Below are positions 1 to 64,000 of a stretch of 64,000 nucleotides of DNA, piece by piece. The DNA lies in assembly GCA_001899635.1 (NCBI GenBank), contig MKVQ01000005.1, forward strand, positions 124,001-188,000. Reading direction: 5' to 3'. Position numbers and translations under genes: made by a program. The notes beneath the pieces were generated by a model. The model had not been told where the DNA came from and did no database searches. It worked only from the letters and a program-made list of their open reading frames with translations. Within the stretch, counting starts at the first letter, position 1. Each line of letters opens with the position of its first letter. The stretch comes from Myxococcales bacterium 68-20 (lineage in GTDB: Bacteria > Myxococcota_A > Polyangia > Polyangiales > Polyangiaceae).

Positions 1-214
1 GCTCGAGCGTAGCCTCCAGCGAAACTGCACCATCGGGCCGGCCCTCGCTCCACGCGCAACCAGCACTGGTCGACGCCAGCGCCTGGAAGCCCTGGCGTTC
101 CAGGTAGCGGGCGCTACCCACGTCCCACGGGTTCGGCAGCACGAAGCAGCCCTGCGCATGCAGCTGGCGGAAGGTGGCACGCTTGCGCGGGAGATCAGGA
201 TCGAGCGTGGGCAT
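1..214 (-). CDS. Isocitrate lyase/PEP mutase family protein, N-terminal fragment
   Basis: Only the first 71 codons are present; the gene runs off the left edge. It starts at an ATG and reads MPTLDPDLPRK, then a QGCFVLPNPWDVGSAR segment followed by ALASTSAG. The LPNPWDVGSAR and STSAG pattern is typical of the PEP phosphonomutase/isocitrate-lyase superfamily (oxaloacetate decarboxylase or PrpB-like enzymes), which cleave or form C-C or C-P bonds on small oxoacids with Mg2+. The catalytic region lies outside the window, so the substrate cannot be named. Codon choice is odd: CTG, GTG and GCG dominate, whereas neighbours prefer CTC and GTC. That could mean recent transfer from another proteobacterium or an assembly join. 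Confidence 0.75.
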   Translation of the reverse strand, partial: MPTLDPDLPRKRATFRQLHAQGCFVLPNPWDVGSARYLERQGFQALASTSAGCAWSEGRPDGAVSLEATLE

Positions 215-343
215 GGCAGGTCTCCGCGGTGTCCGCGCAAGGCGGAGGGGACGACGCCCTGCAACGTACTCCGCCGATGATCGCCGCTCGAGCGGGCGGC
301 CAGCTGCATGGGCCGAGCTTGCTTTCGAGTCACGCTCGGTCAT

Positions 344-1255
344 TCAGCGGCGCGGAGGCTGCGCGAAACGCGGGTCCGCCGGGAACGGGCTCGCCGTGTC
401 ACGGAGGCGAAGCTCGCTCTGGGAGACGAAGGAGTCGCCGCGCTCGCCGAAGAGGGCGACGCCGATGACACCCACGTTGCGGGCCGAGCCCGTCTGGGCT
501 GCGTAGGACTCGCCGACCGAGGCGAAGCGGAATGCAGCGACCGCGCTCGTGCTCTGGCGGAAGCCTTCGATCTCGAGGGTCGCAAACGGGAGCAGGACGT
601 AGCCGCGACTCTCTGTGGTGCCGGGCTTGCCGTTGATGACGTCGAGCCCGTCGACCGTCACGACCGACTCGAAGCGATGGCTCGTGTGGTTCGTGAGGAC
701 GATCGAGTAGCGCTGTCCCGCCTGACCGACGACCATCGTGCGGTCGCCGACGTGCACCGCCTCGAGCGGCTCACCGCTCGCGTCCTTGATCGCGATCGAC
801 ACCGCGCCGCCGCCGGCGGCGACGTCTCGGCGCGTGTCGCGCTGCGCATGGAGATTCGCCATCGCGTCGACGCCACGACGGTCGTTGTAGTGGAGCGTGG
901 CGACCGCGAACGGACGGCTCGAGTCACGAACGAACGTGACGTCGTGGACGCGCGACCTGCGGCTCTCGCCCCACTCGGTCCCGAGGCCCGGCCGGCTCTC
1001 GGGCGCCGGCTCGCGCGCGGCGGAGGCGCTCTCCTGCCGCGGCGGAGCCGCTGACGGCTGGACTGCATCGACGCTGGCCCGCGGAGCCTCGGCCGCGCTC
1101 TCGAAGGAGTCCGCCATGGCCGGGCCCGACCGCGAGGCCCCCTCCGCCGAGCCACCGCCGGTGGGTGACGACGCGTCCTTCCGTGCGCCGCCGCCGCAGC
1201 CGGCGAGGACCAGGACCAAGCAGAGGAACAACCAGATCTTCTTCGTCGACACCAT
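344..1255 (-). CDS. Conserved lipoprotein of unknown function
   Basis: This 303-residue protein has a clean lipoprotein signal: MVSTKK, a hydrophobic stretch, then LAGC at residues 17-20. A Ser/Ala/Pro-rich region of about 90 residues follows, then a folded C-terminal domain containing TNHTSHRFE, VDGLDVINGKPG and EGFRQS. I recognise that domain as conserved in uncharacterised secreted proteins of other Proteobacteria, but no function is known to me. The start is supported by a GGAGG about 6 bases upstream. It is probably lipid-anchored in the periplasm or outer membrane. It stands alone; the next minus-strand gene ends 95 bp upstream of its start. Confidence 0.85.
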   Translation of the reverse strand: MVSTKKIWLFLCLVLVLAGCGGGARKDASSPTGGGSAEGASRSGPAMADSFESAAEAPRASVDAVQPSAAPPRQESASAAREPAPESRPGLGTEWGESRRSRVHDVTFVRDSSRPFAVATLHYNDRRGVDAMANLHAQRDTRRDVAAGGGAVSIAIKDASGEPLEAVHVGDRTMVVGQAGQRYSIVLTNHTSHRFESVVTVDGLDVINGKPGTTESRGYVLLPFATLEIEGFRQSTSAVAAFRFASVGESYAAQTGSARNVGVIGVALFGERGDSFVSQSELRLRDTASPFPADPRFAQPPRR

Positions 1256-1350
1256 CGCGGCCTCCAGTGATGAAGGAACGCGGCCCGCCGGCGGCCCTTA
1301 CAGCCCGACGAGCTGCGCTTGACGAGCGGTGGATACGAGCGGGCGGGACG

Positions 1351-3114
1351 TCAGCGCAGCGTGAGGAGGAGGCTCTTCATGTGCGGATCGCGCCCGCCTG
1401 CGCCGGGAAAGTCCGGGGCATCGGGGAGGTCCTTGAGCTGCATGACCTCTCGGCCGGCCGCGCGGGCGCCTTCGTGGACGAGCCGCCGGAGCTTCTGGCG
1501 CGCCATTCCGCGATGGTTGCAGCACGCGAGGATGCGTCCGCCCGGCGCCACGACGGCCGCCGCGAGCGCGACGAGCTCGTCGTAGTCACTCTCGGCCACG
1601 AAGCGACGCTTCTTCGTCGACGAGTAGCTCGGAGGATCGACGATGACGAGATCGAAGCGCTCCTCCTTCTTCGCAGCCTTCGCGAGCCACGTGAAGGCGT
1701 CCTCCCCGACGAACGAGTGGTCGCGACCGAGCTCGAGGCCCGCGAGCCGGAAGCCCGCGCGTCCGCGCTCGAGCGCCGCGAGCGCCGCGTCGACGCTCAC
1801 CGTTCGCCTCGCCCCTCCAACCGCCGCGACGACGCTGAACGCGCACGTATAAGCGAAGAGGTTCGCCACCGCCGCGCCACGTGCCGTCTCGCGGACCGCG
1901 CGCCGGTTGAGGCGCTGATCGAGGAAGATGCCCGTCGAGAGCCCGTCACCGAGGCGGATCCCGAACGGGACGCCCTCTTCGTGCACGACGATCTCGTCCG
2001 GCGCCGCCGTCCCTCGCACAGGCGCGCGCGGCGCGAGATCCTCGCGCCGCGTGTCGACGAGCACGTTCGCCTGCTTCGGTCGCAGCTTGAGGTACACACC
2101 GTCGAACCCGAGCGCGTCGAGGGCGTCGAGCAAGCGGTCACGCCGGCCCGGCACCTCCCATTCCTCGGACACGTAGAGCTGCGCGACGAGATGCTCGCCG
2201 TAGACGTCCACCGCGAGGCCGGGGAGCGCGTCGCCTTCCTCGTTCACCAGCCGAAACGCGGTCGTCCTTCGCTCGGCCGGGTCGCGGTCCGCACTGCGGC
2301 CGAGCCCCCATCGCCGCTCGACCGCGAGCGCGAGCGCGCGATCGAGCGCTCGGCGATCGTCGTAGATCGCGTACCCCTCGTCTCCGCGCTCGAGCCAAAC
2401 GTCCATCTCCGCGCGCGCGAGGTCGTCGCGGACGACGAGCCGGCGCTTCGTGGAGGGATGTTCGAGCTCGATCGCGACGGCATGGAGCATCAGCCTCGGC
2501 GCGGCGCTCCCTCGATACAGGACGTCGCCCGCGATCGGCGCGCCCGCGTGCGCGAGCTGCACTCGGGCCTGATGCGTCCGCCCGGTCTCGAGGACGAGAT
2601 CGAGGAGCGCCCGTTCCCCGCGATGGCCGCGGAGCGCGACCTGCGTCACCGCACGTTGCCCTTGCTGCGCCGGTCTCGGGCCGCGCCGTGTGTCGCGTCC
2701 ATGCGCGCGTCGCGGCACCACCTCCATGCGCCCGCTCTCGCCCTTGACCAGATCGTCATCGAGCCTCGCCTCGCGCTTGCCCTTCGGCCAGCCCACGACG
2801 CCCGCGACGTAGCGCTTCTTCAGCTGCCGCTTCTCGAGCTGCGCGGCGATCGCGGCGTTGACCTCGGGCCTCTTCGTGAAGAGGACGACGCCGCTCGTAT
2901 CGCGGTCGAGGCGCTGGTGGACGCCGAGATAGACCGTCTCCTTCCCTTCGCGCGCCGCGAGGAACGAGCGTACGCGGAGCACGAGATCGTCGGGGCGATC
3001 CGGCTGAGCTGCCTGGCTCGGGACCCCCGCCGGCTTGTGGACGGCGATGAGGTCCTCATCCTCGTAGAGGACGTGCTCCTGCCTGAAATCTGGCCACACG
3101 CGTGCTCGGTCCAT
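1351..3114 (-). CDS. Fused RluA-type rRNA pseudouridine synthase and RlmI-type rRNA methyltransferase
   Basis: Two RNA-modifying enzymes are joined in 587 residues. Residues 1-240 form an RluA-family pseudouridine synthase: HKPAGVPS at 26-33, the catalytic motif HQRLDRDTSG with Asp70, and the late ETGRTHQ segment at 176-182. Residues about 280-587 resemble RlmI-type 23S rRNA 5-methylcytosine methyltransferases: FRLVNEEGDALPGL, TGIFLDQRLNR near 394, the SAM-binding LFAYTCAFSV near 419, and the DPPSYS motif at 493-498. Both active sites look intact, so the protein probably modifies two sites on rRNA or one site region twice. The target positions cannot be read from sequence. The gene is single, with short gaps on both sides. 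Confidence 0.9.
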   Translation of the reverse strand: MDRARVWPDFRQEHVLYEDEDLIAVHKPAGVPSQAAQPDRPDDLVLRVRSFLAAREGKETVYLGVHQRLDRDTSGVVLFTKRPEVNAAIAAQLEKRQLKKRYVAGVVGWPKGKREARLDDDLVKGESGRMEVVPRRAHGRDTRRGPRPAQQGQRAVTQVALRGHRGERALLDLVLETGRTHQARVQLAHAGAPIAGDVLYRGSAAPRLMLHAVAIELEHPSTKRRLVVRDDLARAEMDVWLERGDEGYAIYDDRRALDRALALAVERRWGLGRSADRDPAERRTTAFRLVNEEGDALPGLAVDVYGEHLVAQLYVSEEWEVPGRRDRLLDALDALGFDGVYLKLRPKQANVLVDTRREDLAPRAPVRGTAAPDEIVVHEEGVPFGIRLGDGLSTGIFLDQRLNRRAVRETARGAAVANLFAYTCAFSVVAAVGGARRTVSVDAALAALERGRAGFRLAGLELGRDHSFVGEDAFTWLAKAAKKEERFDLVIVDPPSYSSTKKRRFVAESDYDELVALAAAVVAPGGRILACCNHRGMARQKLRRLVHEGARAAGREVMQLKDLPDAPDFPGAGGRDPHMKSLLLTLR

Positions 3115-3206
3115 TCGCGGCGCGGCACCCTAGCAGCCTTCGCGCGCGCGCGATGCCCGGTGAGCGCGGCCCCGCAAAACGGAGTGGCGCGGCGGGCCCG
3201 ATCAGC

Positions 3207-4742
3207 TCAGTTGGGCTCGAGGCCGATCTCGGCGAGGGACGGGTTCGAGTCCTTGTCGCGCTCGAGGCGCTCGAGGCCGCGCTTGTGCAGCACGAGCGTC
3301 GCCCGCTCCGTGTACGACCGTCCGCCCGACTCGAGCGCGACGGTGACCGGCATGCGATAGCAGCGCGGCGCATCGATGAAACGGACCCGTCGGCTCGCGT
3401 CGTCGAGCACGGGGACCGGCTTGGTCGCGTCGTCGAGCCGCGCGAAGATCGGCGAGAGGTCGTAGCGGAAGACGTGCTTCACGCGACGCACACCCGAGCG
3501 AACGAGCTGGGCGTTCGGGACCACTTCGCCGCGGTGCTCGTACGTGAGGACCATGATCGGCGTGAACGCGCCGCACTCCGGGTTGAGCGCGTCGGGCAGG
3601 CTCGAGACGCTCTGATTGAACGACTCGCGCGCGGTCACGACGATGTCGCGCGTGGGAAGGCGGCGATGCGGGGCCCGGTACCGGCTGATCCGCTGAGCGC
3701 CCCACACACGCTGCACGCGGTGGGTCATCCAGTTGCGACCGATCTCCTTGATGCGATCCTTGCCGGCGTAGACGAGACCGGCGGCGATCGCGAGGACGAC
3801 GACGCCCGAGCTCACCGTGGTCGCTGCGTTCGCCTGGTTCATGAGGGCGATCTGCCAAGCGAAGGCCCACGTGGACGCGAGCACGGCGACGAACGCGGCG
3901 ATCCAGTGGTACGCGCGCTCCGCGACCTGGAAGGTCTCTTGTTCGAGGAAGAGGACTTCCTGGAAGTGCTTCTTGAGACGGCTCGAGCGCTCGAGATACC
4001 TCTCGAGCGCGTATGGCGACGCCGGGTCCGCGTTGGTGAACCCCTGTGCCTCGCGGTAGGCGAGCTCCTCGGAGAGCGCCTGGGCGAGACGCGCCTCCAC
4101 TTCGGCGACCACGGGGGCGAGACGGACGGCGTGCCGGCTCTTCGACTCGATGACGTTGGAGAGCGCGCGCTCGGCGCCGGCGAGCATCTCCAAGAGACGG
4201 ACGCTCACGTACTCGTCGACGAGCTTGCGCTCGCAGGTGAGCTCCGACGGCTCTTCGTTCTCCGCGCGCGTGAGCCGCTCGCGCGACTCCTGCGCGATCC
4301 TCAGCGCGGCCTCGATCCAGATCGTGAGCGCGTCCTCGAGCTCACTGTGCGGCGCGGTCGCGAAGAGCGAGGCGGCGAGACGGCAGTGACGCTTGAAGCC
4401 GTCGCTCGCGCGCGCGAGCTGGTTCGCCATCGCGAGCGCTCCACGACGGAGGGCGTCGATCGTGACGGTGTCCGAGGCCGGCGCGACAGCGGGGCCGTCG
4501 AGCCGCGTGAACGCTTGCATCTGATCCCACGGCAGGTGGCGCACGAAGGCGTTCTGCGGGATCTGGATCTCGACGCGCAGGGAGTACGGCGCCGGCTTCC
4601 CGTTCTCCGTGTCCGGCAGCGGAAGCGAGAGGCTCCACTCGAGGCGCGACGCATCGTGCACCCCGACGCGAACCTTGCCGGCTTCCTCCGTCGCCGCTTC
4701 CGTGGCGGCAAATGCTTCCTGCGTCAGTTCGACAATCGCCAT
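3207..4742 (-). CDS. Uncharacterised membrane protein with two central helices
   Basis: I do not recognise this 511-residue protein. The N-terminal 280 residues are charged and helical. Two hydrophobic segments follow: one beginning at AYHWIAAFVAVLAS and one at SSGVVVLAIAAGLVYAG, separated by a short polar loop. The C-terminal 180 residues are soluble and include a beta-rich section with repeated FRYDL- and VALESGG-type strands. No signal peptide is visible, so it is probably anchored in the inner membrane with both large domains on the same side. No Shine-Dalgarno sequence is obvious before the ATG. The relatively AT-rich 236 bp upstream probably holds its promoter. Confidence 0.8.
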   Translation of the reverse strand: MAIVELTQEAFAATEAATEEAGKVRVGVHDASRLEWSLSLPLPDTENGKPAPYSLRVEIQIPQNAFVRHLPWDQMQAFTRLDGPAVAPASDTVTIDALRRGALAMANQLARASDGFKRHCRLAASLFATAPHSELEDALTIWIEAALRIAQESRERLTRAENEEPSELTCERKLVDEYVSVRLLEMLAGAERALSNVIESKSRHAVRLAPVVAEVEARLAQALSEELAYREAQGFTNADPASPYALERYLERSSRLKKHFQEVLFLEQETFQVAERAYHWIAAFVAVLASTWAFAWQIALMNQANAATTVSSGVVVLAIAAGLVYAGKDRIKEIGRNWMTHRVQRVWGAQRISRYRAPHRRLPTRDIVVTARESFNQSVSSLPDALNPECGAFTPIMVLTYEHRGEVVPNAQLVRSGVRRVKHVFRYDLSPIFARLDDATKPVPVLDDASRRVRFIDAPRCYRMPVTVALESGGRSYTERATLVLHKRGLERLERDKDSNPSLAEIGLEPN

Positions 4743-4978
4743 GGAAAGTTCACAGAACCGTCACACACCCACCTCTCATCTATTGACGGATAACTCTCCG
4801 ACCTGCAATCGAAATCTTGGAACTTACATGCGTAACGATTGTCGCAGCATTGCAGGTTGACACGATGCGCGACGGGACACCCTGAGGGGCGGTCGCCCAA
4901 AACGATCGCGGCCGGCAAGCGCGAGTCGCGCCGCCGGCCGCTTCGAGACGCGCCACACGCGCGCCTAGATCAGCGACT

Positions 4979-5746
4979 TCACATCGAAAGGCCGCCGTCG
5001 ACGTCGATCGTGCGACCATCGAAGTAGTCGCACTCGAGGACGAAGCGGACCGCGAGCCAGATGTCCTCGGGGAGGCCGATGCGACCGACAGGGATCGCTG
5101 CGACCAGCGCATCGCGCGCCTTCTGGTTCATTCCCTGGGTCATCGGGGTCTCGATCATCCCGGGAGCAACGGCGCCGACCCGGACCCCGAACGGCGCGAA
5201 CTCCCGCGACCACGTCACGGTGTTCGCGGCGAGGGCCGCCTTGGCCGCGGTGTAGTTCGACTGCCCGCGGTTGCCGTGCCGCGCGATGCTCGAGATGTTC
5301 ACGATGACCCCGGGGCGCTGGTTCGACTCGACCATCTTCGCGACGACGTCGCGCGTGAGCAGCGTGGCGCCGGTCAGGTTGACTCCGATGACCGCGTCCC
5401 ACTGCTCCTTCGTGAGCTTCTTCACCTGACCGGACTCCCGGTCCTTCTTCACGAGGAGGCCGTCACGCAGAATGCCGGCGTTGTTGATGAGGCCGTTGAG
5501 CCCGCCCATCGCGCCATGAGCCCACTCGACGTACGAAGCAATGTCGGCCTCGTTCGCCACGTCGAGGCGGCGCGCGTGGATCTTCCCGCGCAGCCCCTTC
5601 GCCGCCTCGACCGTCTCGGCAAGCCCCACCTCGTTCACGTCGGCGATGGCGACCTGAGCGCCCGCCTCGGCGAGGCGCTGCGCGAAATGACGACCCATCC
5701 CCTGGGCGCCGCCCGACACGATGATCTTGAGGTCTTCTAGCTTCAT
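4979..5746 (-). CDS. SDR family NAD(P)-dependent oxidoreductase, FabG-like
   Basis: A complete 255-residue classical short-chain dehydrogenase/reductase. The cofactor motif GGAQGMGR lies at 12-19, NNAG at 88-91, the catalytic serine in NISSIARHG near 152, and YTAAK at 165-169. The C-terminal PVGRIGLPEDI and GRTIDVDGGLS are typical of FabG-like 3-oxoacyl-ACP reductases and related alcohol dehydrogenases. It should reduce or oxidise a ketone/alcohol pair in the cytoplasm. No acyl-carrier or fatty-acid gene is adjacent, so the substrate is open. An insertion around residues 97-110 (KKDRESGQVKKL) is longer than in plain FabG. Confidence 0.92.
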   Translation of the reverse strand: MKLEDLKIIVSGGAQGMGRHFAQRLAEAGAQVAIADVNEVGLAETVEAAKGLRGKIHARRLDVANEADIASYVEWAHGAMGGLNGLINNAGILRDGLLVKKDRESGQVKKLTKEQWDAVIGVNLTGATLLTRDVVAKMVESNQRPGVIVNISSIARHGNRGQSNYTAAKAALAANTVTWSREFAPFGVRVGAVAPGMIETPMTQGMNQKARDALVAAIPVGRIGLPEDIWLAVRFVLECDYFDGRTIDVDGGLSM

Positions 5747-5798
5747 GGCGCACGACTTTAGCCCTGCTGCGCGCCCCGGATCTACGGTGAGGCATCCG

Positions 5799-6050
5799 CT
5801 ACCAGCGGATCCATCCGAGCTCCGAAGCCACGACGAGGGCGAGCGCGACCGCCGCGACCTCGACGGCGAAACGCGCGCTCCGCTTGAGGAGGCGGTAGCC
5901 GACGCAGAGGAGGACCGCGGCGACGAGGAGCGCCGGCACGCCGGTGTGGACCGAAAGCCAGCGGACGAGCGCCTTGCTTCCGGCCAGCACGCTGGACCAG
6001 CTCAATGCCGCGAGGGCGGACCTGACGAGGTCCCACGAGGCGACCGTCAC
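5799..6050 (-). CDS. Small two-helix membrane protein
   Basis: A predicted 83-residue protein with two hydrophobic helices, VPALLVAAVLLCVGYRLL and FAVEVAAVALALVVASELG, separated by a basic loop (KRSAR). I chose the GTG that gives MTVASWDLVRS because the only longer option begins at TTG with an Arg-rich lead; neither has a good ribosome site. It ends shortly before the SDR gene on the same strand, so the two could be co-transcribed. There is no recognisable family. The call rests on reading frame, hydrophobicity and position only. Confidence 0.5.
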   Translation of the reverse strand: MTVASWDLVRSALAALSWSSVLAGSKALVRWLSVHTGVPALLVAAVLLCVGYRLLKRSARFAVEVAAVALALVVASELGWIRW

Positions 6051-6102
6051 TCGGGCGATCGGGCCACGTTCGGCGCGTGACGGCCAACTTCGGCGCAAGG
6101 GG

Positions 6103-6118
6103 CCCCTCGCCCGAGGGG
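6103..6118. terminator. GC hairpin in the gap between divergent genes
   Basis: The sequence forms a CCCCTC / GAGGGG stem with a four-base loop. It lies in the 313-bp gap between a minus-strand gene ending its reading at 5799 and the plus-strand gene at 6364. No T-run follows on either strand, so a terminator role is uncertain. A structural or regulatory role is equally possible. Confidence 0.35.
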
Positions 6119-6152
6119 TCGGAACGGGGAACGGGGAAACAGGGAACAGGCA
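6119..6152. repeat. Purine-rich GGAAC micro-repeat
   Basis: Four to five imperfect copies of a 6-7 base GGAAC(G)GG unit occur in a row. A related reverse-oriented motif, TTCCCTGTTCC, lies about 50 bases downstream (around 6197-6207), giving a weak long inverted repeat. The block sits upstream of the M29-like gene. I see no coding potential in it. Confidence 0.45.
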
Positions 6153-6363
6153 ATGGAGAACACCGAACTGGCTGAACTCGCCGTTTTCCGTTCATTCCCT
6201 GTTCCGTGGCCCGGCATGCGTCGGGTCGGCTCATCCGAACGGCGTTGAAGGGCAAGTCCCCGACCTCACATGAGCCGGAAACGAGCCGGACGGCCCGAGC
6301 TCCGCCGGCTGCAGGATTGTCGGCGGGCGCGCCCGGTTCGATAGTAACATCGCCCGATCCGTC

Positions 6364-7392
6364 ATGAGCGAGATCGGCGACGAAGTGCTGGCAAGGGCTG
6401 CGCATGTGCTCGTGGCGACCGCGCTGCGGGTCGCCGAGGGCGAACGCTTCGTGGTCGTCGGCGACGTCGCGACGATGCCGATCCTCGCAGCGCTCGAGCG
6501 CGCTGGACGCGCGGCGGGCGCCGAAGTGGCGATCCTGCGGCTCGACCAGCTCAAGAGCTACTCGACGAATCACTCCGGGGAGCGCCCGCACAAGGTCCTT
6601 CCGGACGGCGTGCGCCGCGCAATGCTCTCGGCACAGGCGAGCGTCTTCGTGGCCTCCGCCGCTCGCGCGGAGTCGTCGATGCGCGACCAGCTGAAGCACA
6701 TCGTCGGCGCGTGCCGAGGCCGCCATGCCCACCTGCCCGGCATCACGCCCGCGGCTTTCGCGGCCGGGCTCGTCACCGACCAATCGACGATCGCCGCGTC
6801 GGGGTCGGCGCTGCTCCATCTCCTCGAGGTCGGGCGCGAGATCGTCTCCACGAGCGCAGAGGGGACGAACCTCGTCGTCCACCCCGGCGCGCGCCGCTGG
6901 GTCGCGCGCCTCGGCGCGATCCAGCCGGGTGAGTCCGTCGTTTACCCGACCGGCTCGCTCTGCGTCGCGCCCGAGAGCGTGCGCGGGGTCTTCGCGGCGA
7001 CGGCGAGCCTCGGCGAGTTCTTCGGCGCACGCGAGCGTCTCCTCCGCGAGCCGATCCTCTTCGACATCGATGAGGGCATCGTGAAGCGCGTCCGCTGCCC
7101 GGGCAGCCCCGAGCTGGTGCGTGACGTCGAGGCGATGCTGGCGGTCGCGCCGAACTCGGAGCGGGTCGGGCTCGTCGTGCTCGGGGTGAATCCGAGCGCG
7201 CCGGCGCCGGTCGGTGCCGTCGCCGTCGATCAGCACCGGCCCGGGCTGCACCTCGTGATCGGCGATCCGCAGTCCACGCTCACCGCGGCGGGATGGTCGG
7301 CTCGGACGAGCTTCGCGGCGTGCCAGTCAGCCAGCACGGTCCACGTCGACGGGGTCCCCGTCGCGGAGGGCGGCCGGCTCCTGCTTTCCTGA
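6364..7392 (+). CDS. M29 aminopeptidase-like protein lacking several metal ligands
   Basis: This 342-residue protein has the layout of M29 (AmpS/aminopeptidase T) and NicX-like enzymes: an N-terminal alpha/beta part with GERFVVVGD, a middle EGTNLVVHPG, then PTG and a late VHVDG strand. In M29 enzymes the PTG is followed by a metal-binding Glu; here residue 198 is Ser (PTGS). The second Glu region reads RVGLVVLGVN, and the usual late His-x-Asp is replaced by RTSFAACQ. One likely ligand, His296 in LHLVIG, remains. Either it is a non-metal relative with a binding role or it uses different residues. It stands alone on the plus strand. Confidence 0.7.
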   Translation: MSEIGDEVLARAAHVLVATALRVAEGERFVVVGDVATMPILAALERAGRAAGAEVAILRLDQLKSYSTNHSGERPHKVLPDGVRRAMLSAQASVFVASAARAESSMRDQLKHIVGACRGRHAHLPGITPAAFAAGLVTDQSTIAASGSALLHLLEVGREIVSTSAEGTNLVVHPGARRWVARLGAIQPGESVVYPTGSLCVAPESVRGVFAATASLGEFFGARERLLREPILFDIDEGIVKRVRCPGSPELVRDVEAMLAVAPNSERVGLVVLGVNPSAPAPVGAVAVDQHRPGLHLVIGDPQSTLTAAGWSARTSFAACQSASTVHVDGVPVAEGGRLLLS

Positions 7393-7549
7393 GCCAGGAC
7401 GACCACTTATCTCCTATTTTCATAACTTTACAGCGCACTCCTTCATCTTGTGAGTGAGCCTTTGGCTCGTTCGCGCTCGTGTGAATCGAACGCACACTAG
7501 CGGCGGCGTCGAGAACGGGTCATAAGCGAACAGTAGCGAGACGTTCCCG
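7393..7549. promoter_or_regulatory. AT-richer intergenic region, probable promoter of the polytopic protein gene
   Basis: This 157-bp gap is clearly less GC-rich than its surroundings, with TTATCTCCTATTTTCATAAC near its left end. It also carries a small hairpin, GAGCC-TTT-GGCTC at 7456-7468, and a GTGTG/CACAC pair further right. It probably ends the upstream transcript and starts the gene at 7550. I cannot fix -35 and -10 boxes with confidence. Confidence 0.35.
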
Positions 7550-9205
7550 ATGACGATTCACGTCACGCCTCCGGCCAGCTCGGCGCTCGACGCGCCCGCG
7601 GTCGACTCCGGTCGCCCTGCTGCGGCGAGTGAGCGCTCGCGCATGTTCGGCGTCATCGGGCTTGCTGCCGTCATGCTCGTCGCAACGAGTGTGTTCTGGG
7701 CGTTCGAGGCGTTGCCCTTCCAGGATCTGCCGGCACACGCCGGGCTGATCGCCATGCGGCACCGGTTCGAGACGTCCGCGTTCGAGCAGCAGTTCTACGT
7801 GCTCGCTCCGCACATCGGGCCGTACTCGCTGTTCCGCTTCCTCGGTGAGGCATTCGTGCGCGTCATCGGCCCGGTCGGGGCCGTCCGCGCGCTCGGCACG
7901 CTGCCGGTCATCGCCACGCCGCTCGCGATGCTCTTCGCGCGTCGCCGCCTCTACAACGACACCTCGCCGACCTACGGCTTCCTCGGCGTGGCGCTGTCCT
8001 TCGGGATCATGACCCTCCTCGGCTTCGCCAGCTATCTGCTCGGCGTCGCCGTCATGCTCGTCGGGCTCACGCTGTGGCTCGATCTGCTCGCGGCCACCGA
8101 CGATGCGGTCGATCCGCGCGCGGTCCGGCGACGCGAGCTGATCGTCGCCGCGTACGCCCCGCTGATGTTCGTCGCTCACGGGCACGCGTTCCTTCTCTTC
8201 CTGCTCTGCGCCGCGATCGCCGCGGTGGTGACCGGCGATCGCCTGCAGCGCCTCGTCCGGCTCCGTGCGCTCGCCCCAGCGTTCCTCCTCGCGGCGTGGG
8301 TCGCGTGGATCGAGCGCGGAACGACGACGCCACCGGGCTCCGTCCCGCAGGTCAATCAGCTGATCCCGCGCTTCCAGGGGCCGGCCGACAAGCTCGGACT
8401 GCTCATCAGCCCGACGCTGATGACCCGCACCGGGATCGACTTCCTCCTCGGGGTCGTCATCCTCGCGTTCGCGGTCGCGTGCGCGATCGTCACCGTACGC
8501 TCGCTCGGCTTCCGCACGGGCGCCAGGATCGACGCGCCCACGGACGTCCGCCACAGCCGCGCGCTCTACGCGTGCGCGGCGGCGATCGCCCTCGCGTTCG
8601 TCGCCCTTCCGCACGCGGTCGGTTGGTTCGGCTTCGTCGACGGCCGGCTCGTCCCCGTCGCCCTCATCCTCGCACTCCTCGGGATCCGGCGCCCCGTGCT
8701 CCCGCGCTCGTTCTCGCTCGGTCTCCACTACGGTCCGCCGCTCGTCGCATCGACGATCAGCGTCCTCGCGCTCGTGGCCTCGTATCGATTCCAGGACGAG
8801 GCCCGCGGCTACAAGGAGGTGCTTGCCCGCGTGCCGGCGGAGTCACGCCTCCTCAACCTGCCGATCGACCCGAACAGCGACGTCTTCACCGCGCATCCGT
8901 TCATCCACTACGACAAGCTCGTGCTCGTCGAGCGTCCGATCGTGGTGAGCGACATCTGGTTCCATCAGGGCTCGGCGCTCTACCCGACCCCGGAGAACCC
9001 GGCGCTCCGGCTGCCAGCGAGCTACAGCGAGAGCAACCTCAAGTTCATCGACTGGCCCGCGTACCACCTCGACGACTGGGACTACGTCCTGATCCGCACG
9101 CGGCCGAACGCTGACCAGCCGCACACCCCGGATCGTCTCGCGCTCGAGGAGCATAGCGGCGGTTGGTGGCTGTTCCGCCGCGTAGAGACTCACGGGGGGT
9201 CCTGA
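7550..9205 (+). CDS. Polytopic membrane protein, GT-C/PMT-like
   Basis: A 551-residue protein with roughly ten hydrophobic helices and a soluble C-terminal domain of about 120 residues. The first helix is followed by a loop containing LPFQDLPAHAG, an acidic periplasmic loop of the kind seen in GT-C lipid-linked glycosyltransferases, but I cannot identify a catalytic signature firmly. The C-terminal part has PIDPNSDVF, HPFIHYDKL and a WWLFRRV end. Its last base is shared with the start codon of the SMP-30-like gene (TGATG), so the two are translationally coupled. Nucleotide-sugar genes lie immediately downstream, which fits a role in cell-surface glycan transfer; this is inference. Confidence 0.75.
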   Translation: MTIHVTPPASSALDAPAVDSGRPAAASERSRMFGVIGLAAVMLVATSVFWAFEALPFQDLPAHAGLIAMRHRFETSAFEQQFYVLAPHIGPYSLFRFLGEAFVRVIGPVGAVRALGTLPVIATPLAMLFARRRLYNDTSPTYGFLGVALSFGIMTLLGFASYLLGVAVMLVGLTLWLDLLAATDDAVDPRAVRRRELIVAAYAPLMFVAHGHAFLLFLLCAAIAAVVTGDRLQRLVRLRALAPAFLLAAWVAWIERGTTTPPGSVPQVNQLIPRFQGPADKLGLLISPTLMTRTGIDFLLGVVILAFAVACAIVTVRSLGFRTGARIDAPTDVRHSRALYACAAAIALAFVALPHAVGWFGFVDGRLVPVALILALLGIRRPVLPRSFSLGLHYGPPLVASTISVLALVASYRFQDEARGYKEVLARVPAESRLLNLPIDPNSDVFTAHPFIHYDKLVLVERPIVVSDIWFHQGSALYPTPENPALRLPASYSESNLKFIDWPAYHLDDWDYVLIRTRPNADQPHTPDRLALEEHSGGWWLFRRVETHGGS

Positions 9206-10260
9206 TGTCATCACACGTTCGAATCGCTCTCGCCTCTGTCGCCATCGCCCTCCCCGCGGCCATCCTCGGGCTGGCCTGCAGCGAGACGGGACCCGACGCA
9301 CCTCCGCGGACGAACGGCTGCATCGATCGCGACTGCAACTACGAAGGGAGCATCGCAGCACCGAAGCCGGACGGCGGCACGCTCCCCGACGGCGCGCCGA
9401 TCGCCTACCCAGACCCGCTCGAGGGCACGACGAAGGCGGCCACGCTGGTGAAGGGGCGCTTCCGCTTCAGCGAGGGGCCGGTGTGGATCGGCGGGCGCCT
9501 TCTCTTCACGGAGATCCCGGCGAACGTAATCCACGAGGTCCTCCCCGACGGCGGCACCACGCAGTTCCGCACCAACAGCGGCGGCGCGAACGGCCTCGCG
9601 GTCGACAACCAGGGGCGACTCATCGCGTGCGAAGGCACCGCCAAGCGCGTCACGAGGAGCGACGCGACCAAGGGCGCAGCGACGACGGCGCTCGCCGAGG
9701 GATACGACAACGCCGAGCTGAACGCGCCGAACGACGTCATCGTGCGCGCCGACGGCAACATCTATTTCACCGACCCGAACTACTCCAGCAACCCGAACAC
9801 GCAGGACGACGAAGCGGTCTACCGCATCGATCCGCAGGGCGGCCTGTCAAGGGTCGCACACGACTTCGACAAGCCGAACGGGATCGCTCTCTCCCCCGAC
9901 CAGGGAACGCTCTACGTCGTCGACAACGGCGCGGGGAAGCTCCTCGCGGCCCCGGTGGACGCGGCCGGTGTCCCGGGCACGTTCACCACGCTCGCCGACG
10001 TGCCCGGCGGCGACGGGATGACGGTCGACGACGCGGGCAACCTCTACGTCGCCGACGACGCCGGGATCGACGTCTTCGACAAGACCGGCAAGAAGCTCGG
10101 CACGATCACCGTCGACGTCAAGCCGTCGAACTGCACGTTCGGCGGCGACGACCGGCGAACGCTCTACATCACCGCGAACGGGCCCGATCCGGGCGATGGC
10201 GGCCGGAACCCGCAGACGGGTCTCTACTCGATCCGGCTCAACGTGCCCGGCTTGCCCTGA
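9205..10260 (+). CDS. SMP-30/gluconolactonase-like beta-propeller lipoprotein
   Basis: A 351-residue secreted propeller. The ATG overlaps the stop of the upstream gene and follows a GGGGGG ribosome site. The signal MSSHVRIALAS ends in a lipobox, LGLAC. The body matches the SMP-30/gluconolaconase/LRE family: FSEGPVWIGGRLLFTE, GGANGLAVDNQG, LNAPNDVIVRADGNIYFTD and FDKPNGIALSPD. These enzymes are calcium-dependent lactonases. The metal-site residues Glu in SEGP, Asn in NAPNDV and Asp in SPDQ all appear present. Being lipid-anchored it would act in the periplasm or at the surface, perhaps on sugar lactones, but the substrate is not shown. Confidence 0.85.
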   Translation: MSSHVRIALASVAIALPAAILGLACSETGPDAPPRTNGCIDRDCNYEGSIAAPKPDGGTLPDGAPIAYPDPLEGTTKAATLVKGRFRFSEGPVWIGGRLLFTEIPANVIHEVLPDGGTTQFRTNSGGANGLAVDNQGRLIACEGTAKRVTRSDATKGAATTALAEGYDNAELNAPNDVIVRADGNIYFTDPNYSSNPNTQDDEAVYRIDPQGGLSRVAHDFDKPNGIALSPDQGTLYVVDNGAGKLLAAPVDAAGVPGTFTTLADVPGGDGMTVDDAGNLYVADDAGIDVFDKTGKKLGTITVDVKPSNCTFGGDDRRTLYITANGPDPGDGGRNPQTGLYSIRLNVPGLP

Positions 10261-10289
10261 TCCTGGCAATTCACTAAACAGCGAGGCGA

Positions 10290-11636
10290 ATGCGCCTCGT
10301 CGTCTTCGGAGCCGGCTACGTCGGCCTCGTCAGCGGAACCGGACTCTCCGACCTCGGTCACGACGTCCTCGTCTTCGACATCGACCCCGAGAAGATCGCG
10401 AAGCTCTCGGACGGACGCGTGCCGATCTACGAGCCGGGCCTCGCCGACCTCATCCATCGCAACCAGCGTTCCGGGCGGCTCCAGTTCCGGAGCGCCATCC
10501 CGGAGCCGTTCGACGCTGCGGACGCATACTTCATCGCGGTCGGTACGCCACCGGGCGCCGACGGCGCGGCCGACCTCTCCGCCGTCATGGCAGCCGCCGA
10601 CACGATCGCGAAGGTCGCTTCCAAGCAGGCGATCGTCGTCGTGAAGAGCACCGTTCCGGTCGGCACCTGCGACGCGGTCCAGGCGCGCCTCGCGAGCGCG
10701 AAGGTCCCCCTCGAGGTCGTCTCGAACCCGGAGTTCCTGAAGGAAGGCGACGCGGTCAACGACTTCTTCAAGCCCGATCGCGTCGTCGTCGGAGCGCGAA
10801 GCGAGGAGGCTCGCCAGATGCTCCGCGACCTGTACGCGCCGCTGCAGCTCTCGGGCGAGCGCCTCGTCGTGACGGATCCGCGATCGAGCGAGCTCATCAA
10901 GTACGCGTCGAACACGATGCTCGCCGTGCGCATCTCGTTCATGAACGAGATGTCGCGCCTCTGCCACGCCACCGGCGCCGACATCCACTCGGTCCGCCTC
11001 GGGGTCGGCACCGACTCGCGCATCGGCAAGAAGTTCCTCTACGCGGGCCCGGGCTACGGCGGCTCGTGCTTCCCGAAGGACGTGCAGGCGCTCTCGGCAC
11101 TCGGGCGCGAGCACGGCATTCCGATGCGCATCGCCGAGGCGGCGCACGGCGCGAACGAAGAGCAAGCGCGCTTCCTCGGGCAGCTCGTCGAGGCAGCCCT
11201 CGGGGGCGTCATGGGCAAGAAGATCGCCCTCTGGGGGCTCGCCTTCAAGCCCGAGACCGACGACATCCGCGAGTCCCCGGCGGTGAAGCTGACCAAGGGC
11301 CTGCTCGAGAAGGGCGCCACCGTCTCGTGCCACGACCCCGAGGCCGGCGCGAACTTCGCCAAGCTGTTCGGCGCAGGCGTCACCGTGAAAGAACGCGACT
11401 ACGACGCGCTCGACGGTGCACACGCGCTCGTCCTCCTCACCGAATGGCGCAGCTACCGCGCGCCGAACTTCGCCGAGATGGAGCGTCGGCTCGTCCCGAC
11501 CGACGCCGGTGGCGCGCCGGTCCTCGTCGATGCGCGCAACATCTGGCGTCCGAGCGACGTGATCCGCGCCGGGCTCCGCTACCAAGGCATCGGCGTGGCT
11601 GCGAGCAGGCTGGCCGACCGGCCGTCGCAGCGCTAA
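10290..11636 (+). CDS. ugd: UDP-glucose 6-dehydrogenase
   Basis: A complete 448-residue UDP-glucose dehydrogenase, which oxidises UDP-glucose to UDP-glucuronate with two NAD+. The Rossmann start is MRLVVFGAGYVGLVSG; STVPVGT and SNPEFLKEGDAVNDF lie in the middle, and the catalytic cysteine is Cys260 in GPGYGGSCFPKD. The C-terminal GLAFKPETDDIRESPA is the usual second nucleotide domain. It begins 29 bp after the SMP-30-like gene and is followed after 10 bp by a sugar epimerase. Together these would supply uronic-acid nucleotide sugars for surface polysaccharide. Confidence 0.96.
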   Translation: MRLVVFGAGYVGLVSGTGLSDLGHDVLVFDIDPEKIAKLSDGRVPIYEPGLADLIHRNQRSGRLQFRSAIPEPFDAADAYFIAVGTPPGADGAADLSAVMAAADTIAKVASKQAIVVVKSTVPVGTCDAVQARLASAKVPLEVVSNPEFLKEGDAVNDFFKPDRVVVGARSEEARQMLRDLYAPLQLSGERLVVTDPRSSELIKYASNTMLAVRISFMNEMSRLCHATGADIHSVRLGVGTDSRIGKKFLYAGPGYGGSCFPKDVQALSALGREHGIPMRIAEAAHGANEEQARFLGQLVEAALGGVMGKKIALWGLAFKPETDDIRESPAVKLTKGLLEKGATVSCHDPEAGANFAKLFGAGVTVKERDYDALDGAHALVLLTEWRSYRAPNFAEMERRLVPTDAGGAPVLVDARNIWRPSDVIRAGLRYQGIGVAASRLADRPSQR

Positions 11637-11646
11637 GCGTCTCGTC

Positions 11647-12609
11647 ATGCGACGGTGGCTGGTCACGGGAGGAGTGGGCTTCATCGGCCACCACCTCACG
11701 CGCGCGCTCCTCGGTCGCGGCGACTTCGTCACCGTGCTCGACGACTTCTCGGACGCGCCGTACCCGACGCGCCTCAAGCGACGTCATGCGGAGGTCCTCT
11801 CGCGGGAGTTCGCCGGCCGCATCGAGATCGTCGACGCGTGCATCACGAACCGCGAGACCGCGGCGCGACTCACCGCCGGGACGAGCGGCGTGCTCCATCT
11901 CGCCGGCCTCGCCGGCGTGCGTCCGTCGTTCGCCGATCCGGCGCGATACTCGGTCGTGAACATCGAAGGCACCGCGACGTTGCTCGACGCCGCGCAGCGC
12001 GCGGGGACGCCGCTCTTCCTCTTCGCGTCGAGCTCCTCCGTCTACGGCAACGCCACACCGCTCCCGGCGAACGAGGACGCTCCCGCGATCGTCCCCGAGT
12101 CGCCCTACGCCGCGACCAAGCGGGCCGCCGAGCTCGTGATCGCGTCGATGGTCCGGAAGACGCCGGCGATGCGCTGTCCCCTCCTCCGCTTCTTCACGGT
12201 CTACGGGCCGTGGCAGCGGCCCGAGATGGCGATCACGAGCTTCCTCCGCAGCGCCATCGCGGGCAAGCCGATCACGATGTTCGGCGACGGCTCCATGCGC
12301 CGCGACTTCACCCACGTCGAAGACATCGTCCGCGGCATCCTGGCGGCGACCGACCGCGCGCCCAGCGGCGTGCGCCCGTACAACCTCGGCTCCGGGGCAC
12401 CGGTCACCCTCTCGGAGCTCGTGACCGCGATGGGCCGCGCCGCCGGCCGCGAGATCCAGATCGAGCGAGCGCCGATCCCCCTCGGCGACGTCGAGGCGAC
12501 CTTCGCGGACATCTCCCGTGCGCGCACCGAGCTCGAGTGGCAGCCGCGAATCGTCCTCGACGAAGGTCTCGCGACCGTCGTGAAGTGGCTCGAGTCCGAG
12601 AAGGCGTAG
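11647..12609 (+). CDS. NAD-dependent epimerase/dehydratase, UDP-glucuronate 4-epimerase-like
   Basis: A 320-residue extended SDR enzyme. The cofactor motif is GGVGFIG rather than GxxGFIG with a small third residue, and the catalytic pair is Tyr154/Lys158 in SPYAATK, with a Ser-rich FASSSSVYG before it. Other family marks are LRFFTVYGPWQRPEMA, DGSMRRDFTHV and YNLGSG. It follows the UDP-glucose dehydrogenase gene by 10 bp. The pair most simply makes UDP-glucuronate and then UDP-galacturonate. The exact epimer is an inference from context and similarity to the UDP-GlcA 4-epimerase group. Confidence 0.9.
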   Translation: MRRWLVTGGVGFIGHHLTRALLGRGDFVTVLDDFSDAPYPTRLKRRHAEVLSREFAGRIEIVDACITNRETAARLTAGTSGVLHLAGLAGVRPSFADPARYSVVNIEGTATLLDAAQRAGTPLFLFASSSSVYGNATPLPANEDAPAIVPESPYAATKRAAELVIASMVRKTPAMRCPLLRFFTVYGPWQRPEMAITSFLRSAIAGKPITMFGDGSMRRDFTHVEDIVRGILAATDRAPSGVRPYNLGSGAPVTLSELVTAMGRAAGREIQIERAPIPLGDVEATFADISRARTELEWQPRIVLDEGLATVVKWLESEKA

Positions 12610-12852
12610 CGCACGCCGCGAAGCAACGGACCGGTCCTCGACCGCGAAACGGGTGGGAATCCGCCGCCGCCGCGTCTCCTTCGATGATCGAAGCGCAGCC
12701 GAGGGCATGCGAACAGAGATAGCGCCGGGCGTCGAAGCTCCCGGCATCCCCGGATTCTTCGCCGTCCCGAGCGCTCTCGGGCCTCCGCCGCAGCGCGGAC
12801 GAGCCGGACTTGTGTCTTGCGTTTGCAGCGACGACGGGGCATTTCGCACGTG
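12610..12852. other. Intergenic region without a supported gene
   Basis: This 243-bp gap between the epimerase and histidine kinase genes contains only a short GC-rich open frame (12653-12853) with no ribosome site and no recognisable domain. I see no strong hairpin. It presumably carries the histidine-kinase promoter, but no box stands out. Confidence 0.4.
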
Positions 12853-14211
12853 ATGTCGGTGGGGGATCGCACAGTCGGGATGGAGCTCGTCAGAGCCCTC
12901 TCGGAGCTGGCCACGAGCGTGCAACGGGGCCGCACGGTCGAGGACGTGCTTCGAATCGCAGGCGAAGGCTGCGCGCGGCTCGGGATCCGCTTGCTCGTCT
13001 TCCAAATCGACGGCGACGATCTCGTCCTCCGTTCCCTCTCGACGTCGCCTGAGCGCTACGACGCAGTCGAGCGCCTGATCGAGACGCGCATCATCGGCCT
13101 ACGTGCGCCGCTCGATCGTTGCGAACCTGCCGCCGAGATCGTCACGAGGCGCACGAGCGTCCATCGGCCCGACCTCGATCTGTTCGTGCGCTTCATCATC
13201 GCCGCGACGGGGCGCGATCCCCTCCCCCTCGACGCCTCGCCCGCGACGTCGGGGATCTCGAACGGCGTGGTCACGCCTCTGTTCGTGCACGAGGAGCCGT
13301 GGGGGCTCCTGCTGATGCTCTCACCGTCGCTTCGCTCGGAAGACGCCGCGGCGGTCGCGCTGTTCGCCACCCATGTCGGCGCCGCCTTGGAGGTCGCCGA
13401 GTTCGTCCGGACGCTCCAGCAGACACAAGAGGAGCTCATCGCGCGCGAGCGACTCGCCACGATCGGCGAGCTCGCGGCAGCCGTGGCGCACGAGATCCGC
13501 AACCCGCTCGGCGTCCTCTTCAACTCCGTCGCCACCCTCCGCCACCTCGTTCAAGGAACGCTGGGTAGGTCGCGGCGCTCGGATGCGGAGGTGCTGCTCT
13601 CGATCGTGAGCGAAGAGACCGAGAACCTCAACGAGATCGTCACCGATCTGCTCGAGCTCGCGCGGCCGTGGGCGATGCGCACGAAGGAGACGTCGCTCGC
13701 GAGCGTCGTTCGCGACGTCGCGAAGGCCGTGCCTCGCTTACCGGAGGGGTCGGCGGTCGACGTGCAGATCGAGCTCTGCGCGGAGATGCCGCCCGTCGAG
13801 ATCGACGCCCGCATGGTCCGGCAGGCGCTGCTCAACCTCGTCGTCAACGCCCTCCAGGCCATGCCGGCGGGCGGCACGCTCGAGATCGCCACGCGGATCG
13901 AACATCGGGACGACGACCGCTCGTTCGCCTGCATCGACGTGACCGACACGGGCGCGGGGATCAGGCTCGAGGATCACGCACGTGTCCTCGAGCCCTTCTA
14001 CACGACGAAGCCGGCCGCGACGGGCCTCGGCCTTCCGCTCGTGAAGCGGGTGGTCGAGGCCCATGAGGGCGAGCTCGGGTTCGCCTCGGACGAGGCCGGC
14101 ACGACGTTCACGATCCGCCTGCCGCTTCCGACGTGGGACGACTCGCGCGTGAGGCTCAAGCGAGTAGAGCTAGCGGATCGTCCGTCGCGGGCAACGGGAA
14201 CTGGCCGATGA
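12853..14211 (+). CDS. Soluble sensor histidine kinase with GAF-like input domain
   Basis: A 452-residue orthodox kinase without membrane helices, so it senses a cytoplasmic signal. Residues about 10-185 resemble a GAF domain. The dimerisation/phosphoacceptor box is AAAVAHEIRNPLG with His213. The ATP-binding part has the N-box LLNLVVNALQAMP, DTGAGI, and TGLGLPLVKRV. The start chosen is the ATG preceding SVGDRTVGMEL; an upstream start would add about 12 Arg-rich residues. No response regulator is adjacent, so it is an orphan here. Its last 56 bp overlap, on the opposite strand, the end of the DUF1501 gene. Confidence 0.92.
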   Translation: MSVGDRTVGMELVRALSELATSVQRGRTVEDVLRIAGEGCARLGIRLLVFQIDGDDLVLRSLSTSPERYDAVERLIETRIIGLRAPLDRCEPAAEIVTRRTSVHRPDLDLFVRFIIAATGRDPLPLDASPATSGISNGVVTPLFVHEEPWGLLLMLSPSLRSEDAAAVALFATHVGAALEVAEFVRTLQQTQEELIARERLATIGELAAAVAHEIRNPLGVLFNSVATLRHLVQGTLGRSRRSDAEVLLSIVSEETENLNEIVTDLLELARPWAMRTKETSLASVVRDVAKAVPRLPEGSAVDVQIELCAEMPPVEIDARMVRQALLNLVVNALQAMPAGGTLEIATRIEHRDDDRSFACIDVTDTGAGIRLEDHARVLEPFYTTKPAATGLGLPLVKRVVEAHEGELGFASDEAGTTFTIRLPLPTWDDSRVRLKRVELADRPSRATGTGR

Positions 14212-15556
14212 ACGGCGTCTGATCGACACCGAGCACGCGGCGAAGCTCGCGGTGCAGGTGCGACGGATGGATGCGGACGCCGTTCGGATCCTTGTCGGAG
14301 AGGTTCTGCGCGACGTTCCCACGCCCGACGCGGAGCGCCTTGTGCCCTTCGTCGGTCTTGCCGATCGCGCGGCCGCCTCGAATCCCGGGCCCGGCGAGGA
14401 GCGCGGAGGTGACGTTCCAGTGGTCCTTGCCGTTGCCCGTGTTGTAACGCGGCGTCCGTCCGAAGTCGGACGTCACCATGATGAACAGCTTGTCACGAAG
14501 GCCCATCTGCTGGGCGCGGAGAAGGACGTAGCGGACACGCGCGAGGAAGGTGCTCATCGCATTGCCCTGGTTGTTGTCGTGATCGGCGTGGGTGTCGAAG
14601 CCCCCCTGCGCGTACGTCGCCGACGCCGAGACGCCGGCCTGGAAGCAGCGGAGAATCGTCTCGAGCGGACGCCCGATGTCGATGAAGCGCGGCGTGCCGT
14701 TGTTGACGGTCGCGGTCAGGTACGCCTGCGTATCCGGCGCGAGACCGCCCGCGAGCGAGTCGATCGACGGAGCGGGCGCGCCCGCGATCGACTTGAGCAG
14801 GTTCACCGATGCACCGCCCTTGGCGGCTTCGTGGAACGCGTCGAGCGTACGCTTGGTGCGCGGGAGCGTCGCCTGACCGTGAAGGCGCGCAAGGCGCTCT
14901 TCGCGGAGCTCCGTGATCCGCCGAACGGCGACCTCGGAGAGCAGCCCCTTCTCGTCCTGCGGCGCGGCCTTGAACGGCTCGGTCAGGAGCCCGACCTTGT
15001 CGCCCGGAAAGCGGGAGACGCCGACGACGTCGCCGGTGCGGTTGTACTGACCGCCGGCGAGGAACGCCATCGGCACGTTGATCTGCTTCGCGACCTTGCC
15101 CGCGAAGAGCGCGGCGAGCGCAGGGAGCTCGACATCGTTGTGCCCGCACGCGAGGCCCTGCACGCCGGTGTCGTGGTTGTTGGTCTGCGTGTCGATCCCG
15201 TTGAGGACGAGCACGTCCTTGCCGACGGTCGAGAAGAAGTTCTGCGGATCCTCGACCGGGTTGTTGTTGTTCCGGAGGAGGAACTTCCCTCCGGCCGTGG
15301 CCGTCGGGACGAAGATGCCGTTCATCTCGACGACCTCGGTGACGAGCCGGTTCTCGTAGGCCGGGGTCACGCCTGCAGCCGTGACCTTGGCATCGCACAG
15401 CATGGTGGGGTCCCAGCCGCCCGCGGCGTGCATGTGGAGGAAGTACGGTCCTCCCCACACCGCAGAATCGGCGTGGGCGTCACGCCCGAGGACGGAGGGG
15501 AAGAAGAGAGAGAGCCCGGCGAACCCGGCCAGCTTGACGAAATCGCGGCGATCCAT
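14156..15556 (-). CDS. Tat-exported DUF1501 family protein
   Basis: A 466-residue protein beginning MDRRDFVKLAGFAGLSLFF, a twin-arginine signal (RRDFVK) followed by a hydrophobic core. The body carries DUF1501 marks: HMHAAGGWDPTML, NGIDTQTNNHD, YAQGGFDTHADHDN, VTSDFGRTPRYN and DHWNVTSALLAGPG. The fold is sulfatase/alkaline-phosphatase-like with several His/Asp clusters that could bind metal. No reaction has been established for this family. The gene lies 23 bp downstream of a haem-motif lipoprotein gene on the same strand, the usual pairing of DUF1501 proteins with large secreted cytochrome-like proteins. Confidence 0.9.
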   Translation of the reverse strand: MDRRDFVKLAGFAGLSLFFPSVLGRDAHADSAVWGGPYFLHMHAAGGWDPTMLCDAKVTAAGVTPAYENRLVTEVVEMNGIFVPTATAGGKFLLRNNNNPVEDPQNFFSTVGKDVLVLNGIDTQTNNHDTGVQGLACGHNDVELPALAALFAGKVAKQINVPMAFLAGGQYNRTGDVVGVSRFPGDKVGLLTEPFKAAPQDEKGLLSEVAVRRITELREERLARLHGQATLPRTKRTLDAFHEAAKGGASVNLLKSIAGAPAPSIDSLAGGLAPDTQAYLTATVNNGTPRFIDIGRPLETILRCFQAGVSASATYAQGGFDTHADHDNNQGNAMSTFLARVRYVLLRAQQMGLRDKLFIMVTSDFGRTPRYNTGNGKDHWNVTSALLAGPGIRGGRAIGKTDEGHKALRVGRGNVAQNLSDKDPNGVRIHPSHLHRELRRVLGVDQTPFIGQFPLPATDDPLALLA

Positions 15557-15579
15557 CGTTTGCTTGCTCCTGGCTTCCG

Positions 15580-18042
15580 TCACTCGTGGGTGAAGCGATA
15601 GTCCGTGAGGAGGTACGTCATGACCGCCTGCCACGAACGAATGGTGTAGTTCTCGTCCCGATCCAGCCGCATGCCGGGCTCGTACGCGGCCTTGTCCGGT
15701 CGATCGCGGAGGCGCTCGAAGACCGGCTGCAGCCGGCCGTCCGTTTGCTCGAAGCGAACGCCCTTGTCCCAGTCGACCTCGGCGACGCAGCGATAGTTCG
15801 GGAGGTTCTGGCCGCCCTTGTTCGGGGTGGTGACGTCGAACTGCTCGAGGTCCCGCCACACGTCGACGAAGAGCGAGTACACCTTGTTCACTTCCTCGGA
15901 GCCCGGCTCGACGGTCTCGCCGAGGAGGCGGAAGAAGAGGTGCACGATCGTGTCGCGGATCTTCTTCTCCGCGTCCGGCACCGCGACCAGCGGCTGGTCC
16001 TTGTTCGCGCGCGTGAACGGCGTCGTGGTCATCTCCACCGTGCGGAAGAGACGGCGCTCCGCGGTCGGCTTCGTGAAGTCGTAGGTCGTCGCTCGGCACG
16101 CCACGATCGCGCCGGTGTACTGGCTCGTCGCGATCATGAGCGGGCTCATCGTGTCGGTGCGCTTGGTCACGTCGCCGGAGTCGATGCCGCCGTAGACGAG
16201 CCGCCAGTCGCGGTCCTCGATCAGATCACTCCGGAGGTAGCCGTCCTTCGCGCGGCGCTCGTTCTTCGTCGCGGCCTCACCGCCGAAGTAGTAGAGGCCC
16301 GTGGTCGCGCGGTACTTGCGACCGAGCATCTCGGGCGTGAGGATGCGCCCCTGGCCGAGGGCGTCGTGCAGCGCGTCCTTCGCGGCGTCGCCCGACTCCG
16401 CGCGGAAGTAGACGCTGTCGACGATCGCGACCACGAGCTTCCGGAGATCGTACTTGGGAGGCGTCGCTCCCTCGACCCCGGCAGCGAACTCGTCGCCGAT
16501 CTTCACGAACCAGTCGTTCTGGATGTTGTAGGCGCGGACGCGGTCGGCGTAGTCGGGAGCGGCCTTGTCCTGCGGGAACGAAATCGGCTCGTCACCGACG
16601 ATGCCTCGGTACATGACCTGCGCGACGGAGATGCCGAAGCGACGGTCCTTCGGGATCTGCGCGCCGAGCCACATGAGCGCGTTGCCGTAGCTCTGCGGAG
16701 GCATGTCGACGCCGTTGATGCCCGGCGGGAGCATCTCGTCGTGCCAGTTGTCGTCCGCGTTGAAGCGGAGGAGCTGGTTCTCGCCGAAGCCGCGGAAGCC
16801 GCCCGCGATCGGGTCGATCACGGTGTGGCAGACCGAGCACATCGGCGAGTTCAAGGTCGGGTTCTGGATCGACGTGAGCGCCGTCGAGTCGACCGGACGA
16901 TTCGCGAACTTGAAGATGTCGGTCGCGAGGAAGTTCTTGAGGACGATGCGCGCACGCTTGCGGCCGCGGTTCGTCGGGGTCGTCTCCCACCGATTGAGGA
17001 ACGCCGGAGTGGAGAGGACACCGGCGACGGGCACGCCCGTCGTCTTCGTGTCCCCGTCGGACTGACGGTTCTGCACCGGGGAGAAGTCGATCCGGCGCCA
17101 GTCGAGGAAGCTCTCGGGGATGAGCGGCGCGTCGTGGGGCAGACCGTACATCTTGGCCATGAAGGGGTTGGCCACGACGTAGTTGCCGTTCACGATGTCG
17201 GAGAACGGCAGGTTGTTCCGGACGACGAACTCGATGTACCGCATCGGCTCTTCGGTCACCGAAGCCGACGTCCAGTTGCGGATCTCGGACGTGTACTGGG
17301 GGTACTTGTCGTCGTGGAGCCAGGGCGCGTTGTTGTACGCGGACTCGGCGCTCGCATCGACACCGCGCTCGGTGAGGAGCGCGTCGTTCCAGATCTCGCG
17401 CAGGCGATCGTAGAAGAGCTCTTCGTTCGTCAGCTTGACGATGAAGTCGGAGAGCCCCTGGTCGGTCGCCGCCGACGCGAGCTCTTCGTCCGTCGGATAA
17501 CGACCGGCGAGCGTGATCGCCGCCTTGCGCGCGGTAGCCTTGTTGCCGATCAGCTGGACGCCGAGCTGCCCGTCGCCGTCGCACTTCCTCTCCCCGCCTC
17601 GCCGGAGCTCGGAGACGAACGCGGAGAGCGTCTTGTAGTCCTCGGAGTCCGGCTTGAGGACCGCGCCGCCGCCGTGATCGCGCTCACCGAGCGGCTTGAG
17701 GAGCAGAACGGGCGTGTCCTCGATCTCGAGCTTCGCGTAGTCGCGCATGCTGTCGAGGTTCGCGCTCACGAAGTCGGGCCACGTCTCGCGGTAGATCTTG
17801 AACTTCGCCCCCTTCGTCTCGGCGACACCGCCGGGTGAGTGGCAGCCGATGCAGGCCTGGAGCGCCTTGCCGTAGATCTGCGTGGTGAAATACTCGCGCG
17901 TGCTCGTGCACGCAGCACCGCCCCCACCGGCCGCGTCCTCGTCCTCAGCCCCACAGCCCGCGCCGGCGCCGGCGACGCCGAGCACCAGCGCCAACAGCGA
18001 GACGGCGTGCCTTCCTGAGATCTGCTGCAGGGTTCTCCTCAT
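15580..18042 (-). CDS. Large c-type-haem lipoprotein, DUF1592/DUF1588-like
   Basis: This 820-residue protein has a lipoprotein signal ending GAGC at residue 30. A CIGCH haem-attachment motif lies at residues 64-68 and a second, CSVCH, near residue 400, within a segment reading TPAFLNRWETTPTNRGRKRA. That pattern is typical of the DUF1592/DUF1588-type proteins of planctomycetes and myxobacteria, which combine haem motifs with a long helical body. It is probably anchored on the outer side of a membrane and handles electrons, with the downstream Tat-exported DUF1501 protein as partner. The reaction is unknown. It is the first gene of this two-gene operon. Confidence 0.85.
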   Translation of the reverse strand: MRRTLQQISGRHAVSLLALVLGVAGAGAGCGAEDEDAAGGGGAACTSTREYFTTQIYGKALQACIGCHSPGGVAETKGAKFKIYRETWPDFVSANLDSMRDYAKLEIEDTPVLLLKPLGERDHGGGAVLKPDSEDYKTLSAFVSELRRGGERKCDGDGQLGVQLIGNKATARKAAITLAGRYPTDEELASAATDQGLSDFIVKLTNEELFYDRLREIWNDALLTERGVDASAESAYNNAPWLHDDKYPQYTSEIRNWTSASVTEEPMRYIEFVVRNNLPFSDIVNGNYVVANPFMAKMYGLPHDAPLIPESFLDWRRIDFSPVQNRQSDGDTKTTGVPVAGVLSTPAFLNRWETTPTNRGRKRARIVLKNFLATDIFKFANRPVDSTALTSIQNPTLNSPMCSVCHTVIDPIAGGFRGFGENQLLRFNADDNWHDEMLPPGINGVDMPPQSYGNALMWLGAQIPKDRRFGISVAQVMYRGIVGDEPISFPQDKAAPDYADRVRAYNIQNDWFVKIGDEFAAGVEGATPPKYDLRKLVVAIVDSVYFRAESGDAAKDALHDALGQGRILTPEMLGRKYRATTGLYYFGGEAATKNERRAKDGYLRSDLIEDRDWRLVYGGIDSGDVTKRTDTMSPLMIATSQYTGAIVACRATTYDFTKPTAERRLFRTVEMTTTPFTRANKDQPLVAVPDAEKKIRDTIVHLFFRLLGETVEPGSEEVNKVYSLFVDVWRDLEQFDVTTPNKGGQNLPNYRCVAEVDWDKGVRFEQTDGRLQPVFERLRDRPDKAAYEPGMRLDRDENYTIRSWQAVMTYLLTDYRFTHE

Positions 18043-18190
18043 GCTCGGTCCTCTCTCGGCGCGTCAGCTCAGCAAGCATTGCGCCCACCCTGAGGTTTTC
18101 CGTCCTCACCCCTCCTCGGGCGCCTCCGCCAGCCTTCGCCGACCACGAGGTCGACTGAAAACACGGGGGATCCGTGGTCAGGCTCCGTGG

Positions 18191-18211
18191 ACACTCATCC
18201 TGCGTGAGTGT
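18191..18211. repeat. Seven-base inverted repeat, possible operator
   Basis: ACACTCA and TGAGTGT are perfect complements separated by seven bases. The site sits 149 bp upstream of the start of the haem lipoprotein gene in the divergent promoter region. It could be an operator for a dimeric regulator, or simply a hairpin. Confidence 0.35.
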
Positions 18212-18268
18212 GCACTCCACACGCACGTTTCCGCTGCATCGACTGGGGACCGTTGCCCGCGGGATCGG

Positions 18269-18280
18269 GGGCGCGAGCCC
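18269..18280. repeat. GNRA-loop hairpin GGGC-GCGA-GCCC
   Basis: A four-base-pair stem closes a GCGA tetraloop. The same core recurs at 18812, 18861 and 50689 and, with a GCAA loop, in the tandem array after tatC. The recurrence of the loop class in several gaps is what makes it notable. Confidence 0.5.
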
Positions 18281-18484
18281 TTACCGCGTGGCTGGTCGAG
18301 CGCCGCGCGCCCGGTCGATCGCGAGGCCACTCGACGAAGACGAACGAACATCGCATCGAGTAGAAGAGCCAGGATCCACCGGCGTCGGCGCACGTTCGAT
18401 GCGGGGTCCGGTGCACCTCCGTGCTTTCGTTCACGCGCGAGAGGAACGTCTCAGTGCACAACTTGCATGTTAACCTCGCCAACG

Positions 18485-18790
18485 ATGCGTACGCGTGTCC
18501 CCTCCATCACTCTATGGTTCACCGCTGCTCTCACGATCTTCGCGACGGTCGCGACCGCGTGCGGTTCCGACGACGAGGACGACGCGGCGGAGGAGAAGAA
18601 GCGCAAGGCAGCGGGCGCGAGCACCGTGTTCGTCCCGGCGGATCCGCCCGAGCAGCCCCCGCTTCCTCCGGGAGCCGGTCCGTACGCCGGCCCGCAGCCG
18701 ACCAACAAGCCGGACAACCCGCCGCCTCCGCAGGATTCGGGCACGCCCCCCGCTGACTCGGGGAGCTCCGGCGATGCGGGCGACACCTGA
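18485..18790 (+). CDS. Small Pro-rich lipoprotein
   Basis: A 101-residue secreted protein with signal MRTRVPSITLWFTAALTIFA, lipobox TACG, then an acidic GSDDEDDAAEEKKRK segment and a Pro/Gly-rich tail. No domain is visible. Small, unstructured lipoproteins of this type recur across the window and are probably envelope tethers or spacers. It is followed by GNRA-loop hairpins and then a cytochrome c lipoprotein gene in the same direction. Confidence 0.75.
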   Translation: MRTRVPSITLWFTAALTIFATVATACGSDDEDDAAEEKKRKAAGASTVFVPADPPEQPPLPPGAGPYAGPQPTNKPDNPPPPQDSGTPPADSGSSGDAGDT

Positions 18791-18811
18791 CGCGCACCAC
18801 TGCTGGTCGCT

Positions 18812-18825
18812 GGGGCGCGAGCCCC
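18812..18825. repeat. GNRA-loop hairpin GGGGC-GCGA-GCCCC
   Basis: A perfect five-base stem (six with a flanking T-A pair) closes a GCGA loop, 22 bp after the stop of the small lipoprotein gene. It may act as a weak terminator or transcript-end stabiliser. It belongs to the same set as the copies at 18269, 18861 and 50689. Confidence 0.55.
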
Positions 18826-18860
18826 ACGTGTTACGCGGGCCGAACGTCCACCCACAGGGT

Positions 18861-18872
18861 GGCGCGAGCCCC
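18861..18872. repeat. GNRA-loop motif GGC-GCGA-GCC
   Basis: A shorter copy of the same element, with a three-base stem and GCGA loop followed by CC. It lies 64 bp before the start codon of the cytochrome c lipoprotein gene, only 35 bp from the previous copy. Confidence 0.4.
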
Positions 18873-18924
18873 AAACGACTTTCCTTGGGCTCGGACGCCC
18901 TCGAGAATGGACATCGGAGAAGGC

Positions 18925-19257
18925 ATGACGAAGAAGATGCTTGTGGCCGTCAGCATGGCGGCGACGATGATTGCGGCGTGTGGTGGTGACGATGATGGTT
19001 CGAAGTCCGGCTCTTCGGGCCAAGGCGCGCAGGCGTCTGGGCTGTCGGCGTCGTTCCAGGCGGTGTGCGCGAAGTGTCACGGCGACGAAGGCCGGGGCCA
19101 GGGGATCTACCCGCAGATCCCAGGCAGCAAGGACGAGGCCTCCTTCATCGCGATCGTTCGCGCCGGCCGCGGCGAGATGCCGGCGACCAACGCGGCCCGG
19201 TTCTCGGAGGCCGACCTGAAGGCCGACTTCCTCTGGCTGACGACGGAGCGAAAGTAG
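18925..19257 (+). CDS. Cytochrome c-type lipoprotein
   Basis: A 110-residue monohaem protein. The start has a GGAGAAGG ribosome site just upstream. The signal peptide is MTKKMLVAVSMAAT with lipobox IAAC at residue 19; a Gly/Ser/Asp linker follows. The haem motif is CAKCH at 48-52, and Met in GEMPATN is a likely axial ligand. Such lipid-anchored class I cytochromes carry electrons in the periplasm. The divergent haem lipoprotein/DUF1501 pair next door suggests a linked redox function, but that is inference. Confidence 0.88.
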   Translation: MTKKMLVAVSMAATMIAACGGDDDGSKSGSSGQGAQASGLSASFQAVCAKCHGDEGRGQGIYPQIPGSKDEASFIAIVRAGRGEMPATNAARFSEADLKADFLWLTTERK

Positions 19258-19296
19258 CCCGACGGCTTCCGGGCCGACCTCGAGCGCTCACCGGCA

Positions 19297-19369
19297 CTTC
19301 ATCGAGCGACGCAGACGCGTCACTCGTGGGCAACGAGCGACGCACACGCTCCTGCGTCACTCGATGAAG
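19297..19369. terminator. Nested inverted repeats between convergent genes
   Basis: The outer arms, 19297-19314 and 19352-19369, match at 17 of 18 positions. Inside them a second pair (starting GCGTCACTCGT and ending ACGAGCGACGC) matches at 10 of 11. The structure spans the gap after the cytochrome c gene and overlaps the last codons of the convergent gene. It probably terminates transcription from both sides. Confidence 0.7.
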
Positions 19370-21516
19370 CGCGCGCCGAGGAACGAGAGGTAGACGCCCG
19401 GGTTGTCGTCGAAGAACCGCCCGAGGTCGGCCCTCTCGATCGAGAAGAGCTTGCCCGTACGCGTGACGCGCGCCGAGCTCGGCGCCGGTACGCCCGTGCG
19501 GAGTGCGTCGACTTCCCCCAAGAACGCGCCGCAGGTGAAGGGCTTCAGCTCGCCCTCCGGACAGCGCATCGTCACGGTCGCATCGTCGACGAGGTAGGCG
19601 TGCGCTGGGACCTCGCCCGCGCGCCAGAGGACCTGATCGTCGTCGGCCTGACACGGCAAGAGGTACGTCTGAAGCTGCGTCTTCTGCGCCGAAGTGAGCG
19701 CCGCGAGGACGGAGTTCTTCGCGAGCAGCTCCCACGCGCCCTCGTCGCGCACGCGGACGAGCCGCTCGAGGCGCGTGAGCATCTCGCTGCCGCGGAGGAC
19801 GGTGAGGAAGTCGTTGCGATCGATCGCGATGAGGTCGACGTCGGTCAGGGCGACGGCGTCGGCGGACCGCGGCTGATCGAGCAGCAGCGCCATCTCTCCG
19901 AAGTAGTCGCCGGCGCGATAGCGGCGGATCGCGACCCCGTCCTTCACGATCTGCACCGTGCCGTGCACGATGATGTAGAAGCTGTCGCCCCGCGCGCCCT
20001 GCCTCACGATGAGCTCGCCCGCGGGGAGTGCCATCCGCCGCGCGACCTGGAGGAGGCTCCGCGCGCGAGAGAGCGGCAGGTCGCGTAGGAAGTCCACCAT
20101 CGCGAAGTTGTCGAGCAGCTCGATCGCGTCACGCAGCCGTGGCGTGTTCGACGGCTCGACCCGGATCGTGTGCTCGAGCCCCTCACGCGCCGCTCGCAAG
20201 CCGACGCCCTGCGGGATGTCCTTCGCGGCGATGTGCACGAGGTAGAGCCGCGTCTTCACGTCGTCGGGGAGTTTCGCGAGCGCGCTCGTCGGCGTGTGGA
20301 GCGGCGGGATCCCCGCCTCGTGCAAGATCGCGCTGTGGTGCTCGGGAAACGCGACGAGCGCCTCGTAGCGCGCGCGCTCGAAGACCCCCGCCTCGTACAT
20401 CTGCGTGACGCGTTCGGGATCGTAGAGCGTGTCGCCCGAGATGGAGATGCTCCGGTTGCCGTAGAAGGCGTCGAAGCCGATCGCGGGGATCGAGTGGAGC
20501 GTGTAGCGGAACCAGAGCTCGCCGCCGCGGACGTGGACCGGCGCTCCGATGCGCACGGGATGGAACGAGAACGTGCGCCGGAGGACGTCCTCGGAGAGGC
20601 CCGAGAGCGCCGAGTACTTCCGCAGGAACGAGCCGAGGATGTGCGGCGTCGTGTAGAGGCTGACCTGCGACTCCTCGAGCAGCTTCTGGAACGTGCCGGC
20701 GTCATGATCCGCGTGGCAGTGCGTGAGGATCACGCCGTCGATCGTCTTCGGAGCCACTCCCCGCACGCGGAGGTAGTCGGTCGCGTCGGTCGGCGGATCC
20801 ACGAGGATCGCGCGGCCGCCCATCCAGAGGAGAAAGCCCGTTGTCTTTCCCGACGGATCGAAGCCGTGGCTCGCGCCGAGGACGGTGACACCGAACGACG
20901 GCGGCACGAACGGCGCGGTCGCGAGATCGGGCTCGGAGAGCGCGCGACCGGGCAGCGTCACCGTCGCTCCGGTGGAGACCGATTCGCGATCGACGTCATG
21001 GACGACGATCGCATCGGCGCCGAACTCGATCGTGACCTTCTCGTCGAGCCTCGCCTTTCCACCGTCGGCCACGACGAACTCGATGAGGTCGTCGACGGTC
21101 AACCTGCCCTTCCCCGGCACGGTCCGGAAGTAGCCACTCTCCTTCTCGAAGTTCGGCCGCTGCGACTCGGGGAAGCCGTCGGCGAACTCGCTCGGGAGCG
21201 GCCCCACGCTCGGACCGAAGAGCGACTCCTGGAAAATCGATCGGACGCGGCGCTCGACGTCGCGCGAGAGCACGACGAGCCGGCAACGACGCTTCAGAAG
21301 GAAGAAGCTGTAGTAGGTCGGAAACTCGAACTCCGCGACGGAGAGGCCACGCCGTCGATCGAACAGCTCGCGCGGGAGCACGTACGCGACGGGGACGTCG
21401 AGCCCGAGCGCCATGACGTCCTTGATCGTCTCGGGCGGTATCCCGATCTGCACCGCGCCGGCCGACGTCCGGACGTAGTAGCCGCCGCGAGGCAGCGCGT
21501 GCCCCCCGTTCGCCAT
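19357..21516 (-). CDS. Metallo-beta-lactamase hydrolase with two cyclic-nucleotide-binding-type domains
   Basis: A 719-residue multidomain protein. About 200 N-terminal residues are of unknown type. An MBL-fold hydrolase follows, with THCHADHD (His266, His268, Asp270, His271), ISGDTLYDP and a late LVHIAAKD. The C-terminal third holds a cNMP-binding domain with a good phosphate-binding cassette, FGEMALLLDQPRSADAVA, and a second, degenerate one (FLGEVDALRTGVPA). I chose the ATG preceding ANGGHALPRGG; a GTG 39 bp upstream is an alternative. The natural reading is a hydrolase gated by cAMP or cGMP. It is divergent from the DnaK-like gene and stands alone. Confidence 0.85.
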   Translation of the reverse strand: MANGGHALPRGGYYVRTSAGAVQIGIPPETIKDVMALGLDVPVAYVLPRELFDRRRGLSVAEFEFPTYYSFFLLKRRCRLVVLSRDVERRVRSIFQESLFGPSVGPLPSEFADGFPESQRPNFEKESGYFRTVPGKGRLTVDDLIEFVVADGGKARLDEKVTIEFGADAIVVHDVDRESVSTGATVTLPGRALSEPDLATAPFVPPSFGVTVLGASHGFDPSGKTTGFLLWMGGRAILVDPPTDATDYLRVRGVAPKTIDGVILTHCHADHDAGTFQKLLEESQVSLYTTPHILGSFLRKYSALSGLSEDVLRRTFSFHPVRIGAPVHVRGGELWFRYTLHSIPAIGFDAFYGNRSISISGDTLYDPERVTQMYEAGVFERARYEALVAFPEHHSAILHEAGIPPLHTPTSALAKLPDDVKTRLYLVHIAAKDIPQGVGLRAAREGLEHTIRVEPSNTPRLRDAIELLDNFAMVDFLRDLPLSRARSLLQVARRMALPAGELIVRQGARGDSFYIIVHGTVQIVKDGVAIRRYRAGDYFGEMALLLDQPRSADAVALTDVDLIAIDRNDFLTVLRGSEMLTRLERLVRVRDEGAWELLAKNSVLAALTSAQKTQLQTYLLPCQADDDQVLWRAGEVPAHAYLVDDATVTMRCPEGELKPFTCGAFLGEVDALRTGVPAPSSARVTRTGKLFSIERADLGRFFDDNPGVYLSFLGARFIE

Positions 21517-21699
21517 CGATGAACCGCGCTCGTCACTCGTGGTCACGCTTCTCACGTGTTGGTGAGCTTACCCCAGCGCGCGCGTCTTCGTGCTCCGGCT
21601 CGCTCGCGGGTGCCGGGAGCCGACTATTCGCGTTCGGATGATGGCGACCCAAAAGGCAAAGGTTTCCTTGGCCCGAGCAGTTGGTGGTACACCTCGGGT
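21517..21699. promoter_or_regulatory. Divergent promoter region
   Basis: This 183-bp gap separates the divergent MBL/cNMP and DnaK-like genes and must hold at least one promoter. A CACGTG palindrome lies near its left end (21553-21558). I cannot assign sigma-factor boxes, and no CIRCE-type or heat-shock consensus is evident. Confidence 0.35.
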
Positions 21700-24600
21700 G
21701 TGAGCGTCGTCGGCATCGACCTTGGGACGACCAACACCGTCGTCGGCTGTGTCCGAACGGGAAAGGTGCACGTCCTCGCGGATGAAAAGGGGGCTCGCCT
21801 CCTCCCAAGCGTGGTCTCGTTCCACCCCAACGGCGAAGTGCTCGTCGGTGGGGCCGCGAAGGCCCGGCGCGTCATCGACGCGAAGAACACCGTCTACAGC
21901 CACAAGCGCTTGATCGGGCGCTCGTGGGGCAGCCCCGAGATCGGACAGGCGCGACAGCGCTTTCCGTTCGAGCTCCGTGAGGGACCGGGTCAGGGACCGC
22001 TCGTTCACGCGCGCGGGCAGGACTACACGCTGCCCGAGATCAGCGCCTTCGTGCTCAAGCGCGCGCGGCAGATCTCGGAGCAGGCGCTCGGTACTCCGGT
22101 CGAACGCGCCGTCATCACGGTGCCTGCGCACTTCAACGAGCTGCAGCGCGCATCGACCAAGGTCGCCGGGCGCGTCTCCGGTCTCGAGGTCCTCCGGATC
22201 CTCAACGAGCCCACGGCGGCGGCGCTCGCGTACGGGCTCGGGCGCAGTGGCAACGAGCGCGTCGCGGTCTACGACTTCGGCGGCGGCACGTTCGACTGCA
22301 CGCTGCTCGACCTCAACGGCAACGTCTTCGAAGTCCTCGCGACCGCGGGCGACTCGTTCCTCGGCGGCGACGATGTCGACACCATCATCGCCGATCGCAT
22401 GGCCGAGGCGTTCCTGAAGCAGTACCGCCAGGACGCGAAGCAGGACGCGCAGATGTCCGAGCGGCTCAAGACGACCGCCGAGGACATCAAGATCGCGCTC
22501 TCCACTGCCGAGAGCCACACCGTCATGCTGAAGGACTTCGGGCATGGCGCTGGCGGCGCGTCGTTGAGCTTCCAGTTCACGATGACGCGCAAAGACCTCG
22601 ATGCGTTGCTCACGCCGCTGGTCGATCGCACGTTCAAAGTCACGCAGGATGCGCTGACGCTCGCGCGCCTCTCCCCAACGTCCTTCGACAAGGTCATTCT
22701 CGTCGGTGGCTCGACCCGCATGCCTCTCGTGCGCAGGCGCGTCGAGTCGTTCTTCGGTGCGCCGCCGATGGACCGCGTGAACCCGGACGAGGTCGTCGCG
22801 ATCGGCGCCGCGATCCAGGCAGCCGCGCTCACCGAGGGCGGCCGGCGCCGGAGCATCCCCGCGCCGCCCGGAGTCCCGGGCCGCCAGAACGACACCCAGG
22901 AGAACACGCAGACGAGCGAGCTCGATCCCGCGATGCTGAAGCCGGCGTTCGCGAGCGCACCGCCTGCGTTCGGCTTCGCGTCGGCGGCCGGGTCCCAGCC
23001 GCCGCCGAGCCCGGCCGGATCGGCTCCGCTCACCAGCACGCAGCAGACCGAGGCCCAGGCGCGTCCGCCCGTGCACCAGCCCGCTGGCCCGGGCGCAAGG
23101 CTGCCGGCCCATGGGTCCCGCCCTTTGACGCATGCGACGAGCGGCGCGCCGACGACGCAGCCGATGCCGATGCCGATGGCGGCGCGCCCGACGCCGAAGG
23201 GCGCCGCGCCGACGCAGGCGAATGAAGACGATCCGTCGCTGGCGTCGTTCCCCGACCTCGCGGTGCCGACGCCGTTCGAGTGGTTCCCGTCCGGCGACAC
23301 GAAGGCCGGCGGCGCCGCACCGGAGCGCTCGTTCGGAAGCGATCCGAAGGCGATCAGCCAGGCACAAACGGCCCGGCAGCCCGCGGCGCCACCGGGCGGC
23401 GCGCGACCGGCTGCGCCCGCTCCTCCGCGGATGGCGCTGGATCCGGGGCCCGGCTTCGGCGCGATCGACGAGCCTCCCTCGCTGTTCTCCACGCCGAGCG
23501 CGAGCGTTCCGAGCTTCCCCAGCATGAGCTCCACCGCGGGCCAGACCGTCCCGTCGCCGATTGGTGACGATCCGGCCCCGTGGAGGCAGGACCCAGCGCC
23601 GGCCCCGACAGCTGCGATTCCGGACGGAGAGTTCGGCGCCCTCGCCGACCTCAGTCTCGTGTCGACGACGGGCATGCCTGCGGGCGGCACGAACGACGGC
23701 GAGTTCGGCCACGTCTCGGACCTGTCGCTCATCTCGAACGACGCCGCGAGCCCGGGGCTGGAAGCGGTCACCCAGGCACGCACGGCGGCGCTCGCAGGCG
23801 GAGACTTCGACGACGAGACCGACGCGTACAACCGCGCGGCGCAGGCTCCCCAAGCGCCAGCGAAGGGCCGCACCGTCCAGCTCGATCCGGCGACCAACCC
23901 GGCCGCCGGCCGCGTGAAGGACGATCACGACTCGCTCATCGACCGGGCCGATCTCCCCGCGGTCGTCGCGAAGGCGAAGCCGGCGCGAAAGCCCGGCCAG
24001 GTCGGGATGACCCCGCAGGGCGGCGGGGCGATGCTCGGCAAGCCGCCGCCGCTCATCGCGCCCCAGCCCTTCGGCCCGATGGAGAAGGTCGACGATTCTT
24101 CGCCTCACGTGCGAACGGCGGCGATGCAGTCGCCGCAGCGTCCGCCCGCACCGAAGGCGCCGCCGTCGAGCCCGCAGAAGCCGCCGGCGCCCAACACGAC
24201 CCAGCCGATGGCGCGAAGCGCTCCGCAGCCGTTCGGCGCCGATGCGGGATCGCCGATGGCACAGGCGAAGCCGGCCCCCGGCAAGCGGCCGGTCGCGGCG
24301 ACCGAGACGCTCGCCTCGGCCGGCGCTCCGCCGCCCGCGCCTCCGTCGTTCGCGCCTCCGCCGCCCGCGCCTCGGTCGTTCGCCCCGCCGCCGCCGGCGC
24401 CCGCAGCGGCCTTCGCTCCGCCGCCTGCGCCGGCAGCGGCGTTCGCTCCGCCGCCCGCAGCTCCGGCGTTCGCGCAGCCGCCGCAGACGCCGCAGACGCA
24501 GCCATTCCCGCAACAGAACGCTTACGGCGCGCCGCCTCCGCAGCAGAGCCCGTATGCGTCGTCGCCTCCGCCGATGCAGTCGGCCTTCTCCGCGCCCCCT

Positions 24601-25257
24601 CCGCAGCACCAGCCGTTTTCGTTCGGCTCCTCGCCGCCGGGTGGATTCGGCTCGGCGCCTCCTCCGCAGCACGGCGGCGGCTCGGCCTCGCAGCCGCCGC
24701 CGATCTTCGGAGCGTTCTCGTCGTCGCCTCCACCCCCGGATGGCTCGCTGCCGCTCGACTACCCGTCCGGCACGTTCACCCCGAACATCCCGCCCGCACC
24801 GGCCCCTCCGCAGGGGATTCAGTACCAGACGCCCGTCCTCGTCGACGTCACGCCGCGCGGCCTCGTCGTCGAGACTGCGGGCGGGTACACCGACACGATC
24901 ATCCCGCGCAACTCGAAGATCCCGTGCGAGCGGACCCGTCGCTTCGCCACGGGTCGCGACATGCAGACGAGCGTCCGCGTCCGCGTCGGCCAGGGAGAGA
25001 GCCCTGCCTTCCAGCAGAACACGTACCTCGGCGAGGTCGAGCTCTCGGGTCTTCGCCCCGCACCTCGCGGCGAGGTCACGGTCGCAGTCACCTTCGAGGT
25101 CGACGCCGACGGCACGCTCCGCATTCGTGCTCGCGATGTCCAGACGGGCCAGGAAGCGCGCGCTACACTGCAGCTCGTGGGCGTCGCCGACGAGTCCTCG
25201 GTCGTCATGATGATCAACCGGTTCGCCAATCAGCCGGTCGTCGGCGGCTCGTCCTGA
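21700..25257 (+). CDS. DnaK-like Hsp70 protein with a very long Pro/Ala-rich linker
   Basis: A 1185-residue Hsp70 relative, nearly twice the length of DnaK. Residues 1-386 form the ATPase domain: [34 protein letters not shown] and LVGGSTRMP are all intact. Residues about 387-1040 are low-complexity Pro/Ala/Gln-rich, including two copies of a DGEFGxxxDLSL(V/I)S motif. A beta substrate-binding domain follows from about 1044 ([12 protein letters not shown] to [15 protein letters not shown]). The C-terminal lid is absent. The GTG start puts MSVVGIDLG at the N-terminus as in other Hsp70s. A J-protein gene follows after 35 bp. It may be a specialised chaperone or scaffold, not the housekeeping DnaK. 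Confidence 0.88.
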
Positions 25258-25292
25258 TCCTGCAAACCCAACGGTGGAGTGAGGCTGAGGCG

Positions 25293-25856
25293 ATGGACGG
25301 TCTGGCGTTGAGGCAGTGGCTCGCCGCGCTCGACTCGATCTCGTACTACGACCTCTTCCGAGCTCCGCCACGAGCGACGTACGACGAGCTCCGCGCCGCG
25401 TTCCACCTCTTCGCGGAGACCTTCCATCCCGACGCGCATCGCTGGCGCCATCCGAACGAGCAAGCAGCCATCGGGCGCATCTACCGGCGCGGCACCGAAG
25501 CGTGGCGCGTGCTGTCGGATCCCACGCTCCGAGCTCGCTACGACGAAGCCGTCGCGAACGGCATCCTCCGCCCGGAGAACCTCATCGTCGAGATGGACGG
25601 CCCGCGCTCCCTCGCCCCTCCGCCGTCCGCCGGCGGCGGCCGCCTCATCGACAAGGTCCGCGCGCCGGGCGCGCGACCGTTCGTCCTCCGCGCCGAGGAG
25701 CTGCTCAAGAAGGGCGACCCGAAGCAGGCGAAGATCCAGCTCGTCATGGCGATGCACATGGACAAGGGCAACGCTGCGCTCGAGGCCTTCGGAAAGCAGC
25801 TCGACGAAGCCATCGCCGCGAAGGCCGAAGAGGACAAGAAGAACTGGAAGAGGTAG
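25293..25856 (+). CDS. J-domain co-chaperone
   Basis: A 187-residue protein with an N-terminal J-like domain: YYDLFRAPPRATYDELRAAF, the diagnostic HPD in FHPDAHRW, and the fourth-helix segment AWRVLSDPTLRARYD. The C-terminal half contains a TPR-like helical pair (LRAEELLKKGDPKQAKIQ). A GAGGCTGAGG ribosome site precedes the ATG. It follows the DnaK-like gene by 35 bp on the same strand and is the obvious ATPase-stimulating partner. It lacks the Gly/Phe and zinc-finger regions of full DnaJ. Confidence 0.88.
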   Translation: MDGLALRQWLAALDSISYYDLFRAPPRATYDELRAAFHLFAETFHPDAHRWRHPNEQAAIGRIYRRGTEAWRVLSDPTLRARYDEAVANGILRPENLIVEMDGPRSLAPPPSAGGGRLIDKVRAPGARPFVLRAEELLKKGDPKQAKIQLVMAMHMDKGNAALEAFGKQLDEAIAAKAEEDKKNWKR

Positions 25857-26000
25857 CGGCGCGCCCCGCCCACCGGTTCGCGCAGCCTCGTCCACGCCCA
25901 TCGAAGCCGAACGGCGCGGCATCGTCCTCCTGGGGAAGGACGCGTTGAGCTCGTCTGTCCCATTCGAGTCGCGAGCGCGAAGCGAAGCGAAGGGCCCGGC

Positions 26001-26771
26001 GTGGCAGCTAACCCCGACTCACCCGCACGTGATAACGTGCGCCCCGTGACCACGGCCACCGCACGCAAAGGCAGCGCGCTCTTCTATGCGCTTCTTGCGA
26101 CGTCGACCGTCCTCCTCCTGGCGACGATCCACGTCATCTTCCTGCGCGCGCCGATCGAAGCGCAGATGGGGATCGTCCAGAAGATCTTCTACTTCCACGT
26201 CCCGAGCGCCTACGCGATGTACATCGGAGCGACCGCCTGCTTCGTCGGGTCGGTCGGCTACCTCCTGAAGCCGTCGGATCGGTGGGACGCGATCGCCCGC
26301 GCCGGTGCCGAGCTCGCGGTGGTGATGGGGATCGTCGTCCTCGTCACCGGCCCGCTCTGGGCGGCGAAGGCGTGGGGCTACTACTGGACCTGGGATCCGC
26401 GCCTCACGACGTCGCTCCTGTCCTGGCTCATCTACGTGGCCTATCAGGTGCTGCGCGCCTTCTCCGGCGACGGGGCCGGCGAGCGGAAGTTCGCCTCGGC
26501 GCTCGGCATCCTCGGCGCGGCCAACCTGCCGATCATCCACTTCAGCGTCCAGAAGTGGGGCGGCCAGCACCCCACCGTCGTCACGGGCAAGGGAGGCGGC
26601 CTCCAGCACCCCGACATGAAGCTCGCGTTCGCGCTGGCAATGACGGCCTTCACTGTGTTCGCGATCACGATGCTCTACGCGCGCGTCCGGCTGGAGCTCG
26701 TGCGGAGCCGGCTCGTCCGTGCGGAGGAAGACGCGATCGACCTCGGCCTCGACGACCGAACGGAGGCATGA
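26001..26771 (+). CDS. ccmC: Cytochrome c biogenesis protein CcmC
   Basis: A 256-residue protein with six hydrophobic helices and the haem-handling signature WGYYWTWDPRLT at 125-136. His66 in YFHVPSAY and a second His in NLPIIHFSVQKWGGQ are the expected haem ligands. CcmC loads haem onto the chaperone CcmE at the outer face of the inner membrane. The GTG start gives a slightly long N-terminus; a GTG 45 bp downstream is possible. The next gene starts within its stop codon (ATGA), after a GGAGG. No ccmA, B, E or F is in the window. Confidence 0.93.
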   Translation: MAANPDSPARDNVRPVTTATARKGSALFYALLATSTVLLLATIHVIFLRAPIEAQMGIVQKIFYFHVPSAYAMYIGATACFVGSVGYLLKPSDRWDAIARAGAELAVVMGIVVLVTGPLWAAKAWGYYWTWDPRLTTSLLSWLIYVAYQVLRAFSGDGAGERKFASALGILGAANLPIIHFSVQKWGGQHPTVVTGKGGGLQHPDMKLAFALAMTAFTVFAITMLYARVRLELVRSRLVRAEEDAIDLGLDDRTEA

Positions 26772-27097
26772 TGCACGCTTCGATGATGCAGCCCAGCGCG
26801 GCCGACCGCGCGACCGAGTTCACCGCCGTCGACGGCACCGGCGAGCAGTTCAACGGCTTCACGCTGATGGTCGAGGCGTACGCCGCGATCTGGCTCATCC
26901 TGCTAGTGTGGCTGGTCTTCATCTGGCGCAAGCAGGCCGACCTCGGCGCTCGTGTCGAGGGCCTCGAGGCCGCGATCCTTCGCGCCGAGCGCCGGGCCAT
27001 GGGCGACGCAAAGGCCGGCGAGAGCAACGCGAAGCCGAAGCCTGGCGAGGGCGGCAAGGAGAGCGGCAAGGAGAGCGGCATGGAGACGAGCGCGTGA
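26768..27097 (+). CDS. CcmD family protein
   Basis: A 109-residue protein whose ATG overlaps the ccmC stop. One transmembrane helix, YAAIWLILLVWLVFIWRKQA, is followed by a coiled stretch LGARVEGLEAAILRAERR and a Lys/Glu/Gly-rich tail. This helix-plus-basic-coil layout and position directly after CcmC fit CcmD, the small subunit that releases holo-CcmE from CcmABC. It is longer than typical CcmD at both ends. Its own stop overlaps the GTG of the next short gene. Confidence 0.75.
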   Translation: MMHASMMQPSAADRATEFTAVDGTGEQFNGFTLMVEAYAAIWLILLVWLVFIWRKQADLGARVEGLEAAILRAERRAMGDAKAGESNAKPKPGEGGKESGKESGMETSA

Positions 27098-27231
27098 TCG
27101 GCCTGCCCGGACCCGAGCACTTCATCTTCATCCCCGGGGTGCTCCTGGTCGGGCTCACGATCGGCTGGATCCTGGGCGGGCGGGCGGCGCGCGCGCAGAT
27201 CGAGCAGAAGCGTCGCAAGGCGCTCGAGTAG
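27094..27231 (+). CDS. 45-residue single-helix membrane protein
   Basis: A tiny protein, MIGLPGPEHFIFIPGV, one transmembrane helix around LLVGLTIGWILGGRAAR, then a basic coil (QIEQKRRKALE). The GTG start overlaps the CcmD-like stop by four bases (GTGA), which strongly suggests real coupled translation. It could be an extra subunit of the haem exporter. No family is known to me. Confidence 0.6.
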   Translation: MIGLPGPEHFIFIPGVLLVGLTIGWILGGRAARAQIEQKRRKALE

Positions 27232-27543
27232 ACCGCCCGTCGGCGTCCTCCTCTCGCGAATCGCGAACCTCGAACCTCGAACGGCCTGACGTCGTCGTGG
27301 CGCCGCCGCACGTCGGGCGCGCGGGGGTGCTTTTGCGCGGCGCTCGATCGGTGACGCCCGCGCTCAACCGTCGGAGCTCGCAGACACTTCAGCGCAGGCC
27401 GATCATCATCCTGTCGGAGCACGCCGACACTTCGGCGCAGGCCGGCCATCATCCTCTCGTAGCACGCCGACACCTGCAACGCCGTGCAATATTTGTGACA
27501 GGCCGACCCCCGTGTACCTTCGATCGGTGCCGGCGGTTCGATT
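27232..27543. other. Intergenic region with a 43-bp tandem repeat
   Basis: This 312-bp gap between the ccm genes and the antiporter gene has no credible gene. It holds a 43-bp tandem repeat (separate entry) and then a short AT-richer stretch (GCAATATTTGTGACAGG, 27486-27502) that may belong to the antiporter promoter. Confidence 0.5.
27371..27475. repeat. 43-bp direct tandem repeat, about 2.4 copies
   Basis: Units begin at 27371, 27414 and 27457 (each starting TCGGAGC or TCGTAGC), with exactly 43-bp spacing. The first two units share most positions, including GACACTTC, GCGCAGGCC and ATCATCCT. The third is partial. There is no open frame of interest across them. Confidence 0.7.
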
Positions 27544-28932
27544 GTGACGGGCTCCCAACGCAAGACGCCGTTCGGTCGCGCTCTCGACGCGCTCGGCCTC
27601 TTCGTCGTTTTTGCGCTGCTCTGGCTGGCCGCGCACTTCGCCCCCGGGCAGACCGGCGACGCCGCCCTCGTCGCGGCGCTCGGCTTTCTCCTCCTCGCCG
27701 GCACGCTCCTCAGCGAGCTCGTCGAGATCGTCGGTCTTCCCCACCTCACCGGCTACCTCCTCGCCGGCATCGTTGCGGGCCCTCACGTCCTGCACCTGAT
27801 CGACCACACGACCGTCGAGCGCCTGAAGCCAGTCAACACCCTCGCCCTCTCGCTGATCGCGCTCGCCGGCGGCGCCGAGCTCGAGGTCGACGCGCTCGAG
27901 CGGGGCGTGAAGACGCTCGTCTCGGCGACCCTCGTCCAGAGCGTCCTCGGTGTTCTCCTCGTCGGCACAGTGTTCTACGCGGTGCATCCGTTCATCGGCT
28001 TCACACGCGAGCTGCAGACGGGAGCGGTGATCGGGGTGTCGCTCCTCTGGGGGGTGCTCGCGATCGCGCGAAGCCCTTCGGCGGCTCTGGGCGTCATCTC
28101 GCAGACGCGCGCGAGCGGCCCGCTCGCACGGTACACGGTGGCGTTCGTGATGACCTCCGACGTCGTCGTCGTGGTCCTGCTCGCGGCCGGGATCACGATC
28201 GCGCGACCGCTCGTCGACCCTACCCTCACGTTCTCCGCGGACGCGTTCGGAGAGCTCGGGCACGAGCTCCTCGGCAGCGTTGCGCTCGGCACGACGCTCG
28301 GCCTCGTCCTCGCGGTCTACCTCCGGCTCATCGGGCGTCAGCTGCTCGTCGTGCTCGTCGCGCTCGGGTTCGGCGCAACGGAGGTCCTGGGCTACCTCCA
28401 CTACGACGCGCTTCTCACGTTCATGGTCGCCGGCTTCGTGGTGCGGAACATGTCGCGGCAGGGCGAAAAACTCGTCCACGGCGTCGAACAGGCGGGCTCG
28501 GTCGTCTACGTCGTCTTCTTCGCGAGCGCAGGCGCGCATCTGAACGTCCCGCTCCTCCGCGACCTATGGCCGGTTGCGCTCGTCCTCGCGGGCTCCCGCG
28601 TGCTCGTCACGTACGGCGCCGGGCGCCTTGCGAGCCACGTCGCGAAGGACGAGCCGATCATCCGGCGCTGGGCCTGGGCTCCGCTTGTCTCCCAGGCAGG
28701 CTTCGCGATCGGCATCTCGCAGATCGCCGCGCGCGAGTTCCCCTCGTTCGGGCGTGGCTTCGGCGACCTCGCGATCGCCACGGTGGCGATGAACGAGATC
28801 GTCGGGCCGATCGTGTTCAAAGTGGCGCTCGACCGAGCGAAAGAGACGCGCGAGCCCGCGCCCTCGCTCACGAACGCGGAGCCGCTGGAAACCGCGGTCA
28901 CCGCAGCGCCCGCACACCGCCCGGAGGAGTGA
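27544..28932 (+). CDS. Cation:proton antiporter, CPA2/Kef-type
   Basis: A 462-residue membrane protein with about 12 helices of the CPA2 (Na+/H+ exchanger) superfamily. LPHLTGYLLAGIVAGPHVL is the early family motif. It lacks the RCK/TrkA-N domain of true Kef channels and ends in a short acidic tail. Such proteins exchange K+ or Na+ for protons across the inner membrane. The GTG start follows an AT-richer stretch without a strong ribosome site. The acyl-CoA dehydrogenase gene starts 46 bp downstream. Confidence 0.88.
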   Translation: MTGSQRKTPFGRALDALGLFVVFALLWLAAHFAPGQTGDAALVAALGFLLLAGTLLSELVEIVGLPHLTGYLLAGIVAGPHVLHLIDHTTVERLKPVNTLALSLIALAGGAELEVDALERGVKTLVSATLVQSVLGVLLVGTVFYAVHPFIGFTRELQTGAVIGVSLLWGVLAIARSPSAALGVISQTRASGPLARYTVAFVMTSDVVVVVLLAAGITIARPLVDPTLTFSADAFGELGHELLGSVALGTTLGLVLAVYLRLIGRQLLVVLVALGFGATEVLGYLHYDALLTFMVAGFVVRNMSRQGEKLVHGVEQAGSVVYVVFFASAGAHLNVPLLRDLWPVALVLAGSRVLVTYGAGRLASHVAKDEPIIRRWAWAPLVSQAGFAIGISQIAAREFPSFGRGFGDLAIATVAMNEIVGPIVFKVALDRAKETREPAPSLTNAEPLETAVTAAPAHRPEE

Positions 28933-28978
28933 CGCCGGCATTGCCGGAGACGGGCGAGCACTCTACGCTCCTCGACCC

Positions 28979-30121
28979 ATGATCGATTTCGAGCTCACCG
29001 AGGAACAACGCGCTCTCATCGACGTCGCCCGCCGCTTCGCCAAGGAGAAGATCATTCCTGTCGCCGCCGAGGCGGACAAGGAGAGCGAGTTCCCTCGCGA
29101 GGTCTTCTACGAGGCTTGGAAGCTCGGCCTCGTGAACCCCACGCTCCCGACCGAATACGGCGGCCCGGGGCTCTCCGATCTCGACTCCGTCCTCGTCACC
29201 GAGGAGCTCGCCTACGGGTGCAGCGGCATCCAGACGAGCATCACGGCGAACACGCTCGGGCTGACGCCGATCAAGCTCGCGGGTAGCGAGGAGCAGAAGA
29301 AGAAGTACCTCGGCTGGCTGATGAGCGAGCCGACGTGGGTGAGCTACGCCACGACCGAGCCGGGCGCCGGAAGCGACGTCGCCGGCATGCAGGCGCGCGC
29401 GGTCAAGCAGTCCGACGGCAGCTACGTGCTCACGGGCACGAAGGCGTGGATCACGAACGCGAACCTCGCGAGCTTCTACGTCATCTTCGCGACGGAGAAC
29501 CCGGACCTGAAGCACAAGGGCATCGGCGCGTTCATCGTCCACCGTGACGCGAAGGGCCTCAGCGTCGGCAAGCACGAGGACAAGCTCGGCCAGCGCGCGA
29601 GTGACACGGCGCAGGTCATGCTCGACGGCGTCCACGTCCCCGCCGCGCAGGTGCTCGCGCCTCCGGGCCACGGCTTCAAACTCGCGATGGAGACGTTCAA
29701 CCAGACGCGGCCCGACATCGGCGGCATCGCGTGCGGGATCATGCGGCGCGCGCTCGACGAGAGCGTCGCCTACGCGAAGGAGCGGAAGACCTTCGGCACG
29801 GCGATCGCGAACCATCAGCTCGTCCAGGCGATGCTCGCCGAGATGGCGATCCGTCTGAACGCGACGCGCCTCCTCGTGCACAAGGCGGCCTGGAGCCTCG
29901 ACAAGGGCATCCGCGATCCGCTCACGTCGGCGTGCGCGAAGGCCTACGGCGCCGACGCGGCGATGCAGTCGGCCATCGACGCCGTCCAGATCTTCGGCGG
30001 CAACGGATACGTGAAGGAGTATCCGGTCGAGAAGCTCATGCGCGATGCGAAGATCCTCCAGATCTACGAGGGCACCGCGCAGATCCAGCGCATCGTGATC
30101 GCGAAGCAGCTGCTCGCGTGA
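28979..30121 (+). CDS. Acyl-CoA dehydrogenase
   Basis: A complete 380-residue FAD enzyme that introduces a 2,3-double bond into acyl-CoA. Family marks are YATTEPGAGSD, GTKAWITNA, ERKTFGTAI and FGGNGYVKEYPVE; the catalytic base is Glu364 in QIYEGTAQIQR, as in medium-chain enzymes. Chain-length preference cannot be read. The stop overlaps the GTG of the downstream lipoprotein gene (GTGA), so they share a transcript that ends at the hairpin at 30681-30721. Confidence 0.95.
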   Translation: MIDFELTEEQRALIDVARRFAKEKIIPVAAEADKESEFPREVFYEAWKLGLVNPTLPTEYGGPGLSDLDSVLVTEELAYGCSGIQTSITANTLGLTPIKLAGSEEQKKKYLGWLMSEPTWVSYATTEPGAGSDVAGMQARAVKQSDGSYVLTGTKAWITNANLASFYVIFATENPDLKHKGIGAFIVHRDAKGLSVGKHEDKLGQRASDTAQVMLDGVHVPAAQVLAPPGHGFKLAMETFNQTRPDIGGIACGIMRRALDESVAYAKERKTFGTAIANHQLVQAMLAEMAIRLNATRLLVHKAAWSLDKGIRDPLTSACAKAYGADAAMQSAIDAVQIFGGNGYVKEYPVEKLMRDAKILQIYEGTAQIQRIVIAKQLLA

Positions 30122-30657
30122 GCCGGGCGGCGCTCGCGCGCCTCGGCCTCCTCGCAGTAACGGCGGGCAGCGGAGCGCTCGGTTGTTCGCCGTCACCTCG
30201 TGACGTCGTTCCGGAGTCGCGCGACGTGCGTGTGACTCCGGACGGGGGCAACGGCGAAGCCTACGTGCACGTCGCCCGGCGGCCGCATGGCGTGGTCGCC
30301 CTCGCCGAGGCGCGCCACATGAAGGACGAGGAGGCCCGCGCGATCGTCGAGCGAATCGCCGACGAGCTCGAGCGCTGCGCGACCGGCCTCGAGGCGCAGC
30401 ACCTCCTCGTGGAGGGCGCGGCACGCGTCGTCGCCGTCGCTGGCCCGAGCGGTACGCCCGCGCTCAACGTGCGGCTCGCTCCGGGCGATGCCGTCGCCCA
30501 GAACGCTCTTCTCTGTCTCGTCGCCCCGGTGCGCGCGACGACGCTGCCCTTGCCTACGCCGAGCGGTACGCCGGGCCTCGCGATCGAGGCGACGTGGGGC
30601 CCGTCGAGAGCGTCGCCGGCTCCAGACACATACGGCGACGCAGGTGCGGGCCTGTAG
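30118..30657 (+). CDS. Small lipoprotein coupled to acyl-CoA dehydrogenase
   Basis: A 179-residue protein starting at a GTG that overlaps the dehydrogenase stop. The signal is MSRAALARLGLLAVT with lipobox ALGC. The mature part contains EARAIVERIADELERC and repeated PSGTP motifs; I see no known domain. Its coupling to a cytoplasmic dehydrogenase is unusual for a lipoprotein and may only reflect compact gene packing. Confidence 0.7.
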   Translation: MSRAALARLGLLAVTAGSGALGCSPSPRDVVPESRDVRVTPDGGNGEAYVHVARRPHGVVALAEARHMKDEEARAIVERIADELERCATGLEAQHLLVEGAARVVAVAGPSGTPALNVRLAPGDAVAQNALLCLVAPVRATTLPLPTPSGTPGLAIEATWGPSRASPAPDTYGDAGAGL

Positions 30658-30676
30658 CCAGGAATTCCATCCTGGC
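30657..30676. other. Hairpin at the end of the lipoprotein gene
   Basis: GCCAGGA and TCCTGGC form a seven-base stem with a six-base loop, beginning at the last base of the stop codon. It is 4 bp upstream of the stronger T-tailed hairpin and may assist it. Confidence 0.45.
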
Positions 30677-30680
30677 CAGA

Positions 30681-30721
30681 CGGCAGCGACTCCTCCAAAT
30701 ATCCGCTGCCGCTAAGTTTTT
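30681..30721 (+). terminator. Intrinsic terminator
   Basis: CGGCAGCG (30681-30688) pairs with CGCTGCCG (30704-30711) across a 15-base, relatively A-rich loop, and is followed by CTAAGTTTTTAC. The stem plus T-run is the clearest classical rho-independent terminator in the window. It closes the acyl-CoA dehydrogenase-lipoprotein operon. Confidence 0.75.
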
Positions 30722-30943
30722 ACAGCCACCACCGCTCGAGAACGGCGCCAAGCCGCGGATCTGCCTGGGGAATCCTCGACCATGGTCGAGCATGATCCAT
30801 CTCCGGCATTTCCCTTGTGGAAACGGTGCGTTTCCGACGCCGCCGTTGTCCGGATCGGCATTGGCGGGCACAACCCAGCTCGCGATCGTGTGAGGGGCGC
30901 ACGCGATCGTGACCGCTGTCGGAGAAAGTGGAGGAGCAGCAGT

Positions 30944-32566
30944 ATGCGTGCATCGATCGGACTTGGGCTCGGCGTGATGGTTGGGCTCGTCGCTTGTGCA
31001 GTGAGCAATGACGATGGCGCGACGAGCGTCCACGAAAACCCGGCCCCCGCGGGCGAAGTCGGTTCGTCGACCGACCCCACCGAGCCGCCGGCGCCCCCGC
31101 CCGCGACGCCGGACGACGACGACAAGCCGACGCCGGAGGCACCGCCCGCACCGGTCGTCCGCGGCCTGTCGATCTCCGAGGTCGCCGTCTTCCAGGCGGT
31201 CAAGGTCCCCGTCGTCAAGGACGGCACGCTCGTGGGCACGGCGGCGCGCAAGGCGCCCGTCGTCGCGAACCGCCAAGGAATGATCCGCGTCTACGTCACG
31301 CCGGAAGCCAGCTGGAAGCCGCGCGAGGTCACCGTCGAGCTCCGCCTGGGCGCGGAGGGCGTGACGTTCCCGGTCATCCGCGAGACGAAGACGATCAGCG
31401 CGGCGTCGACGGACGAGGACGCGGCCTCGACGTTCAACCTCGAAGTCCCCGCCGAGAGCCTTCCGCCGGGCGTGACCTTCCAGGTCGCCCTCACGGCGCC
31501 CGATGGCGACGACGCGGCGACGGCCGGCAGCTCGAAGAGCCGCTTCCCGAGCGACGGTGGCATCGAGAAGCTCGGCGCCGAGCACTCGGGCAAGCTTCGC
31601 GTCGTCCTCGTTCCGGTGAAGTACGACGCCGACGGCTCCGGCCGCGTTCCGGGCGTCGGCGAGAAGGAGCTCGCGCTCTACAAGAGCTGGTTGATGAAAC
31701 TCTACCCGACGTCCGAGGTGGAGCTGTCGGCGCGCGAGCCCTTCGCGTGGTCGTCGACCATCTCGTCCAACGGCGGCGGCTTCTCCCAGGTGCTCCGTGC
31801 CATCACGCAGCTCCGCCAGGAGGACAAGGTCGAGAAGGACATCTACTACTACGGCCTCCTCACCCCGAGCGACTCGATGCAGTCGTACTGCAGGGGCGGG
31901 TGCGTCACCGGCCTCAGCCCGGTCGTCGACAACCCGAGCGCGTCGGGCATGCGCGCGAGCATCGGCATCGGCTTCGGCAACACCGAGTCGGCCAGCACGC
32001 TGGCGCACGAGCTCGGCCACGCCCACGGCCGGCTCCACGCCCCCTGCGGCGGCCCGCAGGGTGTCGACCCGAGGTTCCCGCACCAGGGCGGCGGGATCGG
32101 CGCCTGGGGCTACGACATCTTCTCGAAGACCCTGATCTCGCCCGCGAAGGGTCGCGACATCATGGGCTACTGCCGCAACGAGTGGGTCAGCGACTACACG
32201 TACAACGCTCTCTTCAGCCGCATCGCGGCGATCAGCGAGGAGCAGAAGATGGTCGCCACGCCGAGCCCGCTCGCTGCTGCGAAGCAGGCCGCGCGCTATC
32301 GCGTCGCCACCGTCGGCGAGGCGGGCGACCTCGCGTGGGACGGCGACATCGAGTTCCAGTCGGAAGACGAGCTCAAGGGCGCCGCGATCCGACATGCGAA
32401 GTTCTACAACGAGGCAGGCGCCCCGATGGTCAGCCGCGCCGCGAAGTTCTTCGCGTTCGATCACCTCCCCGGCGGCTTCCTCTTCGTGCCGAACGACGCG
32501 GCGATCCACGCGATGGACTGGAAGACGATGGACGTCGAGGGCTTCGCGAACAAGCTCGCGCGCTGA
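30944..32566 (+). CDS. Metzincin-type zinc metalloprotease lipoprotein
   Basis: A 540-residue secreted protein with a GGAGG ribosome site before the ATG. The signal is MRASIGLGLGVMVG with lipobox LVAC, followed by an acidic/Pro-rich linker of about 45 residues. The zinc site HELGHAHGRLH spans residues 355-365 with the extended HExxHxxGxxH consensus of metzincins, followed by CGGP; the Met-turn is DIMGYC with Met407. It therefore probably cleaves proteins at the cell surface. The closest named families by motif are M66/StcE-like, but I cannot assign one. It is a single gene between two terminators. Confidence 0.87.
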   Translation: MRASIGLGLGVMVGLVACAVSNDDGATSVHENPAPAGEVGSSTDPTEPPAPPPATPDDDDKPTPEAPPAPVVRGLSISEVAVFQAVKVPVVKDGTLVGTAARKAPVVANRQGMIRVYVTPEASWKPREVTVELRLGAEGVTFPVIRETKTISAASTDEDAASTFNLEVPAESLPPGVTFQVALTAPDGDDAATAGSSKSRFPSDGGIEKLGAEHSGKLRVVLVPVKYDADGSGRVPGVGEKELALYKSWLMKLYPTSEVELSAREPFAWSSTISSNGGGFSQVLRAITQLRQEDKVEKDIYYYGLLTPSDSMQSYCRGGCVTGLSPVVDNPSASGMRASIGIGFGNTESASTLAHELGHAHGRLHAPCGGPQGVDPRFPHQGGGIGAWGYDIFSKTLISPAKGRDIMGYCRNEWVSDYTYNALFSRIAAISEEQKMVATPSPLAAAKQAARYRVATVGEAGDLAWDGDIEFQSEDELKGAAIRHAKFYNEAGAPMVSRAAKFFAFDHLPGGFLFVPNDAAIHAMDWKTMDVEGFANKLAR

Positions 32567-32570
32567 ATGA

Positions 32571-32596
32571 CCGAGCGTGATTCGCATCACGCTCGG
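32571..32596. terminator. Strong hairpin after the metzincin gene
   Basis: CCGAGCGTGAT and ATCACGCTCGG form a perfect 11-base stem around a TCGC loop, 4 bp after the stop codon. No T-run follows, which is common in high-GC terminators. Confidence 0.7.
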
Positions 32597-32695
32597 CCCC
32601 TTCTGGACGACGGACGGACGGACAGGACGACGTTCCTGCCCGTCCGCTTCATTGAGTACCCTTGACTTTATCTCGCGCGGCGTCACCTTCAGGGC

Positions 32696-33244
32696 GTGTG
32701 GACGCGTGAGACTCTCCTCGAGCACCTGACCTCCGGCGGATCGGCGAGCTACCTGCTCTTCTGGGGCCATCACCCGAAGACGGCCGGCGGGATCGACGCG
32801 TCGTGCCTGAGCCAGTGGTTCCCGGCAGCCTTCGAGGTCGACGGCGTTCGCTATGCGACCGCCGAGCACTGGATGATGGCCGAGAAGGCGCGCCTCTTCG
32901 GGGACGCGCCCGCGCTCGGCGAGATCCTCACCGCGACCTCTCCAGCGGAGGCGAAGGCGCACGGCCGGACCGTCCGGAACTACTCCGACGAAGCGTGGGA
33001 GCGCGCGCGGATGGACGCGGTGGTTCGTGGGAACGTCGCCAAGTTCGAACAGAACGCGGCGCTCGGCGTGTTCCTCCGAGGCACGGGCGATCGCGTCCTC
33101 GTCGAGGCGAGCCCGCGCGATCGGATCTGGGGGATCGGGATGGGCGCATCGAACCCGGATGCGCGCATCCCGGCGCGCTGGCGCGGGCGCAACCTGCTCG
33201 GCTTCGCCCTGATGGAGGCGCGCGCACGCCTCTTCCCGCGATGA
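32696..33244 (+). CDS. NADAR family protein (YbiA-like N-glycosidase)
   Basis: A 182-residue protein of the NADAR family. Supporting motifs are FWGHHP, SQWFPAAFEVDGVRYATAEHWMMAEKARLF, and the late DRIWGIGMG and GRNLLGFALMEAR. NADAR proteins hydrolyse N-glycosidic bonds in ADP-ribose-related or riboflavin-pathway compounds, and some reverse guanine ADP-ribosylation. The GTG start gives MWTRETLLEH; no DarT-like ADP-ribosyltransferase lies beside it. It faces the beta-barrel gene across two long hairpins. Confidence 0.88.
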   Translation: MWTRETLLEHLTSGGSASYLLFWGHHPKTAGGIDASCLSQWFPAAFEVDGVRYATAEHWMMAEKARLFGDAPALGEILTATSPAEAKAHGRTVRNYSDEAWERARMDAVVRGNVAKFEQNAALGVFLRGTGDRVLVEASPRDRIWGIGMGASNPDARIPARWRGRNLLGFALMEARARLFPR

Positions 33245-33254
33245 CGTGCGAGCG

Positions 33255-33275
33255 ACGGGATGCGACGCATCCCGT
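33255..33275. terminator. Hairpin between convergent genes (first)
   Basis: ACGGGATGC and GCATCCCGT form a nine-base stem around a three-base loop, 11 bp after the NADAR stop codon. With the next hairpin it fills the short convergent gap. Confidence 0.6.
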
Positions 33276-33291
33276 GTTCGAGCCAAGAGAC

Positions 33292-33321
33292 GCGTCGGCG
33301 CAGCGAACGCTGCGCCGACGC
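33292..33321. terminator. Hairpin between convergent genes (second, 14-base arms)
   Basis: GCGTCGGCGCAGCG and CGCTGCGCCGACGC are perfect 14-base arms separated by AA. This is just beyond the stop of the minus-strand barrel gene and is probably its terminator, active in both directions. Confidence 0.7.
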
Positions 33322-33329
33322 ATCGTCGC

Positions 33330-34247
33330 TCAGAACGTCATGCCGAGGGACGCTCGCCAGAAGATGCCGCTGAAGGCGACCGTGCCGAGGTTCGTGTCCT
33401 CGTCGCTGCCGAGGAGGTCCTTCTCGGTGCGGTTGGGGTTGGCGCGCAGCGACGCGTTCGTGGTGTACGCGTAGCCGAACTCGGGCGTGAGCCAGAAGCG
33501 GGCCGATCGCTTGTCCGTCTGCTTGCGCGGGCCAAGCAGGATCGAGCCGCCGATGCTGGCGTCGGCGGAGAACGCCCAGCCCGTGACGGACAGCTCGTTC
33601 GGCGCCGACGGATCCTGCACCGATGCAAGCGCCGCCACCGCGCCCGGCGACACCTTGCCGAACAAGTACAGCCCCTGCGCGAGGTGGTAGCGGCCCTCGA
33701 CAGGCACGTAGAGGCGATGGGCAGTGAGCGAGGACGCGAAGCCGCGGACCTTGTCCGAGCGGCCGCCGACGTCCCAGCCGAGCCCCGCTGCGAGCACGAG
33801 CTTGCCGCTGGTGAGCAGCGGATACGTCCCGTCGATCGAGAACTGGGTCAGCACGTCGCTCGACGCGAACGTGTCGAACCCGCGGCTCGGCATGTAGCCG
33901 GTGAGCCCGACCGGCAAGTAGCCGACGCGCAGGCCCGCGTTGATGCGGACGAGATCGTAGCGCAGTGGCCCTTCCGTCGCGGGACGGTCGTGGGACACGG
34001 CCGGCGCAGGTTCGGCGACGATCACGGTCGCCGCCGGTTCACCCGACGCTCCGTCGTGCGTGCTCGACGTCGGTCCGGGACGAGGCTTCCGACGCGGCGG
34101 AGGCGAGGCCTCTTCGGGCAGCGGCGGGGCCGCCTCCGTCGTCTCCGGGACTGGCTGCGCCTCGGGCTCGGTCTGCGCGAGGGCCGGCGACGCCCATGCG
34201 AACGCGAGCGTGGCGGCGAAGGACGAAAGAACAGCTGCGCGCTTCAT
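33330..34247 (-). CDS. Outer-membrane beta-barrel protein
   Basis: A 305-residue protein with signal peptide MKRAAVLSSFAATLAFAWASPALA, a Pro/Glu-rich linker of about 60 residues, then a barrel-like domain of alternating strands (RINAGLRVGYLPVG, KLVLAAGLGWDVGG, ASIGGSILLGPRK) ending in F, as outer-membrane proteins do. No known porin family is evident. Its start (ATG, or a GTG just before) overlaps the stop of the upstream propeller lipoprotein gene. It is the last gene of a three-gene operon and is probably the membrane partner of the two propellers. Confidence 0.82.
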   Translation of the reverse strand: MKRAAVLSSFAATLAFAWASPALAQTEPEAQPVPETTEAAPPLPEEASPPPRRKPRPGPTSSTHDGASGEPAATVIVAEPAPAVSHDRPATEGPLRYDLVRINAGLRVGYLPVGLTGYMPSRGFDTFASSDVLTQFSIDGTYPLLTSGKLVLAAGLGWDVGGRSDKVRGFASSLTAHRLYVPVEGRYHLAQGLYLFGKVSPGAVAALASVQDPSAPNELSVTGWAFSADASIGGSILLGPRKQTDKRSARFWLTPEFGYAYTTNASLRANPNRTEKDLLGSDEDTNLGTVAFSGIFWRASLGMTF

Positions 34248-35866
34248 CACAGACCCTCCAGCAGGATGCCGTAGTACGAGCGGCTCGCCGTGGTGTCGGG
34301 AGCCAGCGCATCGAGCACCGTCGCGCCGACGCCGCCGCGAGCATCGAGCGCCACGAGCGAGCGCCCGCCGTCAGCGCGAACGACGTCGAAGACCGAGTCG
34401 ATCGGGCGGTCGAGCGGAAGCGGGATCGGATGCAGGTTTTCGAGCGTGACCTGGGCGAGCTGCAAGCTGCCGCGCTGGTACGCCCAGAGACGCTGGCCGT
34501 CCGGCGCGACGTGGATCGTCGGCTGCGCGAGCGTCGTGAGCGGCGCTGCCGTCCGGCTCGCGAGGTTCAGCACGAAGAAGCCGCCGCTCCCCTGCCCCTC
34601 GAGCACCTTGAGCTCCGGCCGCGGCGGTGGCACGTCGCGAACGCGCTCGATCGAGCTCGCAAGGGAGACGACCTCCACCGTGCGGTAGTTCTTGTCGAGG
34701 GTCTTGCCGAGCGACCAGAACGCGACGCCGCGCGAGCCGCCCGAGCCGTAGAGGAGCGCCGTATCGGCGCCCGCTGCCCCGCCGACGACGCTCGTGATCA
34801 GCGACATGCGGGAGTAGGGCTCGGTGAGCTGGACGTCGATCGTGATGCTCGTCGTCGGATCGACCAGCACGGCCTTCCTGGCCGTCGGCACCACCGCTGC
34901 GAGACGAAGCCCTCCGTCGGTCCGGACGAACTGGATGTCGCTGGGGATCCCGCCGACGTCGGTCTGGTTCGGCTCGGGGAAGAAGTCGTTCAGCACCGTG
35001 CCCGGCTCCTCCGCGACCTGCGTCGCGGGAGCCGGGACGAGCGTGAACATGAAGACGCTCGAGTCGTTCGCGGCGCGGACGCCGATGCGAGCGTCGTCGT
35101 TCCGCGCCGGATCGCCGTCGTCGACGACGATCGCGGCCGGCTTCACCGAGGCTGCGGTCGCGCCGCTCGTGAGGCGCATCGTGATCTCGGGACGGCGCGG
35201 CGTTGCGCGGATGTTGTCGAGGTCGAGCAGGTGCACGTCCTGATCGGTCTCGACGACGAGCAGACGACGCTGTCCGCCCGGGAGCGAGAGCGGATCGGTG
35301 AAGCTCACGCGCTGGGGCCGGCCGCCGAAGGACCGGAGCGTGCGCGGGGTGACGGCCGCATCGGCCGGCGCCTCGAGGTCGACGATCACGATCTCGTTCG
35401 GGTTCTCCACGAACGCCGTCTGGACCGTGCCTGCCGCCGGCGCCGCGAACAGCGCGACGTAGCGGCCCTTTGGATCGATCGAGAAGCCCGAGTGAGGCGA
35501 CTCGAGCTCGAAGCGGCGCGCACCGGCTCCCTCGACGACGGTGAGGCTCGGACGCTCGTTCTTGTCCTTGCGGCGCGGCACGTCACCGGCCGAGAGCACG
35601 AACAGGCGCCGCTGATCCGGCGAGGCCTCTGCGCGAACAGTGGACCTTCCGACGCCGACGAAACGTCGATCGAGCTCCTGGCCGGCCTTCGGCGTCAGGA
35701 GCGCGACCCGGTTGGCGGGGCGATCGAGGAGCGCGACGCGATCAACGAGCGCGAAGGCCTGGAGCTGCGTCTCGATCGGCGCATCGTAAACGTCGGGGCG
35801 GTCGCCGCAGGCCGATCCTGCGAGGGCGAGTCCGAGCACGGCGACTTTGGACTTCCAGGACCTCAT
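34247..35866 (-). CDS. Beta-propeller lipoprotein (second of the operon)
   Basis: A 539-residue secreted protein: MRSWKSKVAVLGLALAG, lipobox GSAC, then a body of repeated blades such as DQRRLFVLSAGD, DPKGRYVALFA and GQRRLLVVETDQ. The blade pattern resembles YVTN/WD40-type propellers, but no catalytic residues stand out. The ATG overlaps the upstream gene's stop and its own stop overlaps the barrel gene. It is distantly similar in architecture to the preceding gene, suggesting an old duplication. Substrate or partner is unknown. Confidence 0.82.
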   Translation of the reverse strand: MRSWKSKVAVLGLALAGSACGDRPDVYDAPIETQLQAFALVDRVALLDRPANRVALLTPKAGQELDRRFVGVGRSTVRAEASPDQRRLFVLSAGDVPRRKDKNERPSLTVVEGAGARRFELESPHSGFSIDPKGRYVALFAAPAAGTVQTAFVENPNEIVIVDLEAPADAAVTPRTLRSFGGRPQRVSFTDPLSLPGGQRRLLVVETDQDVHLLDLDNIRATPRRPEITMRLTSGATAASVKPAAIVVDDGDPARNDDARIGVRAANDSSVFMFTLVPAPATQVAEEPGTVLNDFFPEPNQTDVGGIPSDIQFVRTDGGLRLAAVVPTARKAVLVDPTTSITIDVQLTEPYSRMSLITSVVGGAAGADTALLYGSGGSRGVAFWSLGKTLDKNYRTVEVVSLASSIERVRDVPPPRPELKVLEGQGSGGFFVLNLASRTAAPLTTLAQPTIHVAPDGQRLWAYQRGSLQLAQVTLENLHPIPLPLDRPIDSVFDVVRADGGRSLVALDARGGVGATVLDALAPDTTASRSYYGILLEGL

Positions 35867-37422
35867 GGCTTGCTCCCATCGACGACGCGGGACGAAAGCT
35901 CGAATCCAGTGAGCGTCCGCGCGACGCCGCTCTCGAGATCGATGAAGGTGAGACGGCCCTCGGGGTGCTGCTGGGCCACGAACACGCGCTTCGCGCCAGG
36001 CACCGCGCCGACGGCGATCGGCGGGCTCGCGAGCGGATAACGCTCCACCATGAGCTGGGGCATCCGGGCGAGATACGCGCCGAACGTCTTCGTCGCGTCG
36101 TTGCGCTCGGCGACGATGGCGCGATCGTTCGTCGTCGCGACGGCCGTGAGCGGCGCCTCCGCGGCAACGATCTTCGCCGGGAGCGTCTGACCGATCGGCA
36201 CGACGCTGAAGGCGCCGGGCGAGCCGCCTTCGCCGGTCGTCTTGTCGTGGAGCACGACCGCATGCAGCGCGTCCGGCGTCGAGAAGATGCCGAGGACAGG
36301 CGAATACAGGCGCACCGTGCGGAACGCCGCGCCCTGTCCGAGGTCGAGGATCGAGAAGCGTTCGACCGCGACCGCGTTCGTATAGAGGAGCGCCTTGTTG
36401 CCGCCCGGCGCGATCGCGACCGAGCCGATCGTCTCGCCCGTCACGGTGACCGAGGTCTTGTTCGCCGGATCCGCGAGCGGCATGACGGCGACCTCGGAGG
36501 TCGCGCGGACGACGGCAACGGCGCGATCGCCGGTGTCGGCGAGGTCGAGATCCGTGACCGGCCCGCTCAGCGTGATGTCCGTCCGCGCGTCGGTATCGAG
36601 CGCCACGATCGTGATCGCGTTCGAACCGTCGCGACGGACGAACGCGCGCTGCCCGTCCTTCGTGACGAAGACGTCGCGGGTACCGGGATCCTCGTTCGGG
36701 GTGTTCGAGATGGCGACGTTCTTCGTGACCTTCGGAGCGCCGGAGAGGTCGAGGATCGCGACGCCGTCCTGCGTCACCGCATGCGCGCGCGGCTTGCCCT
36801 GGGCGAAGCCGACCGCGACCGGGCGATAGCCGACGGCAAGGATGGTCGAGGTCCCGTTGACGAGGTCGAGCACGGTCAGGTCCTGGAAGCCCTGTGTCCT
36901 CGGCGCGGACGGCAGCTTGCGCGCGTCGGCCCACGCGATCGCGAAGCGACCGTCCTCGGAGAAGACGAGCGTGTTGACCTGCTTTGCCGTCTTGAATGTC
37001 GTGGTCGTGATCCCCGTGGGCGTCGCCTTCAGCAGCGTCGCGTCTTCGGAGAGCACGTTGAGGACGAGCGTCGTGTCGACCGACTGCCCCGGCACGCTCG
37101 CGAGGTACGTCGGTCCGTTGCCCGCCTCCACGGTCCGAACCTGGAGTGTCGAGGCGTCGACGAGAGCGATGCGACCGCTCTTCGGGTTCGCGATCCACAC
37201 CACGTTACCCGTGGCGACGGGCGCCTCGTAGTCCGACTCGACCTCCTTCTCCGGCGGCGGCTCCGCGCCCTCGGACGGCTCCGGCCCCTTCGCGCCCGGA
37301 TTGAAGTCTGCATCTCCCGCTGCGCGCTCGGCAAAACCAGACGCATCGTCCGAGCCGCACGCCGCCGCAAGGATCACCAAGAGAGAAGCCACGAGCCCGA
37401 TGCTCGTCGTCGGACGTCTCAT
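35863..37422 (-). CDS. Beta-propeller lipoprotein (first of the operon)
   Basis: A 519-residue protein. The start chosen has a GGAGG directly upstream and gives MRRPTTSIGLVASLLVILAA with lipobox AACG. An acidic Pro/Glu linker follows, then a propeller: NPKSGRIALVDASTLQVRTV, FSEDGRFAIAWAD, VTKDGQRAFVRRDG and FIDLESGVARTL. The (K/E)DG(R/Q)xA(F/I) blade motif recurs. It is the promoter-proximal gene of the operon with the second propeller and an outer-membrane barrel. It probably sits on the periplasmic or outer leaflet and binds a protein or surface ligand. Confidence 0.83.
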   Translation of the reverse strand: MRRPTTSIGLVASLLVILAAACGSDDASGFAERAAGDADFNPGAKGPEPSEGAEPPPEKEVESDYEAPVATGNVVWIANPKSGRIALVDASTLQVRTVEAGNGPTYLASVPGQSVDTTLVLNVLSEDATLLKATPTGITTTTFKTAKQVNTLVFSEDGRFAIAWADARKLPSAPRTQGFQDLTVLDLVNGTSTILAVGYRPVAVGFAQGKPRAHAVTQDGVAILDLSGAPKVTKNVAISNTPNEDPGTRDVFVTKDGQRAFVRRDGSNAITIVALDTDARTDITLSGPVTDLDLADTGDRAVAVVRATSEVAVMPLADPANKTSVTVTGETIGSVAIAPGGNKALLYTNAVAVERFSILDLGQGAAFRTVRLYSPVLGIFSTPDALHAVVLHDKTTGEGGSPGAFSVVPIGQTLPAKIVAAEAPLTAVATTNDRAIVAERNDATKTFGAYLARMPQLMVERYPLASPPIAVGAVPGAKRVFVAQQHPEGRLTFIDLESGVARTLTGFELSSRVVDGSKP

Positions 37423-37591
37423 CCAACACCTCCAAGAAGAACACATAGCAACGTACATGCCGCGCGCCGCGAATGGTAAATTCGCGGCGATTCAGGCCGA
37501 TTTACGTGCCATCCGCGGCACGGGGTCTGGCAGTCGTGTCAGTGCCCTCGCCGGCCCCGCGATCTCGTGACCTCGATGGCCGATCGCGGGC

Positions 37592-38608
37592 TCAGCTTCC
37601 GATCCAGACGCCGCGCTGGTTCGCGATCATGATGTCGCGCCGGAGCTCGGCTTCCTTCCGATCGAGGTCGGGACCATGCTCGCCACGACGCCGGCGGCTC
37701 TTCACGAACGCCAGCTCGACGAGCTGGAGCTGCTTCTTCCTGCGCACGCTGAACGCCGACCAACCCTTCGAGAGGAGGACGCCCCAGTTCTTGAAGCCGA
37801 GCGCGAAGTAGCTCGAGACGAGCTGCAGCTCCCTCGGGTGAAGGAGATTGCCGACCTCTCCGAAGAGCTCGCGAACGACGATGCTCCGGTCGCGCACGAC
37901 GAGGAGCGCGAGGAGGACGAAGAAGAGGATGTCGATTAGCCACGAGATGAGGAGCATGAGCACGAGCCCGCCCTCACCGAAGACCGTCGGCAGGAAGTTG
38001 TGCATCGCATGCATCGCGATCGCGCAGCCGAAGCCGATGACGGGGGCGGCGATCTTCACGAACCAGTTCTTCGATTCGGCCGCGATGCCGAAGCCGAGCC
38101 CGGTGCAGGCGGTGAACGTGCAGTGCGACAGTCCGAGGAGCACCGTGCGGAGGAACAGGAGAACGACGAAGCCGCCGAGCCCGTTCGTCGCGAACTGGTT
38201 GGCGACGTAGAGGATGTCCTCGGTGAGGGTGAAGCCGAGACCAACCACGCCGCCGTAGATCGTTCCGTCGAGCGGCCCATCGAGCTCGCGGAGCCCGAGA
38301 GCGCTGATCAAGGCGATCAGGGCGACGCCAATCCCCTTGAACGTCTCCTCGAAGACGGGCGCGAAGACGGTCGCACCGACGATGTCCATGTCGCTCGGCG
38401 ACGCATCGAGCAGCGCCGACGTGAACGACTGGGCGATGCTCGAGCTGATGCCGCCGCCGAGCGTGGCGAAGAGCGCCCCCCAGACGAATGCCGCCATGAT
38501 GAGCCACCAGGGCTCGGGCTCGAAGCGATCGACCCAACGGATGAAGACGAGGTACGTGAGCACGAGCGGCGTGACGCAGATCAAGCCGAGGATGAAGCCC
38601 ACGAGCAT
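37592..38608 (-). CDS. PrsW family intramembrane metalloprotease
   Basis: A 338-residue membrane protein with seven or more helices. The PrsW/Abi-type motifs are present: APVFEETFKG with Glu87-Glu88, GFTLTEDILYV with Glu130, LSHCTFTA with His162 and MHAMHNF with His200/His203. These residues form the zinc site of CPBP-like intramembrane proteases; Bacillus PrsW cleaves an anti-sigma factor. No sigma or anti-sigma gene is adjacent, so the target is not indicated. The C-terminal 90 residues are basic and cytoplasmic. Confidence 0.9.
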   Translation of the reverse strand: MLVGFILGLICVTPLVLTYLVFIRWVDRFEPEPWWLIMAAFVWGALFATLGGGISSSIAQSFTSALLDASPSDMDIVGATVFAPVFEETFKGIGVALIALISALGLRELDGPLDGTIYGGVVGLGFTLTEDILYVANQFATNGLGGFVVLLFLRTVLLGLSHCTFTACTGLGFGIAAESKNWFVKIAAPVIGFGCAIAMHAMHNFLPTVFGEGGLVLMLLISWLIDILFFVLLALLVVRDRSIVVRELFGEVGNLLHPRELQLVSSYFALGFKNWGVLLSKGWSAFSVRRKKQLQLVELAFVKSRRRRGEHGPDLDRKEAELRRDIMIANQRGVWIGS

Positions 38609-38737
38609 CGCTCGACCACGATAGCAGACTCCAGCGTTCGAGGCCCCGACGCCACGAAGTCCCGCTTGTTCGACCGCTGCCGCGCAAGCTGTCCGCCCGA
38701 TCGCCGGCGGACCGCCGATCGGTGTAGGGTGCAGACG

Positions 38738-40297
38738 GTGAGCACGCAGGGCGTCGTCGCAGCAGGGGATCCGCAGACGGCGGAGGCCGGGGCCGAGCTC
38801 CTCCGTGAGGGCGGCAACGCGGTGGACGCCGCCGTGGCGGCCGCGTTTGCGTCTTTCGTCTGCGAGCTACCGCTCTGCTCCCCGCTCGGCGGCGGCGTCT
38901 GCGTGCTCGAGCGCGCCTCGCACGCGCCGGTCGCTTTCGACATGTTCGCGCGGACGCCGGGACTCGGCCTTCCTCCCGGGACCAAGCCGCGCGACTTCGC
39001 GGCCGTGACGATCGACTTCGGTGCAGCGTCCCAGGTGTTCCACGTCGGCCGCGCGAGCGTGGCCGTTCCGCTCGCGCTCACGGGGCTCCTCGAGCTGCAT
39101 CGCCGTTGGGGCGCACGTCCCCTCACCGAGGTCCTAGCTCCGGCGATCGAACTCGGTCGTGACGGCTACACGCTCGGCCCCGGCGTCGCGTTCGTGTTCG
39201 ACATCCTGAAGCCGATCGTGGACCGCAGCGCCGAGTGCCGGCGCCTCTTCGTCGACGACAGCGGCGCGATCGCGACCGTGGGGGCTCGCCTCCGCAACCC
39301 GGACCTCGCCGCGACGCTGGAGCGGATCGCGCGGCGTCCCGCGGATGCCGTACGCGAGCTCCACGAGGCGCTCGCGCGCGAGATGGGGCCGGACCGCGGC
39401 GGGCTCATCACCCCCGAGGACCTCGCGGCGGCGACGATCGCGGAGCAAGCCCCGGTCATCGTCGACCACGACGGCTGGCGCCTCGCGACGATGCCGTCCC
39501 CATCGACCGGCGGCGTCCTCGTCGCGCTCGGCCTTCGCCTGCTCGATGGAGTGCGGCGCTCCCCTTTCCTCTCCCGCGAGCACGTGCTCCTCGTCGCAAA
39601 GGCCCAGGAGGCGCTACTCGCCGAGCGCGACGAGACGTTCGCGGAGCGGTGCGCCGATCCGGCCCTCGTCAAGGCGCTCCTCGACGACGAGCGACTGGCA
39701 GCTGCCCGCGAGCACGCGCGGAACAACCTCCTCGGCTCGACGACGCACATCAGCGCGATCGACGCGCACGGGACCGCGATCGCGCTGACGCTCACCAACG
39801 GCGAAGGCTCGGGCCACGTCCTTCCCGGCACCGGGATGATCGCGAACAACCTCCTCGGGGAAGAGGATCTCCACCCACGCGGCTTCCATCGCGATCCGCC
39901 AGGCACGCCGCTCGCGACGATGATGGCGCCGACGATCGTCTCGCGCGACGGCGATCGGATCGCGCTCGGGAGCGGCGGCTCGAACCGCCTCCGCACCGCC
40001 ATCCTCCAGGTGCTCGTCGGGCTGGTCGAGCATCGCGTGTCGCCCGCCGATGCCGTGCACGCACCACGGGTCCACCTCGAGATCGACGGCGCAACACACG
40101 AGCCGCGGATCGCGTTCGAGGCCACGGGGCTCGCCGACGAGGTCGTCGCGACGCTCGTCGACCGCTACCCGACGGCACCCGCGATCTTCTCCGCACCGAA
40201 CCTCTACTTCGGCGGCGTCCACCTCGCGATGCGCCTCGGCGGCAGCTTCGCCGGCGTCGGCGACTCGCGCCGCGGCGGCGCCTGCATCGTCGTCTAG
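38738..40297 (+). CDS. Gamma-glutamyltransferase family protein
   Basis: A 519-residue member of the Ntn-hydrolase family that transfers or hydrolyses gamma-glutamyl groups (glutathione and related compounds). The N-terminal GGNAVDAAVAAAFA, the PSPSTGGVLVALGLRLL region and the self-cleavage site TTHISAIDAHG with Thr335 as likely nucleophile are clear, followed by GSGGSNRLRTAILQV. No signal peptide is visible, so it may be cytoplasmic, unlike most bacterial GGTs. I chose the GTG giving MSTQGVVAAGD, 9 codons from the ribosome-like GTAGGG; a GTG nine bp upstream is possible. Confidence 0.9.
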   Translation: MSTQGVVAAGDPQTAEAGAELLREGGNAVDAAVAAAFASFVCELPLCSPLGGGVCVLERASHAPVAFDMFARTPGLGLPPGTKPRDFAAVTIDFGAASQVFHVGRASVAVPLALTGLLELHRRWGARPLTEVLAPAIELGRDGYTLGPGVAFVFDILKPIVDRSAECRRLFVDDSGAIATVGARLRNPDLAATLERIARRPADAVRELHEALAREMGPDRGGLITPEDLAAATIAEQAPVIVDHDGWRLATMPSPSTGGVLVALGLRLLDGVRRSPFLSREHVLLVAKAQEALLAERDETFAERCADPALVKALLDDERLAAAREHARNNLLGSTTHISAIDAHGTAIALTLTNGEGSGHVLPGTGMIANNLLGEEDLHPRGFHRDPPGTPLATMMAPTIVSRDGDRIALGSGGSNRLRTAILQVLVGLVEHRVSPADAVHAPRVHLEIDGATHEPRIAFEATGLADEVVATLVDRYPTAPAIFSAPNLYFGGVHLAMRLGGSFAGVGDSRRGGACIVV

Positions 40298-40332
40298 GTT
40301 GGCGTTCGACGTCGGCGTAGCCGAGCTCCGCC

Positions 40333-41403
40333 TCAGGGAGCGTCGGGGAAGTCGCCCGCCGGCGGGAGCTTGGCGTTCCCCGGCGCGAACGCGGCCGCGA
40401 TCGCGACGAAGGACTCGTTGCCGTCGCGACGGTTCTGGTGGACGTAGAGGTAAGAACGATCGCCGAGGTCGAGGAGCGCCGGCGCAGCCTCCTTCTGGTT
40501 GACCGAGTAGACCGGCACCGGTTGGCGCACGAGCGTGCCGGACTCTCCGTAGCGCGCCGCGAAGCCGATCGCCGTCGCGCCGGCGTCGTCCGTTCCGGTG
40601 TAGAGCACACGCACATGAAAGCGGCCCGCCGGCGTGGTTCGCGTGACGACGCACGGGTCGCCGACCGCCGCGGTGTCGAACGGCGGCTTCTCGTTGGGGA
40701 GGAGGCTGCCGGGCGCAGGCGGCGGCGACGGCACGAGAACCGGTACGGTTCCGATGCGGGTCCACGCGATGCCGTCGGCGCTCTCGGCCTCTCCGATCGC
40801 ATTCCCCGCGGCGTAGAGCATCCGGAGCCGTCCGTCGGGGAGCTCGAAGACGGTCGGCGCGCGCGGGGCGGCGTTCTCCCACGATCCGGCGAGCGCGTCG
40901 CGCGCGAGGACCGGGCGCGTCTCCTTCCGGAACGCGAGCCCATCGGTCGATCGCGCAACGCCGATCCCTTCGCTTCCGCCGTAAAAGAGGAGGATCTCGC
41001 CGCGGAACCGAACGAGCGCCGGTCCCGAGAGAGCGCCGGCTCCCTCCCAGGGCTGATCCGGCTGGAGGACGATCGCGGGCTTCCGCCCGAAGTGGCCGCT
41101 CGTGCCGAAGAACGTCCGCTCGTCGAGCGCGCGTGTCCTCACGATGACGTCCTTGGAGTCCACGCGCGCGACGGCGTAGAGCAGCGTCGCGTCACCGTCG
41201 CGGAGCACGGCGGGCTCGCGATAGAGGGCAGCGGCGTCGTCGAGCACGAACGGCGCGAGGCCCTTCACCTCCTCCGAGTCGAGCTTGCGGAACGGCCCGA
41301 CGCCTGCGCTCGGGAGGTTCCGGTCCCCTTCCCCTTCCGCGCCGGTCGTGGCGCACGCGGCCAGCACGAGCGCGACGACGAGAGAGCTCCGAGCCGTGCT
41401 CAT
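40333..41403 (-). CDS. Five-bladed-propeller-like lipoprotein
   Basis: A 356-residue protein with lipoprotein signal MSTARSSLVVALVL and lipobox LAAC. The body repeats a blade pattern seen in GH43/GH32-type propellers: LYREPAVLRDGDATLLYAVA, ALVRFRGEILLFYGGSEG, IGVARSTDGLAF and IGEAESADGIAWTRIG. The (S)(T/A)DG(L/I)A(F/W) motif recurs. I cannot find a convincing acid-base pair, so a glycosidase role is possible but unproven. Its ATG overlaps the stop of the FadL-like gene upstream (ATGA), making it the last gene of a three-gene operon. Confidence 0.8.
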   Translation of the reverse strand: MSTARSSLVVALVLAACATTGAEGEGDRNLPSAGVGPFRKLDSEEVKGLAPFVLDDAAALYREPAVLRDGDATLLYAVARVDSKDVIVRTRALDERTFFGTSGHFGRKPAIVLQPDQPWEGAGALSGPALVRFRGEILLFYGGSEGIGVARSTDGLAFRKETRPVLARDALAGSWENAAPRAPTVFELPDGRLRMLYAAGNAIGEAESADGIAWTRIGTVPVLVPSPPPAPGSLLPNEKPPFDTAAVGDPCVVTRTTPAGRFHVRVLYTGTDDAGATAIGFAARYGESGTLVRQPVPVYSVNQKEAAPALLDLGDRSYLYVHQNRRDGNESFVAIAAAFAPGNAKLPPAGDFPDAP

Positions 41404-42851
41404 CGTGTCACCGCCTTCGCCGTCGTTGGGTCATGCTTCTCGTCGAAGGCGAACCCGGCCGTGAGGCCGACGTTGAGGATCGATCCGCCCGCGGTGTAGT
41501 CGCCGACGTAGTCGGCCGCGCTCGTCTTTCGCGTCGTCTCCGTCGGCAATTGGCTCAGCTGGACGTGACCGTCGATCATCAGCGTCCCGGGGAGCTCGGG
41601 GAGCACGTCCTGGAACGCGGCGCCGATACCGAACGAGACCGTGTGCCGGTCGCGGTCGACGTAGTTGGTGGAGCCGGTCTGCGCCGCGATCGGGCTCTTC
41701 GCGATCTCGTAGCCCGCCCGGAGGAAGCCTTCCCTCCGATTCCCGCTCCTCTTTTCGGCGAGCGCGTTCCACTCGAGGCCGAGGCGGGGCACGAGCCGAT
41801 CGTACATGTGGAGCGGCACGATGCGCGTCGGCGCCGGCGTGGTCGGCGGCGTCACCGTCGACGGCCAGCCGCTCGGCGGCGGCGGGATCTCGAGGACGGC
41901 GTCGAGCTTCGCAACCGGCGCAACGTACGCGCTCCAGTTGATCCAGGTCGCGTCGAACGTCGCCTTGAGCCGGTCGGTCACCGCCCACGAGCCGCCCACG
42001 ACCGCCTGCTGCGGGAGGAAGTTGTTGATGCTGTGGGTCTGGAGATCGTAGAGCGCGGTCGTGAGGCCGGAGATGTCGCCGAAGAGCCGGGCCGACAGAT
42101 CGAGCGCGAGCTGGAACTCGCCGCGGTAGACGGCCGCGAGCGCGACCCGCTCTCCGAGAGCGACGCGTACGCCCGCCTGCGGATAGCGAACCGCGGTGAG
42201 ATCGGCGTCGACCTCGTGACGCAGCTTCGAGTCGTCGGGGCGGAAGACATTCGCGCCGCCGGTGATGTCGAGACGGCCACGCGTCGACGACATGAACGAG
42301 AGACCGCCTCCGATCCAGAGCCAAGGCGTGGGCTCGATCGCCACGTTCGCCGCGAGGAAGAGCCGCTGATTGCGATTGTCGTAGAGCTCCCAGCGCGGCT
42401 GCTCCTGCCTGAGCGCCCGGACGCGCGAGATCCGATCGTCGGGGAGGTGCACCGCGATGCCGAACGCGAACGGCAGCCCGAGCACCGTCCCGGGTGCGAC
42501 GAGGCCGGCGTTCATTCCCTTGACGGGATCGACGCCGTTGTCGCGTCCGTTCATCTCCAGCGAGTGCTCGGCGCGAAAGTACCCGATCCCGATCTCGAGC
42601 CCGCGCGAGCGTGCGAGCGCCGCGGGGTTGTAGTAGCTCGCCGCGAAGCCACGCGTCTCCGCGGCGACGGCACCGCCCATCGCCGTCTCACGCGATCCGA
42701 AGCCGAACGTGTCGGGCGGATTCGCTCGCGCGGGCGACGCCCCGACGAGGAGCGCGAGCGCACCGAGCAATGCCGGTGCCCAGCGCACACGCGAGTGGCC
42801 CGCGGAAGAGGCCGTCCCGCGGCGCGACCGGAGCGAGCGATGGCGCTCCAT
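41400..42851 (-). CDS. FadL/TodX-like outer-membrane transporter (second copy)
   Basis: A 483-residue barrel. A basic lead (MERHRSLRSRRGTASS) precedes the signal core and ARANPPDTFGFGSRETAMGGAVAA, the N-terminal hatch region of FadL-type proteins. YYNPAALARSRGLEIGIGYF is the NPA motif typical of the family. FadL proteins bring long-chain fatty acids or other hydrophobic molecules across the outer membrane. Start and stop codons overlap both neighbours by one to four bases. It shares its layout with the preceding gene, so the two are probable paralogues. Confidence 0.87.
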   Translation of the reverse strand: MERHRSLRSRRGTASSAGHSRVRWAPALLGALALLVGASPARANPPDTFGFGSRETAMGGAVAAETRGFAASYYNPAALARSRGLEIGIGYFRAEHSLEMNGRDNGVDPVKGMNAGLVAPGTVLGLPFAFGIAVHLPDDRISRVRALRQEQPRWELYDNRNQRLFLAANVAIEPTPWLWIGGGLSFMSSTRGRLDITGGANVFRPDDSKLRHEVDADLTAVRYPQAGVRVALGERVALAAVYRGEFQLALDLSARLFGDISGLTTALYDLQTHSINNFLPQQAVVGGSWAVTDRLKATFDATWINWSAYVAPVAKLDAVLEIPPPPSGWPSTVTPPTTPAPTRIVPLHMYDRLVPRLGLEWNALAEKRSGNRREGFLRAGYEIAKSPIAAQTGSTNYVDRDRHTVSFGIGAAFQDVLPELPGTLMIDGHVQLSQLPTETTRKTSAADYVGDYTAGGSILNVGLTAGFAFDEKHDPTTAKAVTR

Positions 42852-44182
42852 CAGAACTTCACCCCCGCGGTGAGGCCGAAGACCTTGATGTGCCCGGATG
42901 CCTCGCCCTTCGAGAGCTCCGCGCCTGCGCCGTCGGTCGAGGTGATCGTCCGCGGCAGCAGCAAGTGATACTGGGCGTAGAAATCGACGTCGACCGGCGG
43001 AAACGATCCGTCGAGGGACAGGCCCACGCCGGTCGTGAGGGCCACGCGGGTGGCGTCGAAGTATCGCGTCGGAACGGCGATGTCGGTCTTCGAGGCCATC
43101 TCGAACGCCTCCGATCCGGGCAGCTCGGACGGAAGCGCCGACGTCTCGAGGAACCCACCTCCGCGGCCGCGCAGGACGACTCCGGGCGCAAGCTCGAAGC
43201 CCTGCTCGGCGCCGATGCGTACCGCAACGGTGTCCCGCCAGTCGATGCGCGGCGGGACGAGACCGCAGGCCCCCGGCCCGCCTTCGCTGCACGCGATCGT
43301 CGGCTCGAGCACGCCGGGGAACGCGCTCCACTTCTTGTAGACGAGCTGCAGGGCGAGCACATTGAGCTTCTCGACGCGCGCGACCTCGACGGCGCCCTGC
43401 GCGGGGTCGTACTGCGCGAGGCCGGAGATGTTCAGGAGCGGGATCGCGATCGACGAGAGCTTCGTCCCGTCGACGACGACCTGGAATCGCGCGTCGAGCG
43501 TCCCTCGGTAAGCGAGGCCGACGCGGACCTTCGAGGACCCGGGCAGATCCCACGTCACGCCGAAGACCGGAGCGTAGGTCGCCACGAGCTGGTTCTCGAC
43601 CCGCGTCCCGACCCGCCCCGTCACGTCCGTCGCCGCCACCACCGTGCCGGCGATCTCCGCGAGCGCAGCGAAGCCGACGCCGGCGCGGATCCCGTAGGCG
43701 ATCTCGGCGCCGAGACCACCACGGACCGCGAGCGACTGCGCACGGTCGCCGAGGAGCGGGAACTGCGTCGTCTCGGGGTACAGCACGCGGCCACGCACGA
43801 TCACGTCGGTCGGGGTGTAGAACGCGAGCCCGATGCCGATGCGGTCGCGCAGCTTGCCACCGAACGGAAGCGGGATGTCCGCCCCGATGACGACCCCCTT
43901 CGCCGGCTGGGTCGACGCGCGGTTTGGCAGGTTTTGCCCGACGGCGTCGAGCGCGAAGACCGCGCCGACGTAGCCGAGCGTCAGCTTGTTCTGACGGATC
44001 GTCGAGGCGAGCGCCGGATTGTGCCAGGCGGACTCGTATCCGCCGGCGTGGGCCGTGCCGGTCGCCCCCATCGCGCTCGTCCGCCCGCCGTAGCCGAAGA
44101 GGTCCTCGGGCGACGCGTTCGCGCTCCTCCCGAACGCGGTCAGGGCGATGGCCCCGACCGCAAACGCGACCACCCTCCGCAT
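42851..44182 (-). CDS. FadL-like outer-membrane transporter (first copy)
   Basis: A 443-residue barrel beginning MRRVVAFAVGAIALTAFG, a signal peptide ending NASPEDLFGYGGRTSAMGATGTA. The NPA motif is ESAWHNPALASTIRQNKLTLGY, and the protein ends GLTAGVKF with a terminal Phe. The chosen ATG gives a normal signal; an upstream start would add an unlikely 16 residues. Its stop overlaps the next gene's ATG (TGATG). It leads the operon of two FadL-like barrels plus a propeller lipoprotein. Confidence 0.88.
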   Translation of the reverse strand: MRRVVAFAVGAIALTAFGRSANASPEDLFGYGGRTSAMGATGTAHAGGYESAWHNPALASTIRQNKLTLGYVGAVFALDAVGQNLPNRASTQPAKGVVIGADIPLPFGGKLRDRIGIGLAFYTPTDVIVRGRVLYPETTQFPLLGDRAQSLAVRGGLGAEIAYGIRAGVGFAALAEIAGTVVAATDVTGRVGTRVENQLVATYAPVFGVTWDLPGSSKVRVGLAYRGTLDARFQVVVDGTKLSSIAIPLLNISGLAQYDPAQGAVEVARVEKLNVLALQLVYKKWSAFPGVLEPTIACSEGGPGACGLVPPRIDWRDTVAVRIGAEQGFELAPGVVLRGRGGGFLETSALPSELPGSEAFEMASKTDIAVPTRYFDATRVALTTGVGLSLDGSFPPVDVDFYAQYHLLLPRTITSTDGAGAELSKGEASGHIKVFGLTAGVKF

Positions 44183-44211
44183 CGATCGCCAAATATCACG
44201 CTTTGCTCGAC

Positions 44212-44241
44212 ACGGGCGGTCCGCCTGCAAATGCCGCCCGT
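44212..44241. repeat. Eight-base inverted repeat upstream of the FadL operon
   Basis: ACGGGCGG and CCGCCCGT are perfect complements separated by a 14-base spacer, 30 bp upstream of the first FadL-like start codon. It also lies beyond the stop of the next gene upstream. It could be an operator or a weak terminator of that gene. Confidence 0.4.
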
Positions 44242-44330
44242 TCGACCCGGTACGGCGGTGCGGACCGTGCGCGGCGCACTCGATCGAGATGACCGACCTG
44301 GCGTCGTGCGGGAGCCGCCGTGCGCGGCGC

Positions 44331-45629
44331 TCAGCGGGTGGGTCGAGCCGTGCTCGCGAGGCGGCTCAACCCCTGGTAGTGCGCCTCGATCGGCGCGAGG
44401 TTCACTTCGTCCATGAACGATGCGAACGCGAAGTAGGGCAGCAGCGTCGACCACCGTTCGAGCCATCGGGGTCGATGTTTCGGCCGAGAAAGGAGCCCCA
44501 TGTTCCGGAGCTCGGCCAGCGCGATGACGTCATCGAGCGCGATCCGGCCGGCGACGATCATCTCGACCTCGTCGCGGAAGCCCGCGCGCACGAACGTCGA
44601 GAGGAACGCGTAGACGTGGAGGAGCCCGGCGAGGTAGCAGGCGTCCTTCGTGAACGGAGCGCCCCCCGCGACCAGCCCACCGCGGAAGATACGCGTCGCG
44701 TCGAGGTAAGCGTCGCGCTGGCTCGCGCCGCGCTCCACGAGCCAGCGGAACAGATCGAGGAAGCTCGCTCCGTCCTCCGCCATCTCCACCATCTTCACGC
44801 GAATGGCGAGACGTTCGAGCCTCGGGGTCGCGAGCGTGTGATTGTGGAGCTCCGCGAAGACCGCGAGGCCCTCCTGCGTCGCGGTCGAGCGCGGACCGCC
44901 GGCCTTGAGGAACGGCGCCAGCTCCTGCGCGGCGCCGTTCTGCGCGGTGAAGGCGTGGGTCTCGACCTCGTGAACGTAGAGCCCCTTGGCCTCCCACGGC
45001 TCGAAGGTCGCGTCCGGACGGATCCGCACGCGGGTCATTCCAGCGATCGCCTTCGAGGTGCACCGCTCGTCGAGGATGACGTCGACGTCGATCTTCGGCC
45101 GATGCGCCTGGATGCGTGTCTCGAGCTCGGCGGCGAGCTGCTGGGCGGTGAGCTTCTCCGGCGCCTCGTCCTGCGCCTCGTCCCAGCCTTGGACCTGCAG
45201 GCGCGCGAGGAGATGGTCAGCGAGATCGACGTTGCGCGGGCATTGCGAGCCGGCCGGAGCCCCCCAGTAGGAGGTCCGGGCGCCGCCGTAGATCTCGCGG
45301 GAGGCATCGCCGAACGCCTTCGTCTCGACCGACAGGAGAAGCCGGTTGCGATCGACGGCCGAGCGGACCGCGGCGCGCAGGTAGGTCGGGATCGGCTCGT
45401 CTCCCTCGATCGAGCTCGCGAGCTCCTCCAGGCGACGGCTCTCGTCGGTGAGCGCGTCGTGATCGATCGCGTACGTGGGAGCGGGGAGCTTCGCGCACTT
45501 CGCCCCGAAGAACCCCTCTTCGACGTCACGCGACCACGCGATGGCCCCGAGGAGGTTGCCTCTGGATTTGAGAGCCCCGAGCGCATGGCTCACACGCTGG
45601 AGGAGGTCGCGCGCGTCATCGACGTCCAT
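44331..45629 (-). CDS. QEGLA-motif peptidase-like protein (DUF1704/MATCAP family)
   Basis: A 432-residue soluble protein. A putative zinc site HEVETH occupies residues 220-225, and STATQEGLAVFAEL follows about 30 residues on; this pair defines the family called flavohaemoglobin expression-modulating QEGLA-motif proteins (DUF1704), which includes the eukaryotic tubulin tyrosine carboxypeptidases MATCAP. Cytoplasmic location is likely. The bacterial substrate is unknown. I chose the ATG preceding DVDDARDLL because the upstream 52 residues are Arg-rich and resemble non-coding GC sequence. It is transcribed from its own promoter, apart from the MepA-like gene. Confidence 0.85.
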   Translation of the reverse strand: MDVDDARDLLQRVSHALGALKSRGNLLGAIAWSRDVEEGFFGAKCAKLPAPTYAIDHDALTDESRRLEELASSIEGDEPIPTYLRAAVRSAVDRNRLLLSVETKAFGDASREIYGGARTSYWGAPAGSQCPRNVDLADHLLARLQVQGWDEAQDEAPEKLTAQQLAAELETRIQAHRPKIDVDVILDERCTSKAIAGMTRVRIRPDATFEPWEAKGLYVHEVETHAFTAQNGAAQELAPFLKAGGPRSTATQEGLAVFAELHNHTLATPRLERLAIRVKMVEMAEDGASFLDLFRWLVERGASQRDAYLDATRIFRGGLVAGGAPFTKDACYLAGLLHVYAFLSTFVRAGFRDEVEMIVAGRIALDDVIALAELRNMGLLSRPKHRPRWLERWSTLLPYFAFASFMDEVNLAPIEAHYQGLSRLASTARPTR

Positions 45630-45726
45630 GGCGTCCGATTCTACCGGTCGACGCAGCAGGCGCCGGCACAATCCAAATCGGCGGCGGCGAAACGCGAGCG
45701 CTCCGCCTCCCTCCCCGACGAGGCGC

Positions 45727-47007
45727 TCAGGGGACCGTCGTGCGACGGCAGGGCGCTCCGCCCGACGCGGGCTTCGTTCCCGCAACCGCGACCGGGCTCG
45801 GCGGGACGCGGCGCGCGGGGAGCACGAGGCGCGCGGGCACGGCGATGCCGCCGGTCTGCGGGATCTTGATGGGCTTGTTCACGCGGAGCACGTCCTTCTT
45901 GAGCGCGTTCGCCTTCTTGATCGCCTCGCCGGTCACCTTGTAGCGGAGCGCCAGGTGGCTCAGCGTCTCTCCCCGCTTCACCGTATGGGTGATGTACTGC
46001 GTCGGCGCAGCGACGAGACGGCGGGCCAGGAGGAGGCGATAGGCTCGGCGTCCGAGCTCTTGCGCCCGCGGGCTGTAGAAGCGGACGTGGAGATGCGACG
46101 CGTGCCCCTTTGCATGGAAGATCAGCGGGCGCTGGCTCTTCCCTCCCACCTGGAAGATCTGGTCGAGCCACGCGGGGTCCTCGCCGATCTCCAGCGCATG
46201 AGCCTTGAGGATGCGCTGGAGGCTGGTGTCGACGAGGATCAGATCGACGTCGCTCTCGGCGATCAGCGTCCGAATGAGGTGCCACGTCCTCGCGCGATCG
46301 AGGTTCGAGCCGTTCGCCGTCGCATACCAGCGGTGCCCCTCGGTCAGGTAATAGCTGATGTCGACGTCGCGTCCGGACTGATGGCTGACGTGCGGAGGAA
46401 AGTGACCGCCGTATCTTCCGCTGACGTCCCCGATGAACACCTTCGGCGTATCCGGGAAACGAGCGGCCACGGCATCGATCGCGTGTGAGAGCGCATCGAC
46501 GGTCTCCTGCGTGCCCCACGCGCGCCCGGGAGCCATGAGCTCCCAGTTCTCGCCCGCCGGCATGCGCACGCCGGCGACGAGCACGCCGCCGTGCGCGCGT
46601 CCGATCGACATCGGCCCGAGCGCCCCGATGTCCGCGCGAAGGCGCGCATTGATCTCCGCGTCGGTGAGCTCGGCGAACGGCGCGGGCCCCGACGCTCCTC
46701 CGGGCGTCGCTGCCTGCTCCGGCAATTCGAAGCCGTCGTCGAGCGTGGTCGGCTCGGCGTCCGCCCCCTCGTCCGCGCTGCCCGCGCCGGCAGCAGCAGC
46801 CACGCCCTCGTCGCAGTCCGGCTCGCTCGGCGCACCTGCGTCGATGGCCCGTGCAGGGGAATCGCTCGCCTCTCCACCGGCGGCGCCGCGTGCCGTCGTG
46901 GAGTCTGAGGACTGCGGTCCGCTGCGAGACGCAAACGGTCCCACGCAGCCGGTCACGGCGAGCACGAGCCCGAATGCGAGGACCCTGGAGCTGCTGGGCA
47001 CGCGCAT
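45727..47007 (-). CDS. MepA-like murein endopeptidase lipoprotein with LysM domain
   Basis: A 426-residue protein with lipobox VTGC at residue 21 and an Ala/Ser/Asp-rich linker of about 90 residues. The catalytic domain carries HVSHQSGRDVDISYY and KGHASHLHVRFY, the metal-binding motifs of penicillin-insensitive murein endopeptidases (M74, LAS-type). A LysM domain (HTVKRGETLSHLALRY) follows and binds peptidoglycan, and the tail is Pro/Arg-rich. It should cut peptide cross-links in the cell wall from the outer membrane side. Genes on both sides run separately. Confidence 0.9.
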   Translation of the reverse strand: MRVPSSSRVLAFGLVLAVTGCVGPFASRSGPQSSDSTTARGAAGGEASDSPARAIDAGAPSEPDCDEGVAAAAGAGSADEGADAEPTTLDDGFELPEQAATPGGASGPAPFAELTDAEINARLRADIGALGPMSIGRAHGGVLVAGVRMPAGENWELMAPGRAWGTQETVDALSHAIDAVAARFPDTPKVFIGDVSGRYGGHFPPHVSHQSGRDVDISYYLTEGHRWYATANGSNLDRARTWHLIRTLIAESDVDLILVDTSLQRILKAHALEIGEDPAWLDQIFQVGGKSQRPLIFHAKGHASHLHVRFYSPRAQELGRRAYRLLLARRLVAAPTQYITHTVKRGETLSHLALRYKVTGEAIKKANALKKDVLRVNKPIKIPQTGGIAVPARLVLPARRVPPSPVAVAGTKPASGGAPCRRTTVP

Positions 47008-47248
47008 CGGCGCTCGTCTCTACCACGCGCGGGTGCGCTCGACACGCATGCGAACATCGGCGGGCAAACACAGGCGCAGCTCTACCGCTGGCGTCGCCGA
47101 TCGTCGATCGATGGATGCGCGCTTCGTTCCACGACGGCCGAAGGGCCACCGCTGCGCTGGTCGGAGGACACGAGCCGCTTCCTCCGCGTCGTTCGGTGGC
47201 GAGAGGAGGCGATCGACGGAGCAGCCGGCGCGACGTATCGTTCGAGAG
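47008..47248. other. Divergent intergenic region
   Basis: This 241-bp gap lies between the MepA-like gene (minus) and the RNase HI gene (plus) and presumably carries both promoters. I find no hairpin or clear promoter box, and only short uninformative reading frames. Confidence 0.4.
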
Positions 47249-47737
47249 GTGAGCGGCCGGAAGGAATACCTCTGTTACACCGACGGCTCCTGCAAGGCCG
47301 CCGACGGAGCGCCCGGCGGCTGGGGCTTCCGCATCGAGCCGCCCGTCGGCCCGCCGCTCGAAGGCTACGGCAAAGCGATCGGCACGCTCGCCAAGGTCAT
47401 GGAGTACCGCGCGGTGGCGGAGGCTCTGGCGGCGCTGCCCGAACGGGTCGCCGCGATCGTCTTCTCCGACAACCTCTCGCTGATCGAGAACCTGAGCAAG
47501 AAGCTCGCGATCTGGCAGGCGCGCGACTTCGCGAACGTCGATCCCCTCGTCGTCGACAGCGTGCGCCGGATCGACGCGTGCATCGCCGAGAAGCAGCTCG
47601 CCGTTCGCTGGCAGTGGGTGCGCTCGCACAACGGCAACGCGGGAAACGAGCGCGCCGACGCGCTCGCGGCCCAAGGCGCGCGCGAGGCGAAGGCGGAGCT
47701 CGCGTCGAGCGGACCAGGACGACGAGCAGCACGTTAG
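47249..47737 (+). CDS. rnhA: Ribonuclease HI
   Basis: A 162-residue enzyme that degrades the RNA strand of RNA-DNA hybrids. All four acidic residues of the active site are present: Asp12 in YTDGSC, Glu52 in MEYRAVAEAL, Asp74 in FSDNLSLI and Asp137 in ERADALA; His127 lies in RSHNGNAGN. The GTG giving MSGRKEYLCYTDG is the best start. It faces the rlmN gene across a short gap with a small hairpin. Confidence 0.93.
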   Translation: MSGRKEYLCYTDGSCKAADGAPGGWGFRIEPPVGPPLEGYGKAIGTLAKVMEYRAVAEALAALPERVAAIVFSDNLSLIENLSKKLAIWQARDFANVDPLVVDSVRRIDACIAEKQLAVRWQWVRSHNGNAGNERADALAAQGAREAKAELASSGPGRRAAR

Positions 47738-47796
47738 GCCGGCGGCGAAGCGCGTCCCCCGCGACTGCGCGCTCGGCGTGAATCCCACCGTCGTGA

Positions 47797-47815
47797 CGGG
47801 ACGCCGGACGTCCCG
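47797..47815. terminator. Small hairpin between rnhA and rlmN
   Basis: CGGGAC pairs with GTCCCG around a seven-base loop in the 114-bp convergent gap. There is no T-run. It is the only stem I see there, so it is a weak candidate for a shared terminator. Confidence 0.35.
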
Positions 47816-47851
47816 AGGCGCTCGCACCGTGATGACTCGAGCGCGACGGCG

Positions 47852-49042
47852 TCAGGCCCGCGCGGCGAGCTGCCCGCAGGCGGCGTCGACGTCGGCGCCT
47901 CCGCTGTAGCGCCGGTGCGAGAAGACGCCTCGCTCGCGAAGCGCGTCGCGGAACGCCTGCTCGCGGTCGTCCGCTGCGCGGGCGAACGGATCGCCGGCGC
48001 CGTCATTCGCGGGACCGATCGCGTTGTACGGGATGACGCTGAGCCTGGGCGAGCGGCCGGTCCGATCGCGGAAGCTCGCGACCAGATCCGCGAGCGCATG
48101 CGCGTGCTCGACGCCGTCGTTCACGCCCGCGAGGAGCGTCACCGCCCACATCGGCGCGAGCCCGGTGAGCGTCGCATGCTCGCACGCGGCCGCAACGACC
48201 TCCTCGAGCGAGTGCGAGCGTTCGATCGGCATGAGGCTACGGCGTGTGCTCACGAGCGCCGAGCCGATCGACATCCCGAGCCGAACCTTCGGAGCCTCAC
48301 GCGCGAGCCGGCGGATCCCGGAAGGAAGCCCCGACGTGCAGACAGTGATCGCGCGCGCGTCGATGGCGAGCGCGCTCGGGTCGGACATGACCTCGATCGC
48401 GGCGAGCACGCGATCGAGGTTCGCCATCGGCTCGCCCATCCCCTGGAAGACGACGCCGTGGACGCGCTCCGGCGCGGACCGCAAGCCGCCGCCTTCGAGC
48501 CCTCGGCGGACGATGCGCACCTGCTCGACGATCTCCCACGTCTCCAGGTTGCGCAGAAGGCCCAGCCGTCCCGTCGCGCAGAACGAGCATCCGAGGGCGC
48601 AGCCGACCTGCGAGCTCACGCATACGGAGAAGCGGCCCTGCCGTTCGAGCGGGATGCGCACCGTCTCGACCACGTGTCCGTCCGCGGTCGTGAGGGCGTA
48701 CTTCACGAACGGGTCGACCCGGCTCGCGCGAGTCTCCTTGACCTCGAGCTGCGGAACCCAGCCCGCTCGCGTCACTGCCTCACGCGAGGTGCGGCGTATG
48801 CCAGAGCTCGGTGTCCTCGGATCCTCGTCCCGGTGGACCTGCGCGACCACCCGGCGCGCCTCCTCGAGCAGCAGCTCGGGCACGGCCCGGACGAGCGCCG
48901 CCGGCGTGAGCCCCTGCAGAGCCACGCCGCGACGAAGCCCCGTTTCGCTCGGGGTCTCCGCTGGACGCGACTGCGGACGAGGCGTAGGTCCGGAGCGCTT
49001 TGAGACTGGGATCTCGCGCACGCGGTTGCCATAGCACGGCAC
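47852..49042 (-). CDS. rlmN: RlmN-family radical SAM 23S rRNA methyltransferase
   Basis: A 396-residue radical SAM enzyme. The cluster motif CALGCSFC places Cys148, Cys152 and Cys155 as the 4Fe-4S ligands; Cys389 near the end (DVDAACGQL) matches the catalytic cysteine of RlmN. GMGEPMANLDRV is the usual GEP motif. RlmN methylates A2503 of 23S rRNA and a tRNA adenosine. A deviation is SIGSALVSTRR where most RlmN proteins read SLHA, so a diverged paralogue is possible. It is divergent from tatB with only 34 bp between starts. Confidence 0.88.
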   Translation of the reverse strand: MPCYGNRVREIPVSKRSGPTPRPQSRPAETPSETGLRRGVALQGLTPAALVRAVPELLLEEARRVVAQVHRDEDPRTPSSGIRRTSREAVTRAGWVPQLEVKETRASRVDPFVKYALTTADGHVVETVRIPLERQGRFSVCVSSQVGCALGCSFCATGRLGLLRNLETWEIVEQVRIVRRGLEGGGLRSAPERVHGVVFQGMGEPMANLDRVLAAIEVMSDPSALAIDARAITVCTSGLPSGIRRLAREAPKVRLGMSIGSALVSTRRSLMPIERSHSLEEVVAAACEHATLTGLAPMWAVTLLAGVNDGVEHAHALADLVASFRDRTGRSPRLSVIPYNAIGPANDGAGDPFARAADDREQAFRDALRERGVFSHRRYSGGADVDAACGQLAARA

Positions 49043-49076
49043 CCGACAAAGGCAGTCGTGCTACCGTGCACCTACC

Positions 49077-49862
49077 TTGTTCGGCTTCAGCTTCTCGGAG
49101 CTCGTCGTAGTGGTGATCGTGGCGCTCGTCGTCATGGGCCCCAAAGACCTGCCCAAGATGCTCCGGCGTGTCGGCCAGTGGGCCGGCAAGATCCGGCGCG
49201 CTGCCGCCGATCTGCGCGCGCAATCGGGGATCGACGACGCCCTCCGCTCCGAGGGCCTCTCCGAGGACATCGCCGAGATCCGCAAGCTCGCGCGCGGCGA
49301 GCTCGATGCCGTCCAGCGCGCCGCTCGCATCGAGGACGACGCGTACCGTGCGCCCGTCGCATCGGACGGTTATTCCCAGCGTGGCGACGACTTCTACGTC
49401 GTCCGCGATCGCGAATATCCGCGCGACGGGGCCGACGCCTACGGCGCCCTCCCCGACAACGCGATCGTCTACGCCGAGACGCTTCCGCGCAGCCCGCTCG
49501 CGCGCGATCCGCTCTACCGCCTCGGCGACGCCGACGCGGAGGTCCCGCCGGAGCCCGAGCCGCCGACCTACGGCGACGACGCGACGGACGACGACGCAAA
49601 CGCGACCGGCCCGACCCTGATGGGCATGCCGGTGCCCTACGAGCCCCCCGGGAGCGCTGCCAAGCCCGAGCCCGAGCCCGAAGCTCAGCCTGCCGCCGAG
49701 CCCGAGGCCACGAGCTCCGCGACCGGGGCGGTCCAAGCGGTCCCAGCCGGCGCGGGGGCGACCCTGATCGGCATCGCGGCGCCGCAGGTCGACCGGCGCG
49801 CGGACGACTCCGAGAACAAGACCGGCGATGAGGCCGAGGCTACCGCCGAGGTCCGCAGCTGA
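49077..49862 (+). CDS. tatB: Sec-independent translocase subunit TatB, with long acidic tail
   Basis: A 261-residue protein starting at TTG. The N-terminus has the TatA/B layout: FGFSFSELVVVVIVALVVMGP, the hinge KDLPKMLRR, and an amphipathic basic helix. TatB is chosen over TatA because of the FGFSFSEL start, the long coil IDDALRSEGLSEDIAEIRK and the neighbouring tatC. The C-terminal 150 residues are acidic and Pro/Glu-rich, much longer than E. coli TatB. It cooperates with TatC in recognising twin-arginine signals such as that of the DUF1501 protein here. Its stop overlaps the tatC start (TGATG). Confidence 0.88.
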   Translation: MFGFSFSELVVVVIVALVVMGPKDLPKMLRRVGQWAGKIRRAAADLRAQSGIDDALRSEGLSEDIAEIRKLARGELDAVQRAARIEDDAYRAPVASDGYSQRGDDFYVVRDREYPRDGADAYGALPDNAIVYAETLPRSPLARDPLYRLGDADAEVPPEPEPPTYGDDATDDDANATGPTLMGMPVPYEPPGSAAKPEPEPEAQPAAEPEATSSATGAVQAVPAGAGATLIGIAAPQVDRRADDSENKTGDEAEATAEVRS

Positions 49863-50686
49863 TGTCAGCCGAGACGGAGCGAGAGCTCACGCACATGGAT
49901 CCCGAAGACGACATCAAGATGACGATCTGGGAGCACATCGGCGAGCTCCGGAAGCGCCTGGCGCGCGCCGCGCTCGCGCTGGTGGGCGGCGCCGTCGTCT
50001 GCTGGACGTTCCGCGAGCGGCTCCTCGGTTGGATCACGACGCCGTACGCGACGGCCTGGCGCGAGCGATTCCCCGAGCTCGTCAAGGCGGGCCAGTCGCC
50101 CGAGCTGCAGACGCTCGCCCCCGCGGACGCCTTCGTCAACTACATGCAGCTCTCGCTGGTCGGCGGCGTCATCATCGCCGCGCCGGTCATCTTCTACCAG
50201 CTCTGGGCCTTCATCAGCCCGGGTCTGTACTCGCGCGAGAAGCGCTACATCATCCCGTTCGTCGTCTTCTCGACGACGCTCTTCCTGTCCGGCATCTCGT
50301 TCGCCTACTACGTCGCGCTGCCGTTCAGCTTCCCCTTCTTCTTCTCGCTCCTCGGATCGGTCGGTGGTGACTCGGGCATCATCCTCACGTCGAAGCCGAC
50401 GATGGAGTACTACCTCGACTTCGCCGAGCACATGCTGCTCGCGTTCGGGTTCGTCTTCGAGCTGCCGCTGTTCATCGGCTTCCTCGCGCTCGCCGGCATC
50501 GTGACACCGCAGCAGCTCGTGAAGTTCAGCCGCTACGCGATCGTCGGCGCGTTCGTCGTCGGCGCATTCGTCACGCCCGGCCCCGAGATCTCGAGCCAGA
50601 TCGCCGTCTCGAGCGCGCTCATCGCTCTCTACTTCCTCAGCGTCGGCCTCGCCTTCCTCATCTACAGGAAGAAGCGCGACGCCTGA
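49862..50686 (+). CDS. tatC: Sec-independent translocase subunit TatC
   Basis: A 274-residue membrane protein with six helices. The N-terminal HIGELRKRL is the conserved cytoplasmic motif that reads the twin-arginine signal, and FISPGLYSREKRY and VGAFVTPGPEISSQ are also typical of TatC. It forms the receptor complex with TatB; tatA is not visible in the window. The start codon is coupled to the tatB stop. The gene is followed by a 25-bp tandem repeat and a hairpin. Confidence 0.96.
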   Translation: MSAETERELTHMDPEDDIKMTIWEHIGELRKRLARAALALVGGAVVCWTFRERLLGWITTPYATAWRERFPELVKAGQSPELQTLAPADAFVNYMQLSLVGGVIIAAPVIFYQLWAFISPGLYSREKRYIIPFVVFSTTLFLSGISFAYYVALPFSFPFFFSLLGSVGGDSGIILTSKPTMEYYLDFAEHMLLAFGFVFELPLFIGFLALAGIVTPQQLVKFSRYAIVGAFVVGAFVTPGPEISSQIAVSSALIALYFLSVGLAFLIYRKKRDA

Positions 50687-50688
50687 GA

Positions 50689-50702
50689 GGGGCGCGAGCC
50701 CC
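50689..50702. repeat. GNRA-loop hairpin GGGGC-GCGA-GCCCC after tatC
   Basis: A perfect five-base stem closes a GCGA loop 2 bp after the tatC stop codon. The following 25-bp units repeat a shortened form with a GCAA loop. It is identical in its 14-base core to the copy at 18812-18825. Confidence 0.6.
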
Positions 50703-50815
50703 GTTCGCGACTAGAGGCGCAAGCCCCGTTCGCGACTAGAGGCGCAAGCCCCGTTCGCGACTAGAGGCGCAAGCCCCGTTCGGGACTACAGGCGCAAGCC
50801 CCGTTCGGGACTACA
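50691..50815. repeat. 25-bp tandem repeat, five copies
   Basis: Units start at 50691, 50716, 50741, 50766 and 50791 with exact 25-bp spacing and few changes (GCGA/GCAA in the loop; CGCGACTAGA/CGGGACTACA at the end). Each holds GGC-GNRA-GCC. A degenerate sixth begins at 50816. There are no unique spacers, so it is not a CRISPR array. Confidence 0.85.
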
Positions 50816-50832
50816 GGCGCGACCCCGAGCTC

Positions 50833-50860
50833 GGAGGCGAGGCTCTTACGCCTCGCCTCC
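50833..50860. terminator. Hairpin between convergent tatC and rsfS
   Basis: GGAGGCGAGG and CCTCGCCTCC form a perfect ten-base stem around an eight-base loop. It lies just after the tandem repeat and 44 bp from the rsfS stop, and probably ends transcripts from both directions. Confidence 0.7.
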
Positions 50861-50903
50861 TAACTCGAGTGAACAGGGCAAGCGCGCGCGCCCGCCCCGA
50901 CCT

Positions 50904-51575
50904 TCACGCGCGGGGCTCGGAGAGCGGAACGGGGACGCGCCGGGCGTCCATCCAGAGCCCGTCGATGTCGTAAGCCGCACGTGCATCGTCCTGGAAGACG
51001 TGGACGACGACGTCACCGAAGTCCATGAGGACCCAGTTCGCGTGCGGCAAGCCCTCGACGGCGAGCGCACGCTTGTTGCGCTTGCGGAGCGCCTCCTCGA
51101 TGGCAGCCGAGAGCGCCGCCACGTGGCGGTCGCTTCGCCCCGACATGAGGACGAGGAAGTCCGCGTAGTCGACACGACCGGCAACGTCGATCACCTCGAG
51201 CCCCGACGCCTTCTTCTCGATCGCCGCGACGGCGATGAGGACCGCGACCTCGCGCGCTTCGTCGCTCGCGGTGCTCACGCCCGTGGGGGCGCGCCCTGCG
51301 CCGCCGAGCGCGCGCCCCTCGGCCGGCGCCGCCGGCTTGGCCTTCTTCACGCCTTCGCGCGGGCCGAGCGCCGCCTTCGGGCCAAGCGTCTTCGTGCGTG
51401 CGCGCGGCGCTGCGGGTCGAGCGCGCGGCGCTCGCGCTTCGCCTTCGGGCAGCTCTGCGCTACGCGGCAGCTTGGTCGGAGCTCCTCGCTTGGGCGGGCG
51501 CGCGGCGGCGCCTCCATGCGACGAGCGGATCAACGGGCGGTCTTGCCCTCGGGTGGGACGTTTGTTCGCGGCCAA
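50904..51575 (-). CDS. rsfS: Ribosomal silencing factor RsfS with N-terminal extension
   Basis: A 223-residue protein. The C-terminal 115 residues are RsfS/Iojap: KKASGLEVIDVAGRVDYADFLVLMSGRSDRHVAALS, GLPHANWVLMDFGDVVVHVF and YDIDGLW. RsfS binds ribosomal protein L14 and blocks subunit joining when nutrients are low. The first about 100 residues are Arg/Pro/Ala/Lys-rich, probably disordered, and unusual for the family. The TTG start has an AGGAG about 9 bases upstream, but initiation inside the extension is not excluded. Its transcript follows proA on the same strand. Confidence 0.9.
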   Translation of the reverse strand: MAANKRPTRGQDRPLIRSSHGGAAARPPKRGAPTKLPRSAELPEGEARAPRARPAAPRARTKTLGPKAALGPREGVKKAKPAAPAEGRALGGAGRAPTGVSTASDEAREVAVLIAVAAIEKKASGLEVIDVAGRVDYADFLVLMSGRSDRHVAALSAAIEEALRKRNKRALAVEGLPHANWVLMDFGDVVVHVFQDDARAAYDIDGLWMDARRVPVPLSEPRA

Positions 51576-51652
51576 AAGGGTCTCCTCGAACCGATCGTCG
51601 ACCGAGCGAGGTGCCGCGTCAAACCCGAAAACAGGGTTGATCGTGTCTTTGT

Positions 51653-51676
51653 CGCGCCGGCGCGCCGGCGCGCCGG
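51653..51676. repeat. Triplicate octamer CGCGCCGG
   Basis: Three exact copies of CGCGCCGG lie in a row in the gap between proA and rsfS. The array is partly self-complementary and could fold. A weak AACCC/GGGTT hairpin lies just to its left (51622-51638), on the rsfS side. Confidence 0.55.
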
Positions 51677-51729
51677 CACCGAGGAGCTAGTGACCGGCAG
51701 CGCAGCAGCTGCCTCGACGCCTCAACTCT

Positions 51730-52989
51730 TCAACGCCGGACCTGGCCCTCGCCGTCGATCACCCACTTCATCGTCGTGAGCGACTCGAGCCCCATCGGAC
51801 CACGCCAGTGGAGCCGGCTCGTGGCGATCCCGATCTCCGCGCCAAGGCCGAGCTCTCCGCCGTCGTGGAAGCGCGTCGATGCGTTCACCACGACGCAGGC
51901 GGCGTCGACCTCCCGGCGCCACCGCTCGGCGTGCTGCGCATCGCGGGTGAGGATCGCCTCGGTATGACCCGAGCCGTAGTCGGCCACGTGCGCGAGCGCC
52001 GCCTCGAGGCCGTCGACCACGCGCACCGCGAGGACGGTATCGAGGAACTCTCGCCCCCAGTCCTCGCTCGTCGCGACCTTCGCTTCGGGGACCAGCGCGC
52101 GCGTCCGCTCGCAGCCGCGGAGCTCGCACCCGGCAGCCACGAGCGCTCGGGCGACGGGTGGAAGGAGCCGCTCGGCGTCCGCGGCGTCGACGAGCAGGCA
52201 CTCGAGTGCGTTGCACACGCCGGGGCGGCTCATCTTCGCGTTCATCACGACCTTCGTCGCGAGCTCGACGTCGGCGCCCGCATCGAGGAAGAGATGGCAG
52301 ACGCCCTTGTAGTGCTGCACGACCGGCACGCGCGCGTTCTCCGTCACGAAGCGGATGAGCGCCTCGCCGCCGCGCGGGATCGCAAGGTCGACGAGCTCGG
52401 CTTGCTGGACGAGCGCCCGCACGGCATCGCGATCCGTGAAGGGCAGCACCTGGACCGCGGCGCGCGGGAAGCCGGTGGCCTCGAGCGCATCACCGATCAC
52501 CTTCGCGAGCGCAGCGTTCGAGCGCTCTGCCTCGGAGCCGCCGCGAAGCACGACTGCGTTGCCGGCCTTGAGCGTGAGCGCGCTCGCCTCGACCGTCACG
52601 TTGGGCCTTGCCTCGTAGATCATCGCGACGACGCCGAGCGGGACGCGCACGCGGGTGACGTCGATCCCAGCCGGGCGCTTCGTTCGCGAGACGACCTCGC
52701 CGACGGGGTCTGGAAGCTCGGCGACCTCGCGGACGCTCCGCGCCATCGCCTTCACCCGGACGTCGTCGAGCATGAGCCGGTCGAGGAGCGCGCCCTTCGT
52801 GCCTCGCTGGCGCGCCGCCTCGAGATCGAGACGGTTCGCCTCGAGGATCGTCGGCGCGTTCGCCTCGATCCCGGCCGCGACCGCCTCGAGCACCGCATTC
52901 TTGTCCTTCGTCGACCGCGGAGCCAGGGCGCGGGCCGCACGCCGCGCCTGCAGACACACTTCGCGGACCTGTTCGTCGAGCGAGCTCAT
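51730..52989 (-). CDS. proA: Gamma-glutamyl phosphate reductase
   Basis: A complete 419-residue enzyme of proline synthesis that reduces gamma-glutamyl phosphate to glutamate semialdehyde with NADPH. Characteristic segments are VPLGVVAMIYEARPNVT, LKAGNAVVLRGGSEA, IPRGGEALIRFV, the catalytic-cysteine region RPGVCNALECLLV and the end GPMGLESLTTMKWV. The ATG giving MSSLDEQ is chosen over a TTG three codons upstream. proB is not adjacent. It precedes rsfS on the minus strand. Confidence 0.96.
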   Translation of the reverse strand: MSSLDEQVREVCLQARRAARALAPRSTKDKNAVLEAVAAGIEANAPTILEANRLDLEAARQRGTKGALLDRLMLDDVRVKAMARSVREVAELPDPVGEVVSRTKRPAGIDVTRVRVPLGVVAMIYEARPNVTVEASALTLKAGNAVVLRGGSEAERSNAALAKVIGDALEATGFPRAAVQVLPFTDRDAVRALVQQAELVDLAIPRGGEALIRFVTENARVPVVQHYKGVCHLFLDAGADVELATKVVMNAKMSRPGVCNALECLLVDAADAERLLPPVARALVAAGCELRGCERTRALVPEAKVATSEDWGREFLDTVLAVRVVDGLEAALAHVADYGSGHTEAILTRDAQHAERWRREVDAACVVVNASTRFHDGGELGLGAEIGIATSRLHWRGPMGLESLTTMKWVIDGEGQVRR

Positions 52990-53056
52990 CGCCGACAACC
53001 TATCAGCGGGCGACAGACGCTGCGACCTCGACCGCAGCGCGCGGCCTCGCTCGCGC

Positions 53057-53767
53057 TCAGAAGCCGATCGCGAGATGGGCTCCGGTCAGCGCGTAGGCCC
53101 GGAGGTTCTTCACCTCGCTGTCGACCGGCCCCACGATTCCACCCGTGACGCTCGCGCCGACACGCACGTCGGCGTCCTCGAGGCCGAGGGCATATTCGAC
53201 CGCGAAGCGGCCGGTGCCGATGCCGGCGAAGCCGCTCCGCGCGTCCGGGCGGCTCACGTGGAGGAAGCCGGCTCCCATCCCGATGATCGGATGCAGCGGT
53301 CCACGCTTGTGGAGGTCGAGTGAGATCTCTCCCGAGTAGTGACCGACGCTGTCACCGCTGTCACCGCTGTCACCCACGAGCGTGCTCGATCCGCTGTCGT
53401 TCTTGCCTTCGCCCCGGAGCCAGGAAGCGGCGAGCCGTCCTCCGACGGAGCCGGTACCGAAGTCGGCGCCGAGGCCGACGCCGAAACCGAAGCCCTTGCG
53501 CGTCGTGATCGCCGCCGGACCGAGCGTGAGGCGAAACGGAGACCGGCGCAGCTCGGGCTCACGTGCGATGAAGGTATCGTCGGCACGGGTCGGCGCGCGT
53601 TCGTCGCTCGCAATGGGCTGATCTGCCGGCGGCTCAGCGAACCGCCGGCCGCCGCCCACCGTGATCACGGCGTCACCGTCATCCGCCCGCGCGTCCCGCC
53701 CGGAAAAACCGAGAAGAGCCATCACGATCACCACCCCCGAAGCCGCCTTCCGACCGTTGTATGCCAT
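53057..53767 (-). CDS. Outer-membrane beta-barrel protein, small
   Basis: A 236-residue protein with signal MAYNGRKAASGVVIVMALLG and a likely cut at ARADD. The mature part shows alternating strands, FRLTLGPAAITTRKGFGFGVGLGADFG, SLDLHKRG, GMGAGFLHVS, and ends AHLAIGF with a terminal Phe. A short Ser/Asp-rich loop (VGDSGDSGDSVG) is encoded by a repetitive CCGCTGTCA stretch. No specific family is recognisable. It is divergent from the TPR protein gene. Confidence 0.78.
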   Translation of the reverse strand: MAYNGRKAASGVVIVMALLGFSGRDARADDGDAVITVGGGRRFAEPPADQPIASDERAPTRADDTFIAREPELRRSPFRLTLGPAAITTRKGFGFGVGLGADFGTGSVGGRLAASWLRGEGKNDSGSSTLVGDSGDSGDSVGHYSGEISLDLHKRGPLHPIIGMGAGFLHVSRPDARSGFAGIGTGRFAVEYALGLEDADVRVGASVTGGIVGPVDSEVKNLRAYALTGAHLAIGF

Positions 53768-53919
53768 CGCATACGACGAACGTGACGCTCCCCCCGTGCT
53801 TACACCTGCTGCCGCGCCCAAGTTCGCCGGTTGTGCTAGAGCGCGTTGGGAGTCCTCGTGGTATGCCCCGCGAACTCGATGACCGACGACGTGTGCGAAG
53901 CGAGCAAGAAGTCGTGACG
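53768..53919. promoter_or_regulatory. Divergent promoter region
   Basis: This 152-bp region separates the small barrel gene (minus) from the TPR/membrane gene (plus). It should carry both promoters; the stretch CGTGCTTACACC and GTTGTGCTAGAGCG are the less GC-rich parts. No definite boxes can be assigned. Confidence 0.35.
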
Positions 53920-54798
53920 ATGCGCTATCGTTTCAAGCGCGTGAGGCGCGGGTCCTTGGCACCGCTCTTTTGCCTGGCCGCGGCGACGGTGTCGCTGCCG
54001 GTCTTCGCACAGCCGCGATCCGCCGGCGCCACGGCCGAAGTCGCACCGGCGCCTCAGACCGAGGACCAGCGGAAGGCGCGGGAGCACTTCCAGCGCGCCA
54101 AGGACCTTTATCAGGCCGGCAAGTACAGCGAGGCGATCGCCGAGCTCGAAGTGGCCCGGGAGCTGGACCCCAAGGCCAAGGATCTCGTGATGAACCTCGG
54201 GATCGTCCACGAGAAGCTCGGTCGGTATGATGAGGCGATCAGCCACCTCAAGAGCTACCTCGAGATGGAGGGCGTCACGCCCACCGAGCGGACGCGCGTC
54301 GAGGGCATGATCAAGCGCATCGAAGGCGCGAAGCGCGCGGCCCCCGTCTCCGTGGCACCGGCAACCCCGGCCGAGCCGCCGCCGGAGCCGGCCCCGACGA
54401 GCGCGCCGCGCACGGAGCCTCCTCCCCGCGGACGGGTCGACACGCTCACGATCGCTGCCGGCGCAGTTGCGGTCGCCGGGCTGGCCGTCGGGACCGGCGT
54501 CGGGATCTACGCCCTCACCTCGCGTCCCTCCGATGCCTTCGTCACGGGACGCGACGGCAGCTACGCCACCCTCCAGCAGAAGACGAGCGACGCCCACACC
54601 GCCGCGATCGTCGCGGACGTGAGTCTCGGGGTCGGCGTCGTGGCCGCGCTCGCAACGACCTGGCTCTACCTCGGTCGCCCGAAGCATCATCCTGTCGCGT
54701 CGCCGCCGGCTCCGGCCACCGGCACCGGCGGCGCCCGTGTCTCGGTCGCTCCTGCAGGGAACGCCGGCGGCGCCGTCTTCGTCGAGGGAGCATTCTGA
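53920..54798 (+). CDS. TPR protein with two C-terminal membrane helices
   Basis: A 292-residue exported protein. The signal peptide runs MRYRFKRVRRGSLAPLF to the ALA-like VFAQP. Two to three TPR units follow (KAREHFQRAKDLYQAGKYSEA, LVMNLGIVHEKLGRYDEAISH), then a Pro-rich linker, then two hydrophobic helices (LTIAAGAVAVAGLAVGTGVG and AAIVADVSLGVGVVAALATT) around a polar hairpin. It lies 2 bp before a Cys-rich lipoprotein gene. The architecture matches the PEGA/TPR protein at 58877-59959. Confidence 0.82.
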   Translation: MRYRFKRVRRGSLAPLFCLAAATVSLPVFAQPRSAGATAEVAPAPQTEDQRKAREHFQRAKDLYQAGKYSEAIAELEVARELDPKAKDLVMNLGIVHEKLGRYDEAISHLKSYLEMEGVTPTERTRVEGMIKRIEGAKRAAPVSVAPATPAEPPPEPAPTSAPRTEPPPRGRVDTLTIAAGAVAVAGLAVGTGVGIYALTSRPSDAFVTGRDGSYATLQQKTSDAHTAAIVADVSLGVGVVAALATTWLYLGRPKHHPVASPPAPATGTGGARVSVAPAGNAGGAVFVEGAF

Positions 54799-54800
54799 CG

Positions 54801-55871
54801 ATGTCCGCGCTCCGCGCTCGCCGAACCGCTTACGCGCTCCTCGTGACGGGCGGCCTCATCGGCTGCTCGCTCATCGTTCCCAACGAGGTCCCGACGTACC
54901 ACTGCACCGGCACGACCCCGTCGTCCTGCCCGTCGGGGCTCGTCTGTGATCCCGTCGCGCTGGTCTGCGTGCCTCCCTCCGCGATCGACGACGGCGGCGA
55001 GGACGTCGTCGTCGACGAGGAGGACGCCGGGAAGGACGCCGACCGGGATCAGGACGCGCCCACCCGTCCCTCGGCGCTCGGCGGCAATTGCCTCGTCGAC
55101 GGCGACTGCGCTGCCGGGCTCCTTTGCGGCACGAGCTCGATGCTCACGACCACGATCGTGCCGGCGAACTCGAAGCCGGTCTGCACGCGGCCGTGCTGTC
55201 GGTCGTCCGACTGCGCCACCGGCTTCGTCTGCTTCCCGGGTGGAACCGGCGGCAACTACTGCGTCGCCGCGGCGAAGGCCGATCGCGACCCGCCGGCAAC
55301 GGGGGGCAAGAGCGGCGGCCAGACGTGCTCCGACGACCAGCATTGCCGCTCCGGCCTCTGCACCGCCGGCAGCTGCGTCGACACCTGCTGTGACCCCGAC
55401 CACTGCGCGACCGGAACCACGTGCCGGATCGCAACGGTCAACATGCACGACGGCTGGGCCTGCGGCGCCCCGAACGTCGGCGCCACGAAGGACGTCGGCG
55501 CGACGTGTGGCTCGCACGCCGAGTGCAAGAACGACAACTGCATCTCGTCAGTCCCGTCGTCTAGTCCCCGCTGCAACCCGCCCTGCTGCAGCGAACGCGA
55601 CTGTACCATCGGGCACGGCTTGGCGGGCAACGTCTGCGCCTACGGCAGCGCCGGCAACGATCTCGTGAAGTGGTGCGTCGCGCCCAACGCCGGCGGAAAG
55701 GACGTCGGCGCGACCTGCGCCGATAAGGCGGACTGTAAGTCGCGCTACTGCGACGCCGAGCTCCGTCGCTGCGCGACCGTCTGCTGCACGAGCACCGACT
55801 GTCCCGTTGGCGAGACCTGCCGACCGTCGCCCGTCGGCACTCCGTTCCTCCGCTGCGTGAAGGCTCGCTGA
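54801..55871 (+). CDS. Cys-rich lipoprotein with repeated CxxxxDCxxGxxC modules
   Basis: A 356-residue lipoprotein, signal MSALRARRTAYALLVTGG with lipobox LIGC and mature start CSLIVPNEV. After an Asp-rich linker come five or six Cys modules such as CRSSDCATGFVC, CDPDHCATGTTC, CSERDCTIG and CTSTDCPVGETC, often preceded by CC. They resemble the small disulphide modules of myxobacterial secreted proteins. The gene begins 2 bp after the TPR protein, so the two products probably interact at the envelope. No enzymatic function is evident. Confidence 0.83.
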   Translation: MSALRARRTAYALLVTGGLIGCSLIVPNEVPTYHCTGTTPSSCPSGLVCDPVALVCVPPSAIDDGGEDVVVDEEDAGKDADRDQDAPTRPSALGGNCLVDGDCAAGLLCGTSSMLTTTIVPANSKPVCTRPCCRSSDCATGFVCFPGGTGGNYCVAAAKADRDPPATGGKSGGQTCSDDQHCRSGLCTAGSCVDTCCDPDHCATGTTCRIATVNMHDGWACGAPNVGATKDVGATCGSHAECKNDNCISSVPSSSPRCNPPCCSERDCTIGHGLAGNVCAYGSAGNDLVKWCVAPNAGGKDVGATCADKADCKSRYCDAELRRCATVCCTSTDCPVGETCRPSPVGTPFLRCVKAR

Positions 55872-56157
55872 GCTCGGCGCTCGCGCCCCGACCTTCGTAG
55901 GCGCTTCCGAAGGGCTCGGTTCGCCCGTCAGAACGAGCTCCCGGCCCGAATCGTCGACGAGGACGACGGTGCGCATGGGGCACATCCCAAGCCGTCGCTC
56001 GTGAGGTGAAGTGGGCGTGAGCCGAGTGGGGCCGACGCGTAGCCTTGGTCGCCAGCCGTCCCGAGGGCGGCGCATCGGGAACAATCGGGGGGGACGCGCA
56101 TGAATGGTCTAGCGCGCGCCCTTGCACGTTCACGAAACGCGAGGGGAGAACGAAGGC
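55872..56157. other. Intergenic region with a weak hairpin
   Basis: This 286-bp stretch has no supported gene. A CCTTCG/CGAAGG stem (55892-55913) could end the lipoprotein transcript. A minus-strand open frame here runs into the lipoprotein gene as antisense and is not convincing. Confidence 0.4.
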
Positions 56158-56352
56158 ATGGCGCTCAAGAGGCTTACGACGGCCGAGATGGTCCAGATCT
56201 CGACCGCATGGACGACGAAGGGGACCGCTCGTCCGCAGACGCTGCTGAGGTCGCAGCTCGATGGGAAGCCGTATCGGGCCGACGAGGTAGAAGGCCGCCG
56301 GGGTAACCGGCGGCCTCGTGGGGCTCAGCGCGTGCGGTACGCGAGCTTGTAG
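56158..56352 (+). CDS. Doubtful short reading frame, possible gene remnant
   Basis: A 64-codon frame starting MALKRLTTAEMVQ, with a purine-rich AGAACGAAGG upstream that could act as a ribosome site. The first 40 residues look protein-like; the rest reads across a terminator hairpin and the 3' end of the opposite gene, so the real product may have been truncated by insertion or rearrangement. I recognise no family. Treat it as a possible remnant. Confidence 0.3.
   Translation: MALKRLTTAEMVQISTAWTTKGTARPQTLLRSQLDGKPYRADEVEGRRGNRRPRGAQRVRYASL
56292..56316 (-). terminator. Hairpin 9 bp after the four-helix-bundle gene
   Basis: AGGCCGCCGG and CCGGCGGCCT form a perfect ten-base stem around GGTAA. 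It is 9 bp beyond the stop of the minus-strand gene at 56325 and inside the doubtful plus-strand frame, which argues against the latter being intact. Confidence 0.65.
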
Positions 56353-56657
56353 AGGGTGGCGACGATGCGGTCGACGGCATCGACCTCGCGCGCTACCCGC
56401 TGTGCGTCCACGTAGCCCGCTGCACCCGCGATGCGCAGAGCCATGATGACCTCACGCCCGCTGGCCATGGCGCTCTCGAGGCGGACGGTGCGATTGCCGC
56501 CGCGCGCGGAGAGCCCTTCGCCGGAGTTGAGGCCGATGGAGTTGAGGGCGCGCCTCATCTGCTTGCTGAGATCGGGATCTTGCCGCGCGATGACGCGGGA
56601 GAGCTGGTGCAGGGCACCCACGGTGCGAACGATGTCATCGGCGATACGTAGCTGCAT
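56325..56657 (-). CDS. Four-helix-bundle protein (S23/IVS-type family)
   Basis: A 110-residue all-helical protein. LRIADDIVRTVGALHQLSRVI, DLSKQMRRALNSIGLNSGEG and ALRIAGAAGYVD match the small four-helix-bundle family first found as products of 23S rRNA intervening sequences, which also includes Avd proteins of diversity-generating retroelements. Function is usually unknown; many form basic rings that may bind nucleic acid. No reverse transcriptase or rRNA gene is near. It lies between a terminator hairpin and a long inverted-repeat element, which may move with it. Confidence 0.8.
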   Translation of the reverse strand: MQLRIADDIVRTVGALHQLSRVIARQDPDLSKQMRRALNSIGLNSGEGLSARGGNRTVRLESAMASGREVIMALRIAGAAGYVDAQRVAREVDAVDRIVATLYKLAYRTR

Positions 56658-56674
56658 GGCGACTCCTCGGGTGA

Positions 56675-56825
56675 GCGCCGGGCGTCTCGGCCCGGCTTCG
56701 CCGACCCCACCGCGCAGCTCGCGTGACGCCGGTCATCGAGTCGCTCGCAAGCTCGCGTCACCGCAGCCGACCGGCGGCGCGCGAGGTGCGCGCCAGAGGT
56801 GAAGCCGGGCCGAGACGCCCGGCGC
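56675..56825. repeat. 151-bp element with perfect 25-bp inverted ends
   Basis: Arms 56675-56699 and 56801-56825 are exact reverse complements, beginning GCGCCGGGCGTC and ending GACGCCCGGCGC. The 101 bp between them contain a further near-repeat of GCTCGCGT. No target-site duplication is obvious and there is no reading frame of interest. It could be a MITE-like element or a very stable RNA hairpin upstream of the four-helix-bundle gene. Confidence 0.8.
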
Positions 56826-56874
56826 CCAGCAGCTCGCCTCACAGCAGTGAGCGAAGCCGGTTCCCGGAGCCACA

Positions 56875-57124
56875 GCCGGAGTCAGAACCGGAACCGGAAC
56901 CGGAACCGGAACCGGAACCGGAGCCAGAACCGGAGCCAGAACCGGAGCCAGAACCGGAGCCGGAACCGGAGCCAGAACCGGAACCGGAACCGGAACCGGA
57001 ACCGGAACCGGAGCCGGAGCCGGAACCGGAACCGGAACCGGAACCGGAGCCGGAACCGGAACCGGAACCGGAACCGGAGCCGGAACCGGAGCCGGAACCG
57101 GAACCGGAACCGGAACCGGAGCCG
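56875..57124. repeat. Hexanucleotide satellite (CCGGAA/CCGGAG/CCAGAA), about 41 units
   Basis: About 250 bp of uninterrupted six-base repeat, mostly GAACCG with GAGCCG and GAGCCA variants. Forty units lie between 56881 and 57120. It ends 68 bp before the threonine synthase start. Its length should be prone to slippage. In the thrC frame it encodes Asn-Arg/Ser-Arg dipeptides, in the next Glu-Pro. Confidence 0.9.
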
Positions 57125-57191
57125 GTCCCTTGCGCGCAGCAAACAAACGGCATCGCCTCTCGGCGGGTCGGGTAGTGCTATCTCACAGGGG

Positions 57192-58523
57192 ATGGGGCTC
57201 TCGGCGACCTTCCGCTGCTTCCGGGGCTGCGACGGCAGCTATCCGCTCACTCAGGCGATCTATCGCTGCCCGAAGTGCGACAGCCTCCTCGCCGTCCGCC
57301 ACGACATGGCCGCGCTCGCGGAGACCAGCGGCGAAGCCTGGCGCGCCCTCTTCGATCGGCGGTGGTCGGCGACGAGCGCGTCCGGCGTTTGGAGCAAGCG
57401 CGAGTGGGTCGCGCCCGAGGTCCCCGACGAAGCGATCGTCACGACGGGCGAAGGGATGACGCCGCTCGTCTCGTCTGCGCGCGCCGCTGGGCCCGTGCGA
57501 CGGCTCGCAAGCGAGCTCGACTTCGGCGAGCTGCTGGTCAAGCAGTGCGGGACGACGCACACGGGCTCGTTCAAGGACCTCGGAATGACCGTGCTCGTCA
57601 GCGTGGTCAACCACGCGGTGCGCTCCGGCGCCCTGAACGTGCGCGCGATCGCGTGCGCGAGCACCGGCGACACGTCAGCCGCCCTTGCCGCGTACGGCGC
57701 CGCTGCCGGCCTCCCGGTCGTCGTGCTCCTTCCTCGCGGGATGGTGAGTGTGACCCAGCTCGTCCAGCCCCTCTCGCACGGGGCGCGCGTCCTCGCGCTC
57801 GAGACCGACTTCGACGGCTGCATGCGCGTGGTGAAGGAGCTCGCCGCGCGCGGGCTCGTCTATCTCGCGAACTCGATGAACCCGCTCCGCATCGAGGGGC
57901 AGAAGACGGTCGCGATCGAGATCGCACAGCAGCTCGGGTGGCAGGCTCCCGACTGGGTCGTCATCCCGAGCGGCAATCTCGGCAACGCCGCCGCGCTCTA
58001 CACAGGCTTCTCGATGGCGAAAGAGCTCGGCGTCATCGACCGGCTCCCGCGCCTATGCATCGCGCAGGCAGAGAACGCCAACCCGATGTACCTCGCCTTC
58101 AAAGCCGGCTCGCGCGACAAGGTCGCTCCGATCGTCGCGAAGCCGACGCAAGCGAGCGCGATCCGCATCGGCAACCCGGTGAGCGCGCCCCGCGCGATAG
58201 CCGCCCTCGAAGCGATGGGCGGCGTCGTCGAGCAGGCGAGCGAGACGGAGCTCGCCGATGCGTGCGCACGCGCCGATCGATCCGGCCTCTACGCCGATCC
58301 GCACACCGGCGTCGCGATCGCGTGCGCGAAGAAGCTTCGCGAACGCGGCACGATCGGCGCCGGAGAGCGGGTGGTCATCGTCTCGACCGCGAGTGCGCTC
58401 AAGTTCACCGAGTTCAAGCTCGGCTACCACGAGCACAAGCTGCCCGGCGTCGAAGCCGCGCTGGCGAACACGCCGATCGCGCTCCCGCCGGACGTCGACG
58501 AGGTCGTCAAGCACCTCGCCTGA
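57192..58523 (+). CDS. thrC: Threonine synthase
   Basis: A 443-residue PLP enzyme converting phosphohomoserine to threonine. A zinc-ribbon-like start (Cys9, Cys13, Cys26, Cys29) is followed by TGEGMTPLV; the PLP lysine is Lys128 in [13 protein letters not shown], and [21 protein letters not shown] and [14 protein letters not shown] are typical. I chose the ATG with an AGGGG just before it. The reading frame is open far upstream through the satellite, but that part is clearly repeat, not enzyme. It is convergent with the lipoprotein gene at 58629. Confidence 0.95.
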
Positions 58524-58560
58524 CCCGCACCAACGCACGCATCAAGCAACAAGGCGATCG

Positions 58561-58576
58561 CGGACGATGTCGTCCG
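58561..58576. terminator. Short palindromic hairpin after thrC
   Basis: CGGACGA and TCGTCCG are complementary around TG. It precedes the stronger hairpin at 58600 in the convergent gap. Confidence 0.4.
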
Positions 58577-58599
58577 TGACCGCCTCGTCTGGTTCGAGC

Positions 58600-58630
58600 G
58601 AGCTCGGGTCGCGAATCGCGACCCGAGCTC
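58600..58630. terminator. Strong convergent terminator hairpin, 14-base arms
   Basis: GAGCTCGGGTCGCG and CGCGACCCGAGCTC are perfect 14-base arms around AAT. The right arm overlaps the stop of the minus-strand lipoprotein gene by two bases. It most likely ends both thrC and lipoprotein transcripts. Confidence 0.75.
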
Positions 58631-58865
58631 AGCCGGCGTCGCCGTCGGCCGCGTCGTCCGAAGCGTCCAGCGTCTCGGCGGCGTCCGGGCCTGCGTCTCC
58701 GGGGCCTGCTTCGGCGGGAGCGGCGCCATCCCCGCCCGCGGCATCGGCGACCTCGGGCTGGATCTTCGTTCGATCGAAGTCGACGATGAGCTCGCAGCCC
58801 GCGCCGAACACGCCGGCGGTGATGGTGAGGAGGACGAGGCCCTTCTGGATCTTGCTGATCTTCAT
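58629..58865 (-). CDS. Small lipoprotein of the TPR module
   Basis: A 78-residue lipoprotein: MKISKIQKGLVLLTITAG, lipobox GAGC, mature start CELIVDFDRTKIQ, then an Ala/Asp/Gly-rich tail. The Cys-x-Leu-Ile-Val start is shared with the lipoprotein at 54801. It follows the PEGA/TPR gene by 11 bp on the same strand. Its function is unknown; it is probably a partner of the upstream protein at the envelope. Confidence 0.8.
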   Translation of the reverse strand: MKISKIQKGLVLLTITAGVFGAGCELIVDFDRTKIQPEVADAAGGDGAAPAEAGPGDAGPDAAETLDASDDAADGDAG

Positions 58866-58876
58866 GGTCGGGTCTC

Positions 58877-59959
58877 TCAGAACTTGATGACCGTGCCGAA
58901 CCCGCCGCCCGTGGGCGTGACGTACGGCGCAGGGAGGACGGTGACGTTCTTCTTCTTCGGCTTGGGGGCGCTGGCCACCTTCGGAGAGGCGGCCTTCGCG
59001 GTCGCGGGCGAATCGTTCGAGAGGAAGAGGACGGCGCTCGTGACGCCGAACGTGATCGCGATGCCGAACATCATGTCGGCGACGAGAGCGTTGTTCTCGC
59101 CGTCGTCGGCCCTCTTCGTCGTCGGGTTCTTCTCGAACTCGCTCGACTGGTTGAGCGCCTTGATGCCGAAGCCCGCACCGACACCGGCCGCGACGATGGC
59201 GACGGCGCCCGTGACGTAGGCCGGCACCTTGCTCCGCGGCTCCGGCGGCGGCGGCGGCGGCGCGGGAGCGGGAGCGGGCTGCTCCGCGACCACCGGCGGG
59301 GGCGGCGGGGGCGGCGGCTCCTTCTTCACGAGCTCCGCCGTCACGTCCTGCTTCGACGCGAAGGTGACCTCGATCTCCTTCGTCGTGTTCTCGAAGCCCT
59401 CCGCTCCGATGAGCAGGGTGTGCTTGCCGGGCGCGAGCTCGATCTCGACCGGGGTGACCTTCTCGTAGGGCGTCTGCGCGGTGTCGATCACGATCGAGGC
59501 GCCTGCGGGCGTCGTCTCGATCTTGACCTTGCCGGGCATCGCCTTGATCGCCTCGACGCGCTTCGTCGCCTCCTCCACCTGGTCCTTCATCTTCGGCGGA
59601 TTCTCGGCGACGAACTTCTCGTACGCCGTGACCGCCTCGGGGAAGTGCTGGAGGTTGTCGTGGCTCAGCGCGATGTAGCGCTGCGTGGCCGGATCGGCCT
59701 TGACCGCGAGCGACGCCTCGAAGTCGGCGAGGGCGCCCGCGTAATCGCTGGCCTTGAACTTCTTCTCACCTGCGTTGAAGAGGCCCTTCGCGTCGTTCGG
59801 CTTCGGCGCGGCCGCGGGCTTCGCCGCGGGAGCGGCGGCGGCGGGCTTCGGTGCTGCGGGCTTGTCAGCCGACTGCGCGGCAGCCGTGAGGCTCATGGAC
59901 GAGGCCAGAGCGAACGCGATGCTTGCTGCGATGACCCTGGATTTCCCGAGGATGATCAT
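58877..59959 (-). CDS. TPR and PEGA domain protein with two C-terminal membrane helices
   Basis: A 360-residue exported protein: signal MIILGKSRVIAASIAFALAS to TAAAQ, an Ala/Pro/Lys linker, TPR-like helices (AKGLFNAGEKKFKASDYAGA, YIALSHDNLQHFPEAVTAYE), a PEGA domain (KVKIETTPAGASIVID, LAPGKHTLLIGAEGFE), a Pro-rich linker, then two hydrophobic helices (TGAVAIVAAGVGAGFGIKAL and ADMMFGIAITFGVTSAVLF) and a Lys/Pro tail. PEGA domains are common in surface proteins of myxobacteria. It leads the pair with the small lipoprotein. It resembles the TPR protein at 53920, which lacks the PEGA domain. Confidence 0.87.
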   Translation of the reverse strand: MIILGKSRVIAASIAFALASSMSLTAAAQSADKPAAPKPAAAAPAAKPAAAPKPNDAKGLFNAGEKKFKASDYAGALADFEASLAVKADPATQRYIALSHDNLQHFPEAVTAYEKFVAENPPKMKDQVEEATKRVEAIKAMPGKVKIETTPAGASIVIDTAQTPYEKVTPVEIELAPGKHTLLIGAEGFENTTKEIEVTFASKQDVTAELVKKEPPPPPPPPVVAEQPAPAPAPPPPPPEPRSKVPAYVTGAVAIVAAGVGAGFGIKALNQSSEFEKNPTTKRADDGENNALVADMMFGIAITFGVTSAVLFLSNDSPATAKAASPKVASAPKPKKKNVTVLPAPYVTPTGGGFGTVIKF

Positions 59960-60151
59960 GGCGCCGGACGTTACACCAACTCCCGGCCGCCCGGGCGAGC
60001 TTTCATCCGTGTCACCGGAGCGTTACGAAGGGCCTGGCCGCACGTCCACCGTCGCCTGCGGTGGGGAACTCGCTAACTCCCCGCGTCTCCTCGCTTCTCC
60101 TCCCGTTCGCCCCGCCCCCCAGCGCCCTGTCCCACCTCGCCCCTTCCAGCC
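59960..60151. promoter_or_regulatory. Divergent promoter region
   Basis: This 192-bp gap lies between the PEGA/TPR gene (minus) and the glycosyltransferase gene (plus). It holds a CCACCG/CGGTGG inverted repeat and a long pyrimidine-rich stretch (CTCCTCGCTTCTCCTCCC) before the GTG start at 60152. No definite promoter boxes. Confidence 0.35.
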
Positions 60152-61147
60152 GTGATCTCCGTCCTCCTTCCCTACCGCGACGCTGCAGCCACGCTCCGTG
60201 AGGCGGCCTCGAGCGTCCTCGCGGACATGGGCGCGGACGACGAGCTTGTCCTCGTCGACGACGGGTCGAAGGACGACGGCCCCGCGACCGCCGCGGAGCT
60301 CGCAGCGACCGATCGACGCGTGCGCACCATCGCATCCGGCGGCATCGGGATCGCAGGCGCGCTGATCCGCGGGCTCTCGATCTGCCGGGGCGAGTGGATC
60401 GCGCGAATGGACGCCGACGACATCTCGCTCCCCGGCCGCCTCGCCGCCGAGCGAGAGCTCCTCGAGGCCGATCCCTCGCTCGGCGCCGTCGCCACCCGGA
60501 TCGAGCTCTTCGGCACCAACGTGGCCGACGGGATCCGCCGCTACACCGACTGGCAGAACAGCCTCGTGTCGGCCGACGACCACGCACGCTCGATCTTCGT
60601 CGAGTCCCCCGTTTGCCATCCGTCGACGATGATCCGCCGCGCGGCGCTCGACGCCGTCGGCGGGTTCCACGAAGGCGAGTTCGCCGAGGACTACGACCTC
60701 TGGCTCCGTCTCGTCGAGGCGGGATGGGGCATCGCGAAGGTCCCGCGCGTCCTCTTCCACTGGCGAATCCACGGCAAGAACGTCACCTGGACCGATCCGC
60801 GCCTCTCGAAGTCCGCGCTCCGACGTCTCCGCGCGCAGCACCTCGCCCGCACGATCGATCGCTCGTTCGGCATCTGGGGCGCCGGCGCGTACGGCCGCCG
60901 CCTCGCACGGGAGCTCGACGAGAATGGCGCCCGCGTGTCGTTCTTCATCGACATCGACCCCCTCAAGATCGGACGGAAGCGCCGCGAGGCGCCGGTCTTG
61001 AGCGTGGACGAAGGGCTCGCCCGCGCGCGCCGCGACGGGGCCCTCGTCATCGTGGCCGTCGCCGTCTTCGGCGCGCGCGATCTCGTTCGTGGTCAGCTCG
61101 CGTCGCGCGGCTTCGTCGAAGGACGCGACTTCGTCTGCGCAGGCTGA
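60152..61147 (+). CDS. Family 2 glycosyltransferase with C-terminal Rossmann-like domain
   Basis: A 331-residue cytoplasmic enzyme. Residues 1-225 are a GT-A fold: MISVLLPYRDAAATLREA, the nucleotide-binding LVLVDDGSKDDG, the DxD-type MDADDIS, and EDYDLWLRLVEAGWG. The C-terminal 100 residues form a second Rossmann-like unit starting FGIWGAGAYGRRLARELDENG, which could bind a nucleotide or modify the donor sugar. The GTG start has no strong ribosome site. It ends at a convergent inverted repeat. Confidence 0.88.
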   Translation: MISVLLPYRDAAATLREAASSVLADMGADDELVLVDDGSKDDGPATAAELAATDRRVRTIASGGIGIAGALIRGLSICRGEWIARMDADDISLPGRLAAERELLEADPSLGAVATRIELFGTNVADGIRRYTDWQNSLVSADDHARSIFVESPVCHPSTMIRRAALDAVGGFHEGEFAEDYDLWLRLVEAGWGIAKVPRVLFHWRIHGKNVTWTDPRLSKSALRRLRAQHLARTIDRSFGIWGAGAYGRRLARELDENGARVSFFIDIDPLKIGRKRREAPVLSVDEGLARARRDGALVIVAVAVFGARDLVRGQLASRGFVEGRDFVCAG

Positions 61148-61184
61148 GCTCCAGACGGCGCGCGCGCGCTCGCGTTGGAGCTCA
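61145..61184. terminator. Inverted repeat between convergent genes
   Basis: TGAGCTCCA (61145-61153) and TGGAGCTCA (61176-61184) are perfect nine-base arms around a 22-base GC-rich loop. The left arm includes the glycosyltransferase stop codon. It probably serves both convergent genes. Confidence 0.55.
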
Positions 61185-61195
61185 CCAAACGCGCG

Positions 61196-61900
61196 CTAAG
61201 GGCGCTGCCCGCAGGCGCGGTTCGCCGGGACGGCCTCGTGGATCTTCCCCGGGGGCGGCAGGTCGAGGTTCTTCATCAACGTCACGAAGGACTCGAGCGT
61301 CATCGACTCGCCGAGACGCGGATTGAGCCGCTTCTCCTCGCCGATGGTGGTGACGGTGAAGCCGCGATAGTCGTGCGCCGGGTAGACGAGCGTGTCGTCC
61401 GGCAGCGAGAAGAGCTTCTCGTGGACGGAGCGCCAGAGCGTGGCCGCATCGCCCTCCTGGAAATCGGTGCGCCCGCAGCCGCGGACGAGGAGCGCGTCAC
61501 CCGTGAAGACACGGAGCGGTTCACCCTCGGCGGTGACGAGGAAACACATGCACCCGTTCGTGTGGCCCGGCGTGGCGAGCGCGGTGAGCGCGATGTTGCC
61601 GACGCGGGTGACGTGTCCGTCCTGCATCTCGACGTCGGCGCACGGCGCACCGCCCCGCGCGGAGACGTGAGTCTTCGCGGAGGTGAGCTCGCGGAGCTTC
61701 CCCGCCCCGGTCACGTGGTCGGCGTGCACGTGGGTGTCGAAGACGCTGACGAGCCGGCAGCCGAGCTCGGCGACGAGCTTCGAGTCGCGCGCGACGTGCT
61801 CGAGGACGGGATCGATGAGCGCGGCCTCGCCGGTCGCCGGATCGGCGAGCAGATAGGTGTACGTCGACGACTCCTTGTCGAAGAGCTGACGGAAGATCAT
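61196..61900 (-). CDS. ETHE1-like persulfide dioxygenase
   Basis: A 234-residue MBL-fold protein of the ETHE1 type. THVHADHVTGAG holds His57, His59, Asp61 and His62; PGHTNGC, FTGDALLVRGCGRTDFQEGD and LVYPAHDYRGFTVTTIGEE are strong ETHE1 signatures. Family members use one Fe2+ to oxidise glutathione persulfide to sulfite. Its ATG overlaps the stop of the methylmalonyl-CoA epimerase gene (ATGA), so they form an operon. No rhodanese domain is present. Confidence 0.9.
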   Translation of the reverse strand: MIFRQLFDKESSTYTYLLADPATGEAALIDPVLEHVARDSKLVAELGCRLVSVFDTHVHADHVTGAGKLRELTSAKTHVSARGGAPCADVEMQDGHVTRVGNIALTALATPGHTNGCMCFLVTAEGEPLRVFTGDALLVRGCGRTDFQEGDAATLWRSVHEKLFSLPDDTLVYPAHDYRGFTVTTIGEEKRLNPRLGESMTLESFVTLMKNLDLPPPGKIHEAVPANRACGQRP

Positions 61901-62328
61901 GTCGCCCCCGATCCCCCATGCTCCTCGGAAGGCTCGACGAGCTCGACGAGGACGCCGCCCGTGGCCTTCGGATGGAGGAAGGCCACCTTGTGGCCGCGCG
62001 CGCCGATGCGCGGCGTCTCGTCGACGAGCGGCACACCGAGCGCCTTGAGCGTCGCGAGCGCGCCTTCGATGCCCTCGACCTCGATCGCGATGTGGTGGAG
62101 CCCCGGGCCCTTCTTCTCGAGGAACTTCACGAGCCCGTCATTTCCCTTCGGCGAGATGAGCTCGAGGCTGGTCTCGCCGATCGGGAGGAGGGTCGCCTCC
62201 GTCTTCTGCGATGCGACGACTTCGCGCACCTCCGGCTCGAGGCCGAGCACCTGCTTGTACTTGGCGATTGCCTCATCCGTGTCGGGAACGCAGATGGCCA
62301 CGTGATCGATCTTCTTGATGCGGAGCAT
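61897..62328 (-). CDS. mce: Methylmalonyl-CoA epimerase
   Basis: A 143-residue VOC-fold protein. KIDHVAICVPDTDEAIAKY begins the first half (His9), ETSLELISP the metal-ligand Glu, GLHHIAIEVEG a second His, and GVLVELVEP the last Glu. These four ligands and the length match methylmalonyl-CoA epimerase, which interconverts the R and S forms in propionate metabolism. The downstream gene is coupled by overlapping codons. The mutase gene is not in the window. Confidence 0.9.
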   Translation of the reverse strand: MLRIKKIDHVAICVPDTDEAIAKYKQVLGLEPEVREVVASQKTEATLLPIGETSLELISPKGNDGLVKFLEKKGPGLHHIAIEVEGIEGALATLKALGVPLVDETPRIGARGHKVAFLHPKATGGVLVELVEPSEEHGGSGAT

Positions 62329-62357
62329 GTTCGTATGCCTGGCTCGTTGTCGGTGCC

Positions 62358-62398
62358 GTACGAGTAGAGAGTAGCTCGTACTCTGCTCTCCGAGAGCA
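62358..62398. promoter_or_regulatory. Overlapping inverted repeats in a divergent promoter
   Basis: Three overlapping palindromic pairs occur in 41 bp: GTACGAG/CTCGTAC, AGAGTA/TACTCT and TGCTCT/AGAGCA. The region lies 30-70 bp upstream of mce and 18-58 bp upstream of the lipoprotein start. Such packed symmetry suggests a regulator-binding site. Confidence 0.45.
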
Positions 62399-62415
62399 TG
62401 CTAGAGTCCGCCGCC

Positions 62416-63051
62416 ATGAAGCGCCCCGCCGCTGTAGTCCTTATCGCTGCCGGTACCCTCCTCGCCCTCGTTGCCGGGACCGGCTGCAGCTCGAGCCTCG
62501 CTCAGCCGTTCGAGGCAATGAAGAGCCAGCCCGTCACCGTCCATCGTCTCCTCAACTACGAGCAGCCTGCGGAGCAGGCCGGCACCGTGGGCGGGGTCCA
62601 GATCCCAGCCCAGATCCAGCAGTGGCTGCAGGGCGCCGGCGCGCTCCTTCCCCCCGGGCTCATCCCGCCGGGTCTCCTCCCGGGAACGACGCCGCCCCCC
62701 GCGGAGAACGTCCAGCGCTTCTACAACTTCCGCATCGTCGGGACGACGTCGGTGACCGACAGCAAGACCCACCAGGAGGTCCTCGAGCTCTTCGGTAAGG
62801 AGTCGAACTTCCAGAACCCGCGGCAGTCGTGCATGTACGCCGAGTTCGGCTTCCAGATCGGGCAGCCGATGCCGGGCGGCTTCGTGCAGGGCGCGCCGAA
62901 CCCGAACGCGCCGGCGGACATCCTCGTGTCGCTCTCCTGCGAGACGGTCCAGATGCACAACTACAACTGGCCGTACGGCACGAAGACGGGCCTGACGCCG
63001 GAAGCGAGCAAGAAGGTCCTCGAGATCGTCCGTAAGACGTTCGGCGGCTGA
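62416..63051 (+). CDS. Lipoprotein of unknown function
   Basis: A 211-residue protein with signal MKRPAAVVLIAAGTLLALVA and lipobox GTGC. The first part of the mature chain is Gln/Pro-rich with PPGLIPPGLLPG; the second contains VQRFYNFRIVGTTSV, SCMYAEFGFQIG and SCETVQMHNYNWPYG with two cysteines likely to pair. No domain is recognised. It runs into the PlsB-like gene after 46 bp and may be co-transcribed with it. Confidence 0.78.
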   Translation: MKRPAAVVLIAAGTLLALVAGTGCSSSLAQPFEAMKSQPVTVHRLLNYEQPAEQAGTVGGVQIPAQIQQWLQGAGALLPPGLIPPGLLPGTTPPPAENVQRFYNFRIVGTTSVTDSKTHQEVLELFGKESNFQNPRQSCMYAEFGFQIGQPMPGGFVQGAPNPNAPADILVSLSCETVQMHNYNWPYGTKTGLTPEASKKVLEIVRKTFGG

Positions 63052-63097
63052 TCCGCCAGCGATCGAGCGCGCGAGCGCGGAAGAGCGGGTGCCCGTC

Positions 63098-64000
63098 ATG
63101 GGAAGCGGTCTCTCCTCGTACGAGCCCAACCCTGCGCTGGCGTGGATCTACCAGCGCTTCTTCGAGCACATCGAAGTCGATCAGGCATGGGCGAAGCAGG
63201 TCCGTGAGGCCGAGTCGCGCGGGACGGTCATCTACGTCCTGCGCAACCTGTCCTTCGTCGACTTCCTCGCGCTCGACTACCTGACGAAGAAGGAGCGCCT
63301 CCCGCGCGTCCGCTTCGCCAACGACCTCGGGCTCTGGGTCCTCGAGCCGGCGATGAGCAAGCGCGGCCTGCTCGGCTCGATCCTGCCCCGGAGCGAGGCC
63401 GACGACGTGCGCCGCCTCCGGCAGGCGATCGATGAAGGCGCTTCGGCGGCGCTGTTCCTGAAGCGGCCGCCGTCGGTCCTCGAGCCTCCCGCGATGGTGC
63501 GCCGTCGCGGAGGCGCAGCGCGCGCGATCCCGACGCGAGGCAAGACCGAGGGCGACACGTACCTCCGCGCGGTGCTCGAGGCGCAACGCGCATCGAGCAC
63601 GCCGATCCTGCTCGTTCCGCAGGTGTTCGTGTGGACGCGGAGCCCCGACGAGCGCAAGCACAACATCGTCGACTCGCTCTTCGGGCCGCGCGAGTGGCCC
63701 GGCAAGATCCGCACGGTCACTCAGTTCCTGATGAACTGGCGTCACGTCACGCTCCGGGCGGGCGAGCCGGTCGATCTCCAGCTGTTCCTCGAGCAGGAAG
63801 CGAAGCCGGACGACGACGGCAAGAGCCCGGGCGACGACGTCCTCGTCCGCCGCCTCACGTACACGCTCCTCCGGCGGCTCGAGCGGGAACGACAAGCGGT
63901 CGTCGGTCCGACCAAGAAGCCGGCCGACCGGCTCCGGGATCAGGTCGTCCGGAGCCCTCGCCTCCAGAAGGTCATCCGCGACATGGCCGGCGAGGGCGAG
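63098..64000 (+). CDS. Glycerol-3-phosphate acyltransferase PlsB-like, N-terminal part
   Basis: The gene runs off the right edge; 301 codons are open. It begins MGSGLSSYEPNPALAWIYQR and contains VIYVLRNLSFVDFLALDYL and RVRFANDLGLWVLEP, a layout seen at the start of PlsB-type acyltransferases in myxobacteria, which acylate glycerol-3-phosphate in phospholipid synthesis. The catalytic HxxxxD has not been reached. A GTG three codons upstream (63089) has a better spaced GGAAGAG and could be the true start. The assignment is moderate. Confidence 0.65.
   Translation, partial: MGSGLSSYEPNPALAWIYQRFFEHIEVDQAWAKQVREAESRGTVIYVLRNLSFVDFLALDYLTKKERLPRVRFANDLGLWVLEPAMSKRGLLGSILPRSEADDVRRLRQAIDEGASAALFLKRPPSVLEPPAMVRRRGGAARAIPTRGKTEGDTYLRAVLEAQRASSTPILLVPQVFVWTRSPDERKHNIVDSLFGPREWPGKIRTVTQFLMNWRHVTLRAGEPVDLQLFLEQEAKPDDDGKSPGDDVLVRRLTYTLLRRLERERQAVVGPTKKPADRLRDQVVRSPRLQKVIRDMAGEGE

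Follow-up and report, generated by a model that had tools for sequence, protein, structure and literature searches.

Overlapping genes for two FadL-type barrels and a five-bladed propeller lipoprotein form a candidate outer-membrane uptake module in Myxococcota

To our knowledge, FadL channels have mostly been described as lone single proteins; at the present locus two of them are encoded in one overlapping gene set together with a lipoprotein. The locus lies in a window of 64,000 nt on contig MKVQ01000005.1 of Myxococcales bacterium 68-20. An initial annotation of the window proposed that duplicated FadL genes and a propeller lipoprotein make up a hydrophobic-compound uptake unit in which the lipoprotein captures or processes the ligand. 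In our analysis the coupling of these genes and the assignment of FadL and propeller folds held, whereas the 'processing' of a ligand was not supported.

All features given below are on the minus strand, and positions are counted from the first letter of the window. FadL1, a FadL/TodX-type outer-membrane barrel gene of 443 aa (42851–44182), runs from an ATG at 44182 to a TGA at 42851, and FadL2, a FadL/TodX-type barrel gene of 483 aa (41400–42851), runs from an ATG at 42851 to a TGA at 41400. The third gene (40333–41403; 356 aa, ATG at 41403 and stop at 40333) encodes a lipoprotein predicted to be a five-bladed beta-propeller, with a GH130/GH43-like fold lacking the GH130 catalytic Asp. GC at third codon positions was 0.88 in the lipoprotein ORF and 0.90 in the FadL1 ORF. 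As read from the sequence, the FadL1/FadL2 junction is TGATG with one base in common (42851) and the FadL2/propeller junction is ATGA with four (41400–41403), in agreement with the overlaps of one to four bases first noted for these genes. The one-base overlap hinges on the choice of start, since FadL2 has an alternative in-frame GTG, found by eye 21 codons downstream of the ATG at 42851, from which the signal peptide would be shorter and more usual in form. Under our own start rule, 46 of 57 named loci have an overlap of FadL1 with FadL2 (by 1, 4 or 7 bases), and 31 of 39 have one of FadL2 with the propeller gene. On the basis of these overlapping junctions, the best reading is that FadL1, FadL2 and the propeller lipoprotein are translated in a coupled way.

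Both barrels belong to the FadL family, FadL2 as judged by Pfam and a structural model and FadL1 by its family profile. FadL2 was over the Pfam cut-off for PF03349 (E 8.4e-12, 44.7 bits); FadL1 alone matched this family weakly and under the cut-off (E 5.7e-4, 18.9 bits, cut-off 29.7), and 55 of the 62 members of the FadL1 family match it. Moreover, the FadL1 family profile matches solved FadL structures, namely 3dwo (E 2e-20) and also E. coli FadL. In the AF2 model of FadL2 (pLDDT 87.2, pTM 0.83), N-terminal helices are followed by a predicted barrel, consistent with the 14-stranded, NPA-hatched barrel of FadL/TodX transporters, and FadL kin were on top among the Foldseek/VIA-align matches listed, with Z ∼32 to E. 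coli FadL. The NPA motif of the predicted N-terminal hatch is found at residues 55–57 of FadL1 (44012–44020; NPA in 55/62 rows of the FadL1 alignment) and at residues 75–77 of FadL2 (42621–42629; 54/58 rows of the FadL2 alignment). In a quick tree made without bootstrap, where one row that is not a FadL (L003_own) is set far apart on a very long branch and has no bearing on the result, the two families were placed on opposite sides of one branch with SH-aLRT 99. FadL1 and FadL2 are, as judged from their sequences, two old, separate lineages.

No Pfam match was found for the lipoprotein. Its AF2 model (pLDDT 92.0, pTM 0.88) has five blades at residues 62–340 (40384–41220), with strand groups at residues 62–92, 126–152, 181–208, 246–285 and 306–340. 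GH130/GH43 enzymes were nearest to it in predicted fold (Foldseek and VIA-align: Z 28 to 9gph_B, with an rmsd of 2.5 across 257 residues) and in profile comparison, too, and the matches listed by Foldseek/VIA-align were of the five-bladed glycosidase type. The earlier description of a five-bladed-propeller lipoprotein is thus borne out by the predicted model, the fold match and the profile comparison. A lipobox LAAC was predicted by eye at residues 14–17 (41353–41364), with Cys17 as the putative lipidated residue; Cys17 is invariant in alignment A4, which is in part by construction because the rows of A4 were picked by a lipobox search. This Cys is followed by A, G or S in 39 of 40 sequences, as would suit an outer-membrane lipoprotein, where no Asp comes after the Cys. 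Behind the putative lipid-anchored linker lies a conserved GPFR tag (residues 36–39; 41287–41298), of which G36 and P37 are conserved at ≥90% in alignment A1 and P37 also in A4.

Where FadL2 is strongly matched in the class, gene order at this locus is mostly kept. The propeller gene adjoins FadL2 in 113 of the 126 class genomes having a strong FadL2 match (E 1e-45 or better, a set including G241 and G210 and leaving out G163), and in 56 of 62 named loci, which were fetched by FadL2 alone and belong to the best 80 of 143 confirmed places. Weaker matches account for the remaining 35 of the 161 FadL2-positive genomes; these stand outside the count of 126, and G163 among them has the adjacency. 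Due to repeated contigs (L099 is the L170 contig, and L066 is the L152 contig), some of the locus counts contain repeats. In the scan of 289 class genomes for the three genes, at most 5–7 first-look candidates were scored per genome, so that with the misses its counts are lower bounds: FadL2 was matched in 161 genomes and the lipoprotein in 105, the three-gene unit is present in at least 114, and among the candidates scored in G061, G111 and G220, which are of the same genus as the window, none of the three genes was found. The three-gene unit is patchy in its distribution. Outside the class the core is present in 13 of 18 chosen genomes, and within Myxococcota the cassette spans several families and more than one class. 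Among its cultivable carriers are Sorangium cellulosum So0157-2 and So ce26 and Minicystis rosea (L119, L140 and L123). Among the 13 of 126 genomes in which the FadL2–propeller adjacency is absent, five (G105, G210, G229, G241 and G284) showed no propeller beside the FadL pair. G238 keeps both parts 568 kb apart on one contig, and G011 and G020 keep a propeller on another contig. The three genes are co-inherited, and their trees (FastTree) share 24–28 of 34 splits, compared with 0.2–0.3 in shuffles; this agreement of the trees may reflect species history alone.

The surroundings of the unit are less constant. Extra genes lie between FadL2 and the propeller gene in L074, L076 and L077; in L078/L134 they separate FadL1 from FadL2. 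PrsW is a flank by Pfam in L066 and by the same cluster in L067–L069; an MBL fold is found by Pfam in L097, by the same cluster in L083, L087 and L096, and as one copy in L084 and L088; and a D-aminoacyl-tRNA deacylase, named by eye, is upstream of the cassette in L083, L086, L087 and L097. Of 120 loci, each covering only ∼6–8 kb on each side, none had MATCAP or RNase H, which flank the cassette of the window, at E 1e-8. Because the flanks vary from family to family, a larger operon was rejected and the unit was held to three genes. Synteny of RlmN-like, TatB and TatC genes was seen in 28 of the 120 loci (some records being counted twice), and we interpret it as that of housekeeping genes on the chromosome, outside the unit. 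A second cassette type also exists, in which the lipoprotein has a cysteine-rich stalk.

Operon neighbours can lack interaction, and the synteny of the RlmN-like, TatB and TatC genes is a case of linkage in the same place, so the propeller might be a chance neighbour of the FadL genes or merely share their promoter. But the flanks change by family while the three-gene core stays, it stays also in most of the chosen genomes outside the class, and both parts are retained where they are unlinked (G238, G011 and G020). A random neighbour was rejected on the linkage counts, which instead couple the propeller to the FadL genes as first proposed, and we regard this explanation as highly improbable. 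A quite different possibility is that the propeller works on the cell surface as an active glycosidase or phosphorylase and trims a glycolipid, the lipid part then being imported by the barrels, and a fold and profile nearest to GH130/GH43 would suit such an enzyme. The invariant catalytic Asp of GH130 is Asp142 of BT3780, and the D142N form is inactive (PMC4599007). Here, the residue aligned with it is Ala182 (40858–40860), and over 41 aligned sequences this position is A in 23, S in 11, R in 3, G in 3 and E in 1, with Asp in 0/41 as well as in 0/22 of an overlapping set. The GH43-type triad, made up of an Asp in each of blades 1 and 3 and a Glu in blade 4, was not conserved in the 41 homologues, aligned by sequence and not by superposed coordinates. 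Blade 1 has an acidic residue before Pro in 35 of 41, 17 being Asp, and this speaks for an enzyme, but in blades 3 and 4 the acidic positions are unconserved: blade 3 has A, S, R or G and a single E, and in blade 4 D occurs in 22 of 41 sequences and E in one. With the catalytic residues missing, an active GH130/GH43 enzyme is disfavoured and, in our estimate, very unlikely, and the loss of the GH130 Asp in all 41 aligned sequences leaves the suggested processing of a ligand unsupported. The best reading is that the propeller lipoprotein would be a non-catalytic receptor or adaptor.

The barrels themselves could be read otherwise, since FadL-family barrels are also known as assembly or secretion parts. 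The Bacteroidota BAM contains a FadL homologue, BamG, which is bound to surface lipoproteins, and a further lipoprotein, BamI, that has a propeller (PMC12578637). If FadL1 and FadL2 were BamG- or PorV-like, they would help to fold, dock or secrete other outer-membrane or surface proteins with their lipoprotein partner, and would not transport lipid. The FadL2 model does match chains of the Bacteroidota BAM and type 9 complexes (Z 26.1–27.3, with the type 9 translocon at ∼27), but these rank below the transport-type E. coli FadL, TodX, CymD and TbuX, which form the closest group (Z 28.8–32.4). Moreover, the N-terminal extension of BamG (∼10–12 residues) is missing in both FadL1 and FadL2: the predicted mature start, placed by eye, is 31 residues before the NPA Asn in 62/62 FadL1 and 58/58 FadL2 sequences, a spacing about that of E. 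coli FadL (Asn33, from PDB titles). The NCBIfam BamG score was 11.6 bits for FadL1 (cut-off 250), the PorV family scores were 20.1 and 12.9 bits (cut-off 90), the BamI propeller is six-bladed compared with five blades here, and no BAM or type 9 gene was seen among the neighbours scanned. A BamG-like use was rejected on the missing extension and the lower rank in model comparison, and identity with the AupA, PorV or BamG families was rejected on NCBIfam scores far below the cut-offs; we hold an assembly or secretion role to be unlikely.

Compared with known systems, E. coli FadL, the P. aeruginosa FadL homologue (3dwo), TodX, CymD and TbuX are alike in barrel and NPA hatch, whereas the present unit has two long-diverged tandem copies and a conserved lipoprotein neighbour; FadL2 has 16–20% identity with solved FadL/TodX/CymD/TbuX chains in structural alignment. 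GH130 mannoside phosphorylases and beta-1,2-mannosidases (9gph, 7fip, 5a7v) and their GH43 relatives have the same five-bladed propeller, in contrast to which the propeller here is predicted to have a lipid anchor, a GPFR tag and FadL linkage and no catalytic Asp. AupA–AupB, which serve alkane uptake in Marinobacter, likewise form an uptake operon of two parts, of which one is an outer-membrane protein (PMC5989066). AupB is an inner-membrane protein, unlike the propeller lipoprotein, and FadL2 matches NCBIfam AupA weakly, far under the equivalog cut-off (E 1.8e-5, 23.5 bits, cut-off 840). BamG with BamH/BamI (PMC12578637) is again a FadL-family barrel with lipoproteins, one of them propeller-bearing, and differs from the present unit, which lacks the extension, has five and not six blades, and showed no BamA link. 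In M. xanthus, a mutant of the FadL MXAN7040 lost uptake of a palmitate analogue (PMC4048283), and MXAN7039, the next gene number, is listed along with it among outer-membrane proteins as a putative lipoprotein (PMC3222651). This pair may resemble the present unit as a myxobacterial FadL with a lipoprotein, a likeness by description and gene number which does not imply orthology. MXAN7041 is a cyclic-nucleotide-binding protein, so that MXAN7040 has no visible second FadL partner. MXAN7040 was also reported as downregulated in predation, which counts against an uptake module. In the literature available to us, our search for a module of a FadL pair and a propeller found no description.

On balance, we favour a co-translated module by which a hydrophobic ligand would be taken up at the outer membrane, with the propeller as a non-catalytic partner; it is a stable three-part unit of many Myxococcota, and its role is probably to bring oily molecules into the cell. 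Hydrophobic-compound uptake is here attributed to FadL1 and FadL2 from their family membership only. In such a module, the barrels would pass a lipid-like molecule (a fatty acid, lipid or hydrocarbon) via the FadL hatch and a lateral exit; the propeller would sit at the barrels, either as a receptor for the ligand on the cell surface or as a periplasmic acceptor or scaffold; and FadL1 and FadL2 may act jointly or on two related ligands. More tentatively, a propeller that once cleaved sugars could now be a dedicated receptor and gatekeeper, and FadL1, FadL2 and the surface-held pseudoglycosidase could form one complex to take up a glycolipid or lipid. This would be FadL transport in Myxococcota with a lid and two channels, for which SusCD is the comparison. 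If this were true, the cassette type with the cysteine-rich stalk would be the same machine with another ligand. The keeping together of a diverged FadL pair and an Asp-less, glycosidase-like lipoprotein suggests that FadL transport can require a partner outside the barrel, and the module offers a defined, testable three-gene set for outer-membrane lipid movement in these bacteria.

In the window, which lies on contig 5 of the 11.9-Mb genome of the organism (G000), the two FadL/TodX-like barrel genes and the lipoprotein gene form a gapless run on the minus strand: FadL1 (44182-42851) is directly followed by FadL2 (42851-41400), and FadL2 by the lipoprotein ORF (41403-40333). FadL1 and FadL2 have the A of the junction TGATG in common, and FadL2 and the lipoprotein gene share ATGA; an alternative GTG start of FadL2, 21 codons in, would remove the one-base overlap with FadL1. 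A convergent gamma-glutamyltranspeptidase gene (38000-40297) lies downstream of this cassette. Immediately upstream of FadL1, ∼150 bases away and likewise on the minus strand, we found a bacterial gene for a microtubule-associated tyrosine carboxypeptidase (MATCAP; 44331-45785; PF08014, E 1.1e-97), whose protein stays under the cut-off of NCBIfam QEGLA. Genes for an RlmN-like radical SAM protein, TatB and TatC occupy 47852-50686, separated from the cassette by the MATCAP, M74-LysM peptidase and RNase H genes. In 28 of 120 loci from relatives, at least one of the RlmN-like, TatB and TatC genes lay close to the cassette, and the MATCAP and RNase H genes were in none of the 120 at E 1e-8, each locus covering ∼6-8 kb to either side. 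Among the best 80 of 143 confirmed places in named genomes, the closest FadL2 genes are those of two Labilithrix MAGs (L106, L107).

The initial annotation had claimed a linkage between the FadL genes and the propeller lipoprotein, and this was borne out: the propeller adjoins FadL2 in 113 of the 126 Polyangia genomes whose best FadL2 match had an E-value of 1e-45 or better, and it lies downstream of FadL2 in 56 of 62 loci from named genomes. In the class sample, an even draw of 289 genomes from a larger group, each of the three proteins was used as query, and the lipoprotein matched 105 genomes, FadL1 151 and FadL2 161. The lipoprotein followed FadL2 on the same strand in 97 of its 105 genomes, with the matched stretches spaced by -1 to 2370 bases. 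As for the other eight, the two genes were on different contigs in G263, G086, G286 and G281; G214, G249 and G001 gave no strong FadL2 match (weak ones in G214 and G249); and in the single contig of G238 the propeller (6291833-6292885) and the FadL pair (6860472-6863146) are both retained, 568 kb apart. A profile search of 25 further genomes found the propeller adjoining FadL2 in 17, thus at least 114 of the 289 genomes carry the three-gene unit. The 13 of the 126 genomes without adjacency are G238, G263, G086, G286, G281, G284, G229, G105, G241 and G210, together with G011 and G020, which have a full-length propeller at another place, and G234, where the FadL2 match sits at a contig edge. None of the three genes was matched in G061, G111 and G220, which belong to the same genus as the window; hence the unit is dispensable.

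The named genomes were scanned with the FadL2 alignment, the best 80 of 143 confirmed places were taken as loci, and 62 of these had a FadL2 profile score of at least 300. FadL1 was upstream in 61 of the 62; the other locus, L109, begins at a contig start. In the six loci lacking the propeller, the match reaches the contig end (L153, L163 and L164), the contig stops ∼1 kb further (L158), or different genes follow FadL2 (L150 and L183). In the remaining 18 loci, where FadL2 scores were weak, one or two FadL genes were present, and this search gave a propeller match in L170 only; a diverged propeller in L168 was recognised by eye and profile. In the phylum, the propeller profile matched 115 of 235 genomes, many through short stretches only. 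We searched 20 of the matched genomes with the FadL2 profile, 18 of them outside the class, and the propeller adjoined a FadL in 13 of these 18, which is not a phylum rate since the genomes had been picked by propeller match. These are G318, G428, G334, G458, G342, G391, G434, G464, G460, G448 and G474, together with G419 and G406, where the neighbours are FadL fragments; no FadL adjacency was found in G374, G393, G426, G436 and G456.

For counting overlaps, starts were chosen by signal-peptide or lipobox rules, independent of the neighbour's stop, and the counts omit open-ended loci and those in which no start could be assigned. FadL1 and FadL2 overlapped in 46 of 57 named loci (by 1 base in 24, 4 in 20 and 7 in 2), FadL2 and the propeller gene in 31 of 39 (by 4 bases in 22, 1 in 8 and 13 in 1). 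In a quick tree of 65 rows, one branch had all 23 FadL1 on one side and another likewise all 23 FadL2 (SH-aLRT 99 each); FadL1 and FadL2 are two old lineages that have stayed adjacent. Since further, more divergent FadL rows sit between the two, the tree does not show that one duplication gave rise to just this pair. Over 37 taxa, the gene trees shared 25 (FadL1 and FadL2), 28 (FadL1 and propeller) and 24 (FadL2 and propeller) of 34 splits, compared with 0.2-0.3 after label shuffles. This shows joint descent of the three genes, which species history alone could yield and which is no proof of contact.

Variant arrangements were also seen. More distant tandem FadL pairs in L172 (5989-8459), L174 (3142-5624) and L175 (4748-7227) group together in the tree, and no propeller was found behind them. 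In some families of the class, the propeller gene is succeeded by a tandem pair of co-oriented metallo-beta-lactamase-fold hydrolase genes, as in L097 (4711-6506), with genes of the same cluster in L083, L087 and L096; one of these genes was assigned by Pfam. In L074 a short-chain dehydrogenase-like gene, identified by eye, lies between FadL2 and propeller (8936-9742), a gene order matching that of L119 (Sorangium cellulosum So0157-2).

Both barrels are of the FadL family. The FadL2 fold was predicted confidently from 58 sequences (pLDDT 87.2, pTM 0.83), and the best 23 Foldseek rows for this model were E. coli FadL and its mutants, the P. aeruginosa homologue, CymD and TodX. VIA-align placed 3pf1_A at Z 32.4 (rmsd 4.5 over 339) and TodX at Z 31.2, followed by Bacteroidota BAM chains (Z 26.1-27.3) and the type 9 translocon chains 6h3i_F and 8gl6_F (Z ∼27). 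The FadL1 profile matched the solved structures 3dwo (E 2e-20) and E. coli FadL (E 3e-13). NPA, the hatch motif of FadL proteins, is present in 55 of 62 FadL1 and 54 of 58 FadL2 sequences, and every row of both sets places the predicted mature start 31 residues ahead of it.

In the lipoprotein, the lipobox cysteine is Cys17, and a linker that bears a conserved GPFR tag leads into five three-stranded blades; the propeller was likewise confidently modelled (pLDDT 92.0, pTM 0.88). It matched 1,2-beta-oligomannan phosphorylase both by sequence profile (E 5e-12) and by model (Z 28.0, rmsd 2.5 over 257 residues); in the model comparison, BT_0996 and further GH130 and GH43 enzymes ranked just below. 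GH130 enzymes have one invariant Asp, and D142N inactivates BT3780 (PMC4599007). In alignments, RAPT of the lipoprotein stands opposite EDPR of phosphorylase 9fj8 and of mannosidase BACOVA_03624 (3qc2), the Asp of which we read as the GH130 catalytic one; this mapping comes from aligning a short stretch of sequence, not from superposed coordinates. The aligned position holds A in 23, S in 11, R in 3, G in 3 and E in 1 of 41 homologues. The catalytic residue thus appears lost in all 41, which leaves the earlier proposal that the lipoprotein processes its ligand unsupported, and we read the protein as a probable pseudoenzyme.

A paralogous second FadL-FadL-lipoprotein cassette occurs in L098 (6706-10801), L168 (5938-10054), L170 (4166-8351; L099 is the same contig) and L104 (74-4177). 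Its lipoprotein has 23-24 cysteines, most of them in a module separating anchor from propeller, compared with 1-5 in 40 propellers of the main cassette. A disulphide-rich stalk would fit a cell-surface position and may offer a lead on topology.

Known systems offer partial likenesses. AupAB, an operon of two genes for alkane uptake, includes an outer-membrane component, and in Bacteroidota BAM, FadL-family barrels are bound to lipoproteins; unlike either, the present unit joins a conserved, diverged FadL pair to a lipid-anchored GH130-like putative pseudoenzyme. A literature search, with most subscription journals outside its reach, returned no description of such a module. In M. xanthus, a mutant in the FadL MXAN7040 showed no uptake of a palmitate analogue (PMC4048283), an outer-membrane protein list that contains MXAN7040 also includes the putative lipoprotein MXAN7039 (PMC3222651), MXAN7041 is not a FadL (PMC5131308), and a separate study found MXAN7040 downregulated during predation (PMC9548883). 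If orthologous to genes of the unit, the MXAN7040/MXAN7039 pair would offer a possible clue to its ligand. The three genes are coupled and co-inherited, and in their most likely working the barrels would sit in the outer membrane and let a lipid-like ligand through, and the propeller would be tethered at the same membrane and act as receptor, acceptor or scaffold.
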